In this document: positions 1 to 64,000 of the stretch, piece by piece
How the letters are laid out: each line of letters starts with the position of its first letter
How positions within the stretch are numbered: position 1 is the stretch's first letter
The notes under the pieces: generated by a model
The model's input: only the letters and a program-made list of their open reading frames with translations
Told to the model about the DNA's origin: nothing
Database searches by the model: none
Assembly (NCBI GenBank): GCA_947475525.1
Contig: CANJMI010000005.1
Span: 62,001 to 126,000 of the forward strand
Direction: 5' to 3'
Length of the DNA: 64,000 nt
Origin: Polyangiaceae bacterium
GTDB taxonomy: Bacteria; Myxococcota_A; Polyangia; Polyangiales; Polyangiaceae
Translations under genes and position numbers: made by a program

Positions 1-593
1 AGCGAGCCCAACCAGGCCGCGAGCGCGAGTCCGAGGCGCGATCGTTTCGAGTTGAGCAAGCGAGGCAAAACCCATGGAAAAATGGCGTAAAAAAAGGCCT
101 CGACCGAAATCGACCAGCCGGGCGGATTCCACCATGCGGTCGCGCCTGGGATCCACGCTTGAACGAGGCCAAGCGACACGAATGCGGCCGCTGCGAGCTT
201 GAGCGCCCGAACGACGGGCGAGGCATCGGTCGCGAAACGATGCGCAACCACGAACGGTGCCGCGGCAGCCCAAGCCACGAGATACATCGGGAAAATCCGG
301 GAGAAGCGGTTCCACCAAAACGCGCGAGCCGTGCCGCGCATCGCGACCGCGGACGGCGACCGCTGCACGTAATTGTAAGCGAGGATGAAGCCCGAAAGCA
401 GGTAGAAGAAATTCACGCCGACGTAGCCGTGGCTCACAACATTGCGAAGCGCAGAGGGCGTCCCGGCAGGCAAGGCTGCTCCCGCGTAGTGGTAGAGCAC
501 GACCCAAGCGGCAGCGAAGAATCGAAGCCCGGTCAACGCGTCGAGCGGCTCGCGCTTCGCGGCGTTCATCGCCTGCCGAACGTCATCGCTCAT
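1..593 (-). CDS. Acyltransferase 3 family membrane protein (3' part missing)
   Basis: The reading frame opens at an ATG at 593 and runs off the window edge without a stop, so about 197 N-terminal residues are visible. They read LDALTGLRFFAAAWVVLYHY, then HGYVGVNFFYLLSGFILAYNY, then FWWNRFSRIFPMYLVAW, and later GWSISVEAFFYAIFPW. This is the normal N-terminal layout of acyltransferase-3/OafA-type integral membrane enzymes: an 'LRFFAAxxVVxYHY' opening with the conserved His, 'GxxGVxFFYxLSGF', and 'RxxRIFPxY'. Such enzymes O-acetylate or O-acylate surface polysaccharides or lipids at the inner membrane. The acceptor cannot be told. It is divergent from the methyltransferase gene, with about 80 bp between the starts. 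Confidence 0.85.
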   Translation of the reverse strand, partial: MSDDVRQAMNAAKREPLDALTGLRFFAAAWVVLYHYAGAALPAGTPSALRNVVSHGYVGVNFFYLLSGFILAYNYVQRSPSAVAMRGTARAFWWNRFSRIFPMYLVAWAAAAPFVVAHRFATDASPVVRALKLAAAAFVSLGLVQAWIPGATAWWNPPGWSISVEAFFYAIFPWVLPRLLNSKRSRLGLALAAWLGS

Positions 594-672
594 CGTGAGC
601 GAGCGTAGCGGCGCGTAGCATCGAATGCCGCTTTTTTTGTCGTTGCGCAGGTGCGTGGCATCGTGCCCGCAA

Positions 673-1590
673 ATGAGCGAAGTCGCACGCGCAGAAGCCC
701 CGATCGCCGTGCGGCTCTGGGAGGGCGACAACCTCGCAATCCTCGAGCGGCTCGCGAACGATGGCGTGCGGGTCGAGCTCGCGTACCTCGATCCACCCTT
801 CTATACGCAGCGGTTGCACTTGCGCACGGTCCGCCGCGGGCGGGGGGCCGAGCTCGAGCGCACGCAAGTGGTCGCGTTCGACGATCGCTGGTCTTGCTTC
901 GACGCGTACCTCGAAGCGATGGAGGCGCGCATCGTGCGCGTGCGTGACGTGATGGCCGACGTGGGGTCGATGGTCTTGCACGTCGATCCGACGACGAGCC
1001 ACTACCTCAAGGTGATGTGCGATCGCATCTTCGGGCGTGACGCCTTCGCGAGCGAGATCATCTGGCGCTACCGCCGATGGCCAGCAAAAACCCGTAATTT
1101 TCAGCGCGTGCACGATGTGCTTCTGCGCTACGTGAGAAACTCGAAGGTCGAGCCGCGCTTTCACCAACTCTACGAACCGCTCGCCGCATCGACCGTCGCA
1201 ACCTGGGGCCACACCAAGCAACTCGCGGCCTTCGGGCCCGATGGGCGTCGCGTGCGCTCCACTCGCACCGAAGCGGATTCGCCCGGCGTGCCGATGGGGG
1301 ACGTGTGGGAGATCGGCGTCATCGCCCCCGTCGCACGCGAGCGCACCGGCTACCCCACACAAAAGCCGGAGGCGCTCTTGCGGAGGATTGTCGAGAGCTG
1401 CAGCGATGCGGGCGACACGGTGCTCGATCCTTACTGCGGCAGCGGGACAACCCTGGCGGTCGCAGCGGCCCTGGGTCGCAGCGCCATTGGCATCGACGCG
1501 AGCGCCGAGGCCCTCACCGTCACGCGGGCGCGCCTTGCCGCAGCCGGGCGCGAGGTCGCTTTCAAGACGTTTGCGGTGAACCACGCGTGA
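673..1590 (+). CDS. DNA methyltransferase (N6-adenine/N4-cytosine type), orphan
   Basis: The protein has the beta-class order of amino-methyltransferase motifs. The catalytic motif IV, DPPF, lies near the N-terminus within 'LAYLDPPFYTQR'. The S-adenosylmethionine motif I, 'LDPYCGSGTTLAVAAALGR', lies near the C-terminus, followed by 'GIDAS'. A region between them contains 'YPTQKPEALLRRIVE', typical of these enzymes. It transfers a methyl group to the exocyclic amine of A or C in a specific site. I chose ATG 673 (305 aa) because the family core begins shortly after it; an in-frame ATG at 625 would add 16 residues. No restriction endonuclease is adjacent, so it may be an orphan regulatory or epigenetic methylase. 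The large open frame on the opposite strand here is a shadow. Confidence 0.88.
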   Translation: MSEVARAEAPIAVRLWEGDNLAILERLANDGVRVELAYLDPPFYTQRLHLRTVRRGRGAELERTQVVAFDDRWSCFDAYLEAMEARIVRVRDVMADVGSMVLHVDPTTSHYLKVMCDRIFGRDAFASEIIWRYRRWPAKTRNFQRVHDVLLRYVRNSKVEPRFHQLYEPLAASTVATWGHTKQLAAFGPDGRRVRSTRTEADSPGVPMGDVWEIGVIAPVARERTGYPTQKPEALLRRIVESCSDAGDTVLDPYCGSGTTLAVAAALGRSAIGIDASAEALTVTRARLAAAGREVAFKTFAVNHA

Positions 1591-1808
1591 CGCTCACCGC
1601 ATCGGTGCTTGGCCCGTCTCGATCTTGCCCCAGCAGATGAGCTTGTCGTCGCGTCAATCGAGGCAGGCTTGAGTCGAGTGTTATGAGCACGGAGCGCAGC
1701 TATGAGGTCGGGCCCTGTGCCCCCGCAGCTGCGAAGGCCGGGAGAAGAGTCACGAACATCGCCGCGCGTATCCCCCAGCGTGCAACAACCTCGGCCGCCG
1801 CTCATTTG

Positions 1809-2249
1809 TCAGGATTTATTTGGTCGCTTGGACCATGTCTCTATTTGCAATCCTTGGAACTGTCTGAAATCCCGAATATTTAACGTCACGAGCGTGAGGC
1901 CCAGCGTGACCGCGATGGCGGCTATCTGTCCGTCAACGAACGGAGCTGGCTTGCCCGCCGCCTCGAGCCGCGCGCGCTCGCTGCCGTGCCACGCAGCAGC
2001 GCGATCGTCATAAGGCAAGATCCGGAATGTCTTGCCCACCACTTCGTGCACGTATTCCTCAAGCGCCGAGCGTCGCTTACCCTTCGGAAGACGCCGACAT
2101 CCAAACACGAGCTCGTGCCACACTGGTGCGGCGATCGCACACTCGGCACCGTGCATTTCGATCTTTCGCACCACCTCGGGATCCGGCGCGATCATTGCCG
2201 GAACGGACACGACGCTGGTATCGAGTAGATACCCCGCGGGTGTGTTCAC
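1809..2249 (-). CDS. vapC: PIN-domain toxin, VapC family
   Basis: The 146-residue protein has the acidic residues of a PIN ribonuclease: an N-terminal 'LLDTSVVS' Asp, a Glu in 'PVWHELVFG', an Asp in 'PFVDGQIAAIA' and a final Asp in 'LNIRDFRQF'. VapC toxins cut tRNA or rRNA and are held inactive by the cognate antitoxin. Its start overlaps the end of the antitoxin gene by four bases (ATGA), so translation is probably coupled. The 218 bp downstream, to the methyltransferase, holds no recognisable gene. The family is clear; the RNA target cannot be told. Confidence 0.88.
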   Translation of the reverse strand: MNTPAGYLLDTSVVSVPAMIAPDPEVVRKIEMHGAECAIAAPVWHELVFGCRRLPKGKRRSALEEYVHEVVGKTFRILPYDDRAAAWHGSERARLEAAGKPAPFVDGQIAAIAVTLGLTLVTLNIRDFRQFQGLQIETWSKRPNKS

Positions 2250-2524
2250 AGTTCCACCCTGCGGCCGTCGGTCCGCTGGCGTAGCTCCGCGAAGAAAGCG
2301 GCATCGACGCCGGCGTCCGCCGCCCCGTGATTCTTGAGATAGCGACGGTACTCCTGACTGAAATCAGACTGGCCGCCGCGGAGTCGCGCGTACTCGTTTG
2401 GGGACATCACGATGGCCACCGGCTCGCCGCGCCTCGTCAGCTCTACGTCGGTGCCAGCCTCCACCTGATCAACGATCGTGGCGAGCGCCGCCCGAGCTTG
2501 CGCAATCGAATACCGTTTAAGCAT
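2246..2524 (-). CDS. Antitoxin, Phd/YefM family
   Basis: This 92-residue protein begins MLKRYSIAQARAALATIVDQ and continues 'VELTRRGEPVAIVMSPNEYARL', the normal DNA-binding N-terminus of Phd/YefM antitoxins. The C-terminal tail, rich in charged residues, would wrap the toxin. I chose ATG 2524 because the family fold starts there; an ATG 33 bases upstream would put the promoter palindrome inside the coding region. It is first in the two-gene operon and overlaps the PIN toxin by four bases. Antitoxins of this family usually repress their own promoter, which fits the palindrome just upstream. Confidence 0.87.
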   Translation of the reverse strand: MLKRYSIAQARAALATIVDQVEAGTDVELTRRGEPVAIVMSPNEYARLRGGQSDFSQEYRRYLKNHGAADAGVDAAFFAELRQRTDGRRVEL

Positions 2525-2531
2525 GCCTAAG

Positions 2532-2549
2532 TGTACATCTAAATGTACA
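2532..2549. promoter_or_regulatory. Palindromic operator candidate of the toxin-antitoxin promoter
   Basis: TGTACAT at 2532-2538 and ATGTACA at 2543-2549 form a perfect 7-bp inverted repeat with a 4-bp spacer, 8 bp upstream of the antitoxin ATG. Read on the minus strand it contains TACATT and TACACT, either of which could serve as a -10 box. The closer one would give a leaderless or almost leaderless mRNA. Autorepression by the antitoxin is inferred from its family. Confidence 0.6.
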
Positions 2550-2596
2550 AGCTGCAAACACCGTCAAGTCGTCGCGCGCGGCGCAACCCACGAGCC

Positions 2597-3115
2597 CTAC
2601 CCGTCGAGCGCCGCGGCGTCGAATGCGCCTAACTGGCGGAACGCCTCGTACACCACGATCGACGCGGCGTTCGCCAAGTTGAGCGAGCGCACGCCACCGA
2701 TCGTCGGGATGCCGTAGACCTCGCCCGGATGTTCGGCGAGCAGCGCGTCGGGCAGGCCAACGCTCTCGCAGCCGAAGAGCAGCGCATCGCCGGGCTCGTA
2801 GCGGGCCTCGAGGTAGCTCTTCGCGCCGACTGCCGAAAAAAGCCGCAGCCGCGAATCGGGGTGGGCATGTCGAAAGTGCGCCATGTCGAGGTGCCGATGA
2901 AGGTCCACGAGCGGCCAATAATCGAGGCCAGCACGTCGCACGGCCTTCTCGTCGATTGAAAAGCCGAGACGACCGACGAGATGCAGCGGGCACTGGAGCG
3001 CGGCGGCGAGGCGCGCGATATTTCCAGTATTTTGCGGGATTTCCGGGTCGAGAAGGACAATCCGCGGCGGGTCTGCAACGCGCGGAGCTCGAAGACGAGG
3101 GCGCTCCTTGGCCAT
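2597..3115 (-). CDS. trmL: tRNA (cytidine/uridine-34 2'-O)-methyltransferase, TrmL
   Basis: The 172-residue protein carries the three SPOUT-family motifs of TrmL. They are 'LLDPEIPQNTGNIARLAAAL' near residue 20, 'ALLFGCESVGLP' in the middle, and 'IPTIGGVRSLNLANAASIVV' near the C-terminus. The last two build the trefoil knot that binds S-adenosylmethionine. TrmL 2'-O-methylates the wobble base of tRNA-Leu isoacceptors. The length is normal for the family. Position 117 of the family's third motif keeps the 'RSLNLANA' core. It is divergent from the outer-membrane protein gene, and 72 bp separate it from the antitoxin gene upstream of the TA operon. Confidence 0.9.
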   Translation of the reverse strand: MAKERPRLRAPRVADPPRIVLLDPEIPQNTGNIARLAAALQCPLHLVGRLGFSIDEKAVRRAGLDYWPLVDLHRHLDMAHFRHAHPDSRLRLFSAVGAKSYLEARYEPGDALLFGCESVGLPDALLAEHPGEVYGIPTIGGVRSLNLANAASIVVYEAFRQLGAFDAAALDG

Positions 3116-3121
3116 GGCTCG

Positions 3122-3145
3122 GGCTTAAGCGCGTCCGGTTAAGCC
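3122..3145. promoter_or_regulatory. Inverted repeat in a divergent promoter region
   Basis: GGCTTAA (3122-3128) and TTAAGCC (3139-3145) are a perfect 7-bp inverted repeat with a 10-bp spacer. They lie between the divergent trmL and outer-membrane protein genes. The spacing puts the arms about 17 bp (1.6 helical turns) apart, acceptable for a dimeric regulator. No regulator is known. Confidence 0.35.
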
Positions 3146-3209
3146 GGCAACACGCAAACGGCTACCTGACGAGCGCCACCTGTACTAGCGTCGTTCTTCG
3201 GGTAGCGGG

Positions 3210-4373
3210 ATGCCTTCGTTCGGAAAACTCCTTGGACTCGCCTTCGCGGCAGTCTCGACCTTGGTCGCAGGATCGGCTCGCGCGGACAAAATGGATCCGG
3301 CGCTCGAGCGCTTCGTCCTGAACAACCGCTGCCAAACGGGCATCAAGGGCGCCGGGAATTATTACGCGCCGACCGCCGGGTTCACGCGCTGCCTCCCGAA
3401 TGACCTCGCGTTCTCGAAGCTCGTCGCGCAAATGGGCGCCGCGATCGCGCCCACCGCCGCCTACTCCGCCCGAACGACCGGTTTTGGTGGATACAAGATC
3501 GGCATCCAAGGCGCTTACACGACGATCGATTCGGACGCGCCTTACTGGAAAACCGGCACGCAGGGACCCGTCGACAAGTCGACGAACCAGAGTTCGACCG
3601 TCAATCAAGACCCCGACTCGATGCTGCAGTTCTACAGCGTGCGACTCGCGAAGGGGTTCCCGTTCGGGCTCGAGGTCGGGGCGAGCTTCGGCCACCTCGT
3701 CAACACCTCGATGGTCGCCGGCGGCGGTGACGTGCGCCTCTCGCTCCTCGAAGGGTTTCGCAGCAACTCCGCGCTCGGCTTTCTTCCCGATGTCGCGGTT
3801 GCCGGCGGCGTCCGCACCATCACGGGGACTTCCCAACTCAAGCTCACAATCGCCTCGTTCGATGCGATGGTCTCGAAGCCCTTCCCGATCGCGGGGACGC
3901 TCGTTTTCCAGCCGCACGCGGGCTACCAGTGGCTGCGCATCTTCGGCGATTCCGGCATCGTGGACATGACGCCGAACACCGAAGCCGTTGGCCATTGCGG
4001 TTACAAGGGTGACAACAACCCGTCGAGCCCCGATGCCCGCAAAACGGCACTCGATGGGCAACCCGTCTGCGAAGGCTCGAGCGCCGACTTCAACAACAAC
4101 GTCGTCTTCGACCCCGTCCGGCTCACCCGCCATCGCCTCAACATCGGCGCGGATTTCCGTTTCCAGATGGTCTATTTCGGCGTCAATGTTCTCGCCGACC
4201 TGATTCCTGTAGCCGAAGCGAACACCGACACCAAGCTCGTGCCGGACGGCACCGATCCGAGCGCGACCAAGACGATCGCCGTGAACCCCTACGCCGATGA
4301 CCCACGCTCCGCCGAGGCGGACGCCGTGAAATCGCAGGTGACGGTGGCGATCGAGCTCGGCGCCGTCTTCTGA
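3210..4373 (+). CDS. Outer-membrane beta-barrel-like protein, secreted
   Basis: The 387-residue protein starts with a clear Sec signal peptide (basic start, hydrophobic LLGLAFAAVSTLVAG, cleavage after SARA). The mature part has alternating hydrophobic/polar stretches rich in Gly and aromatic residues, such as 'FQPHAGYQWLRIFG' and 'RLNIGADFRFQMVYFGVNV', and ends in Phe, as outer-membrane barrels often do. It has two Cys pairs and an 'FNNNVVFDP' loop. I do not recognise a named family. It lies 73 bp upstream of the acyl-AMP ligase in the same direction, so it may be transcribed with the acylation cassette, but the gap also leaves room for a separate promoter. Confidence 0.7.
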   Translation: MPSFGKLLGLAFAAVSTLVAGSARADKMDPALERFVLNNRCQTGIKGAGNYYAPTAGFTRCLPNDLAFSKLVAQMGAAIAPTAAYSARTTGFGGYKIGIQGAYTTIDSDAPYWKTGTQGPVDKSTNQSSTVNQDPDSMLQFYSVRLAKGFPFGLEVGASFGHLVNTSMVAGGGDVRLSLLEGFRSNSALGFLPDVAVAGGVRTITGTSQLKLTIASFDAMVSKPFPIAGTLVFQPHAGYQWLRIFGDSGIVDMTPNTEAVGHCGYKGDNNPSSPDARKTALDGQPVCEGSSADFNNNVVFDPVRLTRHRLNIGADFRFQMVYFGVNVLADLIPVAEANTDTKLVPDGTDPSATKTIAVNPYADDPRSAEADAVKSQVTVAIELGAVF

Positions 4374-4446
4374 GCTGCTGATTGTCGAACGGGGCCGCCG
4401 CTGAACGAACACGCCGCGCGGCGCATCCGAACGCAGGCGATCCACG

Positions 4447-6126
4447 ATGACCACTCTCACGCGTGAGTTGCTCGCCCATCGGCTCGCCTTCGCCGACGAC
4501 GAAGCGTGCGGAGCGCTCCCGGCACTGCAGCTCAGGCTCGGCCATGAGAGCACCCATCGAGAGGTGACCTTCACCGAGCTTGGCCGCCGAGCACGCGGAG
4601 CCGCATCCGCCCTCGCAGTTCACGGAGCAAAACCCGGCGAGCGCATCGCCCTGCTGATGCCGCACTCTCTGCTGCTCGTGGCTGCGTTCTTCGGCGCGAT
4701 CCGCGGAGGGATGGTCCCCTCGATCGTCGCCTGGCCGACAGCCAAGATGGACCCGGAGAAATACCGGCGCAACGTGCACGCTGTCGTCTCCCGCCTCGGC
4801 GCGCGCTTCATCGTCACCGACGCGCGCATGGCCGCGGAGCTCGGCGAATCCATCGGCGATACGACCGTCCTCGATGCGACCGCGCTCGACCAGGAGCTCG
4901 ACGACGGACCCGCACCCGTAGCCCGCGACGACGAAGACCCGCTCTTCATCCAGTTCTCGGGCGGCACGACGGGAACGCAGAAGTCGGTACCCATCACCGC
5001 AGCGATGCTCCACCGCCAGCTCGCTTCGTTCGACGAACGCATGGCGCTCACCGCAGACGACCGGGTGATCTCGTGGCTGCCGCTCTACCACGACATGGGG
5101 CTCGTCGCGTGCCTGCTCCTGCCGTTCGCGTTTCGCCTCTCGGTCAGCATGTTCGCGCCGATGGAATGGGTGCTGGATCCGAGTCGCTTTCTCGGGACGG
5201 TCGCTCGTGATCGCGCGACGCTCTGCTGGCTTCCCAACTTCGCCTTGAGCTTCATGGCCACGCGCACTCGGGCGGCCGAGGTCATCGACCTCTCGACGCT
5301 GCGCGCGGTGATCAATTGCAGCGAGCCCGTCCGCGACGAGAGCATGCGTGCGTTTCGCGAGCGATTTGCCGCGAACGGACTCAATCCAACCGCGATGCAT
5401 GCTTCGTACGCGATGGCGGAGGCCACGTTCGCCGTGACGCAATCGGTGTGGAGCGATCCTCCACGCACGTTGCGCGTTTCGCGCGAGAGCCTTGGACGAG
5501 GCGTCGTCTTGCCCACCGAGAGCGGAGAGCGCGTACTCGTTTCGTGCGGCGCGCCTCTCACGGACGTCGAGGTGCGCATCTCCCCGGGAACGGCCGAAAA
5601 CGACGTTGGCGAGATCGAGCTTCGCGGCCCGTTCATGATGGACGACTACCTCGCGAGCGACGACCCACCGGCTCGTTGGGCGTTTGACGCCGAAGGTTGG
5701 TATCGCACCGGCGACCTTGGTTTCCTGCGCGAGGGGCACCTCTACGTCACCGGTCGCAAGAAGGACGTCATCATCATCGGCGGCGTGAATGTGTTCCCCG
5801 AAGACATCGAGCAAGCGGTGTCGGACGTCGCAGGACTTCGCGCCGGTCGCGTCGTCGCAATGGGAATCGAAGACGTGGCGGCCGGTACCGAGCGACTCGT
5901 GGTGGTGGCTGAAGTCAACGCCGAGGCCGAGCTTGAGAACGCCGACCGAATCGAGACAGCCATCCGACGAGCCGTCGTTACGGTTGCCGGTGTTGCACCG
6001 AACCGCGTGTTTGTCGTGCCACAACGCTGGATCGTCAAGAGCACCGCAGGCAAGATTTCACGCGCCGAGACGCGCGCGCGAGTGTGTGAACGCTGGGACC
6101 AACTCGAAACGAGGGAATTTGAATGA
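4447..6126 (+). CDS. Fatty acyl-AMP ligase-like adenylating enzyme
   Basis: This 559-residue ANL-superfamily enzyme has the ATP-binding P-loop 'SGGTTGTQKS' at residues 171-180, 'WLPLYHDMGLV' near 210-220, the 'YAMAEAT' adenine/substrate motif at 321-327, 'GWYRTGDLG', and the hinge 'VTGRKKDVIIIGGVN'. A late Lys in 'STAGKISR' is the adenylation lysine. The wording of these motifs is closer to fatty acyl-AMP ligases (FAAL) than to D-alanine ligase DltA or acetyl-CoA synthetase. It should make an acyl-adenylate and load it on the adjacent ACP. It overlaps the ACP gene by four bases (ATGA). The chain length or nature of the acyl group is unknown. Confidence 0.85.
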   Translation: MTTLTRELLAHRLAFADDEACGALPALQLRLGHESTHREVTFTELGRRARGAASALAVHGAKPGERIALLMPHSLLLVAAFFGAIRGGMVPSIVAWPTAKMDPEKYRRNVHAVVSRLGARFIVTDARMAAELGESIGDTTVLDATALDQELDDGPAPVARDDEDPLFIQFSGGTTGTQKSVPITAAMLHRQLASFDERMALTADDRVISWLPLYHDMGLVACLLLPFAFRLSVSMFAPMEWVLDPSRFLGTVARDRATLCWLPNFALSFMATRTRAAEVIDLSTLRAVINCSEPVRDESMRAFRERFAANGLNPTAMHASYAMAEATFAVTQSVWSDPPRTLRVSRESLGRGVVLPTESGERVLVSCGAPLTDVEVRISPGTAENDVGEIELRGPFMMDDYLASDDPPARWAFDAEGWYRTGDLGFLREGHLYVTGRKKDVIIIGGVNVFPEDIEQAVSDVAGLRAGRVVAMGIEDVAAGTERLVVVAEVNAEAELENADRIETAIRRAVVTVAGVAPNRVFVVPQRWIVKSTAGKISRAETRARVCERWDQLETREFE

Positions 6127-6362
6127 GCGAGGAACTGGAAGCCATCCGTGAAACGGTGTCGCGGCATCTGCGGCGCAAACCCAAAAACTTCGACGACACG
6201 ACAGCGATTGTGTCCGGGGGCCTCATCGACTCGATGTCGCTCATCGATGTGATCCTCGATCTCGAGGCCGCCACGGGCGTGCGGATCCCTGCGAGCGAGG
6301 TGCAGCCCGACGACTTTGACTCAATCGCCATCATCGCCGCCACGGTGGCGCGCTTTCGCTGA
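6123..6362 (+). CDS. Acyl carrier protein
   Basis: The 79-residue acidic helical protein has the 4'-phosphopantetheine attachment motif 'GLIDSMSL' with Ser37. Its size is typical for a free-standing carrier such as ACP or DltC. Its start overlaps the stop of the acyl-AMP ligase (ATGA) and it ends four bases before the next gene, so the three are almost certainly co-translated. Its role is probably to accept the acyl group from the ligase and present it to the MBOAT protein. A holo-ACP synthase is not in the window. Confidence 0.9.
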   Translation: MSEELEAIRETVSRHLRRKPKNFDDTTAIVSGGLIDSMSLIDVILDLEAATGVRIPASEVQPDDFDSIAIIAATVARFR

Positions 6363-6366
6363 CACG

Positions 6367-7563
6367 ATGGCAACGGAGCCGGCCGCCCCTGAATCGAACC
6401 GCCCGCTCTCGGGCCTGCGCCTGCTCGGCCTCGCGGTCGCGACGCTCGTGTGCATCACCGCGTTCGGGCGCGCAAACCTCCTGGAGAAAGCCGCAACGAA
6501 ACTCACCGGCGAAGAGGCTCTCTTCGTCACGCCGCCACCCGAACCCGACGCGTGGGACGAGAAACGCGGCGCCGAGCTTCTGACTACATATCGCGCGCTT
6601 CCCGCGCTCCCCGCGGGTGCGCGCCGGATTGTGATGCTCGGCAACTCGCAGCAATACACGGTGCCGCCACCGACCGGCACGCAGACTCCGCACAACCTGA
6701 AGCCACGCATCACGAGCATGCGCCTCGCCGCAAGCTTGGAAGCGGAGGCCCCAACAAGGTTGCGCGTCTACAACGGCGCCAGCGACAACCAAAATTTTTC
6801 CGAGGCGCTGTGGCAAGCGCTCTACTGGCTCGAAGTCGCGCCCGCGAAGCCGACCGCGTTCATTCTGCAAGCGAGCTTCGATACGCTGCGGAAGACCGGC
6901 ATTCGAGCCGGATACCAGACGCTCCTTGGCGAGCCACGCTTTCGGGACGCCCTGCGCGCCTTGCTCGCGAAGCGCGAACGCCCTTACCACCCGGACTGGA
7001 TCGGCGCCGAAAAACAGTGGCGCGAGCGTGCGGCGAGCCTCGCCGTCGAGTCGAGCGACGACGCCAACGAGTGGAAGCAATGGTCGCCCGAACCCATGCT
7101 GCGCGCCGCGATGAACCACACCGAGCTCTTCCGACGTCGCGAAGAGAACAAGGGGTTTTTCCTGGGAACTCTCTACGCGATTCGCGTGCGAGCGCTCGGC
7201 ATCAGCCCACGCACGAAGCGCCACATCGCGGGTGCGCCGCTCGAACAGAACCTCGCAGCTCTTGGCGACCTGCTCGCGCTCGCGAGAGAGCATGGCTGCG
7301 CGCTCGTCGTCTACAACGCCCCCACGAACCCCGCCGTCGACATGTTCTACGCTGACGAATACTCCGCGTATTTGGAGAGGTTGCGCGCCCTCACGGCAGC
7401 GCACGGCGCCACGTTCGACGATCTCGGTCGGGCCGTCCCCGCCGAGCACTGGGGCTACTTAATCGACGGTCCCGATCCCATCCACTTCGACGAAGTAGGC
7501 CACGCGATCGTGCACGAAAAGCTCCTCGGGCCTTTGCGCTCGAGCCTTGGGATGGGGCGCTGA
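6367..7563 (+). CDS. Membrane-anchored SGNH/DltD-like protein
   Basis: The protein (398 aa) has one N-terminal membrane segment around residues 17-33 and a large extracytoplasmic part. 'IVMLGNSQQ' puts a Ser (94) in the place of the SGNH nucleophile, and 'DPIHFDEVGH' near the end gives the D370-x-x-H373 pair of block V. This is the layout of DltD, AlgJ/AlgX and related partners of MBOAT transferases. It would complete acyl transfer to an acceptor outside the membrane. I chose ATG 6367, four bases after the ACP stop; an in-frame ATG at 6316 lies inside the ACP gene. Overall similarity to a named family cannot be judged by eye. Confidence 0.72.
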   Translation: MATEPAAPESNRPLSGLRLLGLAVATLVCITAFGRANLLEKAATKLTGEEALFVTPPPEPDAWDEKRGAELLTTYRALPALPAGARRIVMLGNSQQYTVPPPTGTQTPHNLKPRITSMRLAASLEAEAPTRLRVYNGASDNQNFSEALWQALYWLEVAPAKPTAFILQASFDTLRKTGIRAGYQTLLGEPRFRDALRALLAKRERPYHPDWIGAEKQWRERAASLAVESSDDANEWKQWSPEPMLRAAMNHTELFRRREENKGFFLGTLYAIRVRALGISPRTKRHIAGAPLEQNLAALGDLLALAREHGCALVVYNAPTNPAVDMFYADEYSAYLERLRALTAAHGATFDDLGRAVPAEHWGYLIDGPDPIHFDEVGHAIVHEKLLGPLRSSLGMGR

Positions 7564-7566
7564 CCG

Positions 7567-8985
7567 GTGCTGTTCACGAGCTTCACGTACGTCCTTTTTC
7601 TGTGCGTGGTCATCCCGATCGTGAGGCGTACGGAAGGCGTGTGGCGTGAGCGCGTGTTGCTTGCGGCGAGCCTCGTCTACTACGCCGCGTGGGACGTGCG
7701 CTTCCTCGTGGTGTTGCTCGCGTTGGGCGTGTTCACTTTCGCGGCGGGCCGTCGAATCGCCGCCGCACGCGAGGCAAAGGCGCGACCTCGATTCGCCACG
7801 GCCACCGCACCCATCGCCGCGATCCTCCTCGTGCTCGCGGCGTTCAAGTACACCCGCTGGCTCGTCGACATCGAAAACGGGCTCTTCGGGACTGCGTTCA
7901 CGCTGCCGAAGCTCATCCTGCCGCTCGGCATCTCGTTCTTCACTTTCGAATGCGTGAGCTACCTGCTCGACGTGCAGAAAGGGGCCGCCGAGCTCTTGCC
8001 GCTGCGGCGCTTCCTGCTCTTCCCGACGTACTGGCCCCACTTGGTCGCGGGCCCGATTTTGCGCATCAAGGAATTTACTCTCGAGCTCGAGAATTTGCGG
8101 CGGCCAACGTGGCGAGAGACACTCGCCGGACTCGACCGCGTCGTCATCGGACTCGTCAAAAAAGTCGTCTTCGCCGATTCGCTCGCGGTGTTCGTCGACC
8201 AGGGCTTCGGCGCGACGCCGGGCACGGTCGGCGGAGTCGACGGGTGGGCGCTCACGGTGGCATTTGCTCTGCAAATCTTCTTCGACTTTTCGGGCTACAG
8301 CGACATCGCCATCGGCGTATCGAGGATGGTCGGCATTCGCATGCCCGAGAATTTCAACCTGCCGTACCACGCCGAAAGTCCCAGCGACTTCTGGAACCGT
8401 TGGCACATGACGCTCTCGCGTTGGATCCGCGATTACCTGTTTTTTCCGCTGAATCTGCGCGCAGGCAGGCGCGTCTGGCTGCGTTACGTGTTCCTCGTCC
8501 TCGTCATGACCCTGGTCGGTCTGTGGCACGGCGCGGGTGCGGGCTTCGTCGTTTGGGGGGCGTGGCACGGCACATTGATGGTCCTCCATCGCGTGTTGCA
8601 AAATCGCATCGGACGCCTCGACGACGGGCCGCGCATTCCGCTTGAGAGGCTCGGGCGGCTCGTGTCGCTCGTGCTGCTCGTGGCAGGTTGGGTGCCGTTC
8701 CGCGCGCCGACGCTGGCCGCCGCGGGCGCGATGCTCCGCGCCATGTTCACGCTGCGCGGACTACGGCCGGCGTACTCGATAAACGACTACTTGCTCGTGC
8801 TCGCCTGCATCGTTGGCTACGTCGTCGTCTCCCCACGAGTCGAGCGGTTCGTACAACGTGAGCCGCAAGGTCCGAACGTCGGTGCCGTTGCCTTCTGGGC
8901 CCGCGCGCCCCTCTACGCGCTCGCGGTCCAGTTGCTGTTCATGTTCGACCGTTCGAACGTCGCGTTCATCTACTTCCAGTTTTGA
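7567..8985 (+). CDS. MBOAT family O-acyltransferase (DltB/AlgI-like)
   Basis: The 472-residue polytopic protein starts with GTG three bases after the preceding stop. It has the MBOAT hallmarks 'LGISFFTFECVSYLLDV', 'FFDFSGYSDIAIGVSRM', 'ESPSDFWNRWHMTLSRWI' and the catalytic-site segment 'LVGLWHGAGAGFVVWGAWHG' with the conserved His at 321. DltB and AlgI pass acyl groups from a cytoplasmic carrier across the membrane to an extracytoplasmic acceptor. With the ligase, the ACP and the SGNH partner it forms a complete four-part transfer system. It is the last gene of the run; a convergent rnc follows. Confidence 0.93.
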   Translation: MLFTSFTYVLFLCVVIPIVRRTEGVWRERVLLAASLVYYAAWDVRFLVVLLALGVFTFAAGRRIAAAREAKARPRFATATAPIAAILLVLAAFKYTRWLVDIENGLFGTAFTLPKLILPLGISFFTFECVSYLLDVQKGAAELLPLRRFLLFPTYWPHLVAGPILRIKEFTLELENLRRPTWRETLAGLDRVVIGLVKKVVFADSLAVFVDQGFGATPGTVGGVDGWALTVAFALQIFFDFSGYSDIAIGVSRMVGIRMPENFNLPYHAESPSDFWNRWHMTLSRWIRDYLFFPLNLRAGRRVWLRYVFLVLVMTLVGLWHGAGAGFVVWGAWHGTLMVLHRVLQNRIGRLDDGPRIPLERLGRLVSLVLLVAGWVPFRAPTLAAAGAMLRAMFTLRGLRPAYSINDYLLVLACIVGYVVVSPRVERFVQREPQGPNVGAVAFWARAPLYALAVQLLFMFDRSNVAFIYFQF

Positions 8986-8998
8986 GACGAACAGCGCG

Positions 8999-9052
8999 CA
9001 GCCCTTCGCAACCAATCAGCCCTTCGGAAGCAATCAGCCCTTCGCAAGCAAC
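8999..9052. repeat. 18-bp tandem repeat (three copies) at the 3' end of rnc
   Basis: Units start at 8999, 9017 and 9035 and read CAGCCCTTCG followed by SAAVCAAY. The unit is 18 bp, so on the minus strand it repeats the last codons of rnc in frame: LLAKG-stop, LLPKG-stop, LVAKG. The second unit therefore carries the second stop. It looks like a recent duplication of the gene end. Confidence 0.8.
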
Positions 9053-9828
9053 TCGAGCGCGGTGGTCGCCGACGCTTGTTCGGCGAGTTTCTTTGAACGA
9101 CCATCGCCGGTAGCCGACACGGTCCAGCGAGGCTGACCATCTGGCGCGGTCTCGTCCGCCTCGGACCCGGACGAAAGCGCAGCGTGCAGAGAGACCACGA
9201 CCTCGACGCAGAACTCGCGGGCGTGAGGCGGGCCCTTTTCCGCAACGACGCGGTAGCGCGGAGGCGGCAGCGCGCGCGACTGCAGCAACTCTTGGAGGCG
9301 GCTCTTTGCATCACGCTCGGCTCCGCCCTCCATCACGAGTTTCTCGATGCGTGAAGCGAGCAAAGACGAGACGACCCGACGCGCGGCATCGAGACCAGAA
9401 TCCAGGTAAACACAACCGACTATCGCCTCGAGGACGTCTGCAAGGACGTTCGGGCGGAGGCGTTCGCCGGTCGCATCGGCACCACGGCCGAGACGCAGCG
9501 CCTGATCAAAATCGTGTTCGAGCGCGACTTCAGCGAGCACGTTGGCGTTGACGAGCGAGGACCGCATCATCGTCAGTTGGCCTTCATCGACACCGACGAG
9601 GGTCGTCATCAAAATTTCGCTGACGCATAGCCCAAGCACCGAATCGCCGAGAAACTCGAGCCGCTGGTTGTCGGCAGGCGCCTCGCTCGCGGGCCCCTTG
9701 TGCTCGTTGGTGAAGCTCGGGTGCGTGAGCGCTTCTTCGAGGTGTGGGGACGCCGTATCGATCGCGAGCCGAGAGAGGGCAAGCTCCACGGCGGCGCGTC
9801 GTTCCGAATCCCTTTCCCGTGAGTCCAT
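9034..9828 (-). CDS. rnc: Ribonuclease III
   Basis: The N-terminal endonuclease domain has the signature 'NQRLEFLGDSVLGL' at residues 54-67 and the second metal-site segment 'DVLEAIVGCVYLDSG' (D131, E134). The C-terminal double-stranded-RNA-binding domain starts near residue 183 with 'KSRLQELLQS' and ends in 'KKLAEQASATTALELL'. It is interrupted by an acidic insert of about 15 residues (SSGSEADETAPDGQP). The enzyme cuts double-stranded RNA in rRNA processing. At 264 residues it is longer than the usual 225-230 because of this insert and an N-terminal extension. Unusually it has no neighbouring era or lepB here. Confidence 0.96.
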   Translation of the reverse strand: MDSRERDSERRAAVELALSRLAIDTASPHLEEALTHPSFTNEHKGPASEAPADNQRLEFLGDSVLGLCVSEILMTTLVGVDEGQLTMMRSSLVNANVLAEVALEHDFDQALRLGRGADATGERLRPNVLADVLEAIVGCVYLDSGLDAARRVVSSLLASRIEKLVMEGGAERDAKSRLQELLQSRALPPPRYRVVAEKGPPHAREFCVEVVVSLHAALSSGSEADETAPDGQPRWTVSATGDGRSKKLAEQASATTALELLAKG

Positions 9829-9903
9829 CAGGCCGTCGCGGACGTGCTAGCCGCAGCATGCGGCGGGGGCAAGCCTCCGCCAACCGGGCTATGGTGGCGT
9901 GGA

Positions 9904-10536
9904 GTGTCCGACCTCCTCGCCTGCCCGTTCTGCCGCCAGATGTTCGCCCGCCACGAGCGCACGAGCTGCCCTGATTGCAACCTCGCCTTGAAGCCGCTCG
10001 CCGAGCTCCCGGCATCCATGGATGCGGAAGCACTCGATCCGATTCTCGCGCTGCCACCCGAAGAAGAAGATCTCGGATGGTTCTACGTCGGGCGCGGGCG
10101 GGGCGCGCTGCTCGTGCTCTCGGTCGTCGGCTTACTCGTGTTCGCGTACGCGCCGTGGCTCGAGGAGCGAGCGCCCGAGATCCAGACCCTGACGGGGCTT
10201 CAATTCGCGCGGATTTTGCCGTGGATTTGGGCGGGGGGCGTAGGTTGGATGATCTTGTTCGCGCTCGTCCTCTCGCGACGTACCGTCTACCAGATGCGCG
10301 GGTCACGGCTCGCCGTGGCGATCATGGCGGCGATGGTTCTCTCAACGGTCGTTTTGCGACTCTCCTTGCCCGTTCCCGTGCAGCGTTACATCCCACGCCG
10401 CTTCGCATGGGGTTGGGGTCTCAAGAGCGCGGGGGTCCTCGCACTTTTCGCGCTTGGTTACGCTTGGAAGTTCGGCGGAAACCTCGACGACCTCACCACG
10501 AAGAAGCCCCGCGAGGGCGACGAAACGCTTCACTGA
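9904..10536 (+). CDS. Zinc-ribbon membrane protein of unknown function
   Basis: The protein begins with a short zinc-ribbon: C7-x2-C10 and C22-x2-C25 ('ACPFCRQMF' and 'SCPDC'). A linker rich in acidic residues (PPEEEDLG) follows, then four hydrophobic segments: LLVLSVVGLLVFAYA, ILPWIWAGGVGWMIL, AVAIMAAMVLSTVVLRL and SAGVLALFALGYAW. GTG 9904 is the most likely start because the Cys ribbon then sits at the N-terminus; an in-frame ATG at 9844 adds 20 unlikely residues. It is divergent from rnc. No function is assigned. Confidence 0.75.
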   Translation: MSDLLACPFCRQMFARHERTSCPDCNLALKPLAELPASMDAEALDPILALPPEEEDLGWFYVGRGRGALLVLSVVGLLVFAYAPWLEERAPEIQTLTGLQFARILPWIWAGGVGWMILFALVLSRRTVYQMRGSRLAVAIMAAMVLSTVVLRLSLPVPVQRYIPRRFAWGWGLKSAGVLALFALGYAWKFGGNLDDLTTKKPREGDETLH

Positions 10537-10563
10537 CGCGAGAGAAGCGTCAGGCGTCAGGCG

Positions 10564-11586
10564 TCAGCGCAGCTCACCGTGGTCGGCATGAGGCGCACCC
10601 GGGCGCTCGGCCACCTGCCGGTGCGGAAGTGAACCGGGACGCCGTGCCACGGTGACCGCACCACCGAGGTCGATCGTGACGTCACCGAGGCGCTCGGGAT
10701 GCAGCTCTTGAACGTAGGTCTTGCGAAGGCCGGCGAGCACGCCGTCGACGCGCTGCGCCACCTGCTGCTTGGCCAAGAATGCACGAATCGTCCGCGACTC
10801 GGAATCGAGGGTGCGCTCCGGTGTCGTCATCGTTCCGCGGCGCGAGACGACCACCCAGACGTCGCCGTCTTGGACGGGCTCGGTCGCGATCTTGCCCTCC
10901 GAGAGCTTGGCCGCCGCGGCAAACAAGGCCGGGTTGACCCGCACCATGTTGTCCTGCGTGGTGCCGTTCGCCGACACGAAGCCGAGGTTCCCCATCTTCA
11001 TCGAGGAGGTCTTGTCGACAGACCACTTGCGGGTGAGCTCGTCCCATTTGCCAACGGCGTCCGAGTCCCACGCGGCATCCTCGCCGATCGCCTTCAAAAC
11101 GTTGTCGGCGTCCGCGCGAGTCTTGACGACGATCTGCCAAATCTTGATGCGCGTCTCGGACGCGAAGCGCGCACGATTGAGCTCATAGTATTGACGAACG
11201 GCGTCGTCGGTAACCGCGGCCGATGCGAGTGCCTCCTCGCGCAACTTGGCTTCGAGGGCGCCTACGAGCACACCCCGCATCCGCATGGCGACGTCGTCGC
11301 GCTCGTCGAGTTTGTCGGCACGCGCCGCGATCGCAAAGAGCTCGAGATCGATCACCTGCTGGATGACTTTGCGCCGCTGCTCATCGGCGGTCGCCCCGAG
11401 CTCGCGCAGTCGGAACGCCGGGATCCGCGCGAGGCGTGCTTCGACTTCCGCCACGGTGAGTTTGACGTCGCCTATCGTCACAACGACACGCTCGCCGCGA
11501 GACTGCGCGAACGCGCTCACGCCAAAAACCAATGAACCCGCGAAGGCCGCAACGAGTAGGGTTTTATTTGGTCGCATCGCGTTCAC
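10564..11586 (-). CDS. SurA/PpiC-like periplasmic chaperone or peptidyl-prolyl isomerase
   Basis: The start is GTG 11586, which overlaps the upstream stop (GTGA); ATG 11577 is an alternative. A signal peptide (LLVAAFAGSLVFGVSAFA) is followed by a SurA-type N-terminal domain and a parvulin-like region ('KIWQIVVKT', then 'MGNLGFVSANG' and 'VNPALFAAAAKLSEGKIATEP'). The parvulin family has a catalytic His at 'HILVK', which here is replaced by 'WQIVV', so isomerase activity is doubtful. A chaperone-like role in outer-membrane protein folding is likely. The C-terminal tail, rich in Arg and Pro, is not part of the family. Confidence 0.72.
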   Translation of the reverse strand: MNAMRPNKTLLVAAFAGSLVFGVSAFAQSRGERVVVTIGDVKLTVAEVEARLARIPAFRLRELGATADEQRRKVIQQVIDLELFAIAARADKLDERDDVAMRMRGVLVGALEAKLREEALASAAVTDDAVRQYYELNRARFASETRIKIWQIVVKTRADADNVLKAIGEDAAWDSDAVGKWDELTRKWSVDKTSSMKMGNLGFVSANGTTQDNMVRVNPALFAAAAKLSEGKIATEPVQDGDVWVVVSRRGTMTTPERTLDSESRTIRAFLAKQQVAQRVDGVLAGLRKTYVQELHPERLGDVTIDLGGAVTVARRPGSLPHRQVAERPGAPHADHGELR

Positions 11587-11999
11587 TCCGCGCTCTCAAC
11601 TGCCGTGCTCGCGGCCTGGTGGCGGGCGGCCGCCGCCTCGCGCGCGGCCTGGGCGGCCTTGCGTTTTCGAGCGCGAGACGAGTACCCGTAGCCGACGAGC
11701 ATCGAGCACGCGAGCGGGGAGAACGCCATCGCGCTCGTCGCGCCGGGATGGCCGAGCAGCCAGTCGTAGGTGCCTTGCAAGTAAGGGTCGAGGCTCTCGG
11801 CGTAGAAGACGCCGACGAAAAACGCGACCGCGAGGACGGAGGCTATCGCGTTCAAAATGAGGAAGTAGCCCCAGCGCATGACGCCGCGCTTGTGGGCATC
11901 GGCCGGGTTTACCTCGGCGGCAGCGACGAGCGCGTCTCGTGACGATGCGTCATTCGAAGGAGCAACGGCGGACGGCGGCGTGAGGATGGCCTGGGACAT
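11583..11999 (-). CDS. Small membrane protein, unknown function
   Basis: The 138-residue protein has two predicted membrane segments (GYFLILNAIASVLAVAFFVGVFY and AMAFSPLACSMLVGYGYSS) and a basic Ala-rich C-terminus (RARKRKAAQAAREAAAARHQ). The N-terminus is a soluble Ala/Ser/Asp-rich tail. Its stop overlaps the GTG start of the SurA-like gene, so the two are probably one operon. No family is recognised. Confidence 0.6.
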   Translation of the reverse strand: MSQAILTPPSAVAPSNDASSRDALVAAAEVNPADAHKRGVMRWGYFLILNAIASVLAVAFFVGVFYAESLDPYLQGTYDWLLGHPGATSAMAFSPLACSMLVGYGYSSRARKRKAAQAAREAAAARHQAASTAVESAE

Positions 12000-12044
12000 A
12001 GACGCGCGTAGTATAGCGCCCCCTCGGGCTTTGTGCAGCCGGCG

Positions 12045-13421
12045 TCAGCGTCGCGTCGACGAGAGTGGCGCCATTATCTCGGCGAGCTGAGCGCGCGCGC
12101 CACCGTGGCTTGGCTCGAGCAAAAGCACGCGCTCGAAGTCCTGGCGTGCCGCGGGTTCTTGACCCAGTCGCCGCCGTAGCATGCCGCGGTAGTGGCGAGC
12201 CGCAACGAGCTCGGGGAGAACGAGCAAGATGTCGTCGAGCTCGAGCGTCAGCACCTTGAGATCAGGGCGCGGCAGCAACGAGCGCGTCCACAAGCCGTGG
12301 GACCGGGCCGCCAAATCATCGGGATCCCGCTGGGTCGCGAGCTCACACAGGACGTGCGCCTGTTGCGGCTCGGCGCGGCCCAGATGGTACGCGATGCGAT
12401 CGTGGAGCTCCGCGGTGGAGAGCGCACTCTCAGGAGGCGCGACCGACGAATTCGGTGCCGGTGCCGATGCCGGTGCCGATGCCGGTGCCGTCGGAGGTGC
12501 ATCGACAGCCGACATGTCGCCGAGTAACGCGTCGTCCGCGGGGCCGCTCGCGCTGTCAGGTGCCCCCACGCGGCTTACCGCCACGCGCTTCAACTGGAGG
12601 CGGCTCAGCCGACGGGGCCCGAGCGTCGATGGAGGGTCATCGCCATCGGTTGACGGGAGCCCAGGCGAGGACGGCGTGGGCAGCGGTGCTGTGCGCGCGC
12701 GCTCACCCTGCTGGAGAAAACGGGTGGCGGCGAGGAGGTAGACGACACGACGACACGCGTGGGGGGCCGCAACGGCGGAAGCAAGGAGGCCCTCAAAAGT
12801 CGGTTGCTTGGCGAGAATCAGCGTCGCCACCGCGAGGGAATCTCCTTGAAAACCGAAACGATCGACGCGCGCATCGCTCCGAAGCACGAGCGGCGCATCG
12901 GCAAGCAGCGCGAGCACCGCATCGACTCGCCGCGGGTCCGGCTCGTGTGCCGTCAGCCCCGCGGCAAGTGCTCGCAGCGGATCGACCCGCGCACCGGGCG
13001 GCATTCCCGCAAAGCGAGCGTCGTTCGCGAAGAAACACCACGTGGCCGCACTCGGCAAGCCGAACAGACGCGACATTCGATTGAGGACCTGCACGACGAG
13101 GGCCCGCTTGATCGTCGCCTCGTCCGCCGCCCCCACCGCGACGAGCGCTTCACCGAGCAAACTCCCTGGCAGCGCGAGCGCCGCGGCGAGCTCCTCGGCG
13201 GTGACATACCCGCGATCGAGCAGGATCTCCCCGAGGCGCGCGTGTTCGTCCGGTACGAGCACACGCCCAGGAAGACCGCCCAAAAGCTCGACGACGGACT
13301 CCGCACCGTCCTCGTCGGTGAGCACCAGCGCACCGGTCAAGCGGCGGTCGAGTGAGCGCAAAAGGAGTTGGTCGAGCGGGACTCGCCCAAGCGACACGCT
13401 GACTCCTTCCAGCAAATTCAC
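12045..13421 (-). CDS. DUF4388/PatA-like N-terminal domain protein with TPR C-terminus
   Basis: Residues 1-150 have the look of the DUF4388/PatA-N domain common in myxobacterial regulators: 'SLGRVPLDQLLLRSLDRRLTGALVL' and 'EHARLGEILLDRGYVTAEEL'. The middle has an Ala/Pro/Ser-rich linker (SAPASAPAPNSS) encoded by a 12-bp DNA repeat. The C-terminus contains TPR-like helices ('LGRAEPQQAHVLCELATQRDPDDLAAR' and 'GQEPAARQDFERVLLLEPSHGGARAQ'). It probably acts as a scaffold or a sensor in a signalling complex. The gene starts divergently from the sigma-54 regulator. Confidence 0.7.
   Translation of the reverse strand: MNLLEGVSVSLGRVPLDQLLLRSLDRRLTGALVLTDEDGAESVVELLGGLPGRVLVPDEHARLGEILLDRGYVTAEELAAALALPGSLLGEALVAVGAADEATIKRALVVQVLNRMSRLFGLPSAATWCFFANDARFAGMPPGARVDPLRALAAGLTAHEPDPRRVDAVLALLADAPLVLRSDARVDRFGFQGDSLAVATLILAKQPTFEGLLASAVAAPHACRRVVYLLAATRFLQQGERARTAPLPTPSSPGLPSTDGDDPPSTLGPRRLSRLQLKRVAVSRVGAPDSASGPADDALLGDMSAVDAPPTAPASAPASAPAPNSSVAPPESALSTAELHDRIAYHLGRAEPQQAHVLCELATQRDPDDLAARSHGLWTRSLLPRPDLKVLTLELDDILLVLPELVAARHYRGMLRRRLGQEPAARQDFERVLLLEPSHGGARAQLAEIMAPLSSTRR
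12454..12489. repeat. GGTGCC/GATGCC tandem repeat in a linker
   Basis: Six 6-bp units, alternately GGTGCC and GATGCC after the first two, make a 36-bp run. They encode Ala/Pro/Ser residues of the linker in the DUF4388 protein. Confidence 0.8.
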
Positions 13422-13541
13422 GCGGGGAGCCTACCATGAGCCGAGTTGCGCAGAATCAACGGAACCCAGCCTTTTCGGAGGTGCGAAATACCCGGACGAC
13501 TCGCCCCCGGTGTCACGGTACGGTTCAACCGAGGCACGCTC

Positions 13542-14900
13542 ATGTCACGCGGCTACATCCTCGTCGTCGACGACGAAGTCAGCATTCTCCAATCGCTTCG
13601 CAGGGCACTCGGGCTCGAGGGCTACAGCATCGACGTCGCGGGCGGATTCGCGCTCGCCCAGGAAAAACTCGAGAAAAACGCCTACGATCTGCTGCTTCTC
13701 GATGTCGCGCTTCCCGATGGGGACGGCGTGCGCCTCCTCTCGAACCTGCGCGCCGCCGGCAATGATGTGCCCGTCGTCATGATGAGCGGACACGCGAGCG
13801 TCGACGCCGCGGTGCGAGCAACGCGTCTCGGTGCCAGCGACTTTCTGGAAAAACCGTTGTCGACCGATCGCCTGCTGCTGGTGATCGAGAACATCCTTCG
13901 CATGGTGCGCGCCGAGGCCGAGGCGCACACGTTGCGGGCGCAAACGGGGCGAGGCTGCGAGCTTCTCGGAGCGAGCGCCCAGATGGTCGGCCTGCGCGCC
14001 CAGATCACCCGAGCGGCCAACTCGAATGCGACCGTGATCATTCGCGGCGAACGGGGCACGGGAAAAGAGCTCGTCGCACGCGCAATTCACCGCGAATCGA
14101 AGCGCTCGAGCGCCCCCCTCGAAAAACTCAACTGCGCCGCCGTTCCTCAGGAGCTGATCGAGAGCGAGCTCTTCGGGCACGAAGCCGGAGCCTTCACGGG
14201 CGCGACCAAACAGCGCCGGGGAAAATTTGAACGCGCGACCACCGGGACACTGTTCTTGGACGAGGTCGGTGACATGCCGCTCGGCATGCAGGCGAAGCTC
14301 CTACGCGTGTTGCAGGAACAAGAGATCGAACGCGTCGGGGGCAATGAGACGTTGACGATCGACGTACGCGTCGTCGCCGCAACGAATCGCGACCTTGAGT
14401 CGGCGTGCGAAAAAGGCAGCTTCCGACCGGATCTCTACGACCGCCTCAACGTCCTACCGCTCACGGTGCCGCCCCTCCGCGCCCGGCGCGAAGACATCCC
14501 CGAGCTCGCCGCCCAGTTCCTGAAACTCGTGGCGACCGCAAACGACCGCGCCGAGCCTACGCTCACGGCGGAGGCGCTCGACGCCATGATGGTCCACAGC
14601 TACCCGGGCAACGTCCGCGAGCTGCGCAACCTCATCGAGCGGTTGGTCATCCTCACACCGGATTCGACGATCGACGCCACCGACGTACGCACCTGTCTCG
14701 GCACGAGCAGCGTACTGAGTCCGAAGGGACTTTACCGCCCGGGAGTGCCGCTGCGCGTCCTCCTCGAAGAGGCCGAGCGCACGATCATCGACGAAGCCCT
14801 GCGGCACAACGACGGCCAAATGGCGGCGACGGCACGCGCACTCGATCTCGAGCGGAGCCACCTCTACAAGAAGTGCAAAGCGCTCGGCCTCCGCGAGTGA
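13542..14900 (+). CDS. Sigma-54-dependent response regulator, NtrC/NtrX family
   Basis: The 452-residue protein has a receiver domain (phosphoacceptor D54 in 'LLLDVALPDGDG', K104 in 'FLEKPL'), an AAA+ domain with Walker A 'GERGTGKE' at 169-176, the sigma-54-contact loop GAFTGA at 216-221 and 'GTLFLDEVGDMPLGMQAKLL', and a Fis-type helix-turn-helix at the C-terminus ('GQMAATARALDLERSHLYKK'). It activates sigma-54 promoters on phosphorylation. Upstream in-frame codons (from 13446) are not needed by the receiver fold, so I chose ATG 13542. No histidine kinase is adjacent, so its partner is unknown. Confidence 0.93.
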   Translation: MSRGYILVVDDEVSILQSLRRALGLEGYSIDVAGGFALAQEKLEKNAYDLLLLDVALPDGDGVRLLSNLRAAGNDVPVVMMSGHASVDAAVRATRLGASDFLEKPLSTDRLLLVIENILRMVRAEAEAHTLRAQTGRGCELLGASAQMVGLRAQITRAANSNATVIIRGERGTGKELVARAIHRESKRSSAPLEKLNCAAVPQELIESELFGHEAGAFTGATKQRRGKFERATTGTLFLDEVGDMPLGMQAKLLRVLQEQEIERVGGNETLTIDVRVVAATNRDLESACEKGSFRPDLYDRLNVLPLTVPPLRARREDIPELAAQFLKLVATANDRAEPTLTAEALDAMMVHSYPGNVRELRNLIERLVILTPDSTIDATDVRTCLGTSSVLSPKGLYRPGVPLRVLLEEAERTIIDEALRHNDGQMAATARALDLERSHLYKKCKALGLRE

Positions 14901-14932
14901 TGCCGACTTGCGACGGGCCGTGTTCGCGCAAA

Positions 14933-17746
14933 CTAGCGGCTTTGGTTTTTGATGTCGTCGTCGTCGGCCGCTGAAGCCTCATCGGGCCGTGTCGCGGGCA
15001 GCGCCTTGGCGAACGTCTCGGCCGCGGTGGCGTAATCCGCCTTGCCGAGGTGACGGTAGCCCTCGGCCATCGTCGCGTAGATCTTCCGCGCGAGCTCGGG
15101 CTCGGGACGCGCCTTGAGCGCGCTGTTCAACTCAAAGATTGCCGAGACCTGTTTGCCCGTTCGTGCGAGCGCCCGCGCGTACAAGAAGTGCGTCTCGGGG
15201 CTCATCACGTCGACGAACATCGCCGCCTCGCCGATACGCGTAGCCTCTTCCCAAAGGCCCCGCTCAACGAGCATCGCGAGGAGACGCCGCCAAACGCGAC
15301 GGTCGTGTTGATCGAGCTTGGTCAGCTCACGGAGCGCGAAGAGTTGCTCGTTTGGGTCCTTTCGCTTTCGCGCGAGATCGTGAATCGCCTGGAGCGGCTC
15401 CGCCTGCGACACGTCGAATTCATGGGCGGCAAAGAGCTCGGTCCGCATCCCATCGCTGTCGTCTTTCGCTTCGGCAACATCGGCCGCCTTCATCCGCACG
15501 GCGTAGCCATCATGCCCGGCGGCTCGCATTCGCTCCACGAGCGCTTTGGCCCCGTCGAGGTTGTGCCGCGCGAGTGCCAACTTCAACTGTAGGAAGAGCC
15601 CATTCGGTTCCTTCGGATCGAGGGCGAGTGCGAGCGCGAGCGTTGCGTCGGCCTCGGCGGCTTGACCCGCAACGAGCAGGGATCGCGCAAAAACCACGTG
15701 TTTTGACGCGCTTTTAGGATCCGCTGCGAGTGAGGCCCGCGCCACGTCGAGGGCCGGAGCTTCGGTCTCCGGCATGAACTGCTTGGCGTAACGTGCCAGG
15801 CGCGGAGCCTCCCATGCCCGATAGAGTCGGTCGAACTCGGCGGACTCGATGCCGTACACTTCGCGGATAAGGTCGCTCGTGCGGAGGCCCTTCGCCCAGC
15901 CTTCGAGCATGCGCGGGAACTTGTCGAAGCCGAAGCGCTCGCCGGCAAAGACTTGCACCTGGCTCGCGGCAAAGTACGCCATGACGACATCGGCCGAACT
16001 GTCGACATGCGTGAAGGCGCGATTGAAATTTGCGATTTCGGGAAGCTTGCCCGCCCGCAATCCGAAGAACAGGGACTGCTCTTCCTCGCGACGCCACTCC
16101 GGACGCGCGAGGATAGTCTCGTATTCGGCGAGTCCCTCGGTGAACCATCGCGGAACGTGACTCTGGCTCTGCTGAATGTGAAACACGTGCGAGAGCTCGT
16201 GCCACACGATCATTCCCCAGTTGAAGGTTCCCGCTCCGGGTGACAGCGCGGCGAGTGTTTTCCCGAAACAGACGCCTTGGATCCCGACGTTCGGCAAGCC
16301 GCTCGTGCGAATGCTGAAGTGCTCGGGATCGGCGTACATCTCGATGCCGACCGGCGCCGAAGGCGTAAAGCGGTAACGGGCCACCATCGACGACCACGCT
16401 TGTTCGAGCATGCGCGGAAGGTAGCGTTCAAGGATGGGCTTCTCGTCCTTGTGGTAGCGAATTCGAAAGTGCGCTCCGTCGACGGTGACGTAATTTTTCG
16501 CCACGGTTTGTTCGTAAAAATTCAGTGTGTTGTAAACGCGGACGTTGAAGTCATCCCGCGCGAACGCCTTCTTCAGCGCGACAAGGCCCTCGTCGTCGTG
16601 GCCGTCGCGGATCAAGTTCAAACCGAGTGCGGCGTAGGCCTTGGCATCCTGCGGATCGACACGCACAGCCTCGTGCATCAACGTCACGATGTCCGCGTAG
16701 CGGTGCTCCCACTCGGCGAACTCTCCGACCACGGTGAAGAAGCGCGCGAACGAGGGATTCAGCGCGAGCACCTTCGCCTGCAACGCTGCCACTGCGCGCG
16801 GGTCGTCGGCGAGAAACCGCGCCGCCGCTTGCACGGAGAGCAGGTCCAAGTTCGATGGGTCCACGTCGAGCCCCGCGCGAACCGACGTCTCGGCCGACTC
16901 GAGGTCCATCGTCCGCAGGGCGAGACCTGCCCTTACGAAATAGGCCTCGGCGAGCTTCGGATCGACCGCGAGCGCCGCTTTCACTTCGTCTTCGGCGGCG
17001 GCGAAATCCATCGCTTGATCGAGTTTCACGTGGGCCATTGCAACGCGCACACGAGGGTCGTTCGGGGCGAGCTTTCGCGCCTCAGCAATCGCGTCGGCCG
17101 CGTGCCCGGGATCGTACTTGTCGAGAAAAAGCTCAGCCCTCCACCGCAGGAGCTCGACGCTCTTCTTGCCGCTCGCATCCTCGGCGGTGCCGTAGAGCCG
17201 ATTCGCGTCCTCGGCGTGGCGCATCAAGAATGCCGCGCGTCCAGCGAGGGCGAGCCCTTCCGCGTCAGTCGAAGCGATGCGGTCGTCGTTGTACGCCTCG
17301 ATCACTTTCATGAGCACGCCCTCGGCGTCGCTACGGCGACCGGCCCCGATAAGCAGCTCGCCAAGAACGACGTGGGCGCGATGAGCATCCTCGTCGGACG
17401 TGAGAGCTTCGAGCTCTCGGAGGGCCTCCGCGTGTTGTCCGCTCCGCGCCAGCGCCTCGGCGGCGATCGGTAGCGCCGCCCGCCCAAGTTTGCCGTGTTT
17501 CGCGGATTTTCGGGCCAGACGAACGGCATCGTCGTAGTGCCCGGTCGTAAGCTTCAGGCGTGCGTCGACGAGGTCTATCTCCGGCGTCGATGCCGTGCGT
17601 CGCGTTGCCACGATGAGCTCCTTCGCCTCATCGTAGCGGCTCGCGTCGAGCAACTCTCGCGCACGCTGAACGGGGTCCTCGGCAGACGCGCGGGTGACGA
17701 TGAGCCATGCGAAAGCGCCGGCGAGTGACGAGGACGTTCGGGTCAT
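14933..17746 (-). CDS. Secreted TPR protein with a gluzincin-type metallohydrolase domain
   Basis: A signal peptide (LAGAFAWLIVTRASA) is followed by TPR-like repeats, a central hydrolase domain and a further TPR region. The hydrolase has 'VWHELSHVFH' with H516-E517-x-x-H520, and 'FTEGLAEYE' with E537 as a probable third zinc ligand, as in peptidase-MA-like proteins. It could be a periplasmic protease or have a scaffolding job. Its start overlaps the end of the ferrochelatase gene by four bases (ATGA), an unexpected partner. At 937 residues it is large for the family. Confidence 0.8.
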   Translation of the reverse strand: MTRTSSSLAGAFAWLIVTRASAEDPVQRARELLDASRYDEAKELIVATRRTASTPEIDLVDARLKLTTGHYDDAVRLARKSAKHGKLGRAALPIAAEALARSGQHAEALRELEALTSDEDAHRAHVVLGELLIGAGRRSDAEGVLMKVIEAYNDDRIASTDAEGLALAGRAAFLMRHAEDANRLYGTAEDASGKKSVELLRWRAELFLDKYDPGHAADAIAEARKLAPNDPRVRVAMAHVKLDQAMDFAAAEDEVKAALAVDPKLAEAYFVRAGLALRTMDLESAETSVRAGLDVDPSNLDLLSVQAAARFLADDPRAVAALQAKVLALNPSFARFFTVVGEFAEWEHRYADIVTLMHEAVRVDPQDAKAYAALGLNLIRDGHDDEGLVALKKAFARDDFNVRVYNTLNFYEQTVAKNYVTVDGAHFRIRYHKDEKPILERYLPRMLEQAWSSMVARYRFTPSAPVGIEMYADPEHFSIRTSGLPNVGIQGVCFGKTLAALSPGAGTFNWGMIVWHELSHVFHIQQSQSHVPRWFTEGLAEYETILARPEWRREEEQSLFFGLRAGKLPEIANFNRAFTHVDSSADVVMAYFAASQVQVFAGERFGFDKFPRMLEGWAKGLRTSDLIREVYGIESAEFDRLYRAWEAPRLARYAKQFMPETEAPALDVARASLAADPKSASKHVVFARSLLVAGQAAEADATLALALALDPKEPNGLFLQLKLALARHNLDGAKALVERMRAAGHDGYAVRMKAADVAEAKDDSDGMRTELFAAHEFDVSQAEPLQAIHDLARKRKDPNEQLFALRELTKLDQHDRRVWRRLLAMLVERGLWEEATRIGEAAMFVDVMSPETHFLYARALARTGKQVSAIFELNSALKARPEPELARKIYATMAEGYRHLGKADYATAAETFAKALPATRPDEASAADDDDIKNQSR

Positions 17747-18645
17747 GGTGCTTCGCCGGCGAGAGTACGCCGTGCGACCGCTTCGACGGCGTCGATGAAG
17801 CGCGGGCGCGTATCGAGCGCGGGCATGCGGGAGAACCCTTCGAAGCCAAGCGCGTCGGCAACGGCGCGGGCCTCCACGTCAATGTCGTAGAGCGTCTCGA
17901 CGTGTTCGGTGACAAATCCGATTGGCGCCACGAGAAGGTGCCGATGCTTCTCGGCCAATTCGACGAAGGTCGATTGAAGGTCGGGGCCGAGCCATGCGTC
18001 GCGAGTTCCGAGGCCCTGGCTCTGGAAGGCAGTGCGAATCGAGTCGGCCGCGAAACCCTCGACGACGAGCGCGCGAGCAACGATTTGCGCCATTGCATAG
18101 AACTCGCGTTCGTAGCCGTCTCCCGCGTCGATCACACGGCGCGGCAAGCTGTGGGCGCTGAGAACAACCGCGATTCGAGCACGCTCGACCGAAAGTCGGC
18201 TTGCGGCTTCCGAGACAGCCTCGACGAACGCCTCGATCAGGGCGGGCTCGTGTCCCCACGACACCGCGCGCAGCACCTCGATGCCGTGCTCGCTCGCAGC
18301 AGCGACAACCGAGGGGTGGTAGATCGCGACCGACTGAGGGGCGAGCGGCAACGAAACGAGCCGCGTCACGCCGAGGGCGGCAAGCTCGCGGACCACATCT
18401 TTGGGGTAGGGATGCCAGAGCCGCGCGGCCGATCGCACGGGGATACCAAGCCTGGCTTCGAGTGCCTGCGCTTGCTCCTCGGTGATGCGGGTGAGCGGCG
18501 AGCCGCCGATGAATTCGAGGCGCCGACGCACCTCGGCGATCACCTCAGCGGGTGCCGCGTGGCCATGCCGAATGTTCCGCACGAACTCGGGCACGTCATC
18601 CGAGTTCGACACGGTGCCGTGATAACTGAGGAGCACACCAAGCAT
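17743..18645 (-). CDS. hemH: Ferrochelatase
   Basis: The 300-residue protein carries the family's active-site region 'VLSAHSLP' with the catalytic His and the C-terminal signature 'PIGFVTEHVETLYDID'. It inserts ferrous iron in protoporphyrin or coproporphyrin. I chose ATG 18645, where the 'GVLLSYHGTVSN' family start begins; an upstream in-frame start would add 15 residues. It is on the short side of the 310-350 range. The gene is coupled to the downstream TPR metallohydrolase gene (ATGA overlap). No other heme gene is in view. Confidence 0.92.
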   Translation of the reverse strand: MLGVLLSYHGTVSNSDDVPEFVRNIRHGHAAPAEVIAEVRRRLEFIGGSPLTRITEEQAQALEARLGIPVRSAARLWHPYPKDVVRELAALGVTRLVSLPLAPQSVAIYHPSVVAAASEHGIEVLRAVSWGHEPALIEAFVEAVSEAASRLSVERARIAVVLSAHSLPRRVIDAGDGYEREFYAMAQIVARALVVEGFAADSIRTAFQSQGLGTRDAWLGPDLQSTFVELAEKHRHLLVAPIGFVTEHVETLYDIDVEARAVADALGFEGFSRMPALDTRPRFIDAVEAVARRTLAGEAP

Positions 18646-18703
18646 GAACGGAGTCCTAGCGTGCGGCGGCTCCGATGGCCACGACAACACGCATGCGCGA
18701 CCC

Positions 18704-20527
18704 TCAGGCTGCCTTGGCTTTGGGGCGTTGCCGAAGCGCCTCGCGGGTGAGCGGACTCGCGGGCATGGCCGAACGAATGGCGGCGACGTCGGTCACGCGC
18801 GAAGCGAGCGCGAGGAGAATCTCGGCGGTCATCGCCACGGTGGGAAGACGCGGCGCAAGGGTGAAGACGCGTTCATCGGCCTTGCGCCCCGGCGTGATGC
18901 GAGCGTGCCGACTGAGAGAGGCCAACGCTTGGTCGCATACCGAACCGCTGACAACTCGAACGAGGATTTCAGGCATCGCAACCCGTGCGCCCCACCCTAC
19001 GGCGTAGGTCATCGCGACCTCAATCGAGGTAAAGCCGCGCAGCGGGAGGCGCGGGACGACGAGCAAGCGAAGCTCATCGGCATCGACTTCACCGGTCGGG
19101 ATCCGGACGCGCGGAACGAGGCGCAGTGCGTCTGGAGCTTGGCGTTTGCGAAGGGCCTTCATCAGGCGTCGGAAGAACGGCGTCGGCTCGACGGCGAGGT
19201 CGGGAGGCAGCGTGCGCATGCGCCCCGTCGTGAAGACTGCGAGCACCACCACCGCGTCGAGTGCAACGAGCAAAGCTTGGTGCGGCGCTCGCGACCAGAG
19301 GAGCACGACGGCCAGAGCAAATGGCGAGAGCGCCAACAAAAACACAGCTTTTCCGGCGCGCGTCGCGACATCGAGCGCAGCGCCGCGGGGCCGTGCCGGT
19401 GGAACGAGGGCGTCGCGCTCGCACACCGTGAGCCAGCGTCCCGGTCCGCGCAGCGAAACGGTCGAATCGAGCCGACCGATGCCGTGCGCAGAGAGGATGA
19501 CGCTCGCGACGATGGCGAGAGCGCCGAGCACGGGCCGCTCGAAGAGGAGCTGCAAACCGAGGCCGGCGACGAGCGCGACCGCAGCCATAGGCACCCGCAG
19601 CCACTCGGGCACGGGCACGACGGGGGGCATCGTCGAGCGCGCCGCGGCCGCGAGCCTTCGAACCTGACGGCCTTTCAAGCCAACGAGTACGGCGAACAGC
19701 AAAAAGAGCGCGGCTCCAAGGCCGCGAACGAGCGGCCGTGGGAGCCATGCCCGAACAGGAGGCGGCGGTGTCTGGAGCGGCCCGCCCTCGTCACTCGGGA
19801 GCGGGAGCCCTTCAATTGCGCGCGGATCGGCTCGGATGACCCACACGATGCGAGCGCCTTCGGGAGCGTAAGTACGAACGAGTTCGATTTCATCAGCCTC
19901 GGTCGTACGGCGAACGTCACTCAAAAAGGCGCTGCCCTCGGTTTCATTGTGCAGCTCCGCGGCTCGCGGGGGAGTCGGCGCAGGCGGCAGCGAGAACACG
20001 ACGCGCGCGTTGTCGAGCCCGACCCCGATGCGCGGTCCGTGCCATTCGACGAGCATGAGCGCACCTTCACGGCGCACGAGGCCCCGTGCCTTGAGGTCGG
20101 TGCGGTAGCGGAAGACGAACACGTAAGCTCCACGAGCGAGGCCCTTGGTGTCGTCGACATCGATTTGAAGATCGCGCTGCTCGGCGCCGCCCTCCGTGCC
20201 GTCGGGATTGACCGGAGCTTGGGCGAGCGCGAGCTTGAGTGGCACGGCGGAGGCGAGTGAATTGCCGAGCGCGTCCGCGGCCGGGATCACATAGGCGTTG
20301 GAGAGTGGCAGCGCGTCCGGATCGACGCCCTCTAAGACGACACTCCGCTGCCGCTCGTTTCCATTGAGCCGTACCGCAAGGCGGTGCTCGACGGTGGCGG
20401 TGCCGCTTGCCTCGACCACCACGCGCACGTCATCACCGGTGATGCGGTTATCGCTCCAGGCCCACGCCGGGCGCGCGAACGCGAAGCACGCGAACGCGAC
20501 GAGCAACCAGACGAGACGGCCCAGCAT
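18704..20527 (-). CDS. Membrane protein with DUF2207-like N-terminal domain
   Basis: The protein has a signal peptide (LVWLLVAFACFAFARPAWA) and a large extracytoplasmic beta-rich domain that begins 'DNRITGDDVRVVVEASGTATVEH', the style of DUF2207-type proteins. Five hydrophobic segments follow, from GLGAALFLLFAVLVGL to LDAVVVLAVFTTG, then a soluble C-terminal domain of about 150 residues. ATG 20527 is chosen because it starts directly at the signal peptide. It lies 58 bp upstream of hemH in the same direction. The function is unknown. Confidence 0.65.
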   Translation of the reverse strand: MLGRLVWLLVAFACFAFARPAWAWSDNRITGDDVRVVVEASGTATVEHRLAVRLNGNERQRSVVLEGVDPDALPLSNAYVIPAADALGNSLASAVPLKLALAQAPVNPDGTEGGAEQRDLQIDVDDTKGLARGAYVFVFRYRTDLKARGLVRREGALMLVEWHGPRIGVGLDNARVVFSLPPAPTPPRAAELHNETEGSAFLSDVRRTTEADEIELVRTYAPEGARIVWVIRADPRAIEGLPLPSDEGGPLQTPPPPVRAWLPRPLVRGLGAALFLLFAVLVGLKGRQVRRLAAAARSTMPPVVPVPEWLRVPMAAVALVAGLGLQLLFERPVLGALAIVASVILSAHGIGRLDSTVSLRGPGRWLTVCERDALVPPARPRGAALDVATRAGKAVFLLALSPFALAVVLLWSRAPHQALLVALDAVVVLAVFTTGRMRTLPPDLAVEPTPFFRRLMKALRKRQAPDALRLVPRVRIPTGEVDADELRLLVVPRLPLRGFTSIEVAMTYAVGWGARVAMPEILVRVVSGSVCDQALASLSRHARITPGRKADERVFTLAPRLPTVAMTAEILLALASRVTDVAAIRSAMPASPLTREALRQRPKAKAA

Positions 20528-20678
20528 GACACCCCTGGGTTCGCACTTCTGACGGCCAATGGCCAAGTTAACACCCCGATAAGATTGCCCTTCCCGAACG
20601 CTTCAGCCGAGCACGCGAACAGGTCACGTAAGCGGCATCGGCGCGGCCAGGCCTTCTCCACACATGCGCGATTCGTGC

Positions 20679-20708
20679 CGGTGCCGTAACGCTTCGGTGT
20701 TGGCACCG
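20679..20708 (+). promoter_or_regulatory. Inverted repeat upstream of the small-protein/sigma operon
   Basis: CGGTGCC (20679-20685) and GGCACCG (20702-20708) form a perfect 7-bp inverted repeat with a 16-bp spacer, ending 21 bp before the 89-residue gene. It may be an operator, or a hairpin in the 5' leader. The sequence GGAG, 6-9 bp before the ATG at 20730, is a likely ribosome-binding site. Confidence 0.35.
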
Positions 20709-20729
20709 ATAGACCCCTCGGGAGCCACA

Positions 20730-20999
20730 ATGAATCACGACATCAACGACGACACCTTCGAGTCCCGCCTGCGTACAGGCGTTCCAATGGTCCGAACCGC
20801 AGCGTGCCGCACCTGGTCGGCGAGGCGCTGTGCATGCGACCTCGACGCGCTTATCGATGCCGGCGCGGCGGTGCTCGTTCGCTCCGCGACTCAGGCGGCG
20901 AACGACACCGATTTCATCGACTGCCTCTTGCGAGACTTGCCGGGCGCACTTCAGCAAGCAGCGAACGACACGGTGAAACAGAGCGTGTGGCAGCCATGA
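20730..20999 (+). CDS. Small protein of unknown function, coupled to a sigma factor
   Basis: The 89-residue protein starts at ATG 20730 with a good ribosome-binding site. It has four Cys or Cys-near residues ('ACRTWSARRCACDLDALID') and a C-terminal helix ('FIDCLLRDLPGALQQAANDTV'). Its stop overlaps the sigma-factor start (ATGA), so the two are translationally coupled. In gene pairs of this kind the first protein is often an anti-sigma factor or accessory protein, but nothing in this sequence proves that. Confidence 0.6.
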   Translation: MNHDINDDTFESRLRTGVPMVRTAACRTWSARRCACDLDALIDAGAAVLVRSATQAANDTDFIDCLLRDLPGALQQAANDTVKQSVWQP

Positions 21000-21607
21000 C
21001 GCTGGCGCTTGGCTGGCCGGTTCCTCGAACCCTCGGCCGCGACGAACTCGCGGTCGTAGGTCGGGTTGCGCGGGCGATGGCGCGACGCCTATGGAACCGA
21101 CCGAACGTGTGCGACCTCGAGAGCCTCGGGCTCGTCGTTTTGTGCGACGCGGCGCGGCACCACGACCCGTCGCGTTCAGCCTTCACTCCGTACCTGGTCG
21201 GGCGGCTCCGCTGGGCCATGGTGAGCGACGCCCGACGGCTCGCGCGACGAGAGCGGTTGCTCGATGAAGCGACCGGAACCAGACGGGTGGCACGAGGCGA
21301 AGCGACCGACCACGAGGGGGACTGCGAGGCGCCCGAGGAGAACGGCGAGCCGCACATCGATCCGGAAGTTGCGACCGACCAACGCCGCCTCCACGAGCGC
21401 CTGCACAAGGCCTTAAGCGCGCTGCCCGCGGAGACGCGCGCGGTCTTGGTCGGGCACTACTTCGGCGGACAAAGCCTCGAGTTTCTGGCGATCGAGGTCG
21501 AGCGCAGCAAAGCCACCGTGACGCGCATCCATCAGGCCGGGCTGCGACAAATGGCCGCGATGCTCAGCCCCCAGTTTTCGGCCTCGCCGTCAGCGCCGCC
21601 GCCATAA
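20996..21607 (+). CDS. RNA polymerase sigma-70-family factor
   Basis: The 203-residue protein has a region-2-like helical segment ('AFTPYLVGRLRWAMVSDARRLARRERLL') and a region-4 helix-turn-helix ('LPAETRAVLVGHYFGGQSLEFLA' and 'IEVERSKATVTRIHQAGLRQM'). It resembles the FliA/sigma-B-like group 3-4 factors in size. The start ATG 20996 overlaps the previous stop. The last 55 bp belong to the 76-bp repeat, and the gene ends in a short Ser/Pro-rich tail (SASPSAPPP). Its regulon is not shown by the sequence. Confidence 0.82.
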   Translation: MTLALGWPVPRTLGRDELAVVGRVARAMARRLWNRPNVCDLESLGLVVLCDAARHHDPSRSAFTPYLVGRLRWAMVSDARRLARRERLLDEATGTRRVARGEATDHEGDCEAPEENGEPHIDPEVATDQRRLHERLHKALSALPAETRAVLVGHYFGGQSLEFLAIEVERSKATVTRIHQAGLRQMAAMLSPQFSASPSAPPP

Positions 21608-21628
21608 GCTCGACGATGATCGCAGCCG
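21553..21628. repeat. 76-bp direct repeat, copy 1
   Basis: Positions 21553-21628 match 22282-22357 at 72 of 76 bases. The repeat covers the end of the sigma gene on the plus strand. On the minus strand it covers a copy of the last 20 codons of ppsR including its stop (AAIIVELMAAALTARPKTGG). This copy of ppsR is therefore a fragment. The two copies flank the AbrB/RelE toxin-antitoxin cassette. Confidence 0.9.
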
Positions 21629-21632
21629 GCAG

Positions 21633-21648
21633 AGTGGGAATGCCCACT
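21633..21648. promoter_or_regulatory. Short inverted repeat at the left edge of the TA cassette
   Basis: AGTGGG (21633-21638) and CCCACT (21643-21648) form a 6-bp stem with an AATG loop, 46 bp upstream of the antitoxin gene. It may be the antitoxin's operator, which fits AbrB-type autoregulation. Confidence 0.35.
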
Positions 21649-21694
21649 TGCGTCAGGTTCCCACCGACGGTAAGTTCGTTCACGGAGGTTCTCG

Positions 21695-21973
21695 ATGCCT
21701 ACGTCCGCCCCACGCAAGACGCTTCGCCCTGACAGCAAGGGTCGAATCACACTCGGGAGCCTCGCCAGCGGCGCGAGCAGCTTCAAGGCCTACAAGAACA
21801 AGAAGGGGTGCATCGTCCTTGAGCCGCAGGTCGAGGTCCCTGCAGCCGAGGCTTGGCTTTGGAAGAACCCCGTCGCCATGAAGGCCGTGCAGCAAGGCCT
21901 GAAGGACTCCGCTGAAGGCAAGCTCGTCGACCGCGGCACCTTCGCGCCGTACGCCGACGAGGCGGATGAGTGA
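21695..21973 (+). CDS. AbrB/SpoVT-like antitoxin
   Basis: The 92-residue protein begins with a swapped-hairpin-like segment ('LRPDSKGRITLGSL' and 'FKAYKNKKGCIVLEP'), as in AbrB/MazE-like antitoxins. A C-terminal region of helices ('AVQQGLKDSAEGKLVDRGTF') would contact the toxin. Its stop overlaps the GTG start of the toxin gene by four bases (GTGA). The pair lies wholly inside the insertion between the two copies of the 76-bp repeat. Confidence 0.75.
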   Translation: MPTSAPRKTLRPDSKGRITLGSLASGASSFKAYKNKKGCIVLEPQVEVPAAEAWLWKNPVAMKAVQQGLKDSAEGKLVDRGTFAPYADEADE

Positions 21974-22263
21974 GCACGCTCAGGTTCTCGTCACAGGCGG
22001 ACGCCGATCTGACCAGCCTCGAACGGAACAAGGGGTTGGCAAAGCGGCTGAAGGCCGTTCGGAAGGCGCTGGGGTACCTGGAGACGAACCCTCGCCACCA
22101 GAGCCTGAACACTCACGAGTACGAGTCGATCTCGGGCGCGAACGGCGAGAAGGTGTGGGAAGCCTACGCGGAGAACAAGACTGCCGCCGCGTACCGCATC
22201 TTCTGGCACTACGGCCCCGGCAAGGATGTGATCACGATTGTCGCGATCACTCCGCATCCCTGA
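21970..22263 (+). CDS. RelE/ParE-like toxin
   Basis: The 97-residue protein starts at a GTG and has the look of a RelE/ParE fold: an N-terminal 'ADADLTSLERNKGLAKRLKAVRKALG' helical pair and a beta-rich end 'WEAYAENKTAAAYRIFWHY' and 'DVITIVAITPH'. Such toxins cleave mRNA on the ribosome or poison gyrase; here the RelE-type is more likely but not proven. Coupled to the antitoxin by the GTGA overlap. Confidence 0.75.
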   Translation: MSTLRFSSQADADLTSLERNKGLAKRLKAVRKALGYLETNPRHQSLNTHEYESISGANGEKVWEAYAENKTAAAYRIFWHYGPGKDVITIVAITPHP

Positions 22264-22281
22264 AGCGGTGCCCGGGACGAA

Positions 22282-22357
22282 GGCCGCGATGCTCAGCCCA
22301 CAGGTTTCGGGCCCGCCGTCAGCGCCGCCGCCATAAGCTCGACGATGATCGCAGCCG
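22282..22357. repeat. 76-bp direct repeat, copy 2
   Basis: Copy 2 carries the functional 3' end of ppsR on the minus strand. On the plus strand it carries an orphan copy of the sigma-factor tail in the same reading frame, ending in the same stop (MLSPQVSGPPSAPPP). The four differences from copy 1 are at the positions corresponding to 21571, 21575, 21582 and 21584. Confidence 0.9.
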
Positions 22358-23123
22358 TCTCCTCGACCGTGCGCGACGTCATGTCCACGGTAGGCCAGCC
22401 CGGGTGCTTCGCGAACACCGCCTCGACGTCGCGGATCTCCTTCTCGACGTGGCTGCGAATCCGCTCGTCGCTCGGCATCCCGAGCCGACTCAACTGTTGC
22501 TGACGCATTTCGGTCAGGCGATCGACCGCGATGGTCAGGCCGACCACGCGCCCGGGCGGAAGCTCTTCGAGCTCCGCGGCCAGCAATTTTCCAGCGTGCA
22601 GTGTGTAGTTGGCGACCTTCAGGCCGCGCTGAGCGAGCACCATCGCGACCGGGGTCTTCGACGTCCGCGGCAAACCGACGATCACGACGTCGGCCTTTGC
22701 CAAATTCTGTGGGTCACGGCCCGCGTCGCTGCGGACCGTAAATTCGACGGCCTCGATGCGCCGAAAGTACTCCGCGCTGAGTGGCAAGAGTGCACCCGGG
22801 CGCTGCACCGGCTCATCGCCAAGGAACGCCTGGAGCTTGCCGATGACCGCTCCGATAACGTCGATAGCCTCGATGCCAAGCTCGGCCGTCTGGGTGTGAA
22901 GGAAGCTCGACAGTTCGGGGCTCACCACCGAAAAGATGAGCAGCGCGCCGTCGCCCGCGACCTGCTTCAAGATTGGCTCGGCACGCTCCTTCGTTCGGAC
23001 TCGCGCATGGCGCCGAACCTCGACGTCGCCGCGTGGAAATTGGAGCAAAGCGGCGCGGATGACGCGCTCGGCGGTCTCCCCCGTCGAGTCACTAAGCACA
23101 TCGATGTAACGTATCTGGGGCAT
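22293..23123 (-). CDS. ppsR: Pyruvate-phosphate dikinase/PEP synthase regulatory protein (kinase-pyrophosphorylase)
   Basis: The 276-residue protein has the DUF299 signature: 'YIDVLSDSTGETAERVIRAAL' at the start and the nucleotide-binding P-loop 'ADVVIVGLPRTSKTP' near residue 150. The enzyme uses ADP to phosphorylate and Pi to dephosphorylate the PEP synthase or PPDK it regulates. It is the third gene of an operon with dnaJ (13 bp gap) and an acyl-CoA ligase, and no PEP synthase gene is in the window. Its 3' end is duplicated in copy 1 of the 76-bp repeat. Confidence 0.9.
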   Translation of the reverse strand: MPQIRYIDVLSDSTGETAERVIRAALLQFPRGDVEVRRHARVRTKERAEPILKQVAGDGALLIFSVVSPELSSFLHTQTAELGIEAIDVIGAVIGKLQAFLGDEPVQRPGALLPLSAEYFRRIEAVEFTVRSDAGRDPQNLAKADVVIVGLPRTSKTPVAMVLAQRGLKVANYTLHAGKLLAAELEELPPGRVVGLTIAVDRLTEMRQQQLSRLGMPSDERIRSHVEKEIRDVEAVFAKHPGWPTVDMTSRTVEETAAIIVELMAAALTAGPKPVG

Positions 23124-23136
23124 CTCGTCGCTCGCG

Positions 23137-24231
23137 CTAGTTGAAAAGATCTTTCAGCTTGTCCAAAAAAGTCCGTTGCTGCGGTTGAACAGCCTCACCA
23201 AGTTCTCGGGCCAGTTCCTCGACCAGCGTCTTTTGCCGTTCCGTCAAATTCGTCGGGATCTCCACCTGGATCTCGACGAGCTGGTCTCCACGGCCGCCCA
23301 TGACGCGCTTCGGGATCCCCTTGCCGCGGACGCGCAAGGTCGTCCCTGGCTGTGTTCCTTGAGGAACGCGAAGGGTGCCCTTGCCGTCGAGAGTCGGAAT
23401 TTCGACCTCGTCACCTAGGACCGCCTGAGCAAACGTGATCGGCAAACCGCAGAGAACATTGTCGCCAGCGCGCCGAAAGAACTCGTGCGGTTTCACGGTC
23501 ACGAGCAGGTCGAGATCTCCGACGCGCCGATTCTTCATCGTGTTGCCTTTGCCTTCGATGCGGCGGGTCGATGCAGGCTCGATGCCGGGCGGAATGTCGA
23601 CCTCGAGGTTGCCTCGCTTCGAGCGGAGGCCCACCCCACTGCAGCCGCGGCAAGGATCCGAAACAATGCGGCCCGAGCCGCTGCATCGGCTGCATGGGCG
23701 CTCGACCGTGATCGGGAAAACACCTTGCTGAAAACGAACTTTTCCTCGACCGCCACACGCCGAGCACGAAGCCAGCGCGCTGCCTGGGACCCCGCCCGAG
23801 CCGCTGCAGTCATCGCAGGAAACCACGCGATCGTAGGCGATGGTCTTCGTGCACCCGAAGGCCGCTTCCTCGAACGTGACCTGAATCTCGACCTGCAGAC
23901 CGCCGCGGTCGCCGACGCGTATGCCGAGCGCGTCCAGCAAATCACCGAAAATGCCGTCGATGTTGAGGTCACCTAAATCGATCGGCATCCCCGGGAACGG
24001 GCTACCGGAGCCACCCAACCCCGCGGCCCCAAATCGGTCGTACACCGCGCGTTTCTTCGGATCGCTGAGGATTTGGTACGCCGCGTTGATCTCTTTGAAG
24101 CGCTGAATCGCGAGCTCATCCCCGGGATTGCGATCGGGATGGTGCTCCTTGCCTAGCTTGCGGAACGCACCCTTGATGTCGACCTCCGACGCGCCACGCG
24201 CAACGCCGAGAATTTCGTAAGGGTCCTTCAT
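23137..24231 (-). CDS. dnaJ: Chaperone protein DnaJ
   Basis: The 364-residue protein starts with the J domain 'MKDPYEILGVARGASEVDIK' and HPD in 'KEHHPDRNPGD'. A Gly/Phe-rich region (GGSGSPFPG) and the four-zinc-finger cysteine block (CDDCSGSG, CSACGGRG, CSRCSGSG, CRGCSGVG) follow, then the substrate domain. It stimulates DnaK ATPase. Start at ATG 24231 overlaps the stop of the acyl-CoA ligase gene by four bases (ATGA). No dnaK or grpE lies nearby. An in-frame upstream start (24396) adds unrelated residues. Confidence 0.95.
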   Translation of the reverse strand: MKDPYEILGVARGASEVDIKGAFRKLGKEHHPDRNPGDELAIQRFKEINAAYQILSDPKKRAVYDRFGAAGLGGSGSPFPGMPIDLGDLNIDGIFGDLLDALGIRVGDRGGLQVEIQVTFEEAAFGCTKTIAYDRVVSCDDCSGSGGVPGSALASCSACGGRGKVRFQQGVFPITVERPCSRCSGSGRIVSDPCRGCSGVGLRSKRGNLEVDIPPGIEPASTRRIEGKGNTMKNRRVGDLDLLVTVKPHEFFRRAGDNVLCGLPITFAQAVLGDEVEIPTLDGKGTLRVPQGTQPGTTLRVRGKGIPKRVMGGRGDQLVEIQVEIPTNLTERQKTLVEELARELGEAVQPQQRTFLDKLKDLFN

Positions 24232-25958
24232 GGCGAGCGGCCCTCCGACGCGGAGTCCGCAACCGACCCTCGATGGGACCCGTCGGCCAGCTCCCGTAAC
24301 TCGCGCTTCAGAATCTTTCCGGTCGGATTCCGCGGCAGGACATCGAGCACCGTCACGCCACGGGGGCGCTTTGGCCCCGAGAGCCGCGTCCGGCAAAACT
24401 CGAGCAAAGCCCGCTCGTCTATCGTCTCACCGACACGTGGCTCTACGAACGCGTGCACGCGCTCACCCCATTCGGGATCGGGGAGACCCACCACGGCCAC
24501 GTCCCCAACGGACGGGAACTCGGCCATCACCGCCTCGACCTCCCGGGGGTACACGTTCACTCCCCCGGAGATGATCATGTCCCGCTTGCGCCCTTCGATG
24601 AAGAGATACCCGCGAGCGTCTTTTCGCGCGAGATCACCGACGGAGAAATAGCCTTCACGCATCGCCTCATTCGTCGCACCGCGGTTGGCGTAGTAACCCG
24701 TCACGAGGTTGCCGCTCTTCACGTAGAGCTCGCCCGCCTCGCCTTCCGCCACGGGACGACCGGCGTCATCGAGCAGACGTACGTCATTGCCTGGGATGAC
24801 GCGGCCTATCGTCCCTGGCGCAACGCGCAGGTCGTGGGGCTTCGCGAGCGTGACGAACCCGGTCTCGGTCGCCCCATAAAAGTTGAAGAGCTTGTCGCCG
24901 TAGGCCTCCATGATCCGCGACGCTAGAACGCCGGAGAGTGGAGCACCGCCGGTGAACATGGCGACAAGGCTCGAAGTATCGGTCGCGCGAACGGCCTCCA
25001 CGCCGAGCTCGAGCGTACGAAAAAGCTGGGTAGGGACGACGGCCGTGTGGTGAATTCGGTAGCGTTCGAGGGCGGCAAGGAAGGACGCAGGCTCGAAGTC
25101 GAGCAGCACCACGGTGTTGCCGAGAAGCAACGAAATCCCTACAAATGCGAACGCCGTCGCGTGGTAGAGCGGACACACCGCGAGATGGCGCTGGCCGATC
25201 CGAAAGGGGGTCTCGGCGAGAAATCCAAGGATCTGCAGGGTGGAATGGCGGTCGAATTTTCGAACCGCGCCTTTCGGCTTGCCCGTCGTCCCTGACGTGT
25301 AGATGACGAACGAAGCATCTTCGCTCGCCGCCTCGTCGACGACCACCCGATCGCTTACGCCGCTGAGGAGCTCCTCGTAACTCGGAAACTCGGACGCGTG
25401 CACACCGACACGGACGACGCGGCCGGAGACAGCATGCCGTGATGCGGCGAGGGCTTCACGAACCACGTCCGCACGTCCGGCCGTAAAAAAGACGGCGCGC
25501 GCCTGAGAGTTTTCAAACAAATAGGCGAGCTCCGGCGCGGTCGAGCGCCAGGAAACGCTCACCGCAGAGCCGCCGAGGCGACCTATCGCCAGCTGAAGGA
25601 ACATGAACTCGGCGCTGTTCTCGAGCATCACGAGCACCGGATCACCGGGACGGACGCCTAACCGCTCGAGCATTCGAACGGAGCGATCGACCGTGATATC
25701 GAACTCGGCAAACGAGAAGCTTCGGCCCGTTTGAGCATCGATGAGGGCCGTGCGATGCGGTGAGTTCGCCGCATGAAAACGCACCGTCATCGACGGGGTC
25801 ATGCGTCCCCGACCGCGCAGCAGAGCCGCGATGCCCGCGAGATTGAGCTCGTCGAGGATCCCCGTCTGTGTGAGAAAACGGCGACCCTTCACGGCGCGGA
25901 GCAGCTCGTCACGACCGAAGTCGCGTCCAGCCTTCCACACGCGAGACGGGTCGAGCAT
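24228..25958 (-). CDS. AMP-binding acyl-CoA ligase (FadD/long-chain type)
   Basis: The 576-residue enzyme has the ANL motifs 'VIYTSGTTGKPKGAV', 'YHATAFAFVG', 'NFYGATETG', 'GYFSVGDLARKD' and the hinge 'IEGRKRDMIISGGVNVYPRE', with the adenylation Lys in 'RNPTGKILKR'. It activates a carboxylic acid as an acyl-CoA; a long-chain fatty acid is the best guess. I chose ATG 25958 because an AAGG ribosome-binding site lies 8 bp before it; GTG 25967 is an alternative. It is upstream of and coupled to dnaJ, an unusual operon partner, in the order ligase-dnaJ-ppsR. Confidence 0.88.
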   Translation of the reverse strand: MLDPSRVWKAGRDFGRDELLRAVKGRRFLTQTGILDELNLAGIAALLRGRGRMTPSMTVRFHAANSPHRTALIDAQTGRSFSFAEFDITVDRSVRMLERLGVRPGDPVLVMLENSAEFMFLQLAIGRLGGSAVSVSWRSTAPELAYLFENSQARAVFFTAGRADVVREALAASRHAVSGRVVRVGVHASEFPSYEELLSGVSDRVVVDEAASEDASFVIYTSGTTGKPKGAVRKFDRHSTLQILGFLAETPFRIGQRHLAVCPLYHATAFAFVGISLLLGNTVVLLDFEPASFLAALERYRIHHTAVVPTQLFRTLELGVEAVRATDTSSLVAMFTGGAPLSGVLASRIMEAYGDKLFNFYGATETGFVTLAKPHDLRVAPGTIGRVIPGNDVRLLDDAGRPVAEGEAGELYVKSGNLVTGYYANRGATNEAMREGYFSVGDLARKDARGYLFIEGRKRDMIISGGVNVYPREVEAVMAEFPSVGDVAVVGLPDPEWGERVHAFVEPRVGETIDERALLEFCRTRLSGPKRPRGVTVLDVLPRNPTGKILKRELRELADGSHRGSVADSASEGRSP

Positions 25959-26036
25959 CGGCGGCACCTTAACCCCGAAATGCCGAAGGAGATGCCGGTA
26001 AATACCGCGTCATCGAGGTCGTGCTACTGTGACGCC

Positions 26037-28280
26037 GTGCGTCGTTCGAGCCTCGCCCCGATCCGCCGCTTCGTCTCCACCCGAGTCCTCGCGGGCGCGC
26101 TCTTTATTGGGGCAACGGGCTGTCATGACGGAGCCGTTGCCGCCCACCCATCGAACGGCGGCGACGTGGCCACCGTCTCTCCGAATACCCTCGAGGACGG
26201 GCGATTTGCGAGCGCGGCCCACGAGCTGCTTCGCGATGGCAAAGCCACGCCCGAACGCGCGGCGCGGCTTTCATCGGTGGTGCGAAAACAACTCGAACAC
26301 GCTGGAGCTTTGTTCACGCGCGGGCAGGACGTCCGCGGTGCAAATGGGGTCCTCGGAGCGTTCTTCCTTCTGCGTAGCGGCGAAGCGCGCGGGGCACTCG
26401 TCGACGCGAAGAGCCTACCCGCGCTCGACGGAGCGATCCGCCGCTTCAGCGCCCGCGGCGAGGAGGGCCGAACGCTCGCGCTCCTGGGTCTAAAACGTGG
26501 GCTCGTCTCGCCCGGAAGTCCGGAAGGACGAGAGCTCAACGCGCACGTGGAGGCGCTGCGAACTTGGACGCAAGAGACGCGGACCGGCGGTCCAATGCAG
26601 CTCTTGAACGCGGAGCAAAAACAAGCGGTCTCGAGGGCCCTCTTCGAACCCACCGACGACAACGTGACGACCGCAGCTCGTGCGGTCTCGAAGTGGATCG
26701 AGCGAGCCGTCGAGATCAACGTCGCGTTTCAGGAAACACGGCAGATGCCCGAACGCGACGAGGCCATCGAGGCCTTCCGCGCCCTTCAATGCGGGGCTTA
26801 CGTGATGGCGGCGCTGTATTTGAGGCAGGGTCGCGCGGCCGAATCGCTCGCCGCGGTCGAGGCCTCTTCGGCGAGCCGAATCACGCGGCCAAGCTTCTTC
26901 TCGAAGCTGCGGGCAGCCGCCTCGGAAGGACGAGCCGACGATTGGCGGATGCTCGCCCGCGAGCTAGGTCAAGTCGGCTCCGACACGGAAGCGGAAGAGG
27001 GTCCACTCGATCCAGAAGTGCTCGATGCGGCACTGTTCGGCGTCGCACTCGAAGCGTACCGACTCGACCGAACGAGCCTCGCCATCGCGCACCTCTTGGC
27101 CAATCAACTGGTCGAACACGAGATGCCCGAAGTGGCCCCGCTCGTCCTCGCCGACGCGCTCGGCACCGAACCGACCGCCGCATCCCTAAGTGGCGCCCTC
27201 GAGCTCGTCGCCGAGGCGCTCGGGACGGACGTGAACGAAGGGTCCGTCGAATCGGCACGTCGGGTCTTCGCAGCCTCCGCACCGCTGTTCGCGCTCGCGG
27301 ACTCGCCGCGCTACGAGGGGCAACTCCGCACGACCGCGGCGGAGCTTCGACAGCGAATGGGCGGACTTGAGCTGCGGGCCGACAACGCGGGTGCCGCGCG
27401 GAAGCTCATGGTCGAGGCCCTGCGAGCCGAGCCCACTGCATGGGGCATGACCTCGCTCGCGACACTGGAGCGGCAGCTCGGCGATCCCCGCGCGGCGCTC
27501 GAATCCGCCGAGCGCGCGTTCCATCTCGTGCCGAAGGACGAACCGGATCTCGACGCCGCGAACGCGCGGTATTTGTCATTCGAACTTCTCCGCGACGCTC
27601 ACTCCGAAGATGCGGCACGGCAGGCGCTCGATGACGCGCTGCGAGTCGTGCTCGCGCTTCGAGCTTCGGCGGGAGCGAGCGAACTTGCGGCGCGAGCCGA
27701 GACGTTGCTCGCTCGAATTTTCGACGGCTATGGCGAGCACGAGCGAGGCGCTCGAGCGATGGAACGTGCGCTGGACCTTGCGGATCACCACCGCAGCGTC
27801 CTGCCACAGACGATGCTGGCGGCGATTGCCCGCGCCCTTACGGCACGCGACTTATCGAGCGCGCGGGTGGCACTCGGATTGGGCATCAAGGCGGACACCG
27901 ACCGCGACTCACTCGTCTACGGAGCGTTGTGGGTCAGCGCACTCGAACGCTTGGTTGGCGAAGCCTCCGATGGCAAGGTCGACCGCGTGCTCGCGGACGC
28001 AGTCAACGGTGACGGCTGGACTGCGCGGCTCGCTCGGTGGGCGGGAGGATCGCTCTCCGACGTCGAGCTCGAGAAAGCTGCCCGCAGCCACGCTGATCGC
28101 GTCGAGGTTGCTTTTTACCTGGCACTCCGCGCTCGCGCCGCAAACGCCGCCGACAGTGAGGCGCGCTTGAAGAAGCTCTCCGAGAATCCGCTAGTCGACC
28201 TCTTCGAAGTCCGACTCGCCCGCGATCTCCGCGCGCCGCAACTCCACCTCGCGTTACCAAAAGGCCTCAAGCTTCCTTAG
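26037..28280 (+). CDS. TPR-like lipoprotein, unknown function
   Basis: GTG 26037 gives a signal peptide with a lipobox (LAGALFIGATGC, Cys at residue 29), so the product is probably outer-membrane- or periplasm-anchored. The mature part of about 718 residues consists of Ala/Leu/Glu-rich helical repeats typical of TPR or related solenoids ('LATLERQLGDPRAALESAERAFH'). No catalytic motif is seen. The gene is divergent from the acyl-CoA ligase; the 78 bp between them would hold both promoters. Confidence 0.7.
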   Translation: MRRSSLAPIRRFVSTRVLAGALFIGATGCHDGAVAAHPSNGGDVATVSPNTLEDGRFASAAHELLRDGKATPERAARLSSVVRKQLEHAGALFTRGQDVRGANGVLGAFFLLRSGEARGALVDAKSLPALDGAIRRFSARGEEGRTLALLGLKRGLVSPGSPEGRELNAHVEALRTWTQETRTGGPMQLLNAEQKQAVSRALFEPTDDNVTTAARAVSKWIERAVEINVAFQETRQMPERDEAIEAFRALQCGAYVMAALYLRQGRAAESLAAVEASSASRITRPSFFSKLRAAASEGRADDWRMLARELGQVGSDTEAEEGPLDPEVLDAALFGVALEAYRLDRTSLAIAHLLANQLVEHEMPEVAPLVLADALGTEPTAASLSGALELVAEALGTDVNEGSVESARRVFAASAPLFALADSPRYEGQLRTTAAELRQRMGGLELRADNAGAARKLMVEALRAEPTAWGMTSLATLERQLGDPRAALESAERAFHLVPKDEPDLDAANARYLSFELLRDAHSEDAARQALDDALRVVLALRASAGASELAARAETLLARIFDGYGEHERGARAMERALDLADHHRSVLPQTMLAAIARALTARDLSSARVALGLGIKADTDRDSLVYGALWVSALERLVGEASDGKVDRVLADAVNGDGWTARLARWAGGSLSDVELEKAARSHADRVEVAFYLALRARAANAADSEARLKKLSENPLVDLFEVRLARDLRAPQLHLALPKGLKLP

Positions 28281-28342
28281 CGCCGCCTCCAATCGCCAAC
28301 GCGAAGCGGTCCGCGGTTCACGCCGCAAGAAGCGCGACGGGT

Positions 28343-28822
28343 TCAGTCGACATCGAGCGTCGCAATCGATCGGCCGACAGCCTCGCCTTCGCGGGCGAAC
28401 AGCTCGTGGTCACCGCCGGCCTCGACGGTAATCACCGCGGAGCTCGTGACAAAGACCGTCACCCAGTACGTATGCTCGCGTTGTTCGCGCTCGATCGCGT
28501 AGCGAACCTGCTTACCCTTCACGCCTTTGGAGACGACATCGTGCGCCTCGTAGGCACGGTAGCCATCGCGTCGGAGCTTCGCGTCGATCGCGCCGGACCA
28601 AAAGCCAAGGTCGCCTTCAGGCTCGTTCTTCTCACGGCGCACGGTGAGCACGACGCCCTGGGGGCTGACCGCGCGGTAGCTGTAATCCTCACCGGGCTCG
28701 AGGACCGCGAAGCCGGGCGGCGGAGCGATGCGGATGGGATGACACCCGGTGATGCCAACGCATCCAAGCAAGGCAAAACCGAGAACGCGAAGCGACGACG
28801 AGCGAGATAAAATCGGGAACAT
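28343..28822 (-). CDS. Small lipoprotein, unknown function
   Basis: The 159-residue protein has a lipoprotein signal (SLRVLGFALLGCVGITGC). The rest is mixed beta/alpha with 'FAVLEPGEDYSYRAVSPQGVVLTV' and 'HTYWVTVFVTSSAVITVEA', suggesting a serine-type sensor or a PilP-like small domain, but no family is recognised. It is 18 bp downstream of the DUF4349 gene in the same orientation and convergent with the TPR lipoprotein. Confidence 0.65.
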   Translation of the reverse strand: MFPILSRSSSLRVLGFALLGCVGITGCHPIRIAPPPGFAVLEPGEDYSYRAVSPQGVVLTVRREKNEPEGDLGFWSGAIDAKLRRDGYRAYEAHDVVSKGVKGKQVRYAIEREQREHTYWVTVFVTSSAVITVEAGGDHELFAREGEAVGRSIATLDVD

Positions 28823-28840
28823 GGGGCACCTCGGAACAAA

Positions 28841-29710
28841 TCAGCGAGAGAGCTCGAGCAAGCGGTCGACGCCCAGCGAGGACAGCCAAGGGATCGGCAG
28901 CGGGGTCGTGCGCGCGGGCGGCGGCGCGAGGATCGTCAGCGCTGTCGCGGTCTTCGCGGCCAGCGAAATGGTGATGGTCGAGAGCGCGGCGTGTGACTGC
29001 AGATACCGAATGCGACCTTCGATGCGGTCGATCTCTCCGGTCACCCGACTAAGCTGCTCTTCTACTTCGAGGACGTCCTTGATGTTCGCAGCTTTCTGAA
29101 GAAGTTCTTCGAGGCGCTTGCGAGTCGCGACCAAGCTTTTTAACCGAACATCGAGGTCGTGGAACTCCTCGGTGACATCCTGGGCTTCGACAAGTCGGCT
29201 CTGCACGGTGCCGAGTTTCTCGAGCGCGCGCATGGCCTCGCGGAAGCGAATCGACGGGACGCGCAAGGTGACGGTTCGGTCATCGTGGCGGCCCACGAAT
29301 CCGCCAAGGCTCGTCGCGAGCTCGATCGTCGCGTCGATGGTTGTCGCGAACGTGACCGGATCGACGAGCAACGCGAGCGCCCCCGCGTAGATGATGATCG
29401 GCGCCGCGGTCGCTTCATCACTCGAGGTCGCCTTGTCATTGGCGATCCCCTTCGCATTGCGGGCGACAGCGCCTCCCGCAGCCTGAGCGCCAGCCGAAGC
29501 CGGGGCCGGGGCCGTGGGCGCGGCGCTTCCAAACCTGCCCAAACCGGGCATCATGGGCGCCTCACTTGGGGCCGGGGAATCCTCGGAGGAGCCGCTTGCT
29601 TGAGACGGGCTCTGCTCAGGCGACGCCGCCGCACGTGACGCGGCAGAACAACCCACCGCGAACGGTGTGCAAGTCGAGAGGAGGACAGCGAAGAGCGCGC
29701 GGCGAAGCAT
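28841..29710 (-). CDS. DUF4349-type lipoprotein with coiled coil
   Basis: The 289-residue protein has a lipobox near residue 21 ('LLSTCTPFAVGC'), a Ser/Pro/Ala-rich linker, and the DUF4349 domain: 'LALLVDPVTFATTIDATIELATSLGGFVG', 'VTLRVPSIRFREAMRALEKLG' and 'DLDVRLKSLVATRKRLEELL'. The coiled coil ('LEVEEQLSRVTGEIDRIEGRI') is typical. Unlike most family members the C-terminus shows no clear transmembrane anchor. Its role in the envelope is unknown. Confidence 0.8.
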   Translation of the reverse strand: MLRRALFAVLLSTCTPFAVGCSAASRAAASPEQSPSQASGSSEDSPAPSEAPMMPGLGRFGSAAPTAPAPASAGAQAAGGAVARNAKGIANDKATSSDEATAAPIIIYAGALALLVDPVTFATTIDATIELATSLGGFVGRHDDRTVTLRVPSIRFREAMRALEKLGTVQSRLVEAQDVTEEFHDLDVRLKSLVATRKRLEELLQKAANIKDVLEVEEQLSRVTGEIDRIEGRIRYLQSHAALSTITISLAAKTATALTILAPPPARTTPLPIPWLSSLGVDRLLELSR

Positions 29711-29770
29711 GATGGTTGCAACGCTACACCGAGTCGGCGCCTTACAGCAGCGTCTCGACCGGGTCCCGCA

Positions 29771-31171
29771 TCACGATGGAGGCCCTTTCGGTCCGTTGGC
29801 GGTCCCGCCTCCGACGAGCTTGCCGCCGCCGTAGGGTGCGACTCGCGGCAGCTTGGCCCACGACGCCTCGAAGAGCTCCTTCATCGCGGCGAGGTCGGCC
29901 GCATGCTTCTTGTCGCGCGCGAGATTCTTCTTTTCGCCGGGGTCACGTACGAGGTCGTACAGGCTCAGACGCTGGCCTTCACCATCGACGATGAGCTTGA
30001 AGTTGCCTTTGACCAGCGCGCGCGTTGGAGGGTTGTTGCTGTCGGCGGGGAGGTCGGTGAGGATGGGCTCACGGTCACCCGGTGGCTCGAGACCGAAAAG
30101 CTCGGGAACCAGCGATTTACCTACGAATCCGGACGGAACAGGCAGCCCCATGAGGTCGACTATCGTCGGCGCGAGGTCGATGTCCGAGCGGCGCGCTTCG
30201 ATGGTCTTCGGCGCAATTCCCGGCGCCCGAATGAAGAGCGGCACGCGCGTCAGCACCTCCCAGAGCGCGAAGGCATGGCGGTACATCTTGTGCTCGCCGA
30301 AAGCCTCACCGTGGTCGGCGCTGACGATGACGGCCGTGCGGCTCCACCACGCCTGCGTGCGTGCGTACGCGAGCAGCCTCTCGATCTGGAGGTCGGTGTA
30401 GAAGACCTCGGAGTCGTAGTGATCGCGGGTGTCACGACCGAACTTCGGTGACTCGGCGTGCGTCCGATATTGGTCGTGGGGATCCATGTAATGGAGCCAC
30501 ATGAAGAACGGCCCACCGGTGTTGGCTGGAGCGCCGAGCATCTCGATGGCGAGGTCGGTCATCTTGTCGCCGGTGACCGACTCGTCGGTCGAATTGTTGA
30601 CCTTGATTCCGGGCACGAGGCGCCAAACATCGAAGCCTTGATTCAGGTTCTTTCCGTGATCGAAGTAGAAGTGCGCGTGACCAGCCAGGGTCCGCACGCC
30701 GTTCGCCTTCAATAGCTCGGGGAAAAATTCGTTCGCGAGCGAGTACTCGGCGAAGAACGACCAGTTCCGATAAAGCTGCGACGGGTACCGACCCGACAAG
30801 AGTGCACCGACGCTCTTCGCCGTGTAACTCGATACCGAATAGGCCCGCGGATAGATCGCCCCTTCGCGGGCGAGCTTCGTCAGGTTCGGGGCAATCTCGC
30901 GCGGATACCCCTGCCACGGCATGTCGGCGCGCAGGCTGTCGACCGTGAGCAGCAGCACGTTCATTGGGCCGGGGCGCGCGGGCGGCACCTCGCGGGACGG
31001 GGCCTCGGCACTCGAAGTCTCCTCAGCGGAGGCGCTACTCGTCGCCGCCGCGGAATCCTCCGACGGCGGCGGAGTCCCCTTCCCCCCGGAACGGCAGCCC
31101 GCGAAGAAGGAGCACGCGAGCGCCACCGCGCCCGCCGTCTGCCAAGTGATCACCCCGTGCCTCAGCCGCAT
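29771..31171 (-). CDS. Sulfatase-fold hydrolase lacking the CxPxR signature
   Basis: The 466-residue lipoprotein-like protein (Cys at 26 in 'SFFAGC') belongs to the alkaline phosphatase/sulfatase fold: 'NVLLLTVDSLRAD' with D78, 'VIVSADHGEAFGEH' and 'SDIDLAPTIVDLMGLP'. At the active-site position 'SSYTAKSVGALLSGRYPS' there is no Cys or C-x-P-x-R; the alignment from 'LLSG' puts Thr117 at the nucleophile place. So FGly chemistry is not possible and a phosphotransferase or LtaS-like enzyme is likelier. The gene's ATG shares one base with the stop of the preceding gene (TGATG), so the two are coupled. Confidence 0.8.
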   Translation of the reverse strand: MRLRHGVITWQTAGAVALACSFFAGCRSGGKGTPPPSEDSAAATSSASAEETSSAEAPSREVPPARPGPMNVLLLTVDSLRADMPWQGYPREIAPNLTKLAREGAIYPRAYSVSSYTAKSVGALLSGRYPSQLYRNWSFFAEYSLANEFFPELLKANGVRTLAGHAHFYFDHGKNLNQGFDVWRLVPGIKVNNSTDESVTGDKMTDLAIEMLGAPANTGGPFFMWLHYMDPHDQYRTHAESPKFGRDTRDHYDSEVFYTDLQIERLLAYARTQAWWSRTAVIVSADHGEAFGEHKMYRHAFALWEVLTRVPLFIRAPGIAPKTIEARRSDIDLAPTIVDLMGLPVPSGFVGKSLVPELFGLEPPGDREPILTDLPADSNNPPTRALVKGNFKLIVDGEGQRLSLYDLVRDPGEKKNLARDKKHAADLAAMKELFEASWAKLPRVAPYGGGKLVGGGTANGPKGPPS

Positions 31172-33108
31172 CAGACCGGTGCAGACCGCGACGAACCCGC
31201 GATGCGACCCTGGTTCTCGCGAGCCATCATCGCCATTCCCTTTTGAAAGAACGCGCGCAAGAACGCGTTTTCACGCGGAGCGTCGGTGACGAGGCCTGCT
31301 CGACGAATCGCGTCGGCAACGACGAGGACCCGCCGCGCCAACTCATCGCCGCGCCGCGCACGGATCGAGATTGCGACGTCGCGCATGCGCACGGCGATAG
31401 CTTCGCGACGCTCAACGGTGAAGTAGCGATCCGTTGCCGCGCGCGCTTCATCCTCGAGGACCTTGTCGACGGCGTCGCGATTTTCCGCATCGGCTGCCGA
31501 CAACCGCTCTGCAACCTTCGCGACGAGCTCCTGAAGGGCCCCGCGACCGACGACCCACGTTCCGAACTCCGGTTCGTTGTGCAGGAGGTCGGCATCGACG
31601 AGCGCCGTCTCGAGCTCAGCTTTCGAAGGCTCGTGCAGGAAGGCAGCCATGGGGTGCGCAGGCGCGACGACCGGTGGCGGCGCGACGAGCGCAAGGCACG
31701 CGTCAAACCCCATCGGGACGATCTGCTTCGAGACACCGTTCAGCTTGCGACCTTCGGCGACGGCGTAACGTGCCCAATCGAGCGGCACCTCGATCGGCGG
31801 AACGCCCATGCTGTCTTCCACGCGATCCTTCCAGCGACGGATGTGCTTTCCGGCCAGCTGACCGACGCTTGCATGCACCACGCCCGCGTGCTCTCGCACC
31901 ATGACATCGGCGACACGGAAGCGCCCCCCTGGTTGTCGCTGGCTGAACGAGAAGAACGTCGAGCCGTTCCCGTCGGGCGGAATAAAGCTGGCGATGCAGT
32001 CCGAAGGAGACGCCTCTGTGAGTGCGTTCACGGTCGTTGCTGCGGTGGCCTCGAGCGCAACGCCGCGCGATTTCAGCACGTTCAAGGCACGACGCGCCGC
32101 TTTGCGCGCCGCGGCAGGTGCAAGCTCGAGGGATGCGAGCGCGGTGATCGCGGCCACGTTGCCCGACTTCAGCCAGCTCTCGACGAGCGCCTCTCCGGCG
32201 TTCCCAGCCGCGCGTGCAGCGTCGAGCGCGCCGTCGGCCGAAACCACGAGCCAAGCCGCTTGGAGCTCGGCCTCCACCCGAGTCGTAGGCTCAGCACTCG
32301 GTGCATCCTTGGCCACGGTGCCGAGCTTCGCGAGCTTCGCCTTCATCGCTTCCTTCGCGGTGAGGGGCTTGTCGTGCTTCTTCACGGGCGCCATGACCTT
32401 GGGCGCCGGGTGCCAGACCAGCAGCAACTGGTCGGACGACTTCTTCGGCTCCACAGCGGCGAGCACCGGCGGCGTGCCGACGACGTCCTGCCGATACACC
32501 GTACGCTTGTTCGAGCGGTTGACCGCAAGCGCACTCGGGCGCGCATCCCCCGAGGGAGCGCGTGGACCGGAGTTGACCGGCGAGGTGCTTCGTTGCCGCG
32601 AGGATTCGCGACGACCCTCGGGGCGAGCCTCGGGACGAGCGTCGGGACGAGCGTCGGGACGAGCGTCGGGGCGAGCGTCGGGACGAGCATCGCGGCGGCC
32701 ATCGGGGCGAGCGCCGGGACGAGCATCGCGGCGGCCATCGGGGCGAGCACCGGGACGAGCATCGCTGCGGCCATCGGGACGAGCGCCGGGACGAGCATCG
32801 GGGCGATTCCCGACACGATGATCAGGGCGCGGGCCCGAGGCTGCGCGAGAATCACGTGGCGGTCCACCACGGGAAGTGAGCGGCGCACGCACCGGGCTCG
32901 CAGCCGGCGGAGAAGCCTGCGCGGGGTCGACGGCAACAGCCACGGGGGCGGCCTCGATCGCACTGGCGATGGGCGGCGCGGCCTCGGCGGACTCGGGCGC
33001 GGGGGCATCGACGTCGTCGACCTGCCGTGTCCGACGCACGCGCCGCAGCAGCGTCGCGCCCGTCGAGTCGATGTGTGTAGTGGTCTCAGTGTCCTTCTCG
33101 TCCGTCAT
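31171..33108 (-). CDS. Protein with a basic Arg-Pro-Asp-Ala repeat linker
   Basis: The 645-residue protein has a Pro/Ala-rich acidic N-terminus, then a basic repeat (RPDAR/RPGAR/RPDGRR units) at residues 95-165, then a conserved-looking alpha/beta region starting 'SSDQLLLVWHPAPKV'. The C-terminal part has HEAT/ARM-like helices and 'FFSFSQRQPGGRFRVADVMV'. Such a basic linker could bind nucleic acid or acidic lipid surfaces. Coupled to the sulfatase-fold gene by TGATG overlap. No family is named. Confidence 0.7.
   Translation of the reverse strand: MTDEKDTETTTHIDSTGATLLRRVRRTRQVDDVDAPAPESAEAAPPIASAIEAAPVAVAVDPAQASPPAASPVRAPLTSRGGPPRDSRAASGPRPDHRVGNRPDARPGARPDGRSDARPGARPDGRRDARPGARPDGRRDARPDARPDARPDARPDARPEARPEGRRESSRQRSTSPVNSGPRAPSGDARPSALAVNRSNKRTVYRQDVVGTPPVLAAVEPKKSSDQLLLVWHPAPKVMAPVKKHDKPLTAKEAMKAKLAKLGTVAKDAPSAEPTTRVEAELQAAWLVVSADGALDAARAAGNAGEALVESWLKSGNVAAITALASLELAPAAARKAARRALNVLKSRGVALEATAATTVNALTEASPSDCIASFIPPDGNGSTFFSFSQRQPGGRFRVADVMVREHAGVVHASVGQLAGKHIRRWKDRVEDSMGVPPIEVPLDWARYAVAEGRKLNGVSKQIVPMGFDACLALVAPPPVVAPAHPMAAFLHEPSKAELETALVDADLLHNEPEFGTWVVGRGALQELVAKVAERLSAADAENRDAVDKVLEDEARAATDRYFTVERREAIAVRMRDVAISIRARRGDELARRVLVVADAIRRAGLVTDAPRENAFLRAFFQKGMAMMARENQGRIAGSSRSAPV
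32618..32808. repeat. 12/36-bp tandem repeat inside the Arg-Pro-Asp-Ala linker
   Basis: Units of about 12 bp (GGGACGAGCGTC and variants) run from about 32618 to 32808, with a longer 36-bp period in the left half. They translate to the basic RPDAR repeat on the minus strand. Reading-frame preservation shows the repeat number is free to vary. Confidence 0.85.
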
Positions 33109-33120
33109 TGTCTTCTCCGA

Positions 33121-33510
33121 CTAGCGCTCGGCTAGGCTAGCGATCGCCTCGATTTCGACGCGCGCATCCCGCGGCAACCGTGACACCTCAACGGTGGAAC
33201 GGGCCGGCGGCGCGACGTGAAAATGTTCGGCATAAATCGCGTTCACTGTCTCAAAATCGGCGAGATCGACAAGAAAAATTGTCGTCTTCACCACAGAATC
33301 AAGGCCGATGCCCGCAGCATCGAGCACAGCTCGCATGTTCGTGAGGACCTGTCGGGTCTGCGCTTCGATGTCACCCTCGACCATCGCACCGGTCGCAGGA
33401 TCGAGGGCGATCTGGCCGCTGCAAAACAAGAGGGAGCCAACTCGAACCGCCTGGGAATAGGGCCCAATCGCCGCCGGAGCGCGGGTGGTGGCGATGACCG
33501 ATTTCGACAT
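33121..33510 (-). CDS. ridA: RidA-family enamine/imine deaminase
   Basis: The 129-residue protein has the RidA signature 'GPYSQAVRVGSLLFCSGQIA' at residues 16-35, then 'QTRQVLTNMRAVLDAAG' and the C-terminal 'RSTVEVSRLPRDARVEIEAIA' with the conserved Arg. It hydrolyses 2-aminoacrylate released by PLP enzymes. The gene is 12 bp from the RPD-repeat gene. The start ATG at 33510 has no purine-rich ribosome-binding site; the bases before it (AACACCAACC) belong to a possible stem. Confidence 0.95.
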   Translation of the reverse strand: MSKSVIATTRAPAAIGPYSQAVRVGSLLFCSGQIALDPATGAMVEGDIEAQTRQVLTNMRAVLDAAGIGLDSVVKTTIFLVDLADFETVNAIYAEHFHVAPPARSTVEVSRLPRDARVEIEAIASLAER

Positions 33511-33602
33511 GGTTGGTGTTCACAAAACCGGGCAGCACCGCCCAGCCGAGCGCCGGGGCATAGCACGTGAGCGCGCGTGGGTTTACCCCGAAAACACCAG
33601 CC
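33511..33602 (-). promoter_or_regulatory. Candidate structured leader of ridA
   Basis: In the minus-strand RNA, GGCTGGTGTT (33602-33593) pairs with AACACCAACC (33520-33511) over ten positions, one of them G-U. Inside it AAACC (33584-33580) pairs with GGTTT (33529-33525). An inner CTGGGC/GCCCGG stem completes the fold. The 3' strand of the outer stem abuts the ridA ATG, so folding may control initiation. This is by eye; a fold calculation has not been run. Confidence 0.4.
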
Positions 33603-33661
33603 AGAACGTGGCCGAAGGTCACCCCGATGCGGGCGGCCCTCCTCGAAGGCTCAGACTGTCA

Positions 33662-34291
33662 TCAATCAAGGCCACGGCGACCGGCTATCGCCCGCCCAAT
33701 CGTGACGGGGTCGGCGAACTCGATATCGCCGCCGTGCGGCACGCCGCTCGCGAGGCGCGTCACGCGAACGCCGAGCGGCTTGAGCTCTTGTGCGAGAAAG
33801 AGGGCCGTGGCTTCGCCGTCAACCGAGGGCGGCGTCGCGACAAGCACCTCCTTCACGACGGGACTGTCCTCACCGCCGCGCACGCGCAGCTTCAGCTCCT
33901 CTATCGGCAACTGGTCGGCGCCGATTCCTTCGAGCGGTGACAAGAGCCGCCCAAGGACGAAGTAGGTTCCGCGGAACGCGCGGCTGCGCTCGATGGACAT
34001 CAAGTCTTGGACCCGCGCCACCACACACAAGACGCCGGGATCGCGGCGCGAGTCGCGACAAATTCCACACACGGGCGCCGACGCGCGCGCGGCATCGACC
34101 TCCGCCAAATTACCGCAGCGCACGCAAGGGAGGATCGTTCCGGTGATGTCGAGCAGTGCCGACCCAAGCACCCGAGCGGTGTCAGGCTCACGCGTAAGCA
34201 AGAACAACACGAAGCGTTGCGCCGTCTTCTCTCCCACGCTTGGTAACCGCGCGAAGAGCTGCACGAGCTCTTGGACCTTCGGGGGCAGCAT
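33662..34291 (-). CDS. recR: Recombination protein RecR
   Basis: The 209-residue protein has a helix-hairpin-helix ('LPSVGEKTAQRFVLFLL'), the zinc-finger C4 'CVRCGNLAEVDAARASAPVCGIC', and the Toprim segment 'LCVVARVQDLMSIERSRAF' and 'VATPPSVDGEATALFLAQEL'. It acts with RecF/RecO to load RecA in gapped-DNA repair. I chose ATG 34291, the family start. In most bacteria ybaB and dnaX sit directly upstream; here dnaX is divergent and ybaB is absent. Confidence 0.95.
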   Translation of the reverse strand: MLPPKVQELVQLFARLPSVGEKTAQRFVLFLLTREPDTARVLGSALLDITGTILPCVRCGNLAEVDAARASAPVCGICRDSRRDPGVLCVVARVQDLMSIERSRAFRGTYFVLGRLLSPLEGIGADQLPIEELKLRVRGGEDSPVVKEVLVATPPSVDGEATALFLAQELKPLGVRVTRLASGVPHGGDIEFADPVTIGRAIAGRRGLD

Positions 34292-34398
34292 CAGCCCGGC
34301 TGTCCATGAACCATGAGACGCATGCGGACCTTTTGCCAAGAAGTGCGCCGCGGCGCAAGCGGTGGTAACAACCTCACCTTCGTTCGGGAGGTGATTCC

Positions 34399-36255
34399 GT
34401 GAGCTACGTCGTCCTGGCGCGAAAATGGCGGCCACAGACCTTCGATGATTTGATCGGACAAGGCCACGTGTCGCGCACTTTAGGTAACGCGATCGCGGCA
34501 GGCCGCGTTGCGCACGCCTTTCTTTTTACTGGAGTCCGAGGCGTGGGCAAGACGACGAGCGCCCGGATCCTCGCGAAGGCGTTGAACTGCGCGAAAGGGC
34601 CCACGGCGTCGCCTTGCCTCGAATGCAATCCGTGCCGTGAGATTGGCAACGGCAGTGATCTGGACGTGCTCGAAATCGACGGCGCGACCTATACGGGCAT
34701 CGACAAGGTGCGCGAGCTCCAAGAAAGTCTTCCGTACCGACCGTCGCGCGACCGCTTCAAAATCTTCATCGTCGACGAAGTTCACATGCTCTCCCAAGCC
34801 GCGTGGAACGCGTTCCTGAAGACGCTCGAAGAGCCACCTCCGCACGTGAAGTTCATCTTCGCTACGACCGAGGCTCACAAGGTTCCAGTCACGATCTTGA
34901 GCCGCTGCCAACGCTACGACTTCAAGCTGATCGGCACGACCGACATCGCGGCCAGACTGCGCCACGTGCTCACCGTCGAGAAGGTGGAGGCAGACGACGA
35001 TGCGATTCGGATCGTCGCGCGCGAAGCCGCCGGCAGCATGCGCGATGCGATGAGCCTGCTCGATCAAGTGATCGCTTGGGCGGGCGACGAAGGTCTGACC
35101 GGCGATGCCGTTGCTCGCGTGCTCGGTGTAGCCGAGCGCAGTGTGCTGCATCGCCTGAGCGCAGCGCTGATCGGGGGCGATGCGGCGACGTGTCTCTCGG
35201 TCATCGGAGAATTCGCCGAACAAGGGTTCTCACTGACCCACGTCGCGCGAGACTTTCTCCAACACCTACGCGATCTCGTCGCGGTCAAGGTCGGCGGAGA
35301 TCCCAATCGCCTCGATCTCGCGGATGCGGAGCTAGGCGACATTCGCGCCTTGGCGTCCCGGGCAGAGCTTGATGATTTATCCCGTATTTTCCTTGGATTT
35401 TCGCGAGCATTCGACGACGTAGCGCGAAGCGCACAACCCCGAAGTGCCTTTGAGATGGCGCTCGTACGGCTCGCGCATCGGCCCCCGATCGTCGCCCTCG
35501 ACGACCTCATGTCGCGCCTCGCCGAGCTCGAACGCAGGCTCGCAGCAGAGAGCACGGCGCGCCCCGGGGAGAATGCCGGCCCAAAAGGCCAAGCGGGGTA
35601 TGACCCCGCAGCCGCGCCGCTCGTAGAGACTCGCCCGGCCAGGCCACCGGCTGCCGCGATCGCACCGGCACCCGCACCGGCACCGGCACCCACTCCGGCA
35701 CCGGCTGCCGCGATCGCACCCGCACCGGCACCCGCACCTGCTCTTGCCACGCCGCACTCCGCGCACCTTGGCGATCGACCCCGTGACGACAACGGCGAGC
35801 CTCCCCCTCTCGCTCCAATCACCAACCTCGCAACGAGTCCGTCACCCGACGCGGCGGCGCCGATGGACGCTTGGCGAAAAATCCTCGACCGCCTCGCAGC
35901 GGAAAAACCCCTCGTCGCATCGGTGCTCGAACACGGGGCGCTGCTCGCATGCGATGGCGGCCGAATCGTTCTTGGCTACGACGGGGACTCGTTCGCCCTC
36001 GCTCAAATGACGGAAGCCGCATTGCTCGATGCGGGCCGCGTCGCGACAGCAACGCTAGGTTGTCCGACCGAGGTCGTGATCGACACAACAGCACGACTCT
36101 CTGACCTGCAAACCGCAGCGTCCGCGCGGGGCGCCGAGCGTCAACTGCAACTCGACGCTGCGAAAAAACGGGTCGCCGAGCACCCCGTCGTCGCCGCCGC
36201 GATCGAGCTTTTGCGGGCCGAGCTTCGCGACGTGCGGCTTACCGAAATCAACTGA
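34399..36255 (+). CDS. dnaX: DNA polymerase III gamma/tau subunit
   Basis: The 618-residue protein begins at GTG 34399 with 'LARKWRPQTFDDLIGQGHV', has Walker A 'GVRGVGKT' at 45-52, the zinc Cys at 64, 73, 76 and 79, and 'FKIFIVDEVHMLSQAAWNAFL' with the DExH box. After the AAA+ clamp-loader core comes an Ala/Pro linker (APAPAPAPAP) and a C-terminal domain. The A6 run at 36163-36168 is far down the tail and not the usual slippage site, so I see no evidence for a separate gamma product. Confidence 0.96.
   Translation: MSYVVLARKWRPQTFDDLIGQGHVSRTLGNAIAAGRVAHAFLFTGVRGVGKTTSARILAKALNCAKGPTASPCLECNPCREIGNGSDLDVLEIDGATYTGIDKVRELQESLPYRPSRDRFKIFIVDEVHMLSQAAWNAFLKTLEEPPPHVKFIFATTEAHKVPVTILSRCQRYDFKLIGTTDIAARLRHVLTVEKVEADDDAIRIVAREAAGSMRDAMSLLDQVIAWAGDEGLTGDAVARVLGVAERSVLHRLSAALIGGDAATCLSVIGEFAEQGFSLTHVARDFLQHLRDLVAVKVGGDPNRLDLADAELGDIRALASRAELDDLSRIFLGFSRAFDDVARSAQPRSAFEMALVRLAHRPPIVALDDLMSRLAELERRLAAESTARPGENAGPKGQAGYDPAAAPLVETRPARPPAAAIAPAPAPAPAPTPAPAAAIAPAPAPAPALATPHSAHLGDRPRDDNGEPPPLAPITNLATSPSPDAAAPMDAWRKILDRLAAEKPLVASVLEHGALLACDGGRIVLGYDGDSFALAQMTEAALLDAGRVATATLGCPTEVVIDTTARLSDLQTAASARGAERQLQLDAAKKRVAEHPVVAAAIELLRAELRDVRLTEIN
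35647..35747. repeat. Ala/Pro linker repeat in dnaX
   Basis: The 20-mer at 35647-35666 recurs exactly at 35701-35720, and units like CCGGCA/CCCGCA fill the rest. It encodes an AP-rich linker in the tau part and may vary in length. Confidence 0.8.
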
Positions 36256-36306
36256 CCGAAGCCCGGATTTGCCATTCAAGGCACAAGCCCGATCATTCAA
36301 ATCCCG

Positions 36307-37176
36307 ATGCGACTTGCGATCATCGATGGGACCGTGCGGCCCGCACACGAAGCGACTATTTCGGTATTCGATCGAGGCCTGTTGTACGGCGACAGCGTGC
36401 TGGAGACATTGCGAACCTACGGCGGGCGCGCATTCGAGCTGGGAGCGCACCTCACTCGACTCGCGCAGAGCCTCGAGGCCATCGCGATCGCGCTACCGGA
36501 CTCGCGTGAAGCATTCGAAACGGACATCAACACGGCGCTCAGGGTCGCGCAAAATGACGAGAGCGTGCTGCGCGTCATCGTCACCCGCGGTGAGGGGCCG
36601 GGCGGGCTCGATCCATCGCAAGCCGGCTGCCCTGTGCGCATTGTCACCATCGACGCGCTGGACCCTCCCTCGCCCAGGCTACTCCGTCACGGCATCCGTA
36701 CGCGCACCTTCCGCACCATCCGCGCCTCGGATGCAGTTCAGAGTGCGAAGCTCACGAGTTACCTCGCCTCCGTTCTCGCGACCCGCGACGCGCGAGCCGC
36801 CGGCGCTGACGAAGCGTTGATTCTCGACTCCGACGGACGGGTCCTCGAGGGCACCACCTTCAACGTGTTCGCGGTGATCGGGACGCGATTGCTGACGCCG
36901 CCTACAGGTTTCGGAGTCCTCGACGGCATCACGCGGCGCATCGTTCTTGAACTCGCGCAACTCGAAGGGATGACCATTGAGTTGCGGGCGATGACACCGG
37001 ACGAGCTCGGCCGCTCAGACGAGGTCTTCGTCACCTCGACGTTGCGTGAGCTCGTGGGGGTTGCGACGGTCGACGAACACCGCATCGCGAAAACGCCGGG
37101 CCCCTGGACCCAGCGTCTCCACAATGCGTTTCGACGCCGTGCAGGCGCCCCCCCGCCTCGTTACGACGACACCTGA
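36307..37176 (+). CDS. Class IV aminotransferase (PabC/IlvE/DAAT-like)
   Basis: The 289-residue protein has 'VFDRGLLYGDSVLETLRTYGG', 'SAKLTSYLASVLATRDAR' with the PLP Lys, and 'DGRVLEGTTFNVFAV', all typical of fold-type IV PLP enzymes. These are aminodeoxychorismate lyase, branched-chain aminotransferase or D-amino-acid transaminase. Residues that decide among them cannot be told by eye. The start ATG is 51 bp after dnaX. It converges on the giant TPR gene with only one base between the stops. Confidence 0.82.
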   Translation: MRLAIIDGTVRPAHEATISVFDRGLLYGDSVLETLRTYGGRAFELGAHLTRLAQSLEAIAIALPDSREAFETDINTALRVAQNDESVLRVIVTRGEGPGGLDPSQAGCPVRIVTIDALDPPSPRLLRHGIRTRTFRTIRASDAVQSAKLTSYLASVLATRDARAAGADEALILDSDGRVLEGTTFNVFAVIGTRLLTPPTGFGVLDGITRRIVLELAQLEGMTIELRAMTPDELGRSDEVFVTSTLRELVGVATVDEHRIAKTPGPWTQRLHNAFRRRAGAPPPRYDDT

Positions 37177-37177
37177 A

Positions 37178-40100
37178 TCAGACGTTCAACTCGTCGAGCA
37201 TCGCGTGCGCTGGCTCGAAGTGCGGGTCTGCCGCGATGGCGCGTTCAAGGTTGTGAATCGCCTTCTTCGTGTCGTCCATTCGAACGAGGACCTTCGCCAT
37301 GCCGACGAACACTTCCGCCTTAACAACGGCCGAGCCCTCGTCCAACTTCTGAAGCAGCAGGGCCTTGTAGACCGTCTCCGCTCGCTTGAGATGCTCCGCC
37401 TTGGCCGCGCCGTCGGTGGCCGAGTCATGCATCGCGAGCGAAATCCGTCCGAGCTCCGCGGAGACCTTCAGATTCGCGGGGTCGAGCTTGCGGGCCGAGT
37501 CGAGCTCCTCGAGACACGCGGCCTCCTCGCCCCTCGCGAGCTGCACCGCCGCGATACGGACATGGATGTCGGCGAGCTCTTTGCTCCGCTTGCCGCCAAA
37601 CGAGCCCACGACCTTCTGCAACATGCCGAGCGCGTCATCCGCTCGACCCGCCGCTTCGAACGCAGCGGCCAGTGCCAACATCAGCTCTCGACTCTCCGGG
37701 TTCAGGTCGAACGCCTTCTCGAGCAAGTCGGCCGCCGAGCCGTGGTCGCCGCGCTCCTTGGCGTGGACCTCGGCTGCGCGACGGTAGAGCACCTCCCGCA
37801 CTGTCGCATCCTCGCCTTCATCCGCTCGCTGCGTGATCAAGGTTGCGAGCTCTTGCCACATCTTGAGCTTGGCATAGATAACCTCGAGCGCTTCGCGGAG
37901 CGCGCTCACTGCCGCCGCACCGAGATCATCCGTCACCAACGCAACTTCGAGTGCCCTCGAGGCGGCTTCGTCGTCGTCACCGTGCAGATCACGAGCCTTC
38001 AATGCAAGCCGCAGGACATCACTCGTCTGTGCACCATCGAGCAGCCGTTCGTACGTCTCGGCAGCGTCCGTAGTGCGGCCTTGCGCTTCGTACAGGCGAG
38101 CGAGCGCCTCGAGCGCGGGCCGGCATTCGGCATCGGCATCGAGCACCGCCAAGCACCCATCGATTGCGCGGTCAACATCATGCAGACGCGTCTCGCATAG
38201 GTCGGCGAGCCGCAACCGCAGCGTGAGCCCACCTTCACGGTCGCCCGTTTCGCGAGCGACGTCGATTTGCCTCTCGACCAACTCCACCAGCTCATCGTCA
38301 CGACCGCTCTTTTCGAACAGCTCGGTCAGCAGCGCAACCGACCGTGGATGCCCTGGGACCTCATCGAGGACCGCCGTCAGACGCTCGATAGCATCGGAGG
38401 GCGAATCGAGTTCCTCGAGAGCAATACGTGCGCTTTCGAGACGCAATTCCACCCGCGCATTGGAGTCAGCCTCGCCCTCAACTAAGCGTTCGAGGAGCCG
38501 CACGAGATCTTCGAATCGACGCCCGGCAGAGTAGAGCCGGCGCAGAGCCGTCGCCGCCACACCGTCGGACGCATCGTCTTCAAAGGCGTGTTCGTAGAGC
38601 TCAATTGCGGCCTTCCGATCGTCGAGCTTTTTCTCACCCACGACAGCTGCGGCATGGCGCAAACGCCGCAGCTCGTCCGACTCGCTCGTCAGATCGATTC
38701 GCCGCTTCAAGAGCTTGAAGAGCTCTTCATCGGCGCCTTTTTGCTCGCAGAGCTCCGACAGTTCAGCCAGCGCCCACGCATCATTGTCCGAGGCGGCGAG
38801 CATCTCTCGCAACACGACCTCGACGAGCTCGAGATCGTGGAGCGACGTCTCGGCCAATTCTTTTGCCTCGCGCCGCACCTCGCTCGCCTCGCGATCAACG
38901 GAACCGCCACCGTTCTCGATCAACTCCGCGAGCTTGCGAAGCGTGGCTACGAGTTCCCGGTCACGCCCCTGACCCCGCTGCAGGCTCTCGAGACGGACGA
39001 GCGCACCGGCGCACTCGGGATCTTGCCCAAGTGCGGCATTGAGCGCGTATTCCGCGAGCTCGATTTCCTCGACGTTTTCCTCGTACCAGGTGGCGACGCG
39101 CAGGTAGACATCACGGGCGAGATCGGCCCGAATCCCCTCGGACGACGCCGGCTCCGCGACGGCCTTGGCAAGCGCGGAACCAAGAGCCTTCGTCACCGCA
39201 TTTCCGGCCCGGATCCAGGCGCGCGCGCCATCGTCGCCGGCACCGTTGATGCCGGCCAAACGCTCGAGTTGCTCGAGAACGTCTTCGTCGACCGGCCCAT
39301 CGGCAAGCGCGAGTTCGACGGCGCGTTGAGCGGCAGCCGGGTTCTCGTTCTCCTCTTCGAGTACTTGCGCAAGCTCGAGGCGGAGGCGGAGGCGCTCGGT
39401 GGTGAGTGTGGTGTGGTCGATGCGCTTGTTGCGCAAGCGAACCCGCGAGTCGCCGTCCCCTGCTGCGCGGTACAGGCCGTCGAGGATCTCGGAGACGCGC
39501 TCAAACATCTCGCGGTCTTCGGTGAGTTGCTCGAGTTTCTGTATTGCCGCCGCATGATCCGGCGCAAGCTCGGTGCAGCGCTCGAGTTGATCGACGGCAC
39601 CTCCGAGTTCGTGAAAGTGATCGATGCTGAGCACGGCGAGGCGGTAATGCAATGCCGCCCGAGCCGCGTCGTCGGGCTCGTTTTCGAGCCGCCGCTCGAG
39701 GATGCCAGCGAGCCGCTGATTGTCGGCACTCGCGACGTACAAGCGGTCGAGCGCCGCGAGCAGTGCGGCCGGTGACTCCGATTGCTCCGCCGCCTTCCGA
39801 TACGCTTCGGTCGCTCGCGCAGTGTCGCCAAGGTGAGTCTCAGCGAGGATGCCGAGGCGCTCGTAGAGGTCTGCTTGGGCCGCCGCGTCGTAAACCTCCG
39901 GTGCCAACCTCTCGAGCGCGTCGGCGTAGTTTTTGAAGTCAGCCGTCGCCTCGCACAGACGCTCGATTTCATCGTGAAGCCCAGCGTCCGTCGGAGTGCC
40001 CTCCGAGTAGACCTCGAGAAGCGCGCGAATCGCGGTGTCGCGCGCGCGTTCGAGTGCGTCGAGTTGCTCTTCTAAAATCCGCGCGATGCCAAGCAAAGTC

Positions 40101-43100
40101 TCCGCACGATCGAGTGCATCGGCCTGTGCCAAGACGCGCAACTCCAACACCTCGGTGAGCTCTTCGAACCGGCCCCCATTGGCATAGATGGGCTCGAGCA
40201 ACGCCGTCACCTCGAGGCGCAGATCGGAGTCCTCGCGGCCGAGCTTATGCACAGCGGCGATGGCGTGTGCATCTTCCGGCGCTTCCTCGAGGACCTGGCG
40301 AAAGTGCTCGAGCGCATCGATTGAGCGACCAAGGACGTTCAAACACAGATCGCCGAGTCGATTGCGGATCGCCGCGCGTTTCTCAACCTCCCCGACCAAC
40401 TCCGCTTGGGCGCCCAGATTGTCGATGAGGTCGGACCAACGTTCACCGCTCGCGTAGAGTCGCTCGAGGGTCGCGAGGACCGGCAGGTCGTTTGGCGTAA
40501 TGTCGCGGGCCTGCTCCAGCATTCGCACCGCCTCGGTCGGCCGCTCGAGCTCGCGCTCATAGACCTCCGCGGCACGCACGCACAATTCCTGGCGACGCTC
40601 GTCGTCGTCCTCGGTGGCGTCGATGCGCTGCTCAAGGAGCAAAGCCAACCGACGTGGGTCGCGAGCTTCGTGGAGCCAAATCAGCCGGTCGAGCGCCACG
40701 AGCGACTGACTGTCGAGGAGAATCGCCTGGTCGAGGACGGCAACGGCCGCCTCGGAATCGTCGAGCATGTCCTGGAGAAGTTCGCCCAAACGCTCTAGAA
40801 GTCGCGCCTTCTGATCGGCATCGTCGGTCCGCTCGATCCGTTCGGCCAGGGCCTTCGAGAGCGTGTCCCAATCCGCGAGAATCACGCAAGTCGCGTCGAC
40901 GCGAGCGATCGCCCCTTCATCCATCGGATCGAGAACCGCGATCTCGACGAGGGCCCGGAGCGCACGACGAGCGTCATCGAGGCGCTCCTCGCAAATCTCG
41001 GCCACCGCCGCCAAGAAACCAAGCTTCACCTCGCGGTCGCTGACGGACGTGGCAGCCTTTTCAAACGCCGCGGCGAGCGCGTCCCATGACGAAGTCGACT
41101 CCGCGAGCCGTACGAGGTCACTGCGGACGTCATCGCTTTCAGGAGAGGCCTCGAAAGCCTCTCGAGCGACCGAAAACGCGCGAACGAGGTCGCGGCCACG
41201 GTTCTCCCAGAGAGCCGCCGACGCGAGCAGAATCGCCGCGCGATCGATCGGATCGTGTTGCAACGCGAGGCGGTGGTCGTTCAACGCGACGAGCTTGCGC
41301 CAATCGTCCGTGTGCTCGTACACGCGCCCAAGCACGTCGATCGCCCGCTCCTTGAGAGCCTCATCGTCGAGGAACTTCTCGAGCTCCTCGGTGGCCCCAG
41401 CGTGACCGGGGAGAACGTCGACGATTTGCTCGAGCTGGTCTAACGCGCGTTCGCGATCGCAACCCGGCCGTGCAAGCAGACGCGCAAGCTCAAGACGATA
41501 GCCCGCCGCCAGCTCGGGTACCCGGCTCCCCTCCGCACGCCTGTCGTAAAGCTCGGCGAGGTCCTCGTTCCTGTCTGCCGCGCGATAGAGTTCCGTCAGG
41601 TTATCGAGCGCGACGTCGTCATCGGGTGCGACGTCGATAAGGTCGCGCAAGCTTTGGATCGCATCCGCGTCGCGACCAAGCTGCCGTTGCAGCTTCGCAA
41701 TGACATGGTGGTAGACGACGCGCTTGTCGGCATCGACCAGCGCCTCGACACCGCGGCGGTAATGATCAACCCGTTGCTCCTTGCGGTCGAGGGTGACGAG
41801 CAACCCATCAATCGCGTGGAAAAGCGTCTCGCTTTCGGGATTGAACTCGTAGCTCCTGCGGTACCAGCGCAGCGCGTCATCGTGACGGTCGGCCATTGCG
41901 AACAGCTCGCCCGTCCGCTCACTGAGTTGCGCGGTCTTCTGATCGTCGGAGTCGACATCTTGCAACGCCGAAGCAAAAATTTCGGCAACACGCGCTTCCG
42001 CGCCACTCCCGATCAGACCCCCGAGACTTTCGAGTTTGTCCCAGATGCGCTCATTGCTCGGGTCTTCCCGCAGCCGGCGAGCCACCGTCTCGAGCGCCAT
42101 CGAGTAATCTTCGAGCTGCTCCTCGTAATGCTGAGCGAGCTTGTCGAGAAGCGTGCCTCTTTCGCTTGGATCTTGGGCGGCATCGACGCGCGCGGCGAGG
42201 GCAATCTTGAGCTTTTGCCAGTCCGCCATGCTTCGATAGACGGGCTCGAGCGCCTGCGCGATGTGGGCCTTGTGGTCGGGCTCGGTTGTCTTCTCGAGGA
42301 GTGCTTCGAGCGTGGCGATCGATGCGGTGTGCATCGGCTCGAGGTCGAGTGCCGCGTCGATCTCTTCAAGGGCGCGACCGACGTCGCCTACATGATCGAG
42401 GAGCACCACCGCGAGCCTCGACCGAAGTTCAGCCACGAGCTTCCCGCTCGCGGCATCGATCTGCCGCTCGAACAACGCCACGAGGCGATCGAATTGTTTT
42501 TCGGCTCGATAGAGCCCATCGAGCGCGGTCACCGCTTCGGCGTGAAGGGTGATCTCGAGGACCTCCTCGTATTTTCGGATCGCCGCGGAGTTATCGCCCA
42601 GCGAAGTGGCCTGCAGCTTCCCGGCGCGGAGCAAGAAAGCTACGCGGTCGCTGTCTTGAGCGCCCTCGGCGCGCACCACCAGAATTTCGAAAAGATGCCC
42701 ATCGTCGTTGACGGCGATGTAGAGCGCCTCGAGGGCAGAGAGGGCGTCGACATCCTCGGCTCTCGCGTCGAAGGCCGCGCGGTAATGGCGGATCGCGCGA
42801 GCGTCATCTTGTGCGTAAGTTCGTGCGATTTCACCGGCCCGGAGGCGGAGAGCGTGCTGAACGTCGGAATCGAGAACATCCTCGATGATCGCCTCGAACA
42901 CGTCGAGCATATCGCCATAGCGCTCGGTGACCTTGGCCAAGCGCTCGACAGACGCAATCCACGTAGCGAGGCTCGGCTCGGCGGTCGCCTCTCGCAGCGC
43001 TCGCGCCGCGTAATCGAATGCCCGTCGCGGGTTGTCGATGGAGTCCTCGGCGGTGACGAGGGCGCGATTGAGTATCGCGAGACGCACGCCGGTCTCGGTG

Positions 43101-46100
43101 GTCGATTCCGCCTCGATCTCGAGCACCTTGAGGAGCTTCTCCGCGGCCCCATCCGCGCGGTAAATCGGCTCTAGAATTTCGGCTGCCTCGCGCCGCACGT
43201 CCGAAGTTTCGTGGACGAGTAACGCCTCGAGACCCTCGCGCGCGTTCGAACGCGACCTGTCACGCTCAAGCACCACGCGGTACGAGGCCATCGCCTCGGT
43301 CGGCGCACCGAGATGCGAACGTCGTACGTCACCGAGCCGCACGTGCAGGTCGATGGCGGCGGCGTCCGCCGTAAGAGAGATCCAGGTCTCGATGGTGTCC
43401 GCGAGATCTTGGAAGCGCCCCGCCTTTTCGAGAAGACTCGCGAGCGGCTCGAGCACGGCAGGTTCGGGCCCAAACTCTTCCTGAACCACGCGCCAAGCGT
43501 CAACGGCCTCGGCGACCGCGTCGAGGTCATCGCCAAGAACGCGAGCGGCCTTCGTCATGCACCGCTTGCGTTCGGCAGCCTCGCCGGTGCCCTGCTCGAT
43601 GCGGCCCAGCACGTCGATGACGTCGCGCCAGCGCTTCGTGTCACCATAAAGCCGCTCGAGCGCGCTCAACGCCGCGAGGTCGGCTGGCTCGTCCGCGAGG
43701 CGCATGTTCCACGCGTCAATCGCGGCGGCGGGAGCAGCAAGCTCCACTTCGTGAAGCCCAGCGATGCGCGCAAACAGCTTGGCACGCTCGTCGGCTTCGG
43801 TGACAAGTCGAACCTCTGTGGACAACGTCCCGGCGAGGCTCGCGTGGTCTCCGCGCTTCTCGTAAATAGTGGAGAGCGACTGGGCCGCCGGGATCACAAT
43901 CAACGCATCCTCGGGATCGACCGAGAGAGTTTCCCGCAGCAATTTCTCTGCGCGATCGTCGTCACCGAGCTCGACCCGCCACACTCGCGCCGCGGCCATC
44001 AGAAGCTCGCCACGGGCTTGCTGCGCCTGGCAGCGAGCTGCGGCCTCGGTGAGGGCGGAGGCCACCTTCGCATGCTCGCCGATTCGCTGTCCGACGTGGA
44101 TGAAGCGCTCGCGCAAGACCGCGTCCTCCGGTTCGAGAGGAACGAGGTCGGCGAGTGCCGCAAACGCGGCGGCATCGTCCTTGAGGCGCTCGTCGCGCAA
44201 GGTCGCAAGACGACGCAGGAGCTCGCGGCGCTGGTCGTCCGAGACGGCACCCTCGAGTCGCACCGCGATGATTCGGGTCAGATCGCGAATGGCATCGCGC
44301 ACCTCGTAGACGCTATCGAGTAAGGCCGCTGCGGGCTGCCGCAACGCGGCAACGGAGAGGCACTCCTCGGCGAGCTCACGCGCCTCGGAATGTTCCGGAT
44401 GGACCTCGAGCACGGAGGCCAGATGCGGCATCACGCGGTCGTGTTCCTTCACCGCGTGCAAGTAGAGGTCAGCGAGCTGCAGCCGGATGCCAACGACGGT
44501 TTCGTCCGGCGCCGTCTCAAGGCGTTCCTCAAGCAAATTTGCGAGGTCTTTGAAACGGTTCTGTCGCGAGTAGAGACGCGCAAGAGCATCAACACCGTCG
44601 GCATGAACCGAGTCGATGGCGTGGATCCGCTCGTAGTAAGCAATCGCCTTCGCGTCGTCGCGGAGCAGCTCCTCGGCAAGCCTGGCCGCTTGATGGAGAC
44701 GCTCAATGCGCGTCCCGTCATCCTCCGCGTGTTCGATGGCGCGGGCGTAAAGGGCTTCGAGGTCGCTCCAACGCTCTGCACCATTGAGGATGGATTTCAG
44801 GCGCGAAAAAGCGCGTTCGTGCCTGGTGTCGAGCGCGAGAACCTGCTGCAAGTAAGGGACCGCACCCTCGGCGTCGCCGAGTTGTTCCTCGTGCAGTGAG
44901 GCCGCGCGCTCGCACAGTTCGATGCGTAGCTCCGAGGAAAGCAAGGTTACCGCACCTCCGTCCGCTGACCCTTCTGCGAGGTGTAGGCGGTAGGCCTGCG
45001 CGAGATCCGTCGGCCGTCCCGCGACGGTGGCAAGCCGCTCGGACCGATCCCAGAGCTCATGGTCCGTTGGCTCTTCGACGAGCGCGCTGAGAACGACATC
45101 GAGCGCGCCGGTGGCATTCGACAAATCGCGTTCAAGGGCGTCGGCGAGGCTGCCGCACAGCGCGAGACGCCGCGGGAGAGTCTCCTCGTGCTCGAGCATG
45201 ACGCGCAGCGCACGCACTCGATCGACTGCCTTGTCGGTCGCGTGGTAGTGCCTTTCGAGCACGGTCGCCGCCTTGGCGCGGACGGCACCCGCCATCGGCG
45301 CGGGAGCGGCAGCGGGCGCCACGGTCAGCGATTCGAGAATGGTGATCGCACGGTCGCACTCGGGATCGAGTTCGAGCGCCCGAACGCAAGCTTGGAACGC
45401 ATCTTCCGGCGACGACAACCGCTCTTGGTAGAGCGTCGCGAGCTCGGTTTCGAGGCGGACCCGGGCCGCCCCCAACTCGGCGTCCCGATGCGCGCCCATG
45501 ACCACGGCTGCGCGCCCGTAGTCCTCCGTTTCGAGCAGCAGACGCGTCAACTCGGCGAGCGAACCGGTCCGCGTCGCGTCCTCGTTGAACACGCGCTCGA
45601 GCAGCTCGATTGCCCGTCGCGGTTCGCCAAAAACGTCTTGCTCGACCTGCGTCCATTCTTCGAGTGCTTCAACGCGCGCGAGGCCCGAAAAGCGGCTCGC
45701 CTTGAGCTCAAAAAGCCAACGCAGATCGTCTTTGCGCGCGGTCGAACGCAGCAGCTGATCAAACGTCGCAACCGTCGCGACGTCGCTCGGGTCGCCTTCG
45801 ACGAGCCGGCGGAAGATCGCCACCGCTTCATCGAGCTTGCCTAGGTGCTGCGCGTAGACATCGGCGAGCATCGACTCGAACACCCGAGCACGCGGGACAT
45901 CGTTCGCACTCTCGGCTAGGCGAGCGCGGAGGACCTCGATAAATGGAGCCCAATCGGACGCCTGCTGAGACCAGTCACGGAGGCGTCCTAGTCCCTCTTC
46001 ATCGGGGCGAATTTCATACGCTTGACGAGCATACTGGAGGGCGGTGGCCTTGTTTGCGAGCTGCCCGCCCGTGATGCTCGCCATCTTGTGAAGGATCGCG

Positions 46101-48538
46101 ATCTTCTCGTCGAGGCTCTCCGTCGCGCCGAGCACCACGGCGTGGAGTCCAGGCAGGCGCGACCATTTGCCTTCCTGCTCGTAGAGCGGGAGTAGCGCCG
46201 TCGCCGCCTCCAAATTTTTAGGCTCGACCGAAAGGATTCGCTCGTAAGAACGCGCTGCGCGCTCCGGTGCACCGAGTCGTTCTTCGTAAAGTCGAGCCGC
46301 ACGAAACGAGAGCCCAACCTTCTCGAGCTCGGGCTCGGTTCGATCCGCCGTCGTCGAGAGGAAGTCGGCGAGGCCCTCCCAATCGTTTTGCGACGCGTAG
46401 AGCTCTTCGAGGCCGTCCCAGTCGCGAGCCTCGACGAACGATTGACGAAGTACGCGCAGTGCGCGGGTGTGACCCGGCGAAAGCTCGAGCACGCGACGCC
46501 AGCTTCGATTGGCGGCCTTGGTGTCGAGGAGCTTCTCGGCCTGAAGCGCGCCGAGCTTCTGCAAGAGCGCGACCTTTTTCTCGACGTCGCCTTGCTCGAT
46601 CCGAGCCTCGAGCACGAAGGCCGCCGTCTCGAAATCTTTCTGGCGCTCAGCTTGCTTATCGAGCGCATCGAGGACCCCCTCGGTTTCGGGCGCCTCGGTG
46701 TAAACCTGGCGCCACAATCGGGTCGCGTCGTCGCCCTTTTCGAGGCGTTCCGCGGCGAGCTTCGCCATCTCGCGAAGGACGGGCACGCGCGCGGCCCCCT
46801 CCACCTGTGCGAGCTGCTTTTCGTAGAGTTCGTAGAGCTTCGTCCAGGTGCGTCGTTTCGGGTAAAGCTCGATCAGCTGATCGCGAGCTTCCGCGTCGTC
46901 GCCCGTCGCTTCCAGGAGCGACTCATAGGCCGCGATTGCATTCTGAACGTTGGAAAATTGTTCCAGCCAACGCCGCGCCACGGCGCGCAAGAGTTCGATG
47001 CGCTCGGCCGCGTCATCGGTGATGTCGGCGAGCTTCTGCTGCGTGCTCAGCAAGTCACGCCATCGAGTGAGCGTCTCGTAGACGGCGATGAGGCCGCGCA
47101 CGGCTTCGACGTTGCGGTCGTCGTGCTGCAAAATTTGGGTAAGAACGGTGAGGAGCGCGGTGTCGCTCTTCAGTCGGTCCCGATAAATTTCCGCCATCTG
47201 GCGCAAGATCACGATGCGGGGCGCGGCGTCCTCTTTCGGAAGGCGCTGCAAATCCTGCCGGTAGAGCTCGACCAGCGCGTTGTATGCCTCGGTCTGCAGG
47301 TAGAGTTTCTTCAGCTTCTCGCGTGCATCGACATCGTTTGGATCGCTGCGGAGAATCGTCTTGTACTGCTCGATCGCCTGCTTCGCGTTCTCGAGACTCT
47401 CGGCAAGCCCCGCGATCTCGTCGGCGAGTTTGCGCTTGAACTCATCGTCACTGCTCGCGCGCTGCGCATCGGTGAGAATCGCCATCAAACGCGCGGCGTC
47501 CTCCTTGTTGCGGCATCGCTCGCGAAAAAACCGCAGCATGCCCGAATGCGTCGGGTCGCTCCGCCGCACCTTCTCGAAATAGGGCTCCGCGCCATCGGGG
47601 TTCTCGAGCGCCTGCCAGTTGAGCATCGCGACTTGGACCCAGACACCAAACTCCTCGGCTTGCTTGACGATGCCGGACGCGATCATGCGCTCATAAAGCG
47701 CGACCAACGGTGCCCACGATTCATTCTGCGTATAGATTTCACGCAAGAACGCGACAGCGACGGCGTTTCCCGAGTCGAGCTGGAGTAGCGCCTCGTGCGC
47801 GGCGATCGCCTCCGCCTCATCGGACAGACGGGTGCGGCGAATGCAAGCGCACCGCAATGCGGCAGCCACTTTGTCGCCCTTGGCCGGCGCAACGGAAGAC
47901 AGCTTAGCGAGTGCGTTTGCGGCATCGCCCCAGCGCTCGAGTTCCTCGAAGACGATGGCCACAAGCCCGAGGGCTCGACGGTTATCCGGATCGAGGGCGA
48001 GCGCGCTCTCGAGGTGCTCGGCGACCCGATTCCGAGTGGCCTCGTCTCGCGCGGCGTGGCGCAACATCGTGTCGCCGGCCGCAACCAAGAAGCGCGCCTT
48101 TCGCGTACCGTCGGCGGTATCGCCCGCGTCGACGAGCAGCTGCGCGACTGTCGCTTCCCAGCGCTCCCGCTGAGCGAGAATGTCGGCAACGGCGGCCTTC
48201 GCCTTCGCATCGTCCGGACGGGCCGCGAGGGCTCCGCGGAAGGCAACGAGAGCGTCATCGTCCCGGCACAGCTCTTCGTGGAAGATGCGCGCCCGGAGAA
48301 GCTGCTTCGACGCGATCGCGGAGGCTCCGTTAGAGAGGGAGAGTTCGAGTTCAAGAAGACGCGCGGCCGCGTGCCAGGAGTGCTGCTTCTCGTGCTCGAG
48401 CCGAGATCGCTCAAGCTCCCGTGCGACCGCTTCTCCGCCGTTATCGGCGACGACATCCTGAACCTCCGCCCAAGCGGAGGCGTTTTGCGGATCGGAGACC
48501 AAGGCCACGAGGGCCGTGCGGATCGTTTCGACACTCAT
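37178..48538 (-). CDS. Giant TPR-repeat protein (about 3786 residues)
   Basis: The single uninterrupted frame starts at ATG 48538, with GGAG at 48544-48547 as ribosome-binding site. It starts [16 protein letters not shown] and is a solenoid of tetratricopeptide-like helical pairs almost throughout, with typical units such as '[18 protein letters not shown]' and '[20 protein letters not shown]'. There is no signal peptide, membrane segment, kinase or other domain that I can see. Such a solenoid should be a large cytoplasmic scaffold. The repeats vary in sequence, so internal recombination is not the main source of length. Function unknown. Confidence 0.9.
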
Positions 48539-48547
48539 AGTTGCTCC

Positions 48548-48562
48548 GGCTGGTGACCAGCC
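48548..48562. promoter_or_regulatory. Perfect dyad upstream of the giant TPR gene
   Basis: GGCTGGT and ACCAGCC flank a single G, centred 17 bp upstream of the ATG and touching the GGAG ribosome-binding site. It may be a repressor site, or a hairpin that hides the ribosome-binding site. Another possible long hairpin (GGGACC 48648-48653 with GGTCCC 48671-48676) lies further toward acs. The rest of 48539-48782 shows nothing else. Confidence 0.35.
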
Positions 48563-48782
48563 ACAGACCACACATTTGTTCAGGAAATTCCGAGAACGAG
48601 ACGTGATCGACGCGGCATTAAACCTGCGCTTGGGCGTGGTTGCAACCGGGACCTTGGGGCCTATGACCGGGGTCCCGCCCGCACCTCCGCGCATCGCGGG
48701 AGGCGCGCATGGGGGTCGTCGCCGAACGACGCGTCTTTCGACCTACCGCCCTCCTCGTGACCGAGCTTTACTCCTCAACATC

Positions 48783-50831
48783 ATGACGACCCCCATCGAA
48801 GGTCCGAGCACCCCGGACATCCGCTCCTCGGCGGACGCGGCGTCACAAACCATCGACTGTCGGCTGAAGGAGGAGCGACGGTTCACCCCGCCTTCAGCCT
48901 TCGCCGAAAGGGCCCGAGTGGGCCTCCGGGAGGAGTACGAGAAGCTTTACCGCGAGAGTCTCGACGACCCCGAAGCGTTCTGGCGCCGTGAAACCGCGGA
49001 CCTCGTCTTCCGCAAACCTTGGAAGACGACGCTCGAATGGAAGCTTCCCCACGCGGCATGGTTCGTCGGCGCGGAGCTCAACATCACCGAGAGCTGCCTC
49101 GACCGGCATCTCGCGGGGCCCCGAAAAAACAAGGCCGCCATCATCTGGGAGGCTGAAACGGGCGAGGTCGTCACGCTGACCTACGCGCAGCTCCACCGCG
49201 AGGTGTGCGCACTCGCGCGGGGCCTGCGATGGCTCGGCGTCGGCGCCGGGGACCGCGTGGCGATCTACATGGGCATGCACCCCTTCGCGGCGGTCGCCAT
49301 GCTCGCGTGCGCACGCGTCGGAGCGATTCACACGGTCGTTTTCGGCGGATTTGCGCCGGAAGCGTTGCGCGATCGCATCGCCGATTGCCGCGCAAAAGTC
49401 GTCATCACCCAAGATGCGGCCTGGCGGCGTGGAAAGCTCATTCCGTTGAAGCGCATGGTGGACGATGCCCTCGCTAGCCCGGCTGCGGCGAGCGTCGACG
49501 CCGTGGTCGTCCTTCGGCGCCTCGACGCCACCGCCAGTCTTCCGCAAGACTTCGAGCCCGTCACGATGATGCCCGAGCGCGACCACGACTGGTCAGACCT
49601 CTGCACAAAGGCGAAAGGCGAGACCGATGAGGCCGCAATCGTCCCGTCGGAACACCCGCTCTTCATCCTTTACACGTCGGGCTCGACGGGCCAACCGAAG
49701 GGCGTCCTTCACAGCTCAGCCGGCTACCTCGCGGGAGTGCACGTCACGAGCAAGTACGTGTTCGACCTACGCGAGGAAGACATCTACTGGTGCACAGCCG
49801 ACGTCGGCTGGGTGACCGGGCACAGCTACATCGTGTACGGCCCGCTTTCGTGCGGCGCCACCTGCTTGATGTACGAGGGAGCCCCGAATCATCCGGACTG
49901 GGGGCGCTTTTGGAGCATCGTGGAGCGCCACGGAGTCACGATTCTTTACACGGCACCCACGGCGATTCGAGCGTTCATGCGGGCCGGGCGGGAGTGGCCG
50001 GACCGCCATGATCTATCGACCTTGCGGCTTCTCGGCTCGGTCGGCGAGCCTATCAATCCGGAGGCATGGATGTGGTATCGCGACGCTGTCGGCGGCAACC
50101 GCTGCCCGGTCGTCGACACGTGGTGGCAGACCGAGACCGGCTCGATCATGCTCGTCACGTTGCCGGGGGCCGTCGATGCCAAGCCCGGTTCGACCGGGCT
50201 GCCATTCTTCGGCGTCGAGCCCGCGATCGTCGATTCGAACGGCATGCCCGTGGCCGACAACGCGGGCGGCCTACTCGTCATCAAGCGGCCTTGGCCCTCG
50301 ATGATCCGCACGGTTTGGGGCGACGACACCCGTTTCCATAAGCAGTACTTTCTCGAAGTCGGAGGGGTTTACGTCACCGGTGACGGCGCGCGGCGCGACT
50401 CCGATGGCTACTATTGGGTGGTTGGTCGCGTCGACGATGTTCTCAACGTCGCCGGGCACCGCATTGGTACGGCGGAGATCGAGAGCGCCCTCGTCTCGCA
50501 CCCCTCGGTAGTCGAAGCCGCCGCCGTTGGGCGTCCAGACGAGTTGAAGGGTCAAGCGCTCGTGGTGTTCGTCACGCTGCGCCACGGCATCGAGACTGGG
50601 CCCGCTCTCGCGAGCGAGCTTGCCGAGCACGTCGGCCATTGCCTCGGGAAATTCGCCCGGCCAGACACGGTCCGCTTTGCGGATGCGCTCCCGAAGACGC
50701 GGAGCGGCAAGATCATGCGACGCCTACTGAAAGATATCGCGGCGGGACGCGCGTCGACGGGCGATCTATCCACGCTCGAAGACCTCACCGTGCTGTCGCA
50801 GCTCCGCGACCTACAAGAAGGAGAAGGATGA
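48783..50831 (+). CDS. acs: Acetyl-CoA synthetase
   Basis: The 682-residue protein has the acs motifs '[20 protein letters not shown]', '[17 protein letters not shown]', '[12 protein letters not shown]' and '[20 protein letters not shown]', with the acetylation/adenylation Lys in '[12 protein letters not shown]'. It makes acetyl-CoA from acetate, ATP and CoA. ATG 48783 is chosen by the family N-terminus. It is divergent from the giant TPR gene. The length is slightly longer than the usual 650. Confidence 0.96.
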
Positions 50832-50890
50832 GCCCCCGCACGGCTCGCGGAATACTGTTCGCGGCGCCCTTGCCGAGCTAGCCTCCCGGG

Positions 50891-51991
50891 ATGCGCGCAA
50901 GACGGTCCCTACCCCGCATTCTCGCCGCGTGCCTCGCGGTTGCGGCCACGCTCACGCTTACCGAGGCGGCCCTCGCCCAGCGTTGCGAGCCCGTCCCAAC
51001 GACCACCCCCTCGCCTGCCGACACCGACTTGGCGAAAAAGAGCATGGCGGGCGGCGTCACGTACCTTCAAGACTCCGACGGCCCGCGCTACGAGGAGGCG
51101 TACCCGCTCTTCAAGCGCGCCTACAAGCTGTCCGGGTCGGTAAACGCTCTGCAAAACATGGCGCTCAGCGCCGCGAAGCTCGAGCTCGACGGCGAGGCCA
51201 TCGACTGCTTTCAGCGCTACCTCGAGAAGAAGGGCGCGGACATCTCTCCCGAAGACAAGGGTCAAGTCGAAACCGACCTTCGAGCACTCCTCGCCGGAGT
51301 GGCCTACGTCACCATCTCGAGCGACCTGTCGAACGTCACCCTCGTCGACACGCGCACGCCGCGGCGCGGCGCCACGGTGCGCAACACATACAAGCTCGGG
51401 GCACTGTCGCTCAAAGTCGGGCTGCACCCCGGTGATCACACGATCGTAGCTTCGCTCGCCGGCCATCCGAGTCAGTCGTGGACCGTTGACATCAAGAGCG
51501 GCGACAAGCTCACGAAAGAACTCCTCTTCGAGCCCGGCAAGCCCGTTACCGCAGACGGCTTCACGGCGGCGGACGCGAAGTCAATGGGCGGCTCGGGACT
51601 CGCTACCATCGAGCCGCCGGCGCCGAAGACACGGCTCCCTGCGTCGGTTTGGGTGGTCGGCGGAATGACGATCGCGACCGGCATCGGCTGGGGCGTAACG
51701 GGAGGCCTCGCGTTGTCGGAGAAGGGCGCCTACGACCTCGCGAACACCCCAGGGAATGCTTCGGCCGGAGTCGACCTCGCGGGTCAGCGGCGGACCGTGA
51801 CGACGCTAAACCTAATCACAGACGTGTTGATGGGCGTAACCGTGGCCGGCGCCGCAACGACAGTGGTGCTTGCGCTGACGAACTCGAATTCACCAAACCA
51901 AGTAAAATCCTCGGCGTTTGGGCGAAGCTGGATCTTGGTACCCTCCGCGGACGGAGCCGGATTCGGCGCCGTTGCCGCCGGTCGGTTCTAA
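50891..51991 (+). CDS. Periplasmic PEGA/TPR-type protein
   Basis: The 366-residue protein has a signal peptide (ILAACLAVAATLTLTEAALAQ). A TPR-like helical part ('YEEAYPLFKRAYKLSGSVNAL') precedes a beta-rich PEGA-like domain ('YVTISSDLSNVTLVD', 'GLHPGDHTIVASLAGH'). Two hydrophobic segments near the C-terminus (SVWVVGGMTIATGIGWG and DVLMGVTVAGAATTVVLAL) anchor it. Such proteins often accompany Ser/Thr kinases in myxobacteria, and one follows 18 bp later. Confidence 0.72.
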   Translation: MRARRSLPRILAACLAVAATLTLTEAALAQRCEPVPTTTPSPADTDLAKKSMAGGVTYLQDSDGPRYEEAYPLFKRAYKLSGSVNALQNMALSAAKLELDGEAIDCFQRYLEKKGADISPEDKGQVETDLRALLAGVAYVTISSDLSNVTLVDTRTPRRGATVRNTYKLGALSLKVGLHPGDHTIVASLAGHPSQSWTVDIKSGDKLTKELLFEPGKPVTADGFTAADAKSMGGSGLATIEPPAPKTRLPASVWVVGGMTIATGIGWGVTGGLALSEKGAYDLANTPGNASAGVDLAGQRRTVTTLNLITDVLMGVTVAGAATTVVLALTNSNSPNQVKSSAFGRSWILVPSADGAGFGAVAAGRF

Positions 51992-52009
51992 GGCGACGGG
52001 AGACATCGA

Positions 52010-53320
52010 GTGTCCATCGAGCAAGGCACGATCCTCGCGGGTCATTACCGAGTGGGCACTCCACTCGGTAAGGGCGGGATGGGCGAAGTATTCTCCGCCG
52101 AGAACACGCGCACGGGTCGGCGGGTTGCGGTCAAAGTGCTCCGCGCCGAGACGAAGGACAAGCAAACCGCGATCGAGCGGTTCCGCCGCGAAGCCCGGGC
52201 GGCCGGCGTCATCCGGAGCGAGTTCGTCACGCAAGTATTCGATATCGAAGAAGATCCCGAACACGGCATCGTCATCGTGTTCGAATTGCTCGAGGGAGAA
52301 TCCCTCGTCGAGCGTCTGAAGCGCACGGGCCCCCTCCAACTGTTGGAGCTTTGGGGCATCGTCGAAGCGGTTTGGGTGGGTCTCGCCGACGCCCACGCGG
52401 CCGGCATCATTCATCGCGACCTGAAGCCGTCCAACGTCTTCCTCGAGACGAAGAATGGGCCGCTGAAGGTGAAGATCATGGATTTCGGGATCTCCAAGCT
52501 TCCCAAGGAATTCACGACCGACAGCCTCACTCAACTGGGCCAGAGCCTCGGCACATTTTCCTTCATGCCGCCCGAGCAAATCGGCCGCGCGAAGACGGTC
52601 GACCATCGCGCGGACATCTACTCGTGCGCGACCCTCATCTATCAAGCCCTGTCGGGCAAGCTCCCTTACCAAGCGAAAAACGCGGTGGTGATGATGGAGC
52701 TGAAGATGCGCCAAAACCCAATGTCGCTCGCCGACTCGCTCGGAAAACCCACGGACCCCGCGCTCGAGGCGTTTATCGCGAGATGTCTCGCGCGAGCCCC
52801 CGAAGATCGCTTCCAATCCGCACTCGACGCCCTCGTCGCGTGGCGCGCGCTGCGGCCTGCAGGTGCACCGTCGCTGGTGAAGGCTACCGAGGCGGACAGG
52901 CCGGCGACCATTGCCGCAGAGGAAGACCCGCACACGCTCCTGCTCAAGCCCCCCGCAACCTTACGTTTTGGCGGCCCGGCAAAGAGTGCAGCCACACAAC
53001 GCATCGCGGCAGCCTCCCCCTCCGCCGACGACGCCGGACCGAACGACGACGACGCCGGACCGAACGACGACGCGGAGACTCTGCTCCGCCGCCCCCCTGA
53101 ACTCCAAGCCCTGCTCGACCAACTCGCTCGCAACAGAGCGAAAACAAGTGCGCCGGTCGGCGACGATCCCCTGCCGCTCGAGCAGACCCCAGGCCTTTTA
53201 GCCGCCGCACCCACCCCCCGTGCGCCCCGCAACAAGACCACACGGATGGCGCTTGGCGCGCTGGCGTTGATGGTGATCGGGTTTAGCGTGGTCGCGCTCG
53301 CCTTGCGATTCCTTCGCTGA
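52010..53320 (+). CDS. Ser/Thr protein kinase with C-terminal membrane anchor
   Basis: The 436-residue protein starts at GTG 52010. The kinase domain has the Gly loop 'LGKGGMGEV', Lys42, 'HRDLKPSN' at 135-142 and 'DFGIS' at 158-162, all intact. A Pro/Ala/Asp-rich linker with a DDAGPND repeat, and a C-terminal membrane segment (LGALALMVIGFSVVALAL), end the protein. It phosphorylates proteins on Ser/Thr at the inner membrane. It lies between the PEGA/TPR protein and a HEAT/TPR protein gene. Confidence 0.92.
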   Translation: MSIEQGTILAGHYRVGTPLGKGGMGEVFSAENTRTGRRVAVKVLRAETKDKQTAIERFRREARAAGVIRSEFVTQVFDIEEDPEHGIVIVFELLEGESLVERLKRTGPLQLLELWGIVEAVWVGLADAHAAGIIHRDLKPSNVFLETKNGPLKVKIMDFGISKLPKEFTTDSLTQLGQSLGTFSFMPPEQIGRAKTVDHRADIYSCATLIYQALSGKLPYQAKNAVVMMELKMRQNPMSLADSLGKPTDPALEAFIARCLARAPEDRFQSALDALVAWRALRPAGAPSLVKATEADRPATIAAEEDPHTLLLKPPATLRFGGPAKSAATQRIAAASPSADDAGPNDDDAGPNDDAETLLRRPPELQALLDQLARNRAKTSAPVGDDPLPLEQTPGLLAAAPTPRAPRNKTTRMALGALALMVIGFSVVALALRFLR

Positions 53321-53375
53321 AAGCCAGGTTCTCTGGTTGCATCGCGCGGATCCCAAGGAGCGACGTTTCAACGCC

Positions 53376-54992
53376 ATGCGCCGTATCATTCCCATCGCGC
53401 TGCTGATTCACCTGGTGGCGGGCCCCGTCCTTGCGGACGCGCCTCCTGCGAACAGCAGCAGCGTTGCGGCACCGGAGCTTCCCCTGCCGGCGTTGCCGAC
53501 AATGCCCTCGGCCGTTCTCCCCCCGCCCAAGCCGGCCGCCATTCAAGCCCTCGACACGCGCATCGAACAGCTGTTGAGTCAGGACGTTTCCCATCCCGCC
53601 GAACCCAAAGTCGACTTTGCGTTCCTGATCGGCGATCTCGACGAAGACGCCATCCCGGCGATCGCCCAGCGCCTGGAACAGCTCCGGCGCTCAATCGACG
53701 GACGCGGCGCCCTCGGCTTCTTGGAGCGTGCCCGAAAAGCCGGGTCCAAAGCGCTGGAGAGGAGCAGTGGGCCACCCGGGCAGGGCGGCCAAAAGGGAAA
53801 ACCCACGACGCCCCACAAGGCCGCTGACGCTGCAGCCCGTGAGGAAAACGGCGACTGGCTACAATTCGCGCTCGCTCTGCAGAAAAGCAGCGATCCTGCG
53901 TGGCGTGACCTCGTCCAAGTCTACGGAATGCTTCGTATGCTGGAAGCACTTCGGTCGACCGCGAGCGTACGCGTGATGTTGACGGCGTACGGCTACTTCG
54001 GAGAGCTCGTTCGCATCGACCTTCGGCGCGCTATCGGACGCCTCGGCGACCGAGCCGTGCCGGCGCTCATCGAGGCAAGGGAGCATGACGCTCGAAAGGT
54101 CCGGGACTGGGCACGCCGCGAACTCGAAGCCATCGGCCGCGCGATCCCGGGGGAAGCTGTGTCCACCGCCGACCCCGACGTGCTCGCCGACGTCTTGCTC
54201 GCATTCGGCAGGGTACGCGACGTCGATGCGGCCCGCGTCATCCTCAGCTTCGTTGCGAGCGAGCGCGTCCAATTGAAAAACGCAGCCCGACAGGCGATCA
54301 CGGCGATTGGCGAGCCAGGCACCTGGCATCTACGGGACGCCTATGAAAGCGCAACAGGCGAAAAGCCCTCGCGCAGCTGGGACCACAAGCGCCTCACCCA
54401 GGAGCTCTTCCGCCTCCACGATCGCTCTCGAATGACCGCGGTGCACGAACTCATGGAAAAGGGCATCGAGCTTGCGAAAAAGGGCGATCCCACGCAAGCC
54501 GTCGCGAGCTTCGACCAGGTTCTCGCGCGCTCGCCACTCTTCGAGCGCCGCAGCGAAATGGCCTCCACGTACGCGGCTTACGCAACCGAACTCGAGCGAA
54601 CCGAGAAGCTTGACGAGTCGCTTGTCGCGCTGCGTACTGCCCTTCGCCTGCACCCAGAAACCGCAGAGTTGCAGCGCCTCGAATCGCGAGTGGCAACCCT
54701 CGAGGGCCGAATTCTAGCCAAGCGCGGGACACCCGACCCCTTCATCCTGCGGCGCGCCATCGACCTCGATCCGACGAACAGCGCAGCACGCGACCTCCTC
54801 GCGAAACTCGAGACACGAACACTGACCATCGAAAACAAAACCAAGCGCTACACGGCGGCGGGTGCCATCACCCTCGCGGCGCTGCTCGCAATGATTTGGC
54901 TCTGGCGTCGCCGCAGCGCGGTCCCCGCCCCACCGACCACCACCGTCGTCCCCAACGGACAAAACGACGAAACGGGCGACCTGAACCCGTAG
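53376..54992 (+). CDS. HEAT/TPR-like secreted protein with C-terminal membrane anchor
   Basis: ATG 53376 gives a signal peptide (RRIIPIALLIHLVAGPVLA). The body has HEAT-like repeats ('LRRAIGRLGDRAVPALIEAREHD' and 'LKNAARQAITAIGEPGTW'), then TPR helices ('KKGDPTQAVASFDQVLARSPLFERR'). A membrane segment (ITLAALLAMIWLWRRR) and a short tail end it. It is the third gene of the kinase group. No known family is recognised. Confidence 0.7.
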   Translation: MRRIIPIALLIHLVAGPVLADAPPANSSSVAAPELPLPALPTMPSAVLPPPKPAAIQALDTRIEQLLSQDVSHPAEPKVDFAFLIGDLDEDAIPAIAQRLEQLRRSIDGRGALGFLERARKAGSKALERSSGPPGQGGQKGKPTTPHKAADAAAREENGDWLQFALALQKSSDPAWRDLVQVYGMLRMLEALRSTASVRVMLTAYGYFGELVRIDLRRAIGRLGDRAVPALIEAREHDARKVRDWARRELEAIGRAIPGEAVSTADPDVLADVLLAFGRVRDVDAARVILSFVASERVQLKNAARQAITAIGEPGTWHLRDAYESATGEKPSRSWDHKRLTQELFRLHDRSRMTAVHELMEKGIELAKKGDPTQAVASFDQVLARSPLFERRSEMASTYAAYATELERTEKLDESLVALRTALRLHPETAELQRLESRVATLEGRILAKRGTPDPFILRRAIDLDPTNSAARDLLAKLETRTLTIENKTKRYTAAGAITLAALLAMIWLWRRRSAVPAPPTTTVVPNGQNDETGDLNP

Positions 54993-55056
54993 GTCCCGGA
55001 CCGCCCGCCCAGTCATCCGTAGCGCCGCCGATGGTTACCGGAGATTTCACTCCCGG
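54992..55056. terminator. Hairpins between convergent operons (possible terminator)
   Basis: GGTCCCGGACC at 54992-55002 is a palindrome with a single-base centre, and CCGGAG/CTCCCGG (55038-55043 with 55050-55056, one bulge) is a hairpin. Neither is followed by a T-run. They lie between the HEAT/TPR gene and rplQ, where both transcripts must end. Confidence 0.25.
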
Positions 55057-55078
55057 ACCACGCACCAGCGACGTCAGC

Positions 55079-55570
55079 TCACTCTGCTGCGCTCGCTTCT
55101 TCAGCCGCTTCCGGCTCAAGCGGCTTGACCGGGGGCGCGTCAATCAGCTCGATGATGCTCATGGACGCGTTATCACCTCGACGTGGCCCGAGCTTGATAA
55201 TCCGAGTGTAACCACCCGGACGCTCCGCCATCCGCTTCGCAAGGTCCACAAGGACCTTCTCGATGATGTCTCGCTTCACGCCCGTGCGCTCCACGCCCCA
55301 CCGCGGAAGGAACCCACCGAGGAGACGCGCGACGTGTAGCCGCTTCGCCTTATCGATAGGGGAGAGCTGGTCGAACGGCGTGTACGCGGCTGTACCAAGG
55401 CGCTTCGCCTTAGTAATCAACCGCTCCGCGACGCGTCGAAGCTCCTTTGCCTTCGCATCGGTCGTGATGATCCGCTCGTGGGTGACCAAGTTGGCCGCCA
55501 AGTTGCGGAACATCGCGCGGCGATGAGCCGTATTTCTGCTGAACTGCCTGCCGTCTTTACCGTGGCGCAT
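55079..55570 (-). CDS. rplQ: 50S ribosomal protein L17
   Basis: The 163-residue protein begins 'MRHGKDGRQFSRNTAHRR' and has 'RVAERLITKAKRLG' and 'RPGGYTRIIKLGPRRGDNA', the normal L17 landmarks. An acidic Ala/Glu-rich tail (EPEAAEEASAAE) extends it past the usual 120-130. Last gene of the alpha operon. Confidence 0.97.
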   Translation of the reverse strand: MRHGKDGRQFSRNTAHRRAMFRNLAANLVTHERIITTDAKAKELRRVAERLITKAKRLGTAAYTPFDQLSPIDKAKRLHVARLLGGFLPRWGVERTGVKRDIIEKVLVDLAKRMAERPGGYTRIIKLGPRRGDNASMSIIELIDAPPVKPLEPEAAEEASAAE

Positions 55571-55586
55571 GGTGTTACCTCGCTGG

Positions 55587-55615
55587 CGGGTGTGCGGCGA
55601 ACAACGCCGTACCCG
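55587..55615 (-). promoter_or_regulatory. Hairpin in the rpoA-rplQ spacer
   Basis: CGGGT (55587-55591) pairs with ACCCG (55611-55615), and CGGCG (55595-55599) with CGCCG (55605-55609), around an AACAA loop (minus strand TTGTT). It is a two-part stem of ten base pairs, 15 bp after the rpoA stop and about 17 bp before rplQ. It may tune or process the mRNA between the two genes. Confidence 0.45.
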
Positions 55616-55630
55616 ACCTCAACATTCTCA

Positions 55631-56665
55631 CTAACTCTTCGACGCCTGCCAGCGCTCGAGCAACATCGGCCAGCTATCGATCTTCATGCCGAGCGCGAGA
55701 CCCATGCTCGTCAGAATCTCTTTGATTTCCTTCAGCGACTTGCGGCCGAAGTTCTTCGTCTTGAGCATATCTTGCTCGGAACGCTGCACGAGCTCACCGA
55801 TGAGCTGAATGTTCGCGTTCTGCAGGCAGTTCGCCGAGCGAACGCTCAGCTCCAGCTCTTCAACCGAGCGGAAAAGATTCTCATTGAGAGGCTCTTCTTC
55901 GTTCCCGGGAGCGTAGTAGGTCTCCTCGACCTCCTCGAAATTGATCCAGATGCTGAGCTGCTCTTTCAGGATTTTCGCGGCGAATGCAACTGCGTCCGCA
56001 GGCGACACCGCACCGTTCGTCCAGACCTCAAGGGTGAGCTTATCGAAATCAGTGACCTGACCGACGCGAGCGTTGGTCACCGCGTAGTTCACCTTACGAA
56101 TCGGCGAAAACAACGCATCTACGGGGATCGTCCCGAGCGCCATCGTCGGAGTCTTGTTGCGCTCCGCCTGGACGTAGCCGCGGTTCACGGAAACCGAAAG
56201 CTCGACCTGGAAGGGACCCTTCTTGTCGAGAACGCAGATCAAATGGTCCGGGTTCAGAACCTTGAGACCATCGACGAGCTGGATATCTCCCGCAAGGACG
56301 GGGCCTGGGCCCTCTTTGTCAATGCGAACGCTGTAGCTCTTTGAATCCTCGGCCTTGAAGACGATCTCTTTGAGATTGAGGATGATGTCGCTGACGTCTT
56401 CGACAACGTCAGGAATCGTCGTAAATTCGTGGACCGCACCGTCGATGCGCAGCGCGTGGACGGCCGCGCCCTGGAGCGAGGAGAGAAGCACGCGACGCAG
56501 CGAGTTCCCGATCGTCGTGCCGTAGCCGCGCTCGAGGGGCTCGCAAATGAATTTTGCGTAAGTCGGAGTCGCCGAGTCGTTGTCGATCGAAACACCGCGG
56601 GGACGAATCAGCTCGCGCCAATTGCGCGCCATGAATTCAGCGCCGCCTTCAGTAATCGCACTCAT
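55631..56665 (-). CDS. rpoA: RNA polymerase subunit alpha
   Basis: The 344-residue protein has the N-terminal assembly domain ('[20 protein letters not shown]' and 'DPDHLI'-like segments) and the C-terminal domain ('[20 protein letters not shown]' and '[19 protein letters not shown]'-type sequence). I chose ATG 56665, with GGAG 11 bases upstream; ATG 56632 is an alternative. It is the scaffold for the beta subunits and the target of activators. Confidence 0.97.
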
Positions 56666-56858
56666 ACTTCTTCTCGCTCCTTTTATAGAAATTGCCGCGC
56701 GTAGGTCCCGTTTCGTGAGCCGCACTCGACTTCACGCGACCGCCTCAGCCCGCGAACGTCACTCAAATCATGCTGGGTTGGAGGGCCCACCAAGAGACAC
56801 CCAATCGCCGCTTGGCCTAGACCCCGCGCGCTCAGGTGTTCCCGGCGAAAGACTCCGA

Positions 56859-56873
56859 AGCCGCTTAGCGGCT
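56859..56873 (-). promoter_or_regulatory. Hairpin carrying the rpsD stop codon in its loop
   Basis: AGCCGC (56859-56864) and GCGGCT (56868-56873) pair perfectly around TTA, which on the minus strand is the TAA stop of rpsD. Ribosomes that terminate here sit on the hairpin. The spacer to rpoA, 56666-56864, is the longest in the operon and may hold a promoter or a leader; I see no clear -10/-35. Confidence 0.45.
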
Positions 56874-57494
56874 GTAATATTCGACGATCAGCTGCTCGTC
56901 GATTGCTGGCTCGTTCAGTTCCTCGCGGACCGGCGCAGCCTTGAGCGTACCGACGAAGTTCGCCCGATCCACCTCAAGCCAGCTCACGACGGGACGACCG
57001 GCCGCACTCGCGACAGCCGCCTCAACGCGCTTGAACTTGCGGGCATCGGCGATCAGCTCAAACTTGTCGCCAACCTTCGCGAGATACGAAGGGATGTCGA
57101 CCCGCTTGCCATTGACCAAAAGGTGCCCATGACGAAGGACTTGGCGGGCATCGCTACGCGACGCGGCAAAGCCGAGGCGGTAGACAATGTTGTCGAGACG
57201 ACGCTCGAGCAGGCCAAGCATCTCCGAACCCGTACGCCCCTTGCGGCGCGACGCGTTGTGATAGTAGCCGCGAAACTGAGTCTCGAGCACACCGTAAACG
57301 CGGCGAACCTTTTGCTTTTCGCGAAGGCGGATCGCGTACTCCGACATCTTGATGCGACCCTGGCCGTGCTGTCCCGGAGGATAAGGACGGCGGGTGTAAG
57401 AGCACTTCTCTGTGTAGCAACGGTCGCCCTTGAGGTAGAGCTTCATCCCCTCACGACGGCAGAGCTTGCAAACTGGACCAATGTAACGAGCCAT
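56865..57494 (-). CDS. rpsD: 30S ribosomal protein S4
   Basis: The 209-residue protein begins 'MARYIGPVCKLCRREGMKLY' with a C-x2-C pair followed by further Cys at 'RCYTEKC', the zinc (C+) form of S4. The S4 RNA-binding domain follows ('LGFAASRSDARQVLRHGHL'). S4 nucleates 16S assembly and often represses the alpha operon. Confidence 0.98.
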   Translation of the reverse strand: MARYIGPVCKLCRREGMKLYLKGDRCYTEKCSYTRRPYPPGQHGQGRIKMSEYAIRLREKQKVRRVYGVLETQFRGYYHNASRRKGRTGSEMLGLLERRLDNIVYRLGFAASRSDARQVLRHGHLLVNGKRVDIPSYLAKVGDKFELIADARKFKRVEAAVASAAGRPVVSWLEVDRANFVGTLKAAPVREELNEPAIDEQLIVEYYSR

Positions 57495-57511
57495 GACCTA
57501 TACCTACCTGC

Positions 57512-57901
57512 TCAGACGCGGCGTCGCTTCGGGGGGCGGCAACCATTGTGCGGAATCGGAGTGACGTCACGAATGACAGTCACGCGAAGACCAGCTGACT
57601 GAAGGGCGCGAAGGGCGCTTTCGCGACCGGCGCCGGGGCCCTTCACGAAGACAGCCACCGCGCGCATGCCGTGTTCCATCGCGGAACGGGCAGCCTGCTC
57701 GGCTGCGACCTGAGCCGCGAACGGAGTCGACTTACGCGACCCCTTAAAGCCGCGCGAGCCGGCCGAACACGCAGCCACGGAGTGACCCGTGACGTCGGTG
57801 ATCGTGATGATGGTGTTGTTGAAGGTCGAACGCACGTGGGCAACGCCCAACGCAATGTTCTTTTTGACCTTCTTTTTGTTTTTGGCTTTTGGGTTCGCCA
57901 T
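57512..57901 (-). CDS. rpsK: 30S ribosomal protein S11
   Basis: The 129-residue protein has '[20 protein letters not shown]', '[20 protein letters not shown]' and '[20 protein letters not shown]'-type end. It lies in the platform of the 30S subunit. The gene has 17 bp to rpsD and 21 bp to rpsM. Confidence 0.98.
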
Positions 57902-57922
57902 GACGTTACCTTTTCATTCCGA

Positions 57923-58285
57923 TCACTTGCGGACAATACGCTTGCGCGGTCCCTTGCGGGTACGCGCGTTGGTGTGGGTGCGCTGGCCGCGGACCGGGAG
58001 GCCCTTACGGTGCCGGAGGCCACGGTAGCAACCGAGGTCCATCAAGCGCTTGATGTTCATTTGGACCTCGCGGCGGAGGTCACCTTCGACCTTGTAGTCG
58101 GCGTCGAGGATCTCGCGGATGGTCTTGAGCTCGGTATCCGTGAGCTCATCCATGCGTTTCGTCGGCGGAATGTTCGCCTTAGTGACAATCTCGCGAGAGG
58201 TCGTCGCGCCGATGCCGTAGAGATACGGCAAGGCGTAAAGGATGTGTTTGCGGCGGGGAAGATCGACTCCTGCTATGCGTGCCAT
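57923..58285 (-). CDS. rpsM: 30S ribosomal protein S13
   Basis: The 120-residue protein starts '[20 protein letters not shown]' and has the '[20 protein letters not shown]' S13 signature and the 'RKGPRKRIV' tail. It contacts 16S rRNA and the P-site tRNA in the 30S head. Confidence 0.98.
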
Positions 58286-58301
58286 GATTCAGCCTCTTTC
58301 C

Positions 58302-58418
58302 TCAGCAACCCTGGCGTTGCTTGTGACGCGGGTTCTCGCAAATGATGCGAACGACACCGCGGCGGCGCACCACTTTGCACTTTTCGCAGATCTTCTTCAC
58401 GCTCGGTCGGACTTTCAT
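58302..58418 (-). CDS. rpmJ: 50S ribosomal protein L36
   Basis: The 38-residue protein reads [20 protein letters not shown] and ends [12 protein letters not shown]. Three of the zinc ligands (C11, C14, C27) and H32 are present, the C+ form of L36. It is too short for many gene finders. It lies between infA (14 bp) and rpsM (16 bp). Confidence 0.97.
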
Positions 58419-58432
58419 GAGTGCCTGTCTAT

Positions 58433-58687
58433 CTATTTGTGTCGGTAGGTGATTCGGCCGCGCGTCGGGTCGTAGGGGGAGACCTCTACCGTAACGCGAT
58501 CCCCGGGGAGGATCCGAATGTAAAACTGGCGCATTTTGCCACTGATGGTCGCGAGGACCCCAAGACCGTTATCGGCTACGACGCGGAACATGGCGTTTGG
58601 CAACGCTTCGTCCACGACCCCCGTAAACTGCATCTTGTCGTCTTTGGGCTCCTTGGGGGCCCTCAGCTCTCTATTCCGTCGCGCCAT
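58433..58687 (-). CDS. infA: Translation initiation factor IF-1
   Basis: The 84-residue protein has the OB-fold core '[19 protein letters not shown]', '[17 protein letters not shown]' and the end '[12 protein letters not shown]'. The N-terminus ([19 protein letters not shown]) is about nine residues longer than the E. coli protein and basic. It binds the A-site region with IF-2 and IF-3 at initiation. The gene is 9 bp from adk. Confidence 0.95.
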
Positions 58688-58696
58688 TGGGCTTGG

Positions 58697-59353
58697 TTAC
58701 TTCTCTTCCAGGACGGCAACTATCCGTCCCGTTACTTCGTTGGGTGTGCCCACGCCTAGGACCCGGCGCAGAAGCCCGCGCTCCTCATAGTATGGAAGGA
58801 GTGCTGCCGTCATTGAGTCATAGGCATCCAAGCGCGTCTTTACAGCCTCGGGCTGGTCATCCTTGCGATGCTCCAGCGAGCCAGGATCCCGCATCAGCCC
58901 CGGGGGCGCAGGATTGTATAGAAGATGATAGATTTGTCCAGTCTCTTTATCTGTCCGACGGTGAATGATCCTCTCCTCGAGGAGCTCACGCGCGACGTCG
59001 AGCTGAAGGACCGCCGTGACGCCCGCTGGCGTCGTGGACCCCGCGGCGCGCTCCCGCAACATCGCGGCGAGAGCCTCGGCCTGCGGAACGGTGCGAGGAA
59101 AGCCGTCGAGCAGAAAACCGCCTGCGCAGTCTGCCTCCTGCGTGCGCCGCGCGACGAGGCCGATGACCGCCGTGTCAGGAAGCAGGCCGCCCGAATCCAT
59201 GATCGCGCGGAACTCCGGATCCAGCGTGCCGCTTTGCTTCGCAGCACGGAGCATGTCGCCCGTTGAGAGATGCGCCAAGCCGTACTTTTCGCTGAGAACT
59301 TTCGCCTGGGTACCCTTACCAGAACCCGGTGGGCCAATGAGCACGATGATCAT
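58697..59353 (-). CDS. adk: Adenylate kinase
   Basis: The 218-residue enzyme has the P-loop 'IGPPGSGKGTQA', 'LSTGDMLRAAKQSG', 'GFLLDGFPRTVPQAEAL' and the lid region 'GQIYHLLYNPAP'. The lid lacks the zinc cysteines. It catalyses ATP + AMP to 2 ADP. Its start overlaps the stop of secY by four bases (ATGA). A map gene, usual between adk and infA, is missing here. Confidence 0.97.
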   Translation of the reverse strand: MIIVLIGPPGSGKGTQAKVLSEKYGLAHLSTGDMLRAAKQSGTLDPEFRAIMDSGGLLPDTAVIGLVARRTQEADCAGGFLLDGFPRTVPQAEALAAMLRERAAGSTTPAGVTAVLQLDVARELLEERIIHRRTDKETGQIYHLLYNPAPPGLMRDPGSLEHRKDDQPEAVKTRLDAYDSMTAALLPYYEERGLLRRVLGVGTPNEVTGRIVAVLEEK

Positions 59354-60747
59354 GCTCGTGCCCCCGGCTCGGAAAGCTCTTCGGGGGTAGCATCCCCCTC
59401 GGCGTCATCGGCCGTCGCGTTCACCCGGCGGCCACGCACCTTCGCGCGGCTCGGACCGGTGAGGCCGTCGTAGCTCCGCTTGATCAAGTGGCCTTCGACC
59501 TGGTTCATCGTGTCGAGAGCGACACCAACCACGATCATGATGGTCGTACCGCCGAAGGTGATCGGCATGCGGATGGCCTGCCCAAACATCGACGGCAAGG
59601 TGCAGATCGCTGCCACGTAGACCGCGCCGCACGCCGTGATGCGATTCACCACGCGTTCGATGTACTCGGCGGTCTGCTTGCCCGGCCGAACATTGGGGAT
59701 GTTCGCCTGCTGCTTCTTGAGGTTCTCGGCAACTTCGACAGGTTGGAAGACGATGCCCGTGTAGAAGTAACAGAAGAAGACGATAAGCACCGCGAACCCG
59801 GTGTTGAAGACCCAGTCGCCTCGAGTCATGAGATGCTGAAGCCTTTGCATTCCCGGCACATTCAAGCTCGCGAGGGTCGCGGGGAAGGCCAGCAGCGACG
59901 AAGCAAAGATCGGCGGAATGACACCCGCGGTGTTGACCTTCAACGGCAGCTGGGCCTGCTGGGCACCGTAGACTCGCATGCCGACCTGGCGGCGCGAGTA
60001 AACGATCGGAATCAAGCGACGGCCATTCTCGAAGAAGGCAACGAGCGCAATGCAAGCCAGAAAAGCCCCCGCAACGCCTGCCATGTTGAGCGGCCGCGGA
60101 TCACCGGAGCTCTGCTGCACGTAACCGATGATCGTCTCGGGGACGCGGGACACGATACCGCTCATGATGATGAGGGAGGTCCCATTCCCAATGCCGCGCT
60201 CCGTGATCTGCTCACCGACCCACATCAAGAACGTCGTGCCGGTGGTCAGCGTGATCATCGTCATCGCGATGAAGAGCGGCCCCGGATCGTTGACGATGCT
60301 GGTATCGGAGCCGAGCAACGCAACGCTCTTGCCCTGAATGGCCATCGCCAGCGCGTACGACTGAAACGACGCGAGAACGATCGTGCCGTAGCGAGTGTAC
60401 TGCTCGAGCTTGCGGCGCCCGGCATCTCCCTCTTTGCGCATCTCCGCAAGAGGCGGGTACACCATCCCGAGCAACTGCAAGATGATGCTCGCCGAGATGT
60501 ACGGCATGATGCCGAGGGCGAAGATCGACAGATTGCCGAGCGCGCCACCCGAAAAGAGATTCAAGAACCCTACAACGCCGCCGCCATTCTGACCGACGAA
60601 TTGCTTCATCGCGTTGCGGTCGACGCCGGGAACCGTCACGAAGACGCCCACGCGGTACACGGCAAGCATGGCCAAACTGAAGAACACCCGGCGCCGGAGC
60701 TCCGGGACCTTGTGCCAGCTGGACAGCGATGCGAGCGTGGTGGCCAT
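59350..60747 (-). CDS. secY: Protein translocase subunit SecY
   Basis: The 465-residue protein starts 'SSWHKVPELRRRVFFSLAML' and carries the SecY segments 'GIMPYISASIILQLLGMVYP' and 'GERGIGNGTSLIIMSGIV'-like text. It has ten membrane helices, the normal number, and forms the SecYEG channel. No ribosome-binding site precedes the ATG, and a strong hairpin lies 24 bp upstream of it. Confidence 0.97.
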   Translation of the reverse strand: MATTLASLSSWHKVPELRRRVFFSLAMLAVYRVGVFVTVPGVDRNAMKQFVGQNGGGVVGFLNLFSGGALGNLSIFALGIMPYISASIILQLLGMVYPPLAEMRKEGDAGRRKLEQYTRYGTIVLASFQSYALAMAIQGKSVALLGSDTSIVNDPGPLFIAMTMITLTTGTTFLMWVGEQITERGIGNGTSLIIMSGIVSRVPETIIGYVQQSSGDPRPLNMAGVAGAFLACIALVAFFENGRRLIPIVYSRRQVGMRVYGAQQAQLPLKVNTAGVIPPIFASSLLAFPATLASLNVPGMQRLQHLMTRGDWVFNTGFAVLIVFFCYFYTGIVFQPVEVAENLKKQQANIPNVRPGKQTAEYIERVVNRITACGAVYVAAICTLPSMFGQAIRMPITFGGTTIMIVVGVALDTMNQVEGHLIKRSYDGLTGPSRAKVRGRRVNATADDAEGDATPEELSEPGARA

Positions 60748-60770
60748 GATTCAGTTGGGTCGGAAATGCG

Positions 60771-60801
60771 GGAGGGGCCGACCCTAAAGTCAGCCCCCTC
60801 C
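60771..60801 (-). promoter_or_regulatory. Strong hairpin in the rplO-secY spacer
   Basis: GGAGGGG (60771-60777) pairs with CCCCTCC (60795-60801), and GAC (60780-60782) with GTC (60789-60791), around CCTAAA. In the minus-strand RNA the first arm is GGAGGGGG, which is also the only ribosome-binding-like run before secY. There is no T-run, so it is not a simple terminator. Confidence 0.5.
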
Positions 60802-60818
60802 TGTTCGCAGCCGGAACG

Positions 60819-61280
60819 TCAGCCTTTGGCCGTCGGGGCGGATAACACCTGAGCGGTGCCGCCTGCCTGCTCGATTTTCGCCTTGGCGCCGGCCGAGAAG
60901 CCATGCGCCCGAACGGTGAGCTTCTTGACAAGCTCGCCCTCGCCGAGAATCTTGACGCCGTCGACCGCGCCCCGAACGAGCCGCTTCTCACGAAGTGCCT
61001 CGATGGTCACAACCGAACCAGCCTCGAACGCATCGAGGTCGCCAACGTTCACGTTCGCGATCTTCGCGGCGAAGATGTTCTTAAAGCCAAGCTTCGGAAG
61101 GCGTCGCCCCATCGGGGTCTGCCCACCTTCAAATGCCGGCTTGCCGTGGCCGCAGCGGGCTTTCTGGCCCTTCTGGCCGCGGCCCGCAGTTTTACCGAGT
61201 CCGCTACCGGTTCCACGGCCGACGCGTACGCGGCCTCGTTTGGCACCCGGGGGAGGCTTGAGATTCGAAAGGATCGACAT
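60819..61280 (-). CDS. rplO: 50S ribosomal protein L15
   Basis: The 153-residue protein begins '[20 protein letters not shown]' and has '[20 protein letters not shown]' and '[15 protein letters not shown]', the L15 landmarks. It is a late 50S assembly protein. It follows rpmD with one base between them. Confidence 0.97.
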
Positions 61281-61281
61281 G

Positions 61282-61470
61282 TTACTTGACCTCCTCGATC
61301 TTCACGAGGTGAATGACCTTCTTGATCATGCCGCGAAACGAGGGCGTGTTGGCCACCGTGACGCTGCGTCCGATCCGGCCGAGGCCAAGACCCTTAAGGA
61401 CAGCGCGCATCTTGGGAGGCTCGCTGATGACGCTTTGGACCTGGGTGATCTTGAGCTGGGGAAGGCTCAT
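61282..61470 (-). CDS. rpmD: 50S ribosomal protein L30
   Basis: The 62-residue protein has '[20 protein letters not shown]' and '[20 protein letters not shown]', matching L30. It overlaps rpsE by four bases (ATGA) and is followed directly by rplO. Confidence 0.97.
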
Positions 61471-62072
61471 GACGCGCCTCCGCCGCCTTCGGCTTCTTCA
61501 GGCTTCTTGCCAGGCAGCGAGGGGGCGGCCCCGCGCAGGCTCTTGACCGGAGCTACGCCGACCGTGCGCGAACGATGCCCGAGACGGTCGCGATCGATGT
61601 CGCGTTTCCGAGAAAACTCCTCGGGAGCCCGCAGGGACTTGAGCGCAGCGATCGTCGCGTTGACGACGTTATGCTTGTTGCCCGAGCCAAGTGACTTTGT
61701 GAGCACGTCGGAGATCCCGGCCGAAGCCACGACCGCACGAACCGCGCCGCCAGCGATGACGCCCGTTCCAGGGCTCGCGGGCCTGAGAAGAACGCGTCCC
61801 GCGCCCTGCTCACCCAGCGCGTCGTGCGGGATGGTCGTCCCGTCGAGCGGCACCTTGAACATGTTCTTGCGAGCTTGGTCGTTTCCCTTGCGAATCGCCT
61901 CGGGGACCTCGTTCGCCTTACCGAGGCCGACACCCACATGCCCCGCTTCGTCGCCAACCACGACGAGCGCGGAAAAGCTAAAACGACGGCCGCCTTTGAC
62001 GACCTTCGCGACGCGATTGATGTGGATGACGCGCTCCTTGAGCCGCTCGTCGTCGATTTGATCGAATGCCAT
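61467..62072 (-). CDS. rpsE: 30S ribosomal protein S5
   Basis: The 201-residue protein starts with '[20 protein letters not shown]' and has '[20 protein letters not shown]' and '[19 protein letters not shown]'. It takes part in translational accuracy at the 30S mRNA entry. The Gly-rich tail ([10 protein letters not shown]) is unusual in length. Confidence 0.97.
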
Positions 62073-62083
62073 CTTGGTATCCT

Positions 62084-62455
62084 TCAGAAATTCAGTCCGG
62101 CTTCGCGCGCCGCGTCAGCGAGCGCTTTGATGCGGCCGTGGTAGCGGTACCCGTTGCGATCGAACACAACTTTGTCGATCTGCTTCGACTTGCACATCTC
62201 GGCGATTAGCGCGCCGACCTTTTTGGCCTCGTCGCTCTTGGAGCCGTCGAGGTTCGTGCGCAGGTCCTTTGACATCGTCGAGGCGGACGCAAGCGTCTGG
62301 CCCGTCGTGTCGTCGATGACCTGGACGTAGATATGGCGCGCCGAGCGGAACACGCTAAGCCGCGGTCGCTCCGTCGTGCCACTGATGACATTGCGGATGC
62401 GGAGCTTGCGTCGCTCCCGACCTTCCAATTTTCGCGGTGCAGCAGTCATCTTCAC
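62084..62455 (-). CDS. rplR: 50S ribosomal protein L18
   Basis: The 123-residue protein has '[20 protein letters not shown]', '[20 protein letters not shown]' and ends '[21 protein letters not shown]', all L18-like. It binds 5S rRNA with L5. Its start overlaps the stop of rplF by four bases (ATGA). Confidence 0.97.
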
Positions 62456-63036
62456 TTGCCTGCCTTTCCGGCCTTTTCGCGGATCTTTTCGCCCTTGTAA
62501 CGCACACCCTTGCCGCCGTACGGCTCCGGCGGACGGAACCCGCGAATCGTCGCCGCAGTCTGGCCAACGAGTGCTTTGTCCGTACCTGAGATCGTCAGGA
62601 TAGTACCCTTCGAATCCTTCGGAACGTCAGCGGTGATGCCTTTAGGCAACGGGAAGTCGATGTGATGCGAGAACCCGAGGACGCAGTTGAGCGACGCCCC
62701 CTTCATCTCGATGCGGTAACCCGTTCCGACAAGCTCGAGTGTCTTGGCGTAGCCGGTGGTCACGCCCTCGACCATGTTTGCAATGGTCGCGCGGGTCATG
62801 CCTTGGAGCCGAGCGCCGTCCCGGCCAGGGGCCGAAGACGTCACATTGAGCTCGCCGTCGGCCTGCGCGATCGTGATGCTGGGGTCGAGGTTGAAGTTGA
62901 GTTCACCCTTGGGCCCCTTCACGTTGATCTTGGCGGTTGCCACCGTGACCGTCACGCCGTTGGGCGTGGGGACCGGCTTCTTACCAACACGCGAGGTCTT
63001 CGGCGTGAGGTCCTTCCCGATTTGTGCGGTTGCCAT
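62452..63036 (-). CDS. rplF: 50S ribosomal protein L6
   Basis: The 194-residue protein has '[18 protein letters not shown]' and the end '[20 protein letters not shown]', the L6 signature. It has about twelve extra residues before the usual 'SRxGKKP' start. ATG 63036 shares a base with the stop of rpsH (TGATG), so the two are coupled. Confidence 0.97.
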
Positions 63037-63434
63037 CACCACACCTCGCAGAGGAGCTCACCACCGACCTTGCGGCGGCGGGCTTCGGCGTCGCTCATCA
63101 CGCCACTCGAAGTCGAGAGGATCGCAATGCCTAAGCCGGAGAAGACTTTGGGAATATTGTCGTGCGTGACGTACACGCGGCGACCGGGCTTCGAAACACG
63201 GCGTATGCCGTCTATCGCAGCCCTCTTCTCGCGGTCGTACTTGAGGACGAGCTCAATGGTCTTGTGACCATTGGGGTCTGCGCCCTCGCGGACGTCCGCG
63301 ATGAAACCTTCAGATTTGAGGATCTCCGCCACACGCAGCTTCAGTCGGCTTGCAGGCATGACCATTCGGTCATGACGCGCGCTCGAAGCGTTGCGGATGC
63401 GGGTCAGCATGTCAGCGATGGGGTCGTTCACCAT
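63036..63434 (-). CDS. rpsH: 30S ribosomal protein S8
   Basis: The 132-residue protein starts 'DPIADMLTRIRNASSARHDR' and ends with 'STSSGVMSDAEARRRKVGGE', the S8 pattern. It binds 16S helix 21 and, in E. coli, represses the spc operon at a site in the rplE mRNA. A comparable site would lie outside or at the edge of the window. Confidence 0.97.
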   Translation of the reverse strand: MVNDPIADMLTRIRNASSARHDRMVMPASRLKLRVAEILKSEGFIADVREGADPNGHKTIELVLKYDREKRAAIDGIRRVSKPGRRVYVTHDNIPKVFSGLGIAILSTSSGVMSDAEARRRKVGGELLCEVW

Positions 63435-63476
63435 GGTGCTATCCAGCTTTGATTCATCACGTCGTGAGCAACTGGG

Positions 63477-63662
63477 CTACCAGCTGGCCTTGATCACTCC
63501 CGGAAGCTCCCCGCGTAGCGCGAAGGTCCGCAAGCATATGCGGCAGAGCTGGAAGTCGCGATAATAGGCGCGGCTTCGGCCGCATACCTTGCAGCGACTT
63601 TTCTGCCGCGATGAGAACTTCGGGGGGCGATTCAGCTTCGCGATGGCTTGCGCACGCGCCAT
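63477..63662 (-). CDS. rpsN: 30S ribosomal protein S14, zinc-binding form
   Basis: The 61-residue protein has the zinc Cys pairs 'CKVCGRSRAYYRDFQLCRIC', the short C+ type of S14. The start is at the family 'MARAQAIAKLNRPPKFSSRQ'. Longer, zinc-free forms exist in other bacteria, but none is seen here. Confidence 0.97.
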   Translation of the reverse strand: MARAQAIAKLNRPPKFSSRQKSRCKVCGRSRAYYRDFQLCRICLRTFALRGELPGVIKASW

Positions 63663-63707
63663 GTTTCGTTCGTCCTTTGAGTTTCCGTGAGACGCGGAGT
63701 AAGCCGC

Positions 63708-63751
63708 GCAAGAGTCTTGCTAGGGGGATGTGCGAGGTTAGAGCCTCGCAC
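63708..63751 (-). promoter_or_regulatory. Two dyads in the rplE-rpsN spacer
   Basis: GTGCGAGG (63730-63737) and CCTCGCAC (63744-63751) make a perfect 8-bp stem with a 6-base loop, nine bases after the rplE stop. A second dyad, GCAAGA/TCTTGC (63708-63713 and 63715-63720), follows. Neither ends in a U-run. They may be a processing site or a ribosomal-protein binding site. Confidence 0.5.
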
Positions 63752-63760
63752 CGTACGTTC

Positions 63761-64000
63761 TCAGCTGCGGAAGGGCATTCCGAGCTGACGGAGCAACTCG
63801 CGGCCTTCATCGTTCGTGGTCGCTGTCGTCACGAAAGAGATGTTCATGCCGCGGATTGCATCGACTTTGTCGTAGTCGATTTCCGGAAAAATGATTTGCT
63901 CGCGCAGGCCCATCGTGAAGTTGCCGGCGCCGTCGAAACCCTTGGGGCTCACGCCCTTAAAGTCACGCACCCGCGGAAGCGCGAGATTGAAAAGACGGTC
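63761..64000 (-). CDS. rplE: 50S ribosomal protein L5 (C-terminal 79 residues)
   Basis: The frame runs off the right edge of the window without a start; the visible end reads '[20 protein letters not shown]' and '[20 protein letters not shown]', then '[20 protein letters not shown]', the normal C-terminus of L5. It binds 5S rRNA and the P-site tRNA. The next genes upstream (rplX, rplN) are outside the window. Confidence 0.97.

Follow-up and report, generated by a model that had tools for sequence, protein, structure and literature searches.

Four adjoining genes in a 64,000-nucleotide stretch of DNA from a Polyangiaceae bacterium (the window) probably encode a carrier-protein-dependent machine for surface acylation, with chemical steps that we infer from the Dlt and PatAB systems. 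The genes specify a fatty acyl-AMP ligase (FAAL), a carrier protein (ACP), an SGNH-fold protein, and an MBOAT acyltransferase that ends in a candidate acyl-shuttle peptide.

RESULTS

The four genes form a tight single run on the plus strand (4447-8985) in the order FAAL, ACP, SGNH, and MBOAT, with spacings of -4 bp (a 4-bp overlap) between FAAL and ACP, 4 bp between ACP and SGNH, and 3 bp between SGNH and MBOAT (Table 1). The initial annotation had placed all four correctly in coordinates, order, and spacing, and every residue that it named is present (ACP Ser37; SGNH S94, D370, and H373; MBOAT H321). Its interval, 3210-8985, covers the cassette and also takes in a barrel gene (3210-4373) that is not a member. 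The ORFs listed in the window show no PKS or NRPS gene beside the cassette.

Table 1. Positions in the window of the cassette genes and of the putative shuttle peptide
Feature	Positions	Strand	Details
FAAL	4447-6126	+	559 aa; ATG start 4447, stop 6126; A10-type lysine K536
ACP	6123-6362	+	79 aa; ATG start; phosphopantetheine site Ser37 (IDS37M), codon 6231-6233
SGNH-fold protein	6367-7563	+	398 aa; ATG start; N-terminal membrane anchor; S94 6646-6648, D370 7474-7476, H373 7483-7485
MBOAT acyltransferase	7567-8985	+	472 aa; GTG start; H280 8404-8406, H321 8527-8529
C-terminal acyl-shuttle hexapeptide F467-I-Y469-F-Q-F472	8965-8982	+	3' end of the MBOAT gene

The barrel gene encodes an outer-membrane-barrel-like protein with no Pfam match. 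Of 39 relatives from the order, 31 have exactly one copy of it, most of them without this cassette, and in relatives it adjoins trmL and often RNase III. In two sister genomes (G286, locus L221, and G287, locus L223), a trmL-like gene, the barrel gene, and RNase III are consecutive, with no cassette between them. Because the barrel gene is conserved throughout the order and the sister genomes have it without the cassette downstream, we rejected it as a partner of the cassette, and the suggestion that it is the export partner or the acceptor is unsupported; it is a core gene of the order, as yet uncharacterised. The same observations define the four genes, with the barrel gene excluded, as an accessory unit that separates the barrel gene from RNase III in the lineages of the window and of its congener G284, in which the identical four-gene order lies at the same genomic place (locus L029). 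Between the window and G284, dN/dS was 0.15 for FAAL, 0.09 for ACP, 0.15 for SGNH, and 0.11 for MBOAT, values within or slightly above the range of the neighbours trmL, barrel, and RNase III (0.06-0.10). Purifying selection acts on all four cassette genes.

Elsewhere in the window, two adjoining small genes on the minus strand (1809-2249 and 2246-2557) encode a putative PIN-domain toxin and a putative Phd/VapB-type antitoxin, and a 3838-aa open reading frame on the minus strand (37178-48694) may encode one giant protein.

Against NCBIfam, the ligase scored 307 bits with PRK09192 (1.9e-91), 249 bits with MbtM, and 225 bits with FadD32 (1.5e-66), all among its nine best models, which span 210-349 bits; the single best, PRK07768, is FAAL-like although it is named a CoA ligase. 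Generic CoA ligase models reached at most 156 bits and the amino-acid adenylation model 103 bits, the latter being exceeded by the FAAL models by about 120-250 bits, and DltA models were absent from the 25 best NCBIfam matches. FAALs of known structure (7r7g, 8e-55; LpFAAL, 3kxw; EcFAAL, 3pbk) aligned along nearly the whole ligase, including the FAAL-specific insertion region, which is present and is crossed by the solved FAALs with small gaps only. Judged from its sequence, the ligase is a FAAL and neither DltA nor a CoA ligase. No characterised member was found in the clade of the window FAAL.

The ACP matched PF00550 at 5e-6, gave weak matches to the OlsHI-ACP and DltC models of NCBIfam, and is 86% identical to that of G284. 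The SGNH protein gave only a weak, sub-threshold GDSL match in Pfam (PF13472, 3e-4). Its AlphaFold model, with a mean pLDDT of only 67, matched TesA (Z 15), PatB (7tlv; Z 13.6), and, across 256 residues, DltD (6pfx; Z 13.8); generic GDSL enzymes score as high as DltD. The structure predicted for this third protein is an SGNH fold, and S94, D370, and H373 are invariant across six homologues with identities as low as 22%.

The MBOAT matched PF03062 at 1e-19. Its best solved structure was DltB, both by sequence (6bug/8jem) and by fold (E 7e-12, TM 0.64/0.72), and its H280 and H321 align with the conserved histidines of DltB. With TIGR04091, the DltB equivalog, it scored 179 bits, below the cut-off of 375 bits; because another MBOAT encoded in this genome, one that lies outside the cassette, scored 167 bits, this match does not discriminate and we rejected it as evidence of Dlt membership. 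In an alignment of 17 cassette MBOATs, H280, H321, Y469, and F472 were invariant.

The window MBOAT ends in NVAFIYFQF followed by the stop codon, and the last six residues, which had been overlooked, fit FxYxxF. PatA acetylates the tyrosine of a C-terminal FxYxxF peptide, and the peptide then serves the SGNH partner (PMC12148441). In Dlt, the same motif is carried by the microprotein DltX, because DltB lacks two C-terminal helices (PMC12148441). In the model of the window MBOAT, two additional helices at the C-terminal end (405-429 and 440-463) lie ahead of FIYFQF, and a scan of the window for a separate DltX found no tiny ORF ending in the motif; the motif is on the MBOAT itself. In a tree built by a quick method from 238 columns, in which some deep forks are unsupported, the window MBOAT lies inside a fused-shuttle AlgI/PatA-type clade (SH-aLRT 99) and the structural DltB falls outside it, with FAAL coupling on both sides. 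The window system is thus a hybrid, because its MBOAT bears its own C-terminal FxYxxF and groups with fused-shuttle AlgI/PatA-type MBOATs.

All seven Myxococcota FAALs that score above 325 bits (G000, G284, G041, G286:C80, G274, G223, and G068) lie in MBOAT cassettes, and none of nine lower-scoring myxobacterial FAALs inspected as controls does. The seven cassettes contain ACP, FAAL, and MBOAT genes, with or without SGNH, in at least three gene orders; that of G274 is split across two contigs. The idea that the MBOAT-adjacent FAALs are exclusive does not quite hold, since a lower-scoring FAAL (G268:C492) adjoins an MBOAT and the clade also contains nested FAALs that have no MBOAT beside them.

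When the alignment of cassette FAALs was used to scan GTDB species genomes, 80 loci were recovered, 27 of them with an MBOAT no more than 6.5 kb away; being seeded with FAALs from cassettes, the scan is no measure of their frequency among all FAALs. Together with seven others, FAAL-ACP-MBOAT linkage, often with SGNH, was found at 34 loci, a set that includes one sequence under two records (L050 and L167). The cassettes belong to the Myxococcota, Acidobacteriota, Chloroflexota, Ignavibacteriota, Planctomycetota, and Candidatus Lindowiibacteriota. The largest group found is in the Chloroflexota, which makes the earlier wording of a "Gram-negative set" too narrow. In a quick tree, all 34 cassette FAALs fell in one clade (SH-aLRT 97-99), and FAALs without an MBOAT neighbour, from Magnetococcales and Alphaproteobacteria, are nested within it.

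Several loci are recorded here in their own right. FAALs that carry long extensions (about 815-1010 aa) and have no MBOAT neighbour occur in Magnetococcales, Acidobacteriota, Nitrospirota, and Proteobacteria (L177, L181, L183, L190-L194, L196, L197, L200, L202-L204, L206, L208, and L209). In an Anaerolinea sp. (L141:2410-9590), two fused-shuttle MBOATs alternate with two candidate SGNH proteins, followed by ACP and FAAL. The record L167 (CAMBEV010000022.1), titled Nannocystis exedens, has a cassette FAAL and MBOAT identical to those of G223; G223 is placed in the family of the window genome, with which that title seems at odds. Leptolinea sp. HRD-7, the best plasmid match, was considered as a named cultured host and rejected; it has a FAAL, but the 8 kb around that gene contain no annotated acyltransferase.

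Among cassette MBOATs of the window kind, most have a Y..F motif at the C-terminus. Where the MBOAT has no such motif, all 16 complete cassettes have an ORF of 34-122 aa that ends in FxYxxF or WIYQGF and that adjoins the MBOAT gene, overlaps it, or lies a short way from it. The WIYQGF ending is found in 12 of 12 Anaerolineae cassettes, on ORFs of 34-54 aa directly before the MBOAT (L133, L136, L137, L142, L143, L147, L149, L150, L153, L160, L161, and L169), and FDYARF, FDYGRF, FLYGRF, or FIYGNF is found in four myxobacterial cassettes. One of the WIYQGF microproteins was compared with NCBIfam and gave no match. In size, hydrophobic stretch, and motif, the small ORFs are DltX-like, with some start codons uncertain. 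Because a motif-ending ORF lies close to the motif-less MBOAT in 16 of 16 cases, the shuttle step is tied to the FAAL cassettes, and the MBOAT tree separates the fused and split kinds.

The sister genome G286 has a split-type FAAL cassette (L057) and also a locus (L030:2216-6759) in which an SGNH protein (39% identity) and an MBOAT (53%; SH-aLRT 99) group with the window pair. The ligase beside this pair is an amino-acid adenylation domain, and the carrier protein is a different one. The adenylation domain scored 340 bits, above the cut-off, with DltA models at 245 bits, and it has the FDxS motif of a true A-domain; L030 is a possible aminoacylating version of the cassette. The two ligase types are distinct, because FAAL models win in the window and the congener uses a true A-domain with FDxS. 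That the same SGNH-MBOAT pair stands beside another ligase and carrier indicates that ligase and carrier are the donor side of the transferase pair, that this module probably sets the acyl group, and that the activating module is exchangeable.

DISCUSSION

The initial annotation had read the genes as a Dlt-like relay with a FAAL replacing DltA and had named three points on which this reading could fail. The ligase groups with FAALs and not with D-alanine or CoA ligases, the SGNH residues S94, D370, and H373 are invariant within a predicted SGNH fold, and the neighbourhood survey found the cassettes recurring. This core idea has held up; what has to be revised is the transferase, as the MBOAT is not simply DltB-like.

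By analogy with Dlt and PatAB, the FAAL would convert a carboxylic acid (a fatty acid is the likeliest) to its acyl-AMP and load the acyl group onto the phosphopantetheine arm of ACP Ser37. On the cytoplasmic side, acyl-ACP would give up this group to the MBOAT, which, using H321 and H280, would move it along the MBOAT funnel to Tyr469 in the enzyme's C-terminal FIYFQF. From Tyr469 the group would go to Ser94 of the SGNH protein, which is anchored in the membrane and would use its S94/D370/H373 site to esterify a hydroxyl of a periplasmic or surface acceptor. The overall reaction would be ACP-dependent fatty acyl transfer to an extracytoplasmic acceptor. The use of ACP we infer from gene linkage, because most fused-shuttle MBOATs have no ligase nearby and are thought to use acyl-CoA.

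The cassette flanks comprise 102 proteins, mostly of housekeeping families and with glycosyltransferase domains in three or four, so genomic context does not name the acceptor. This setting, together with the position of the window cassette alone among conserved genes, favours a relay as proposed with a small lipid or secreted metabolite (a glycolipid, a lipopeptide, or a lipid headgroup) as acceptor in place of a polymer. We regard such an acceptor as rather unlikely, since known MBOAT-SGNH pairs modify envelope polymers (PMC12148441) and the relatives in G223 and G274 lie in polysaccharide gene clusters, the only two cassettes seen there.

It is improbable that the MBOAT-SGNH pair carries out ordinary AlgI/PatA-like O-acetylation from acetyl-CoA, with FAAL and ACP forming a separate lipid or natural-product module that shares the operon. 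The window cassette genes overlap or touch, FAAL-ACP recurs by the MBOAT, often with SGNH and in varied orders, in six phyla, and a second ligase type stands in for the FAAL at the same SGNH-MBOAT pair; nor does a PKS or NRPS gene appear by the cassette among the ORFs listed. These observations outweigh the use of acetyl-CoA by PatA (PMC12148441) and the finding that fused-shuttle MBOATs have no ligase within 1.5 kb at 26 of 30 loci. We give very little credence to chemistry equivalent to Dlt, in which the FAAL-like ligase would activate an amino acid such as D-alanine for surface D-alanylation as in Bordetella dra: the four-part logic is that of Dlt, DltB is the nearest solved MBOAT, and a Gram-negative D-alanylating locus has precedent (PMC4448142), but the margin of the FAAL models over the amino-acid adenylation model and the true A-domain with FDxS in the congener's aminoacyl version both speak against it.

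Surface acylation from a FAAL-loaded carrier, the reading that we prefer, crosses a division drawn among MBOAT-SGNH systems, between Dlt with a carrier-loaded donor and a separate DltX and the others with an acyl-CoA donor and a fused shuttle (PMC12148441). In the openly licensed literature, a scope that excludes subscription papers and leaves priority unproven, we found no paper naming "MBOAT" and "fatty acyl-AMP ligase" together. A 2025 review of FAALs (PMC11837247) contains neither "MBOAT" nor "polysaccharide," and the eLife lipocone paper describes a single MBOAT/SGNH association, in passages that name no FAAL. We put forward, at even odds, that the cassettes are a cross-phylum and so far undescribed class of carrier-dependent surface lipidation systems, in which FAAL-ACP is joined to both split-shuttle (DltB/DltX-like) and fused-shuttle (PatA/AlgI-like) MBOAT-SGNH pairs, the activating module can be exchanged for an aminoacyl one within one genus, and the cell writes fatty acids onto its outside by Dlt chemistry.

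In the wider family, donor module and shuttle placement vary independently, and the cassettes are a natural set for testing what fixes the acyl specificity of MBOATs. Should the acyl group be a fatty acid, these bacteria would esterify lipid chains onto acceptors outside the cytoplasm without the involvement of CoA, which, if true, bears on envelope building in Anaerolineae, Acidobacteria, and myxobacteria.

The Gram-positive Dlt system (DltX-A-B-C-D) shares with the window cassette a ligase, a carrier, an MBOAT with two conserved histidines, an SGNH protein whose predicted fold matches DltD over about 250 residues, and an acyl-tyrosine shuttle motif. It differs in that the window ligase is a FAAL and not DltA, the shuttle is fused to the MBOAT with no DltX, and the MBOAT scores 179 bits against a DltB cut-off of 375. 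The cassette would thus work like Dlt but is not a Dlt system, because DltA, a score above the DltB cut-off, and DltX were each looked for and not found. The dra locus of Bordetella pertussis resembles dlt. It is likewise a Gram-negative surface modification locus, and unlike the relay proposed here it transfers D-alanine. The D-alanine modification is described in PMC4448142, citing Taneja 2013.

A FAAL with the insertion region and a free-standing ACP also occur together as starter modules in pathways for polyketides, lipopeptides, and mycobacterial lipids; in the window, the ORFs listed next to the cassette include no PKS or NRPS, and acyl-ACP would be paired with a membrane acyltransferase. 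The O-acetylation systems PatA/PatB and AlgI/J resemble the cassette in the C-terminal FxYxxF of the MBOAT on extra helices, the SGNH partner, and the fused-shuttle clade, but they use acyl-CoA without a ligase or carrier (PMC12148441), both of which the window run encodes. The window cassette, with a donor side like that of Dlt and a transferase of the PatA/AlgI kind, fits neither class.
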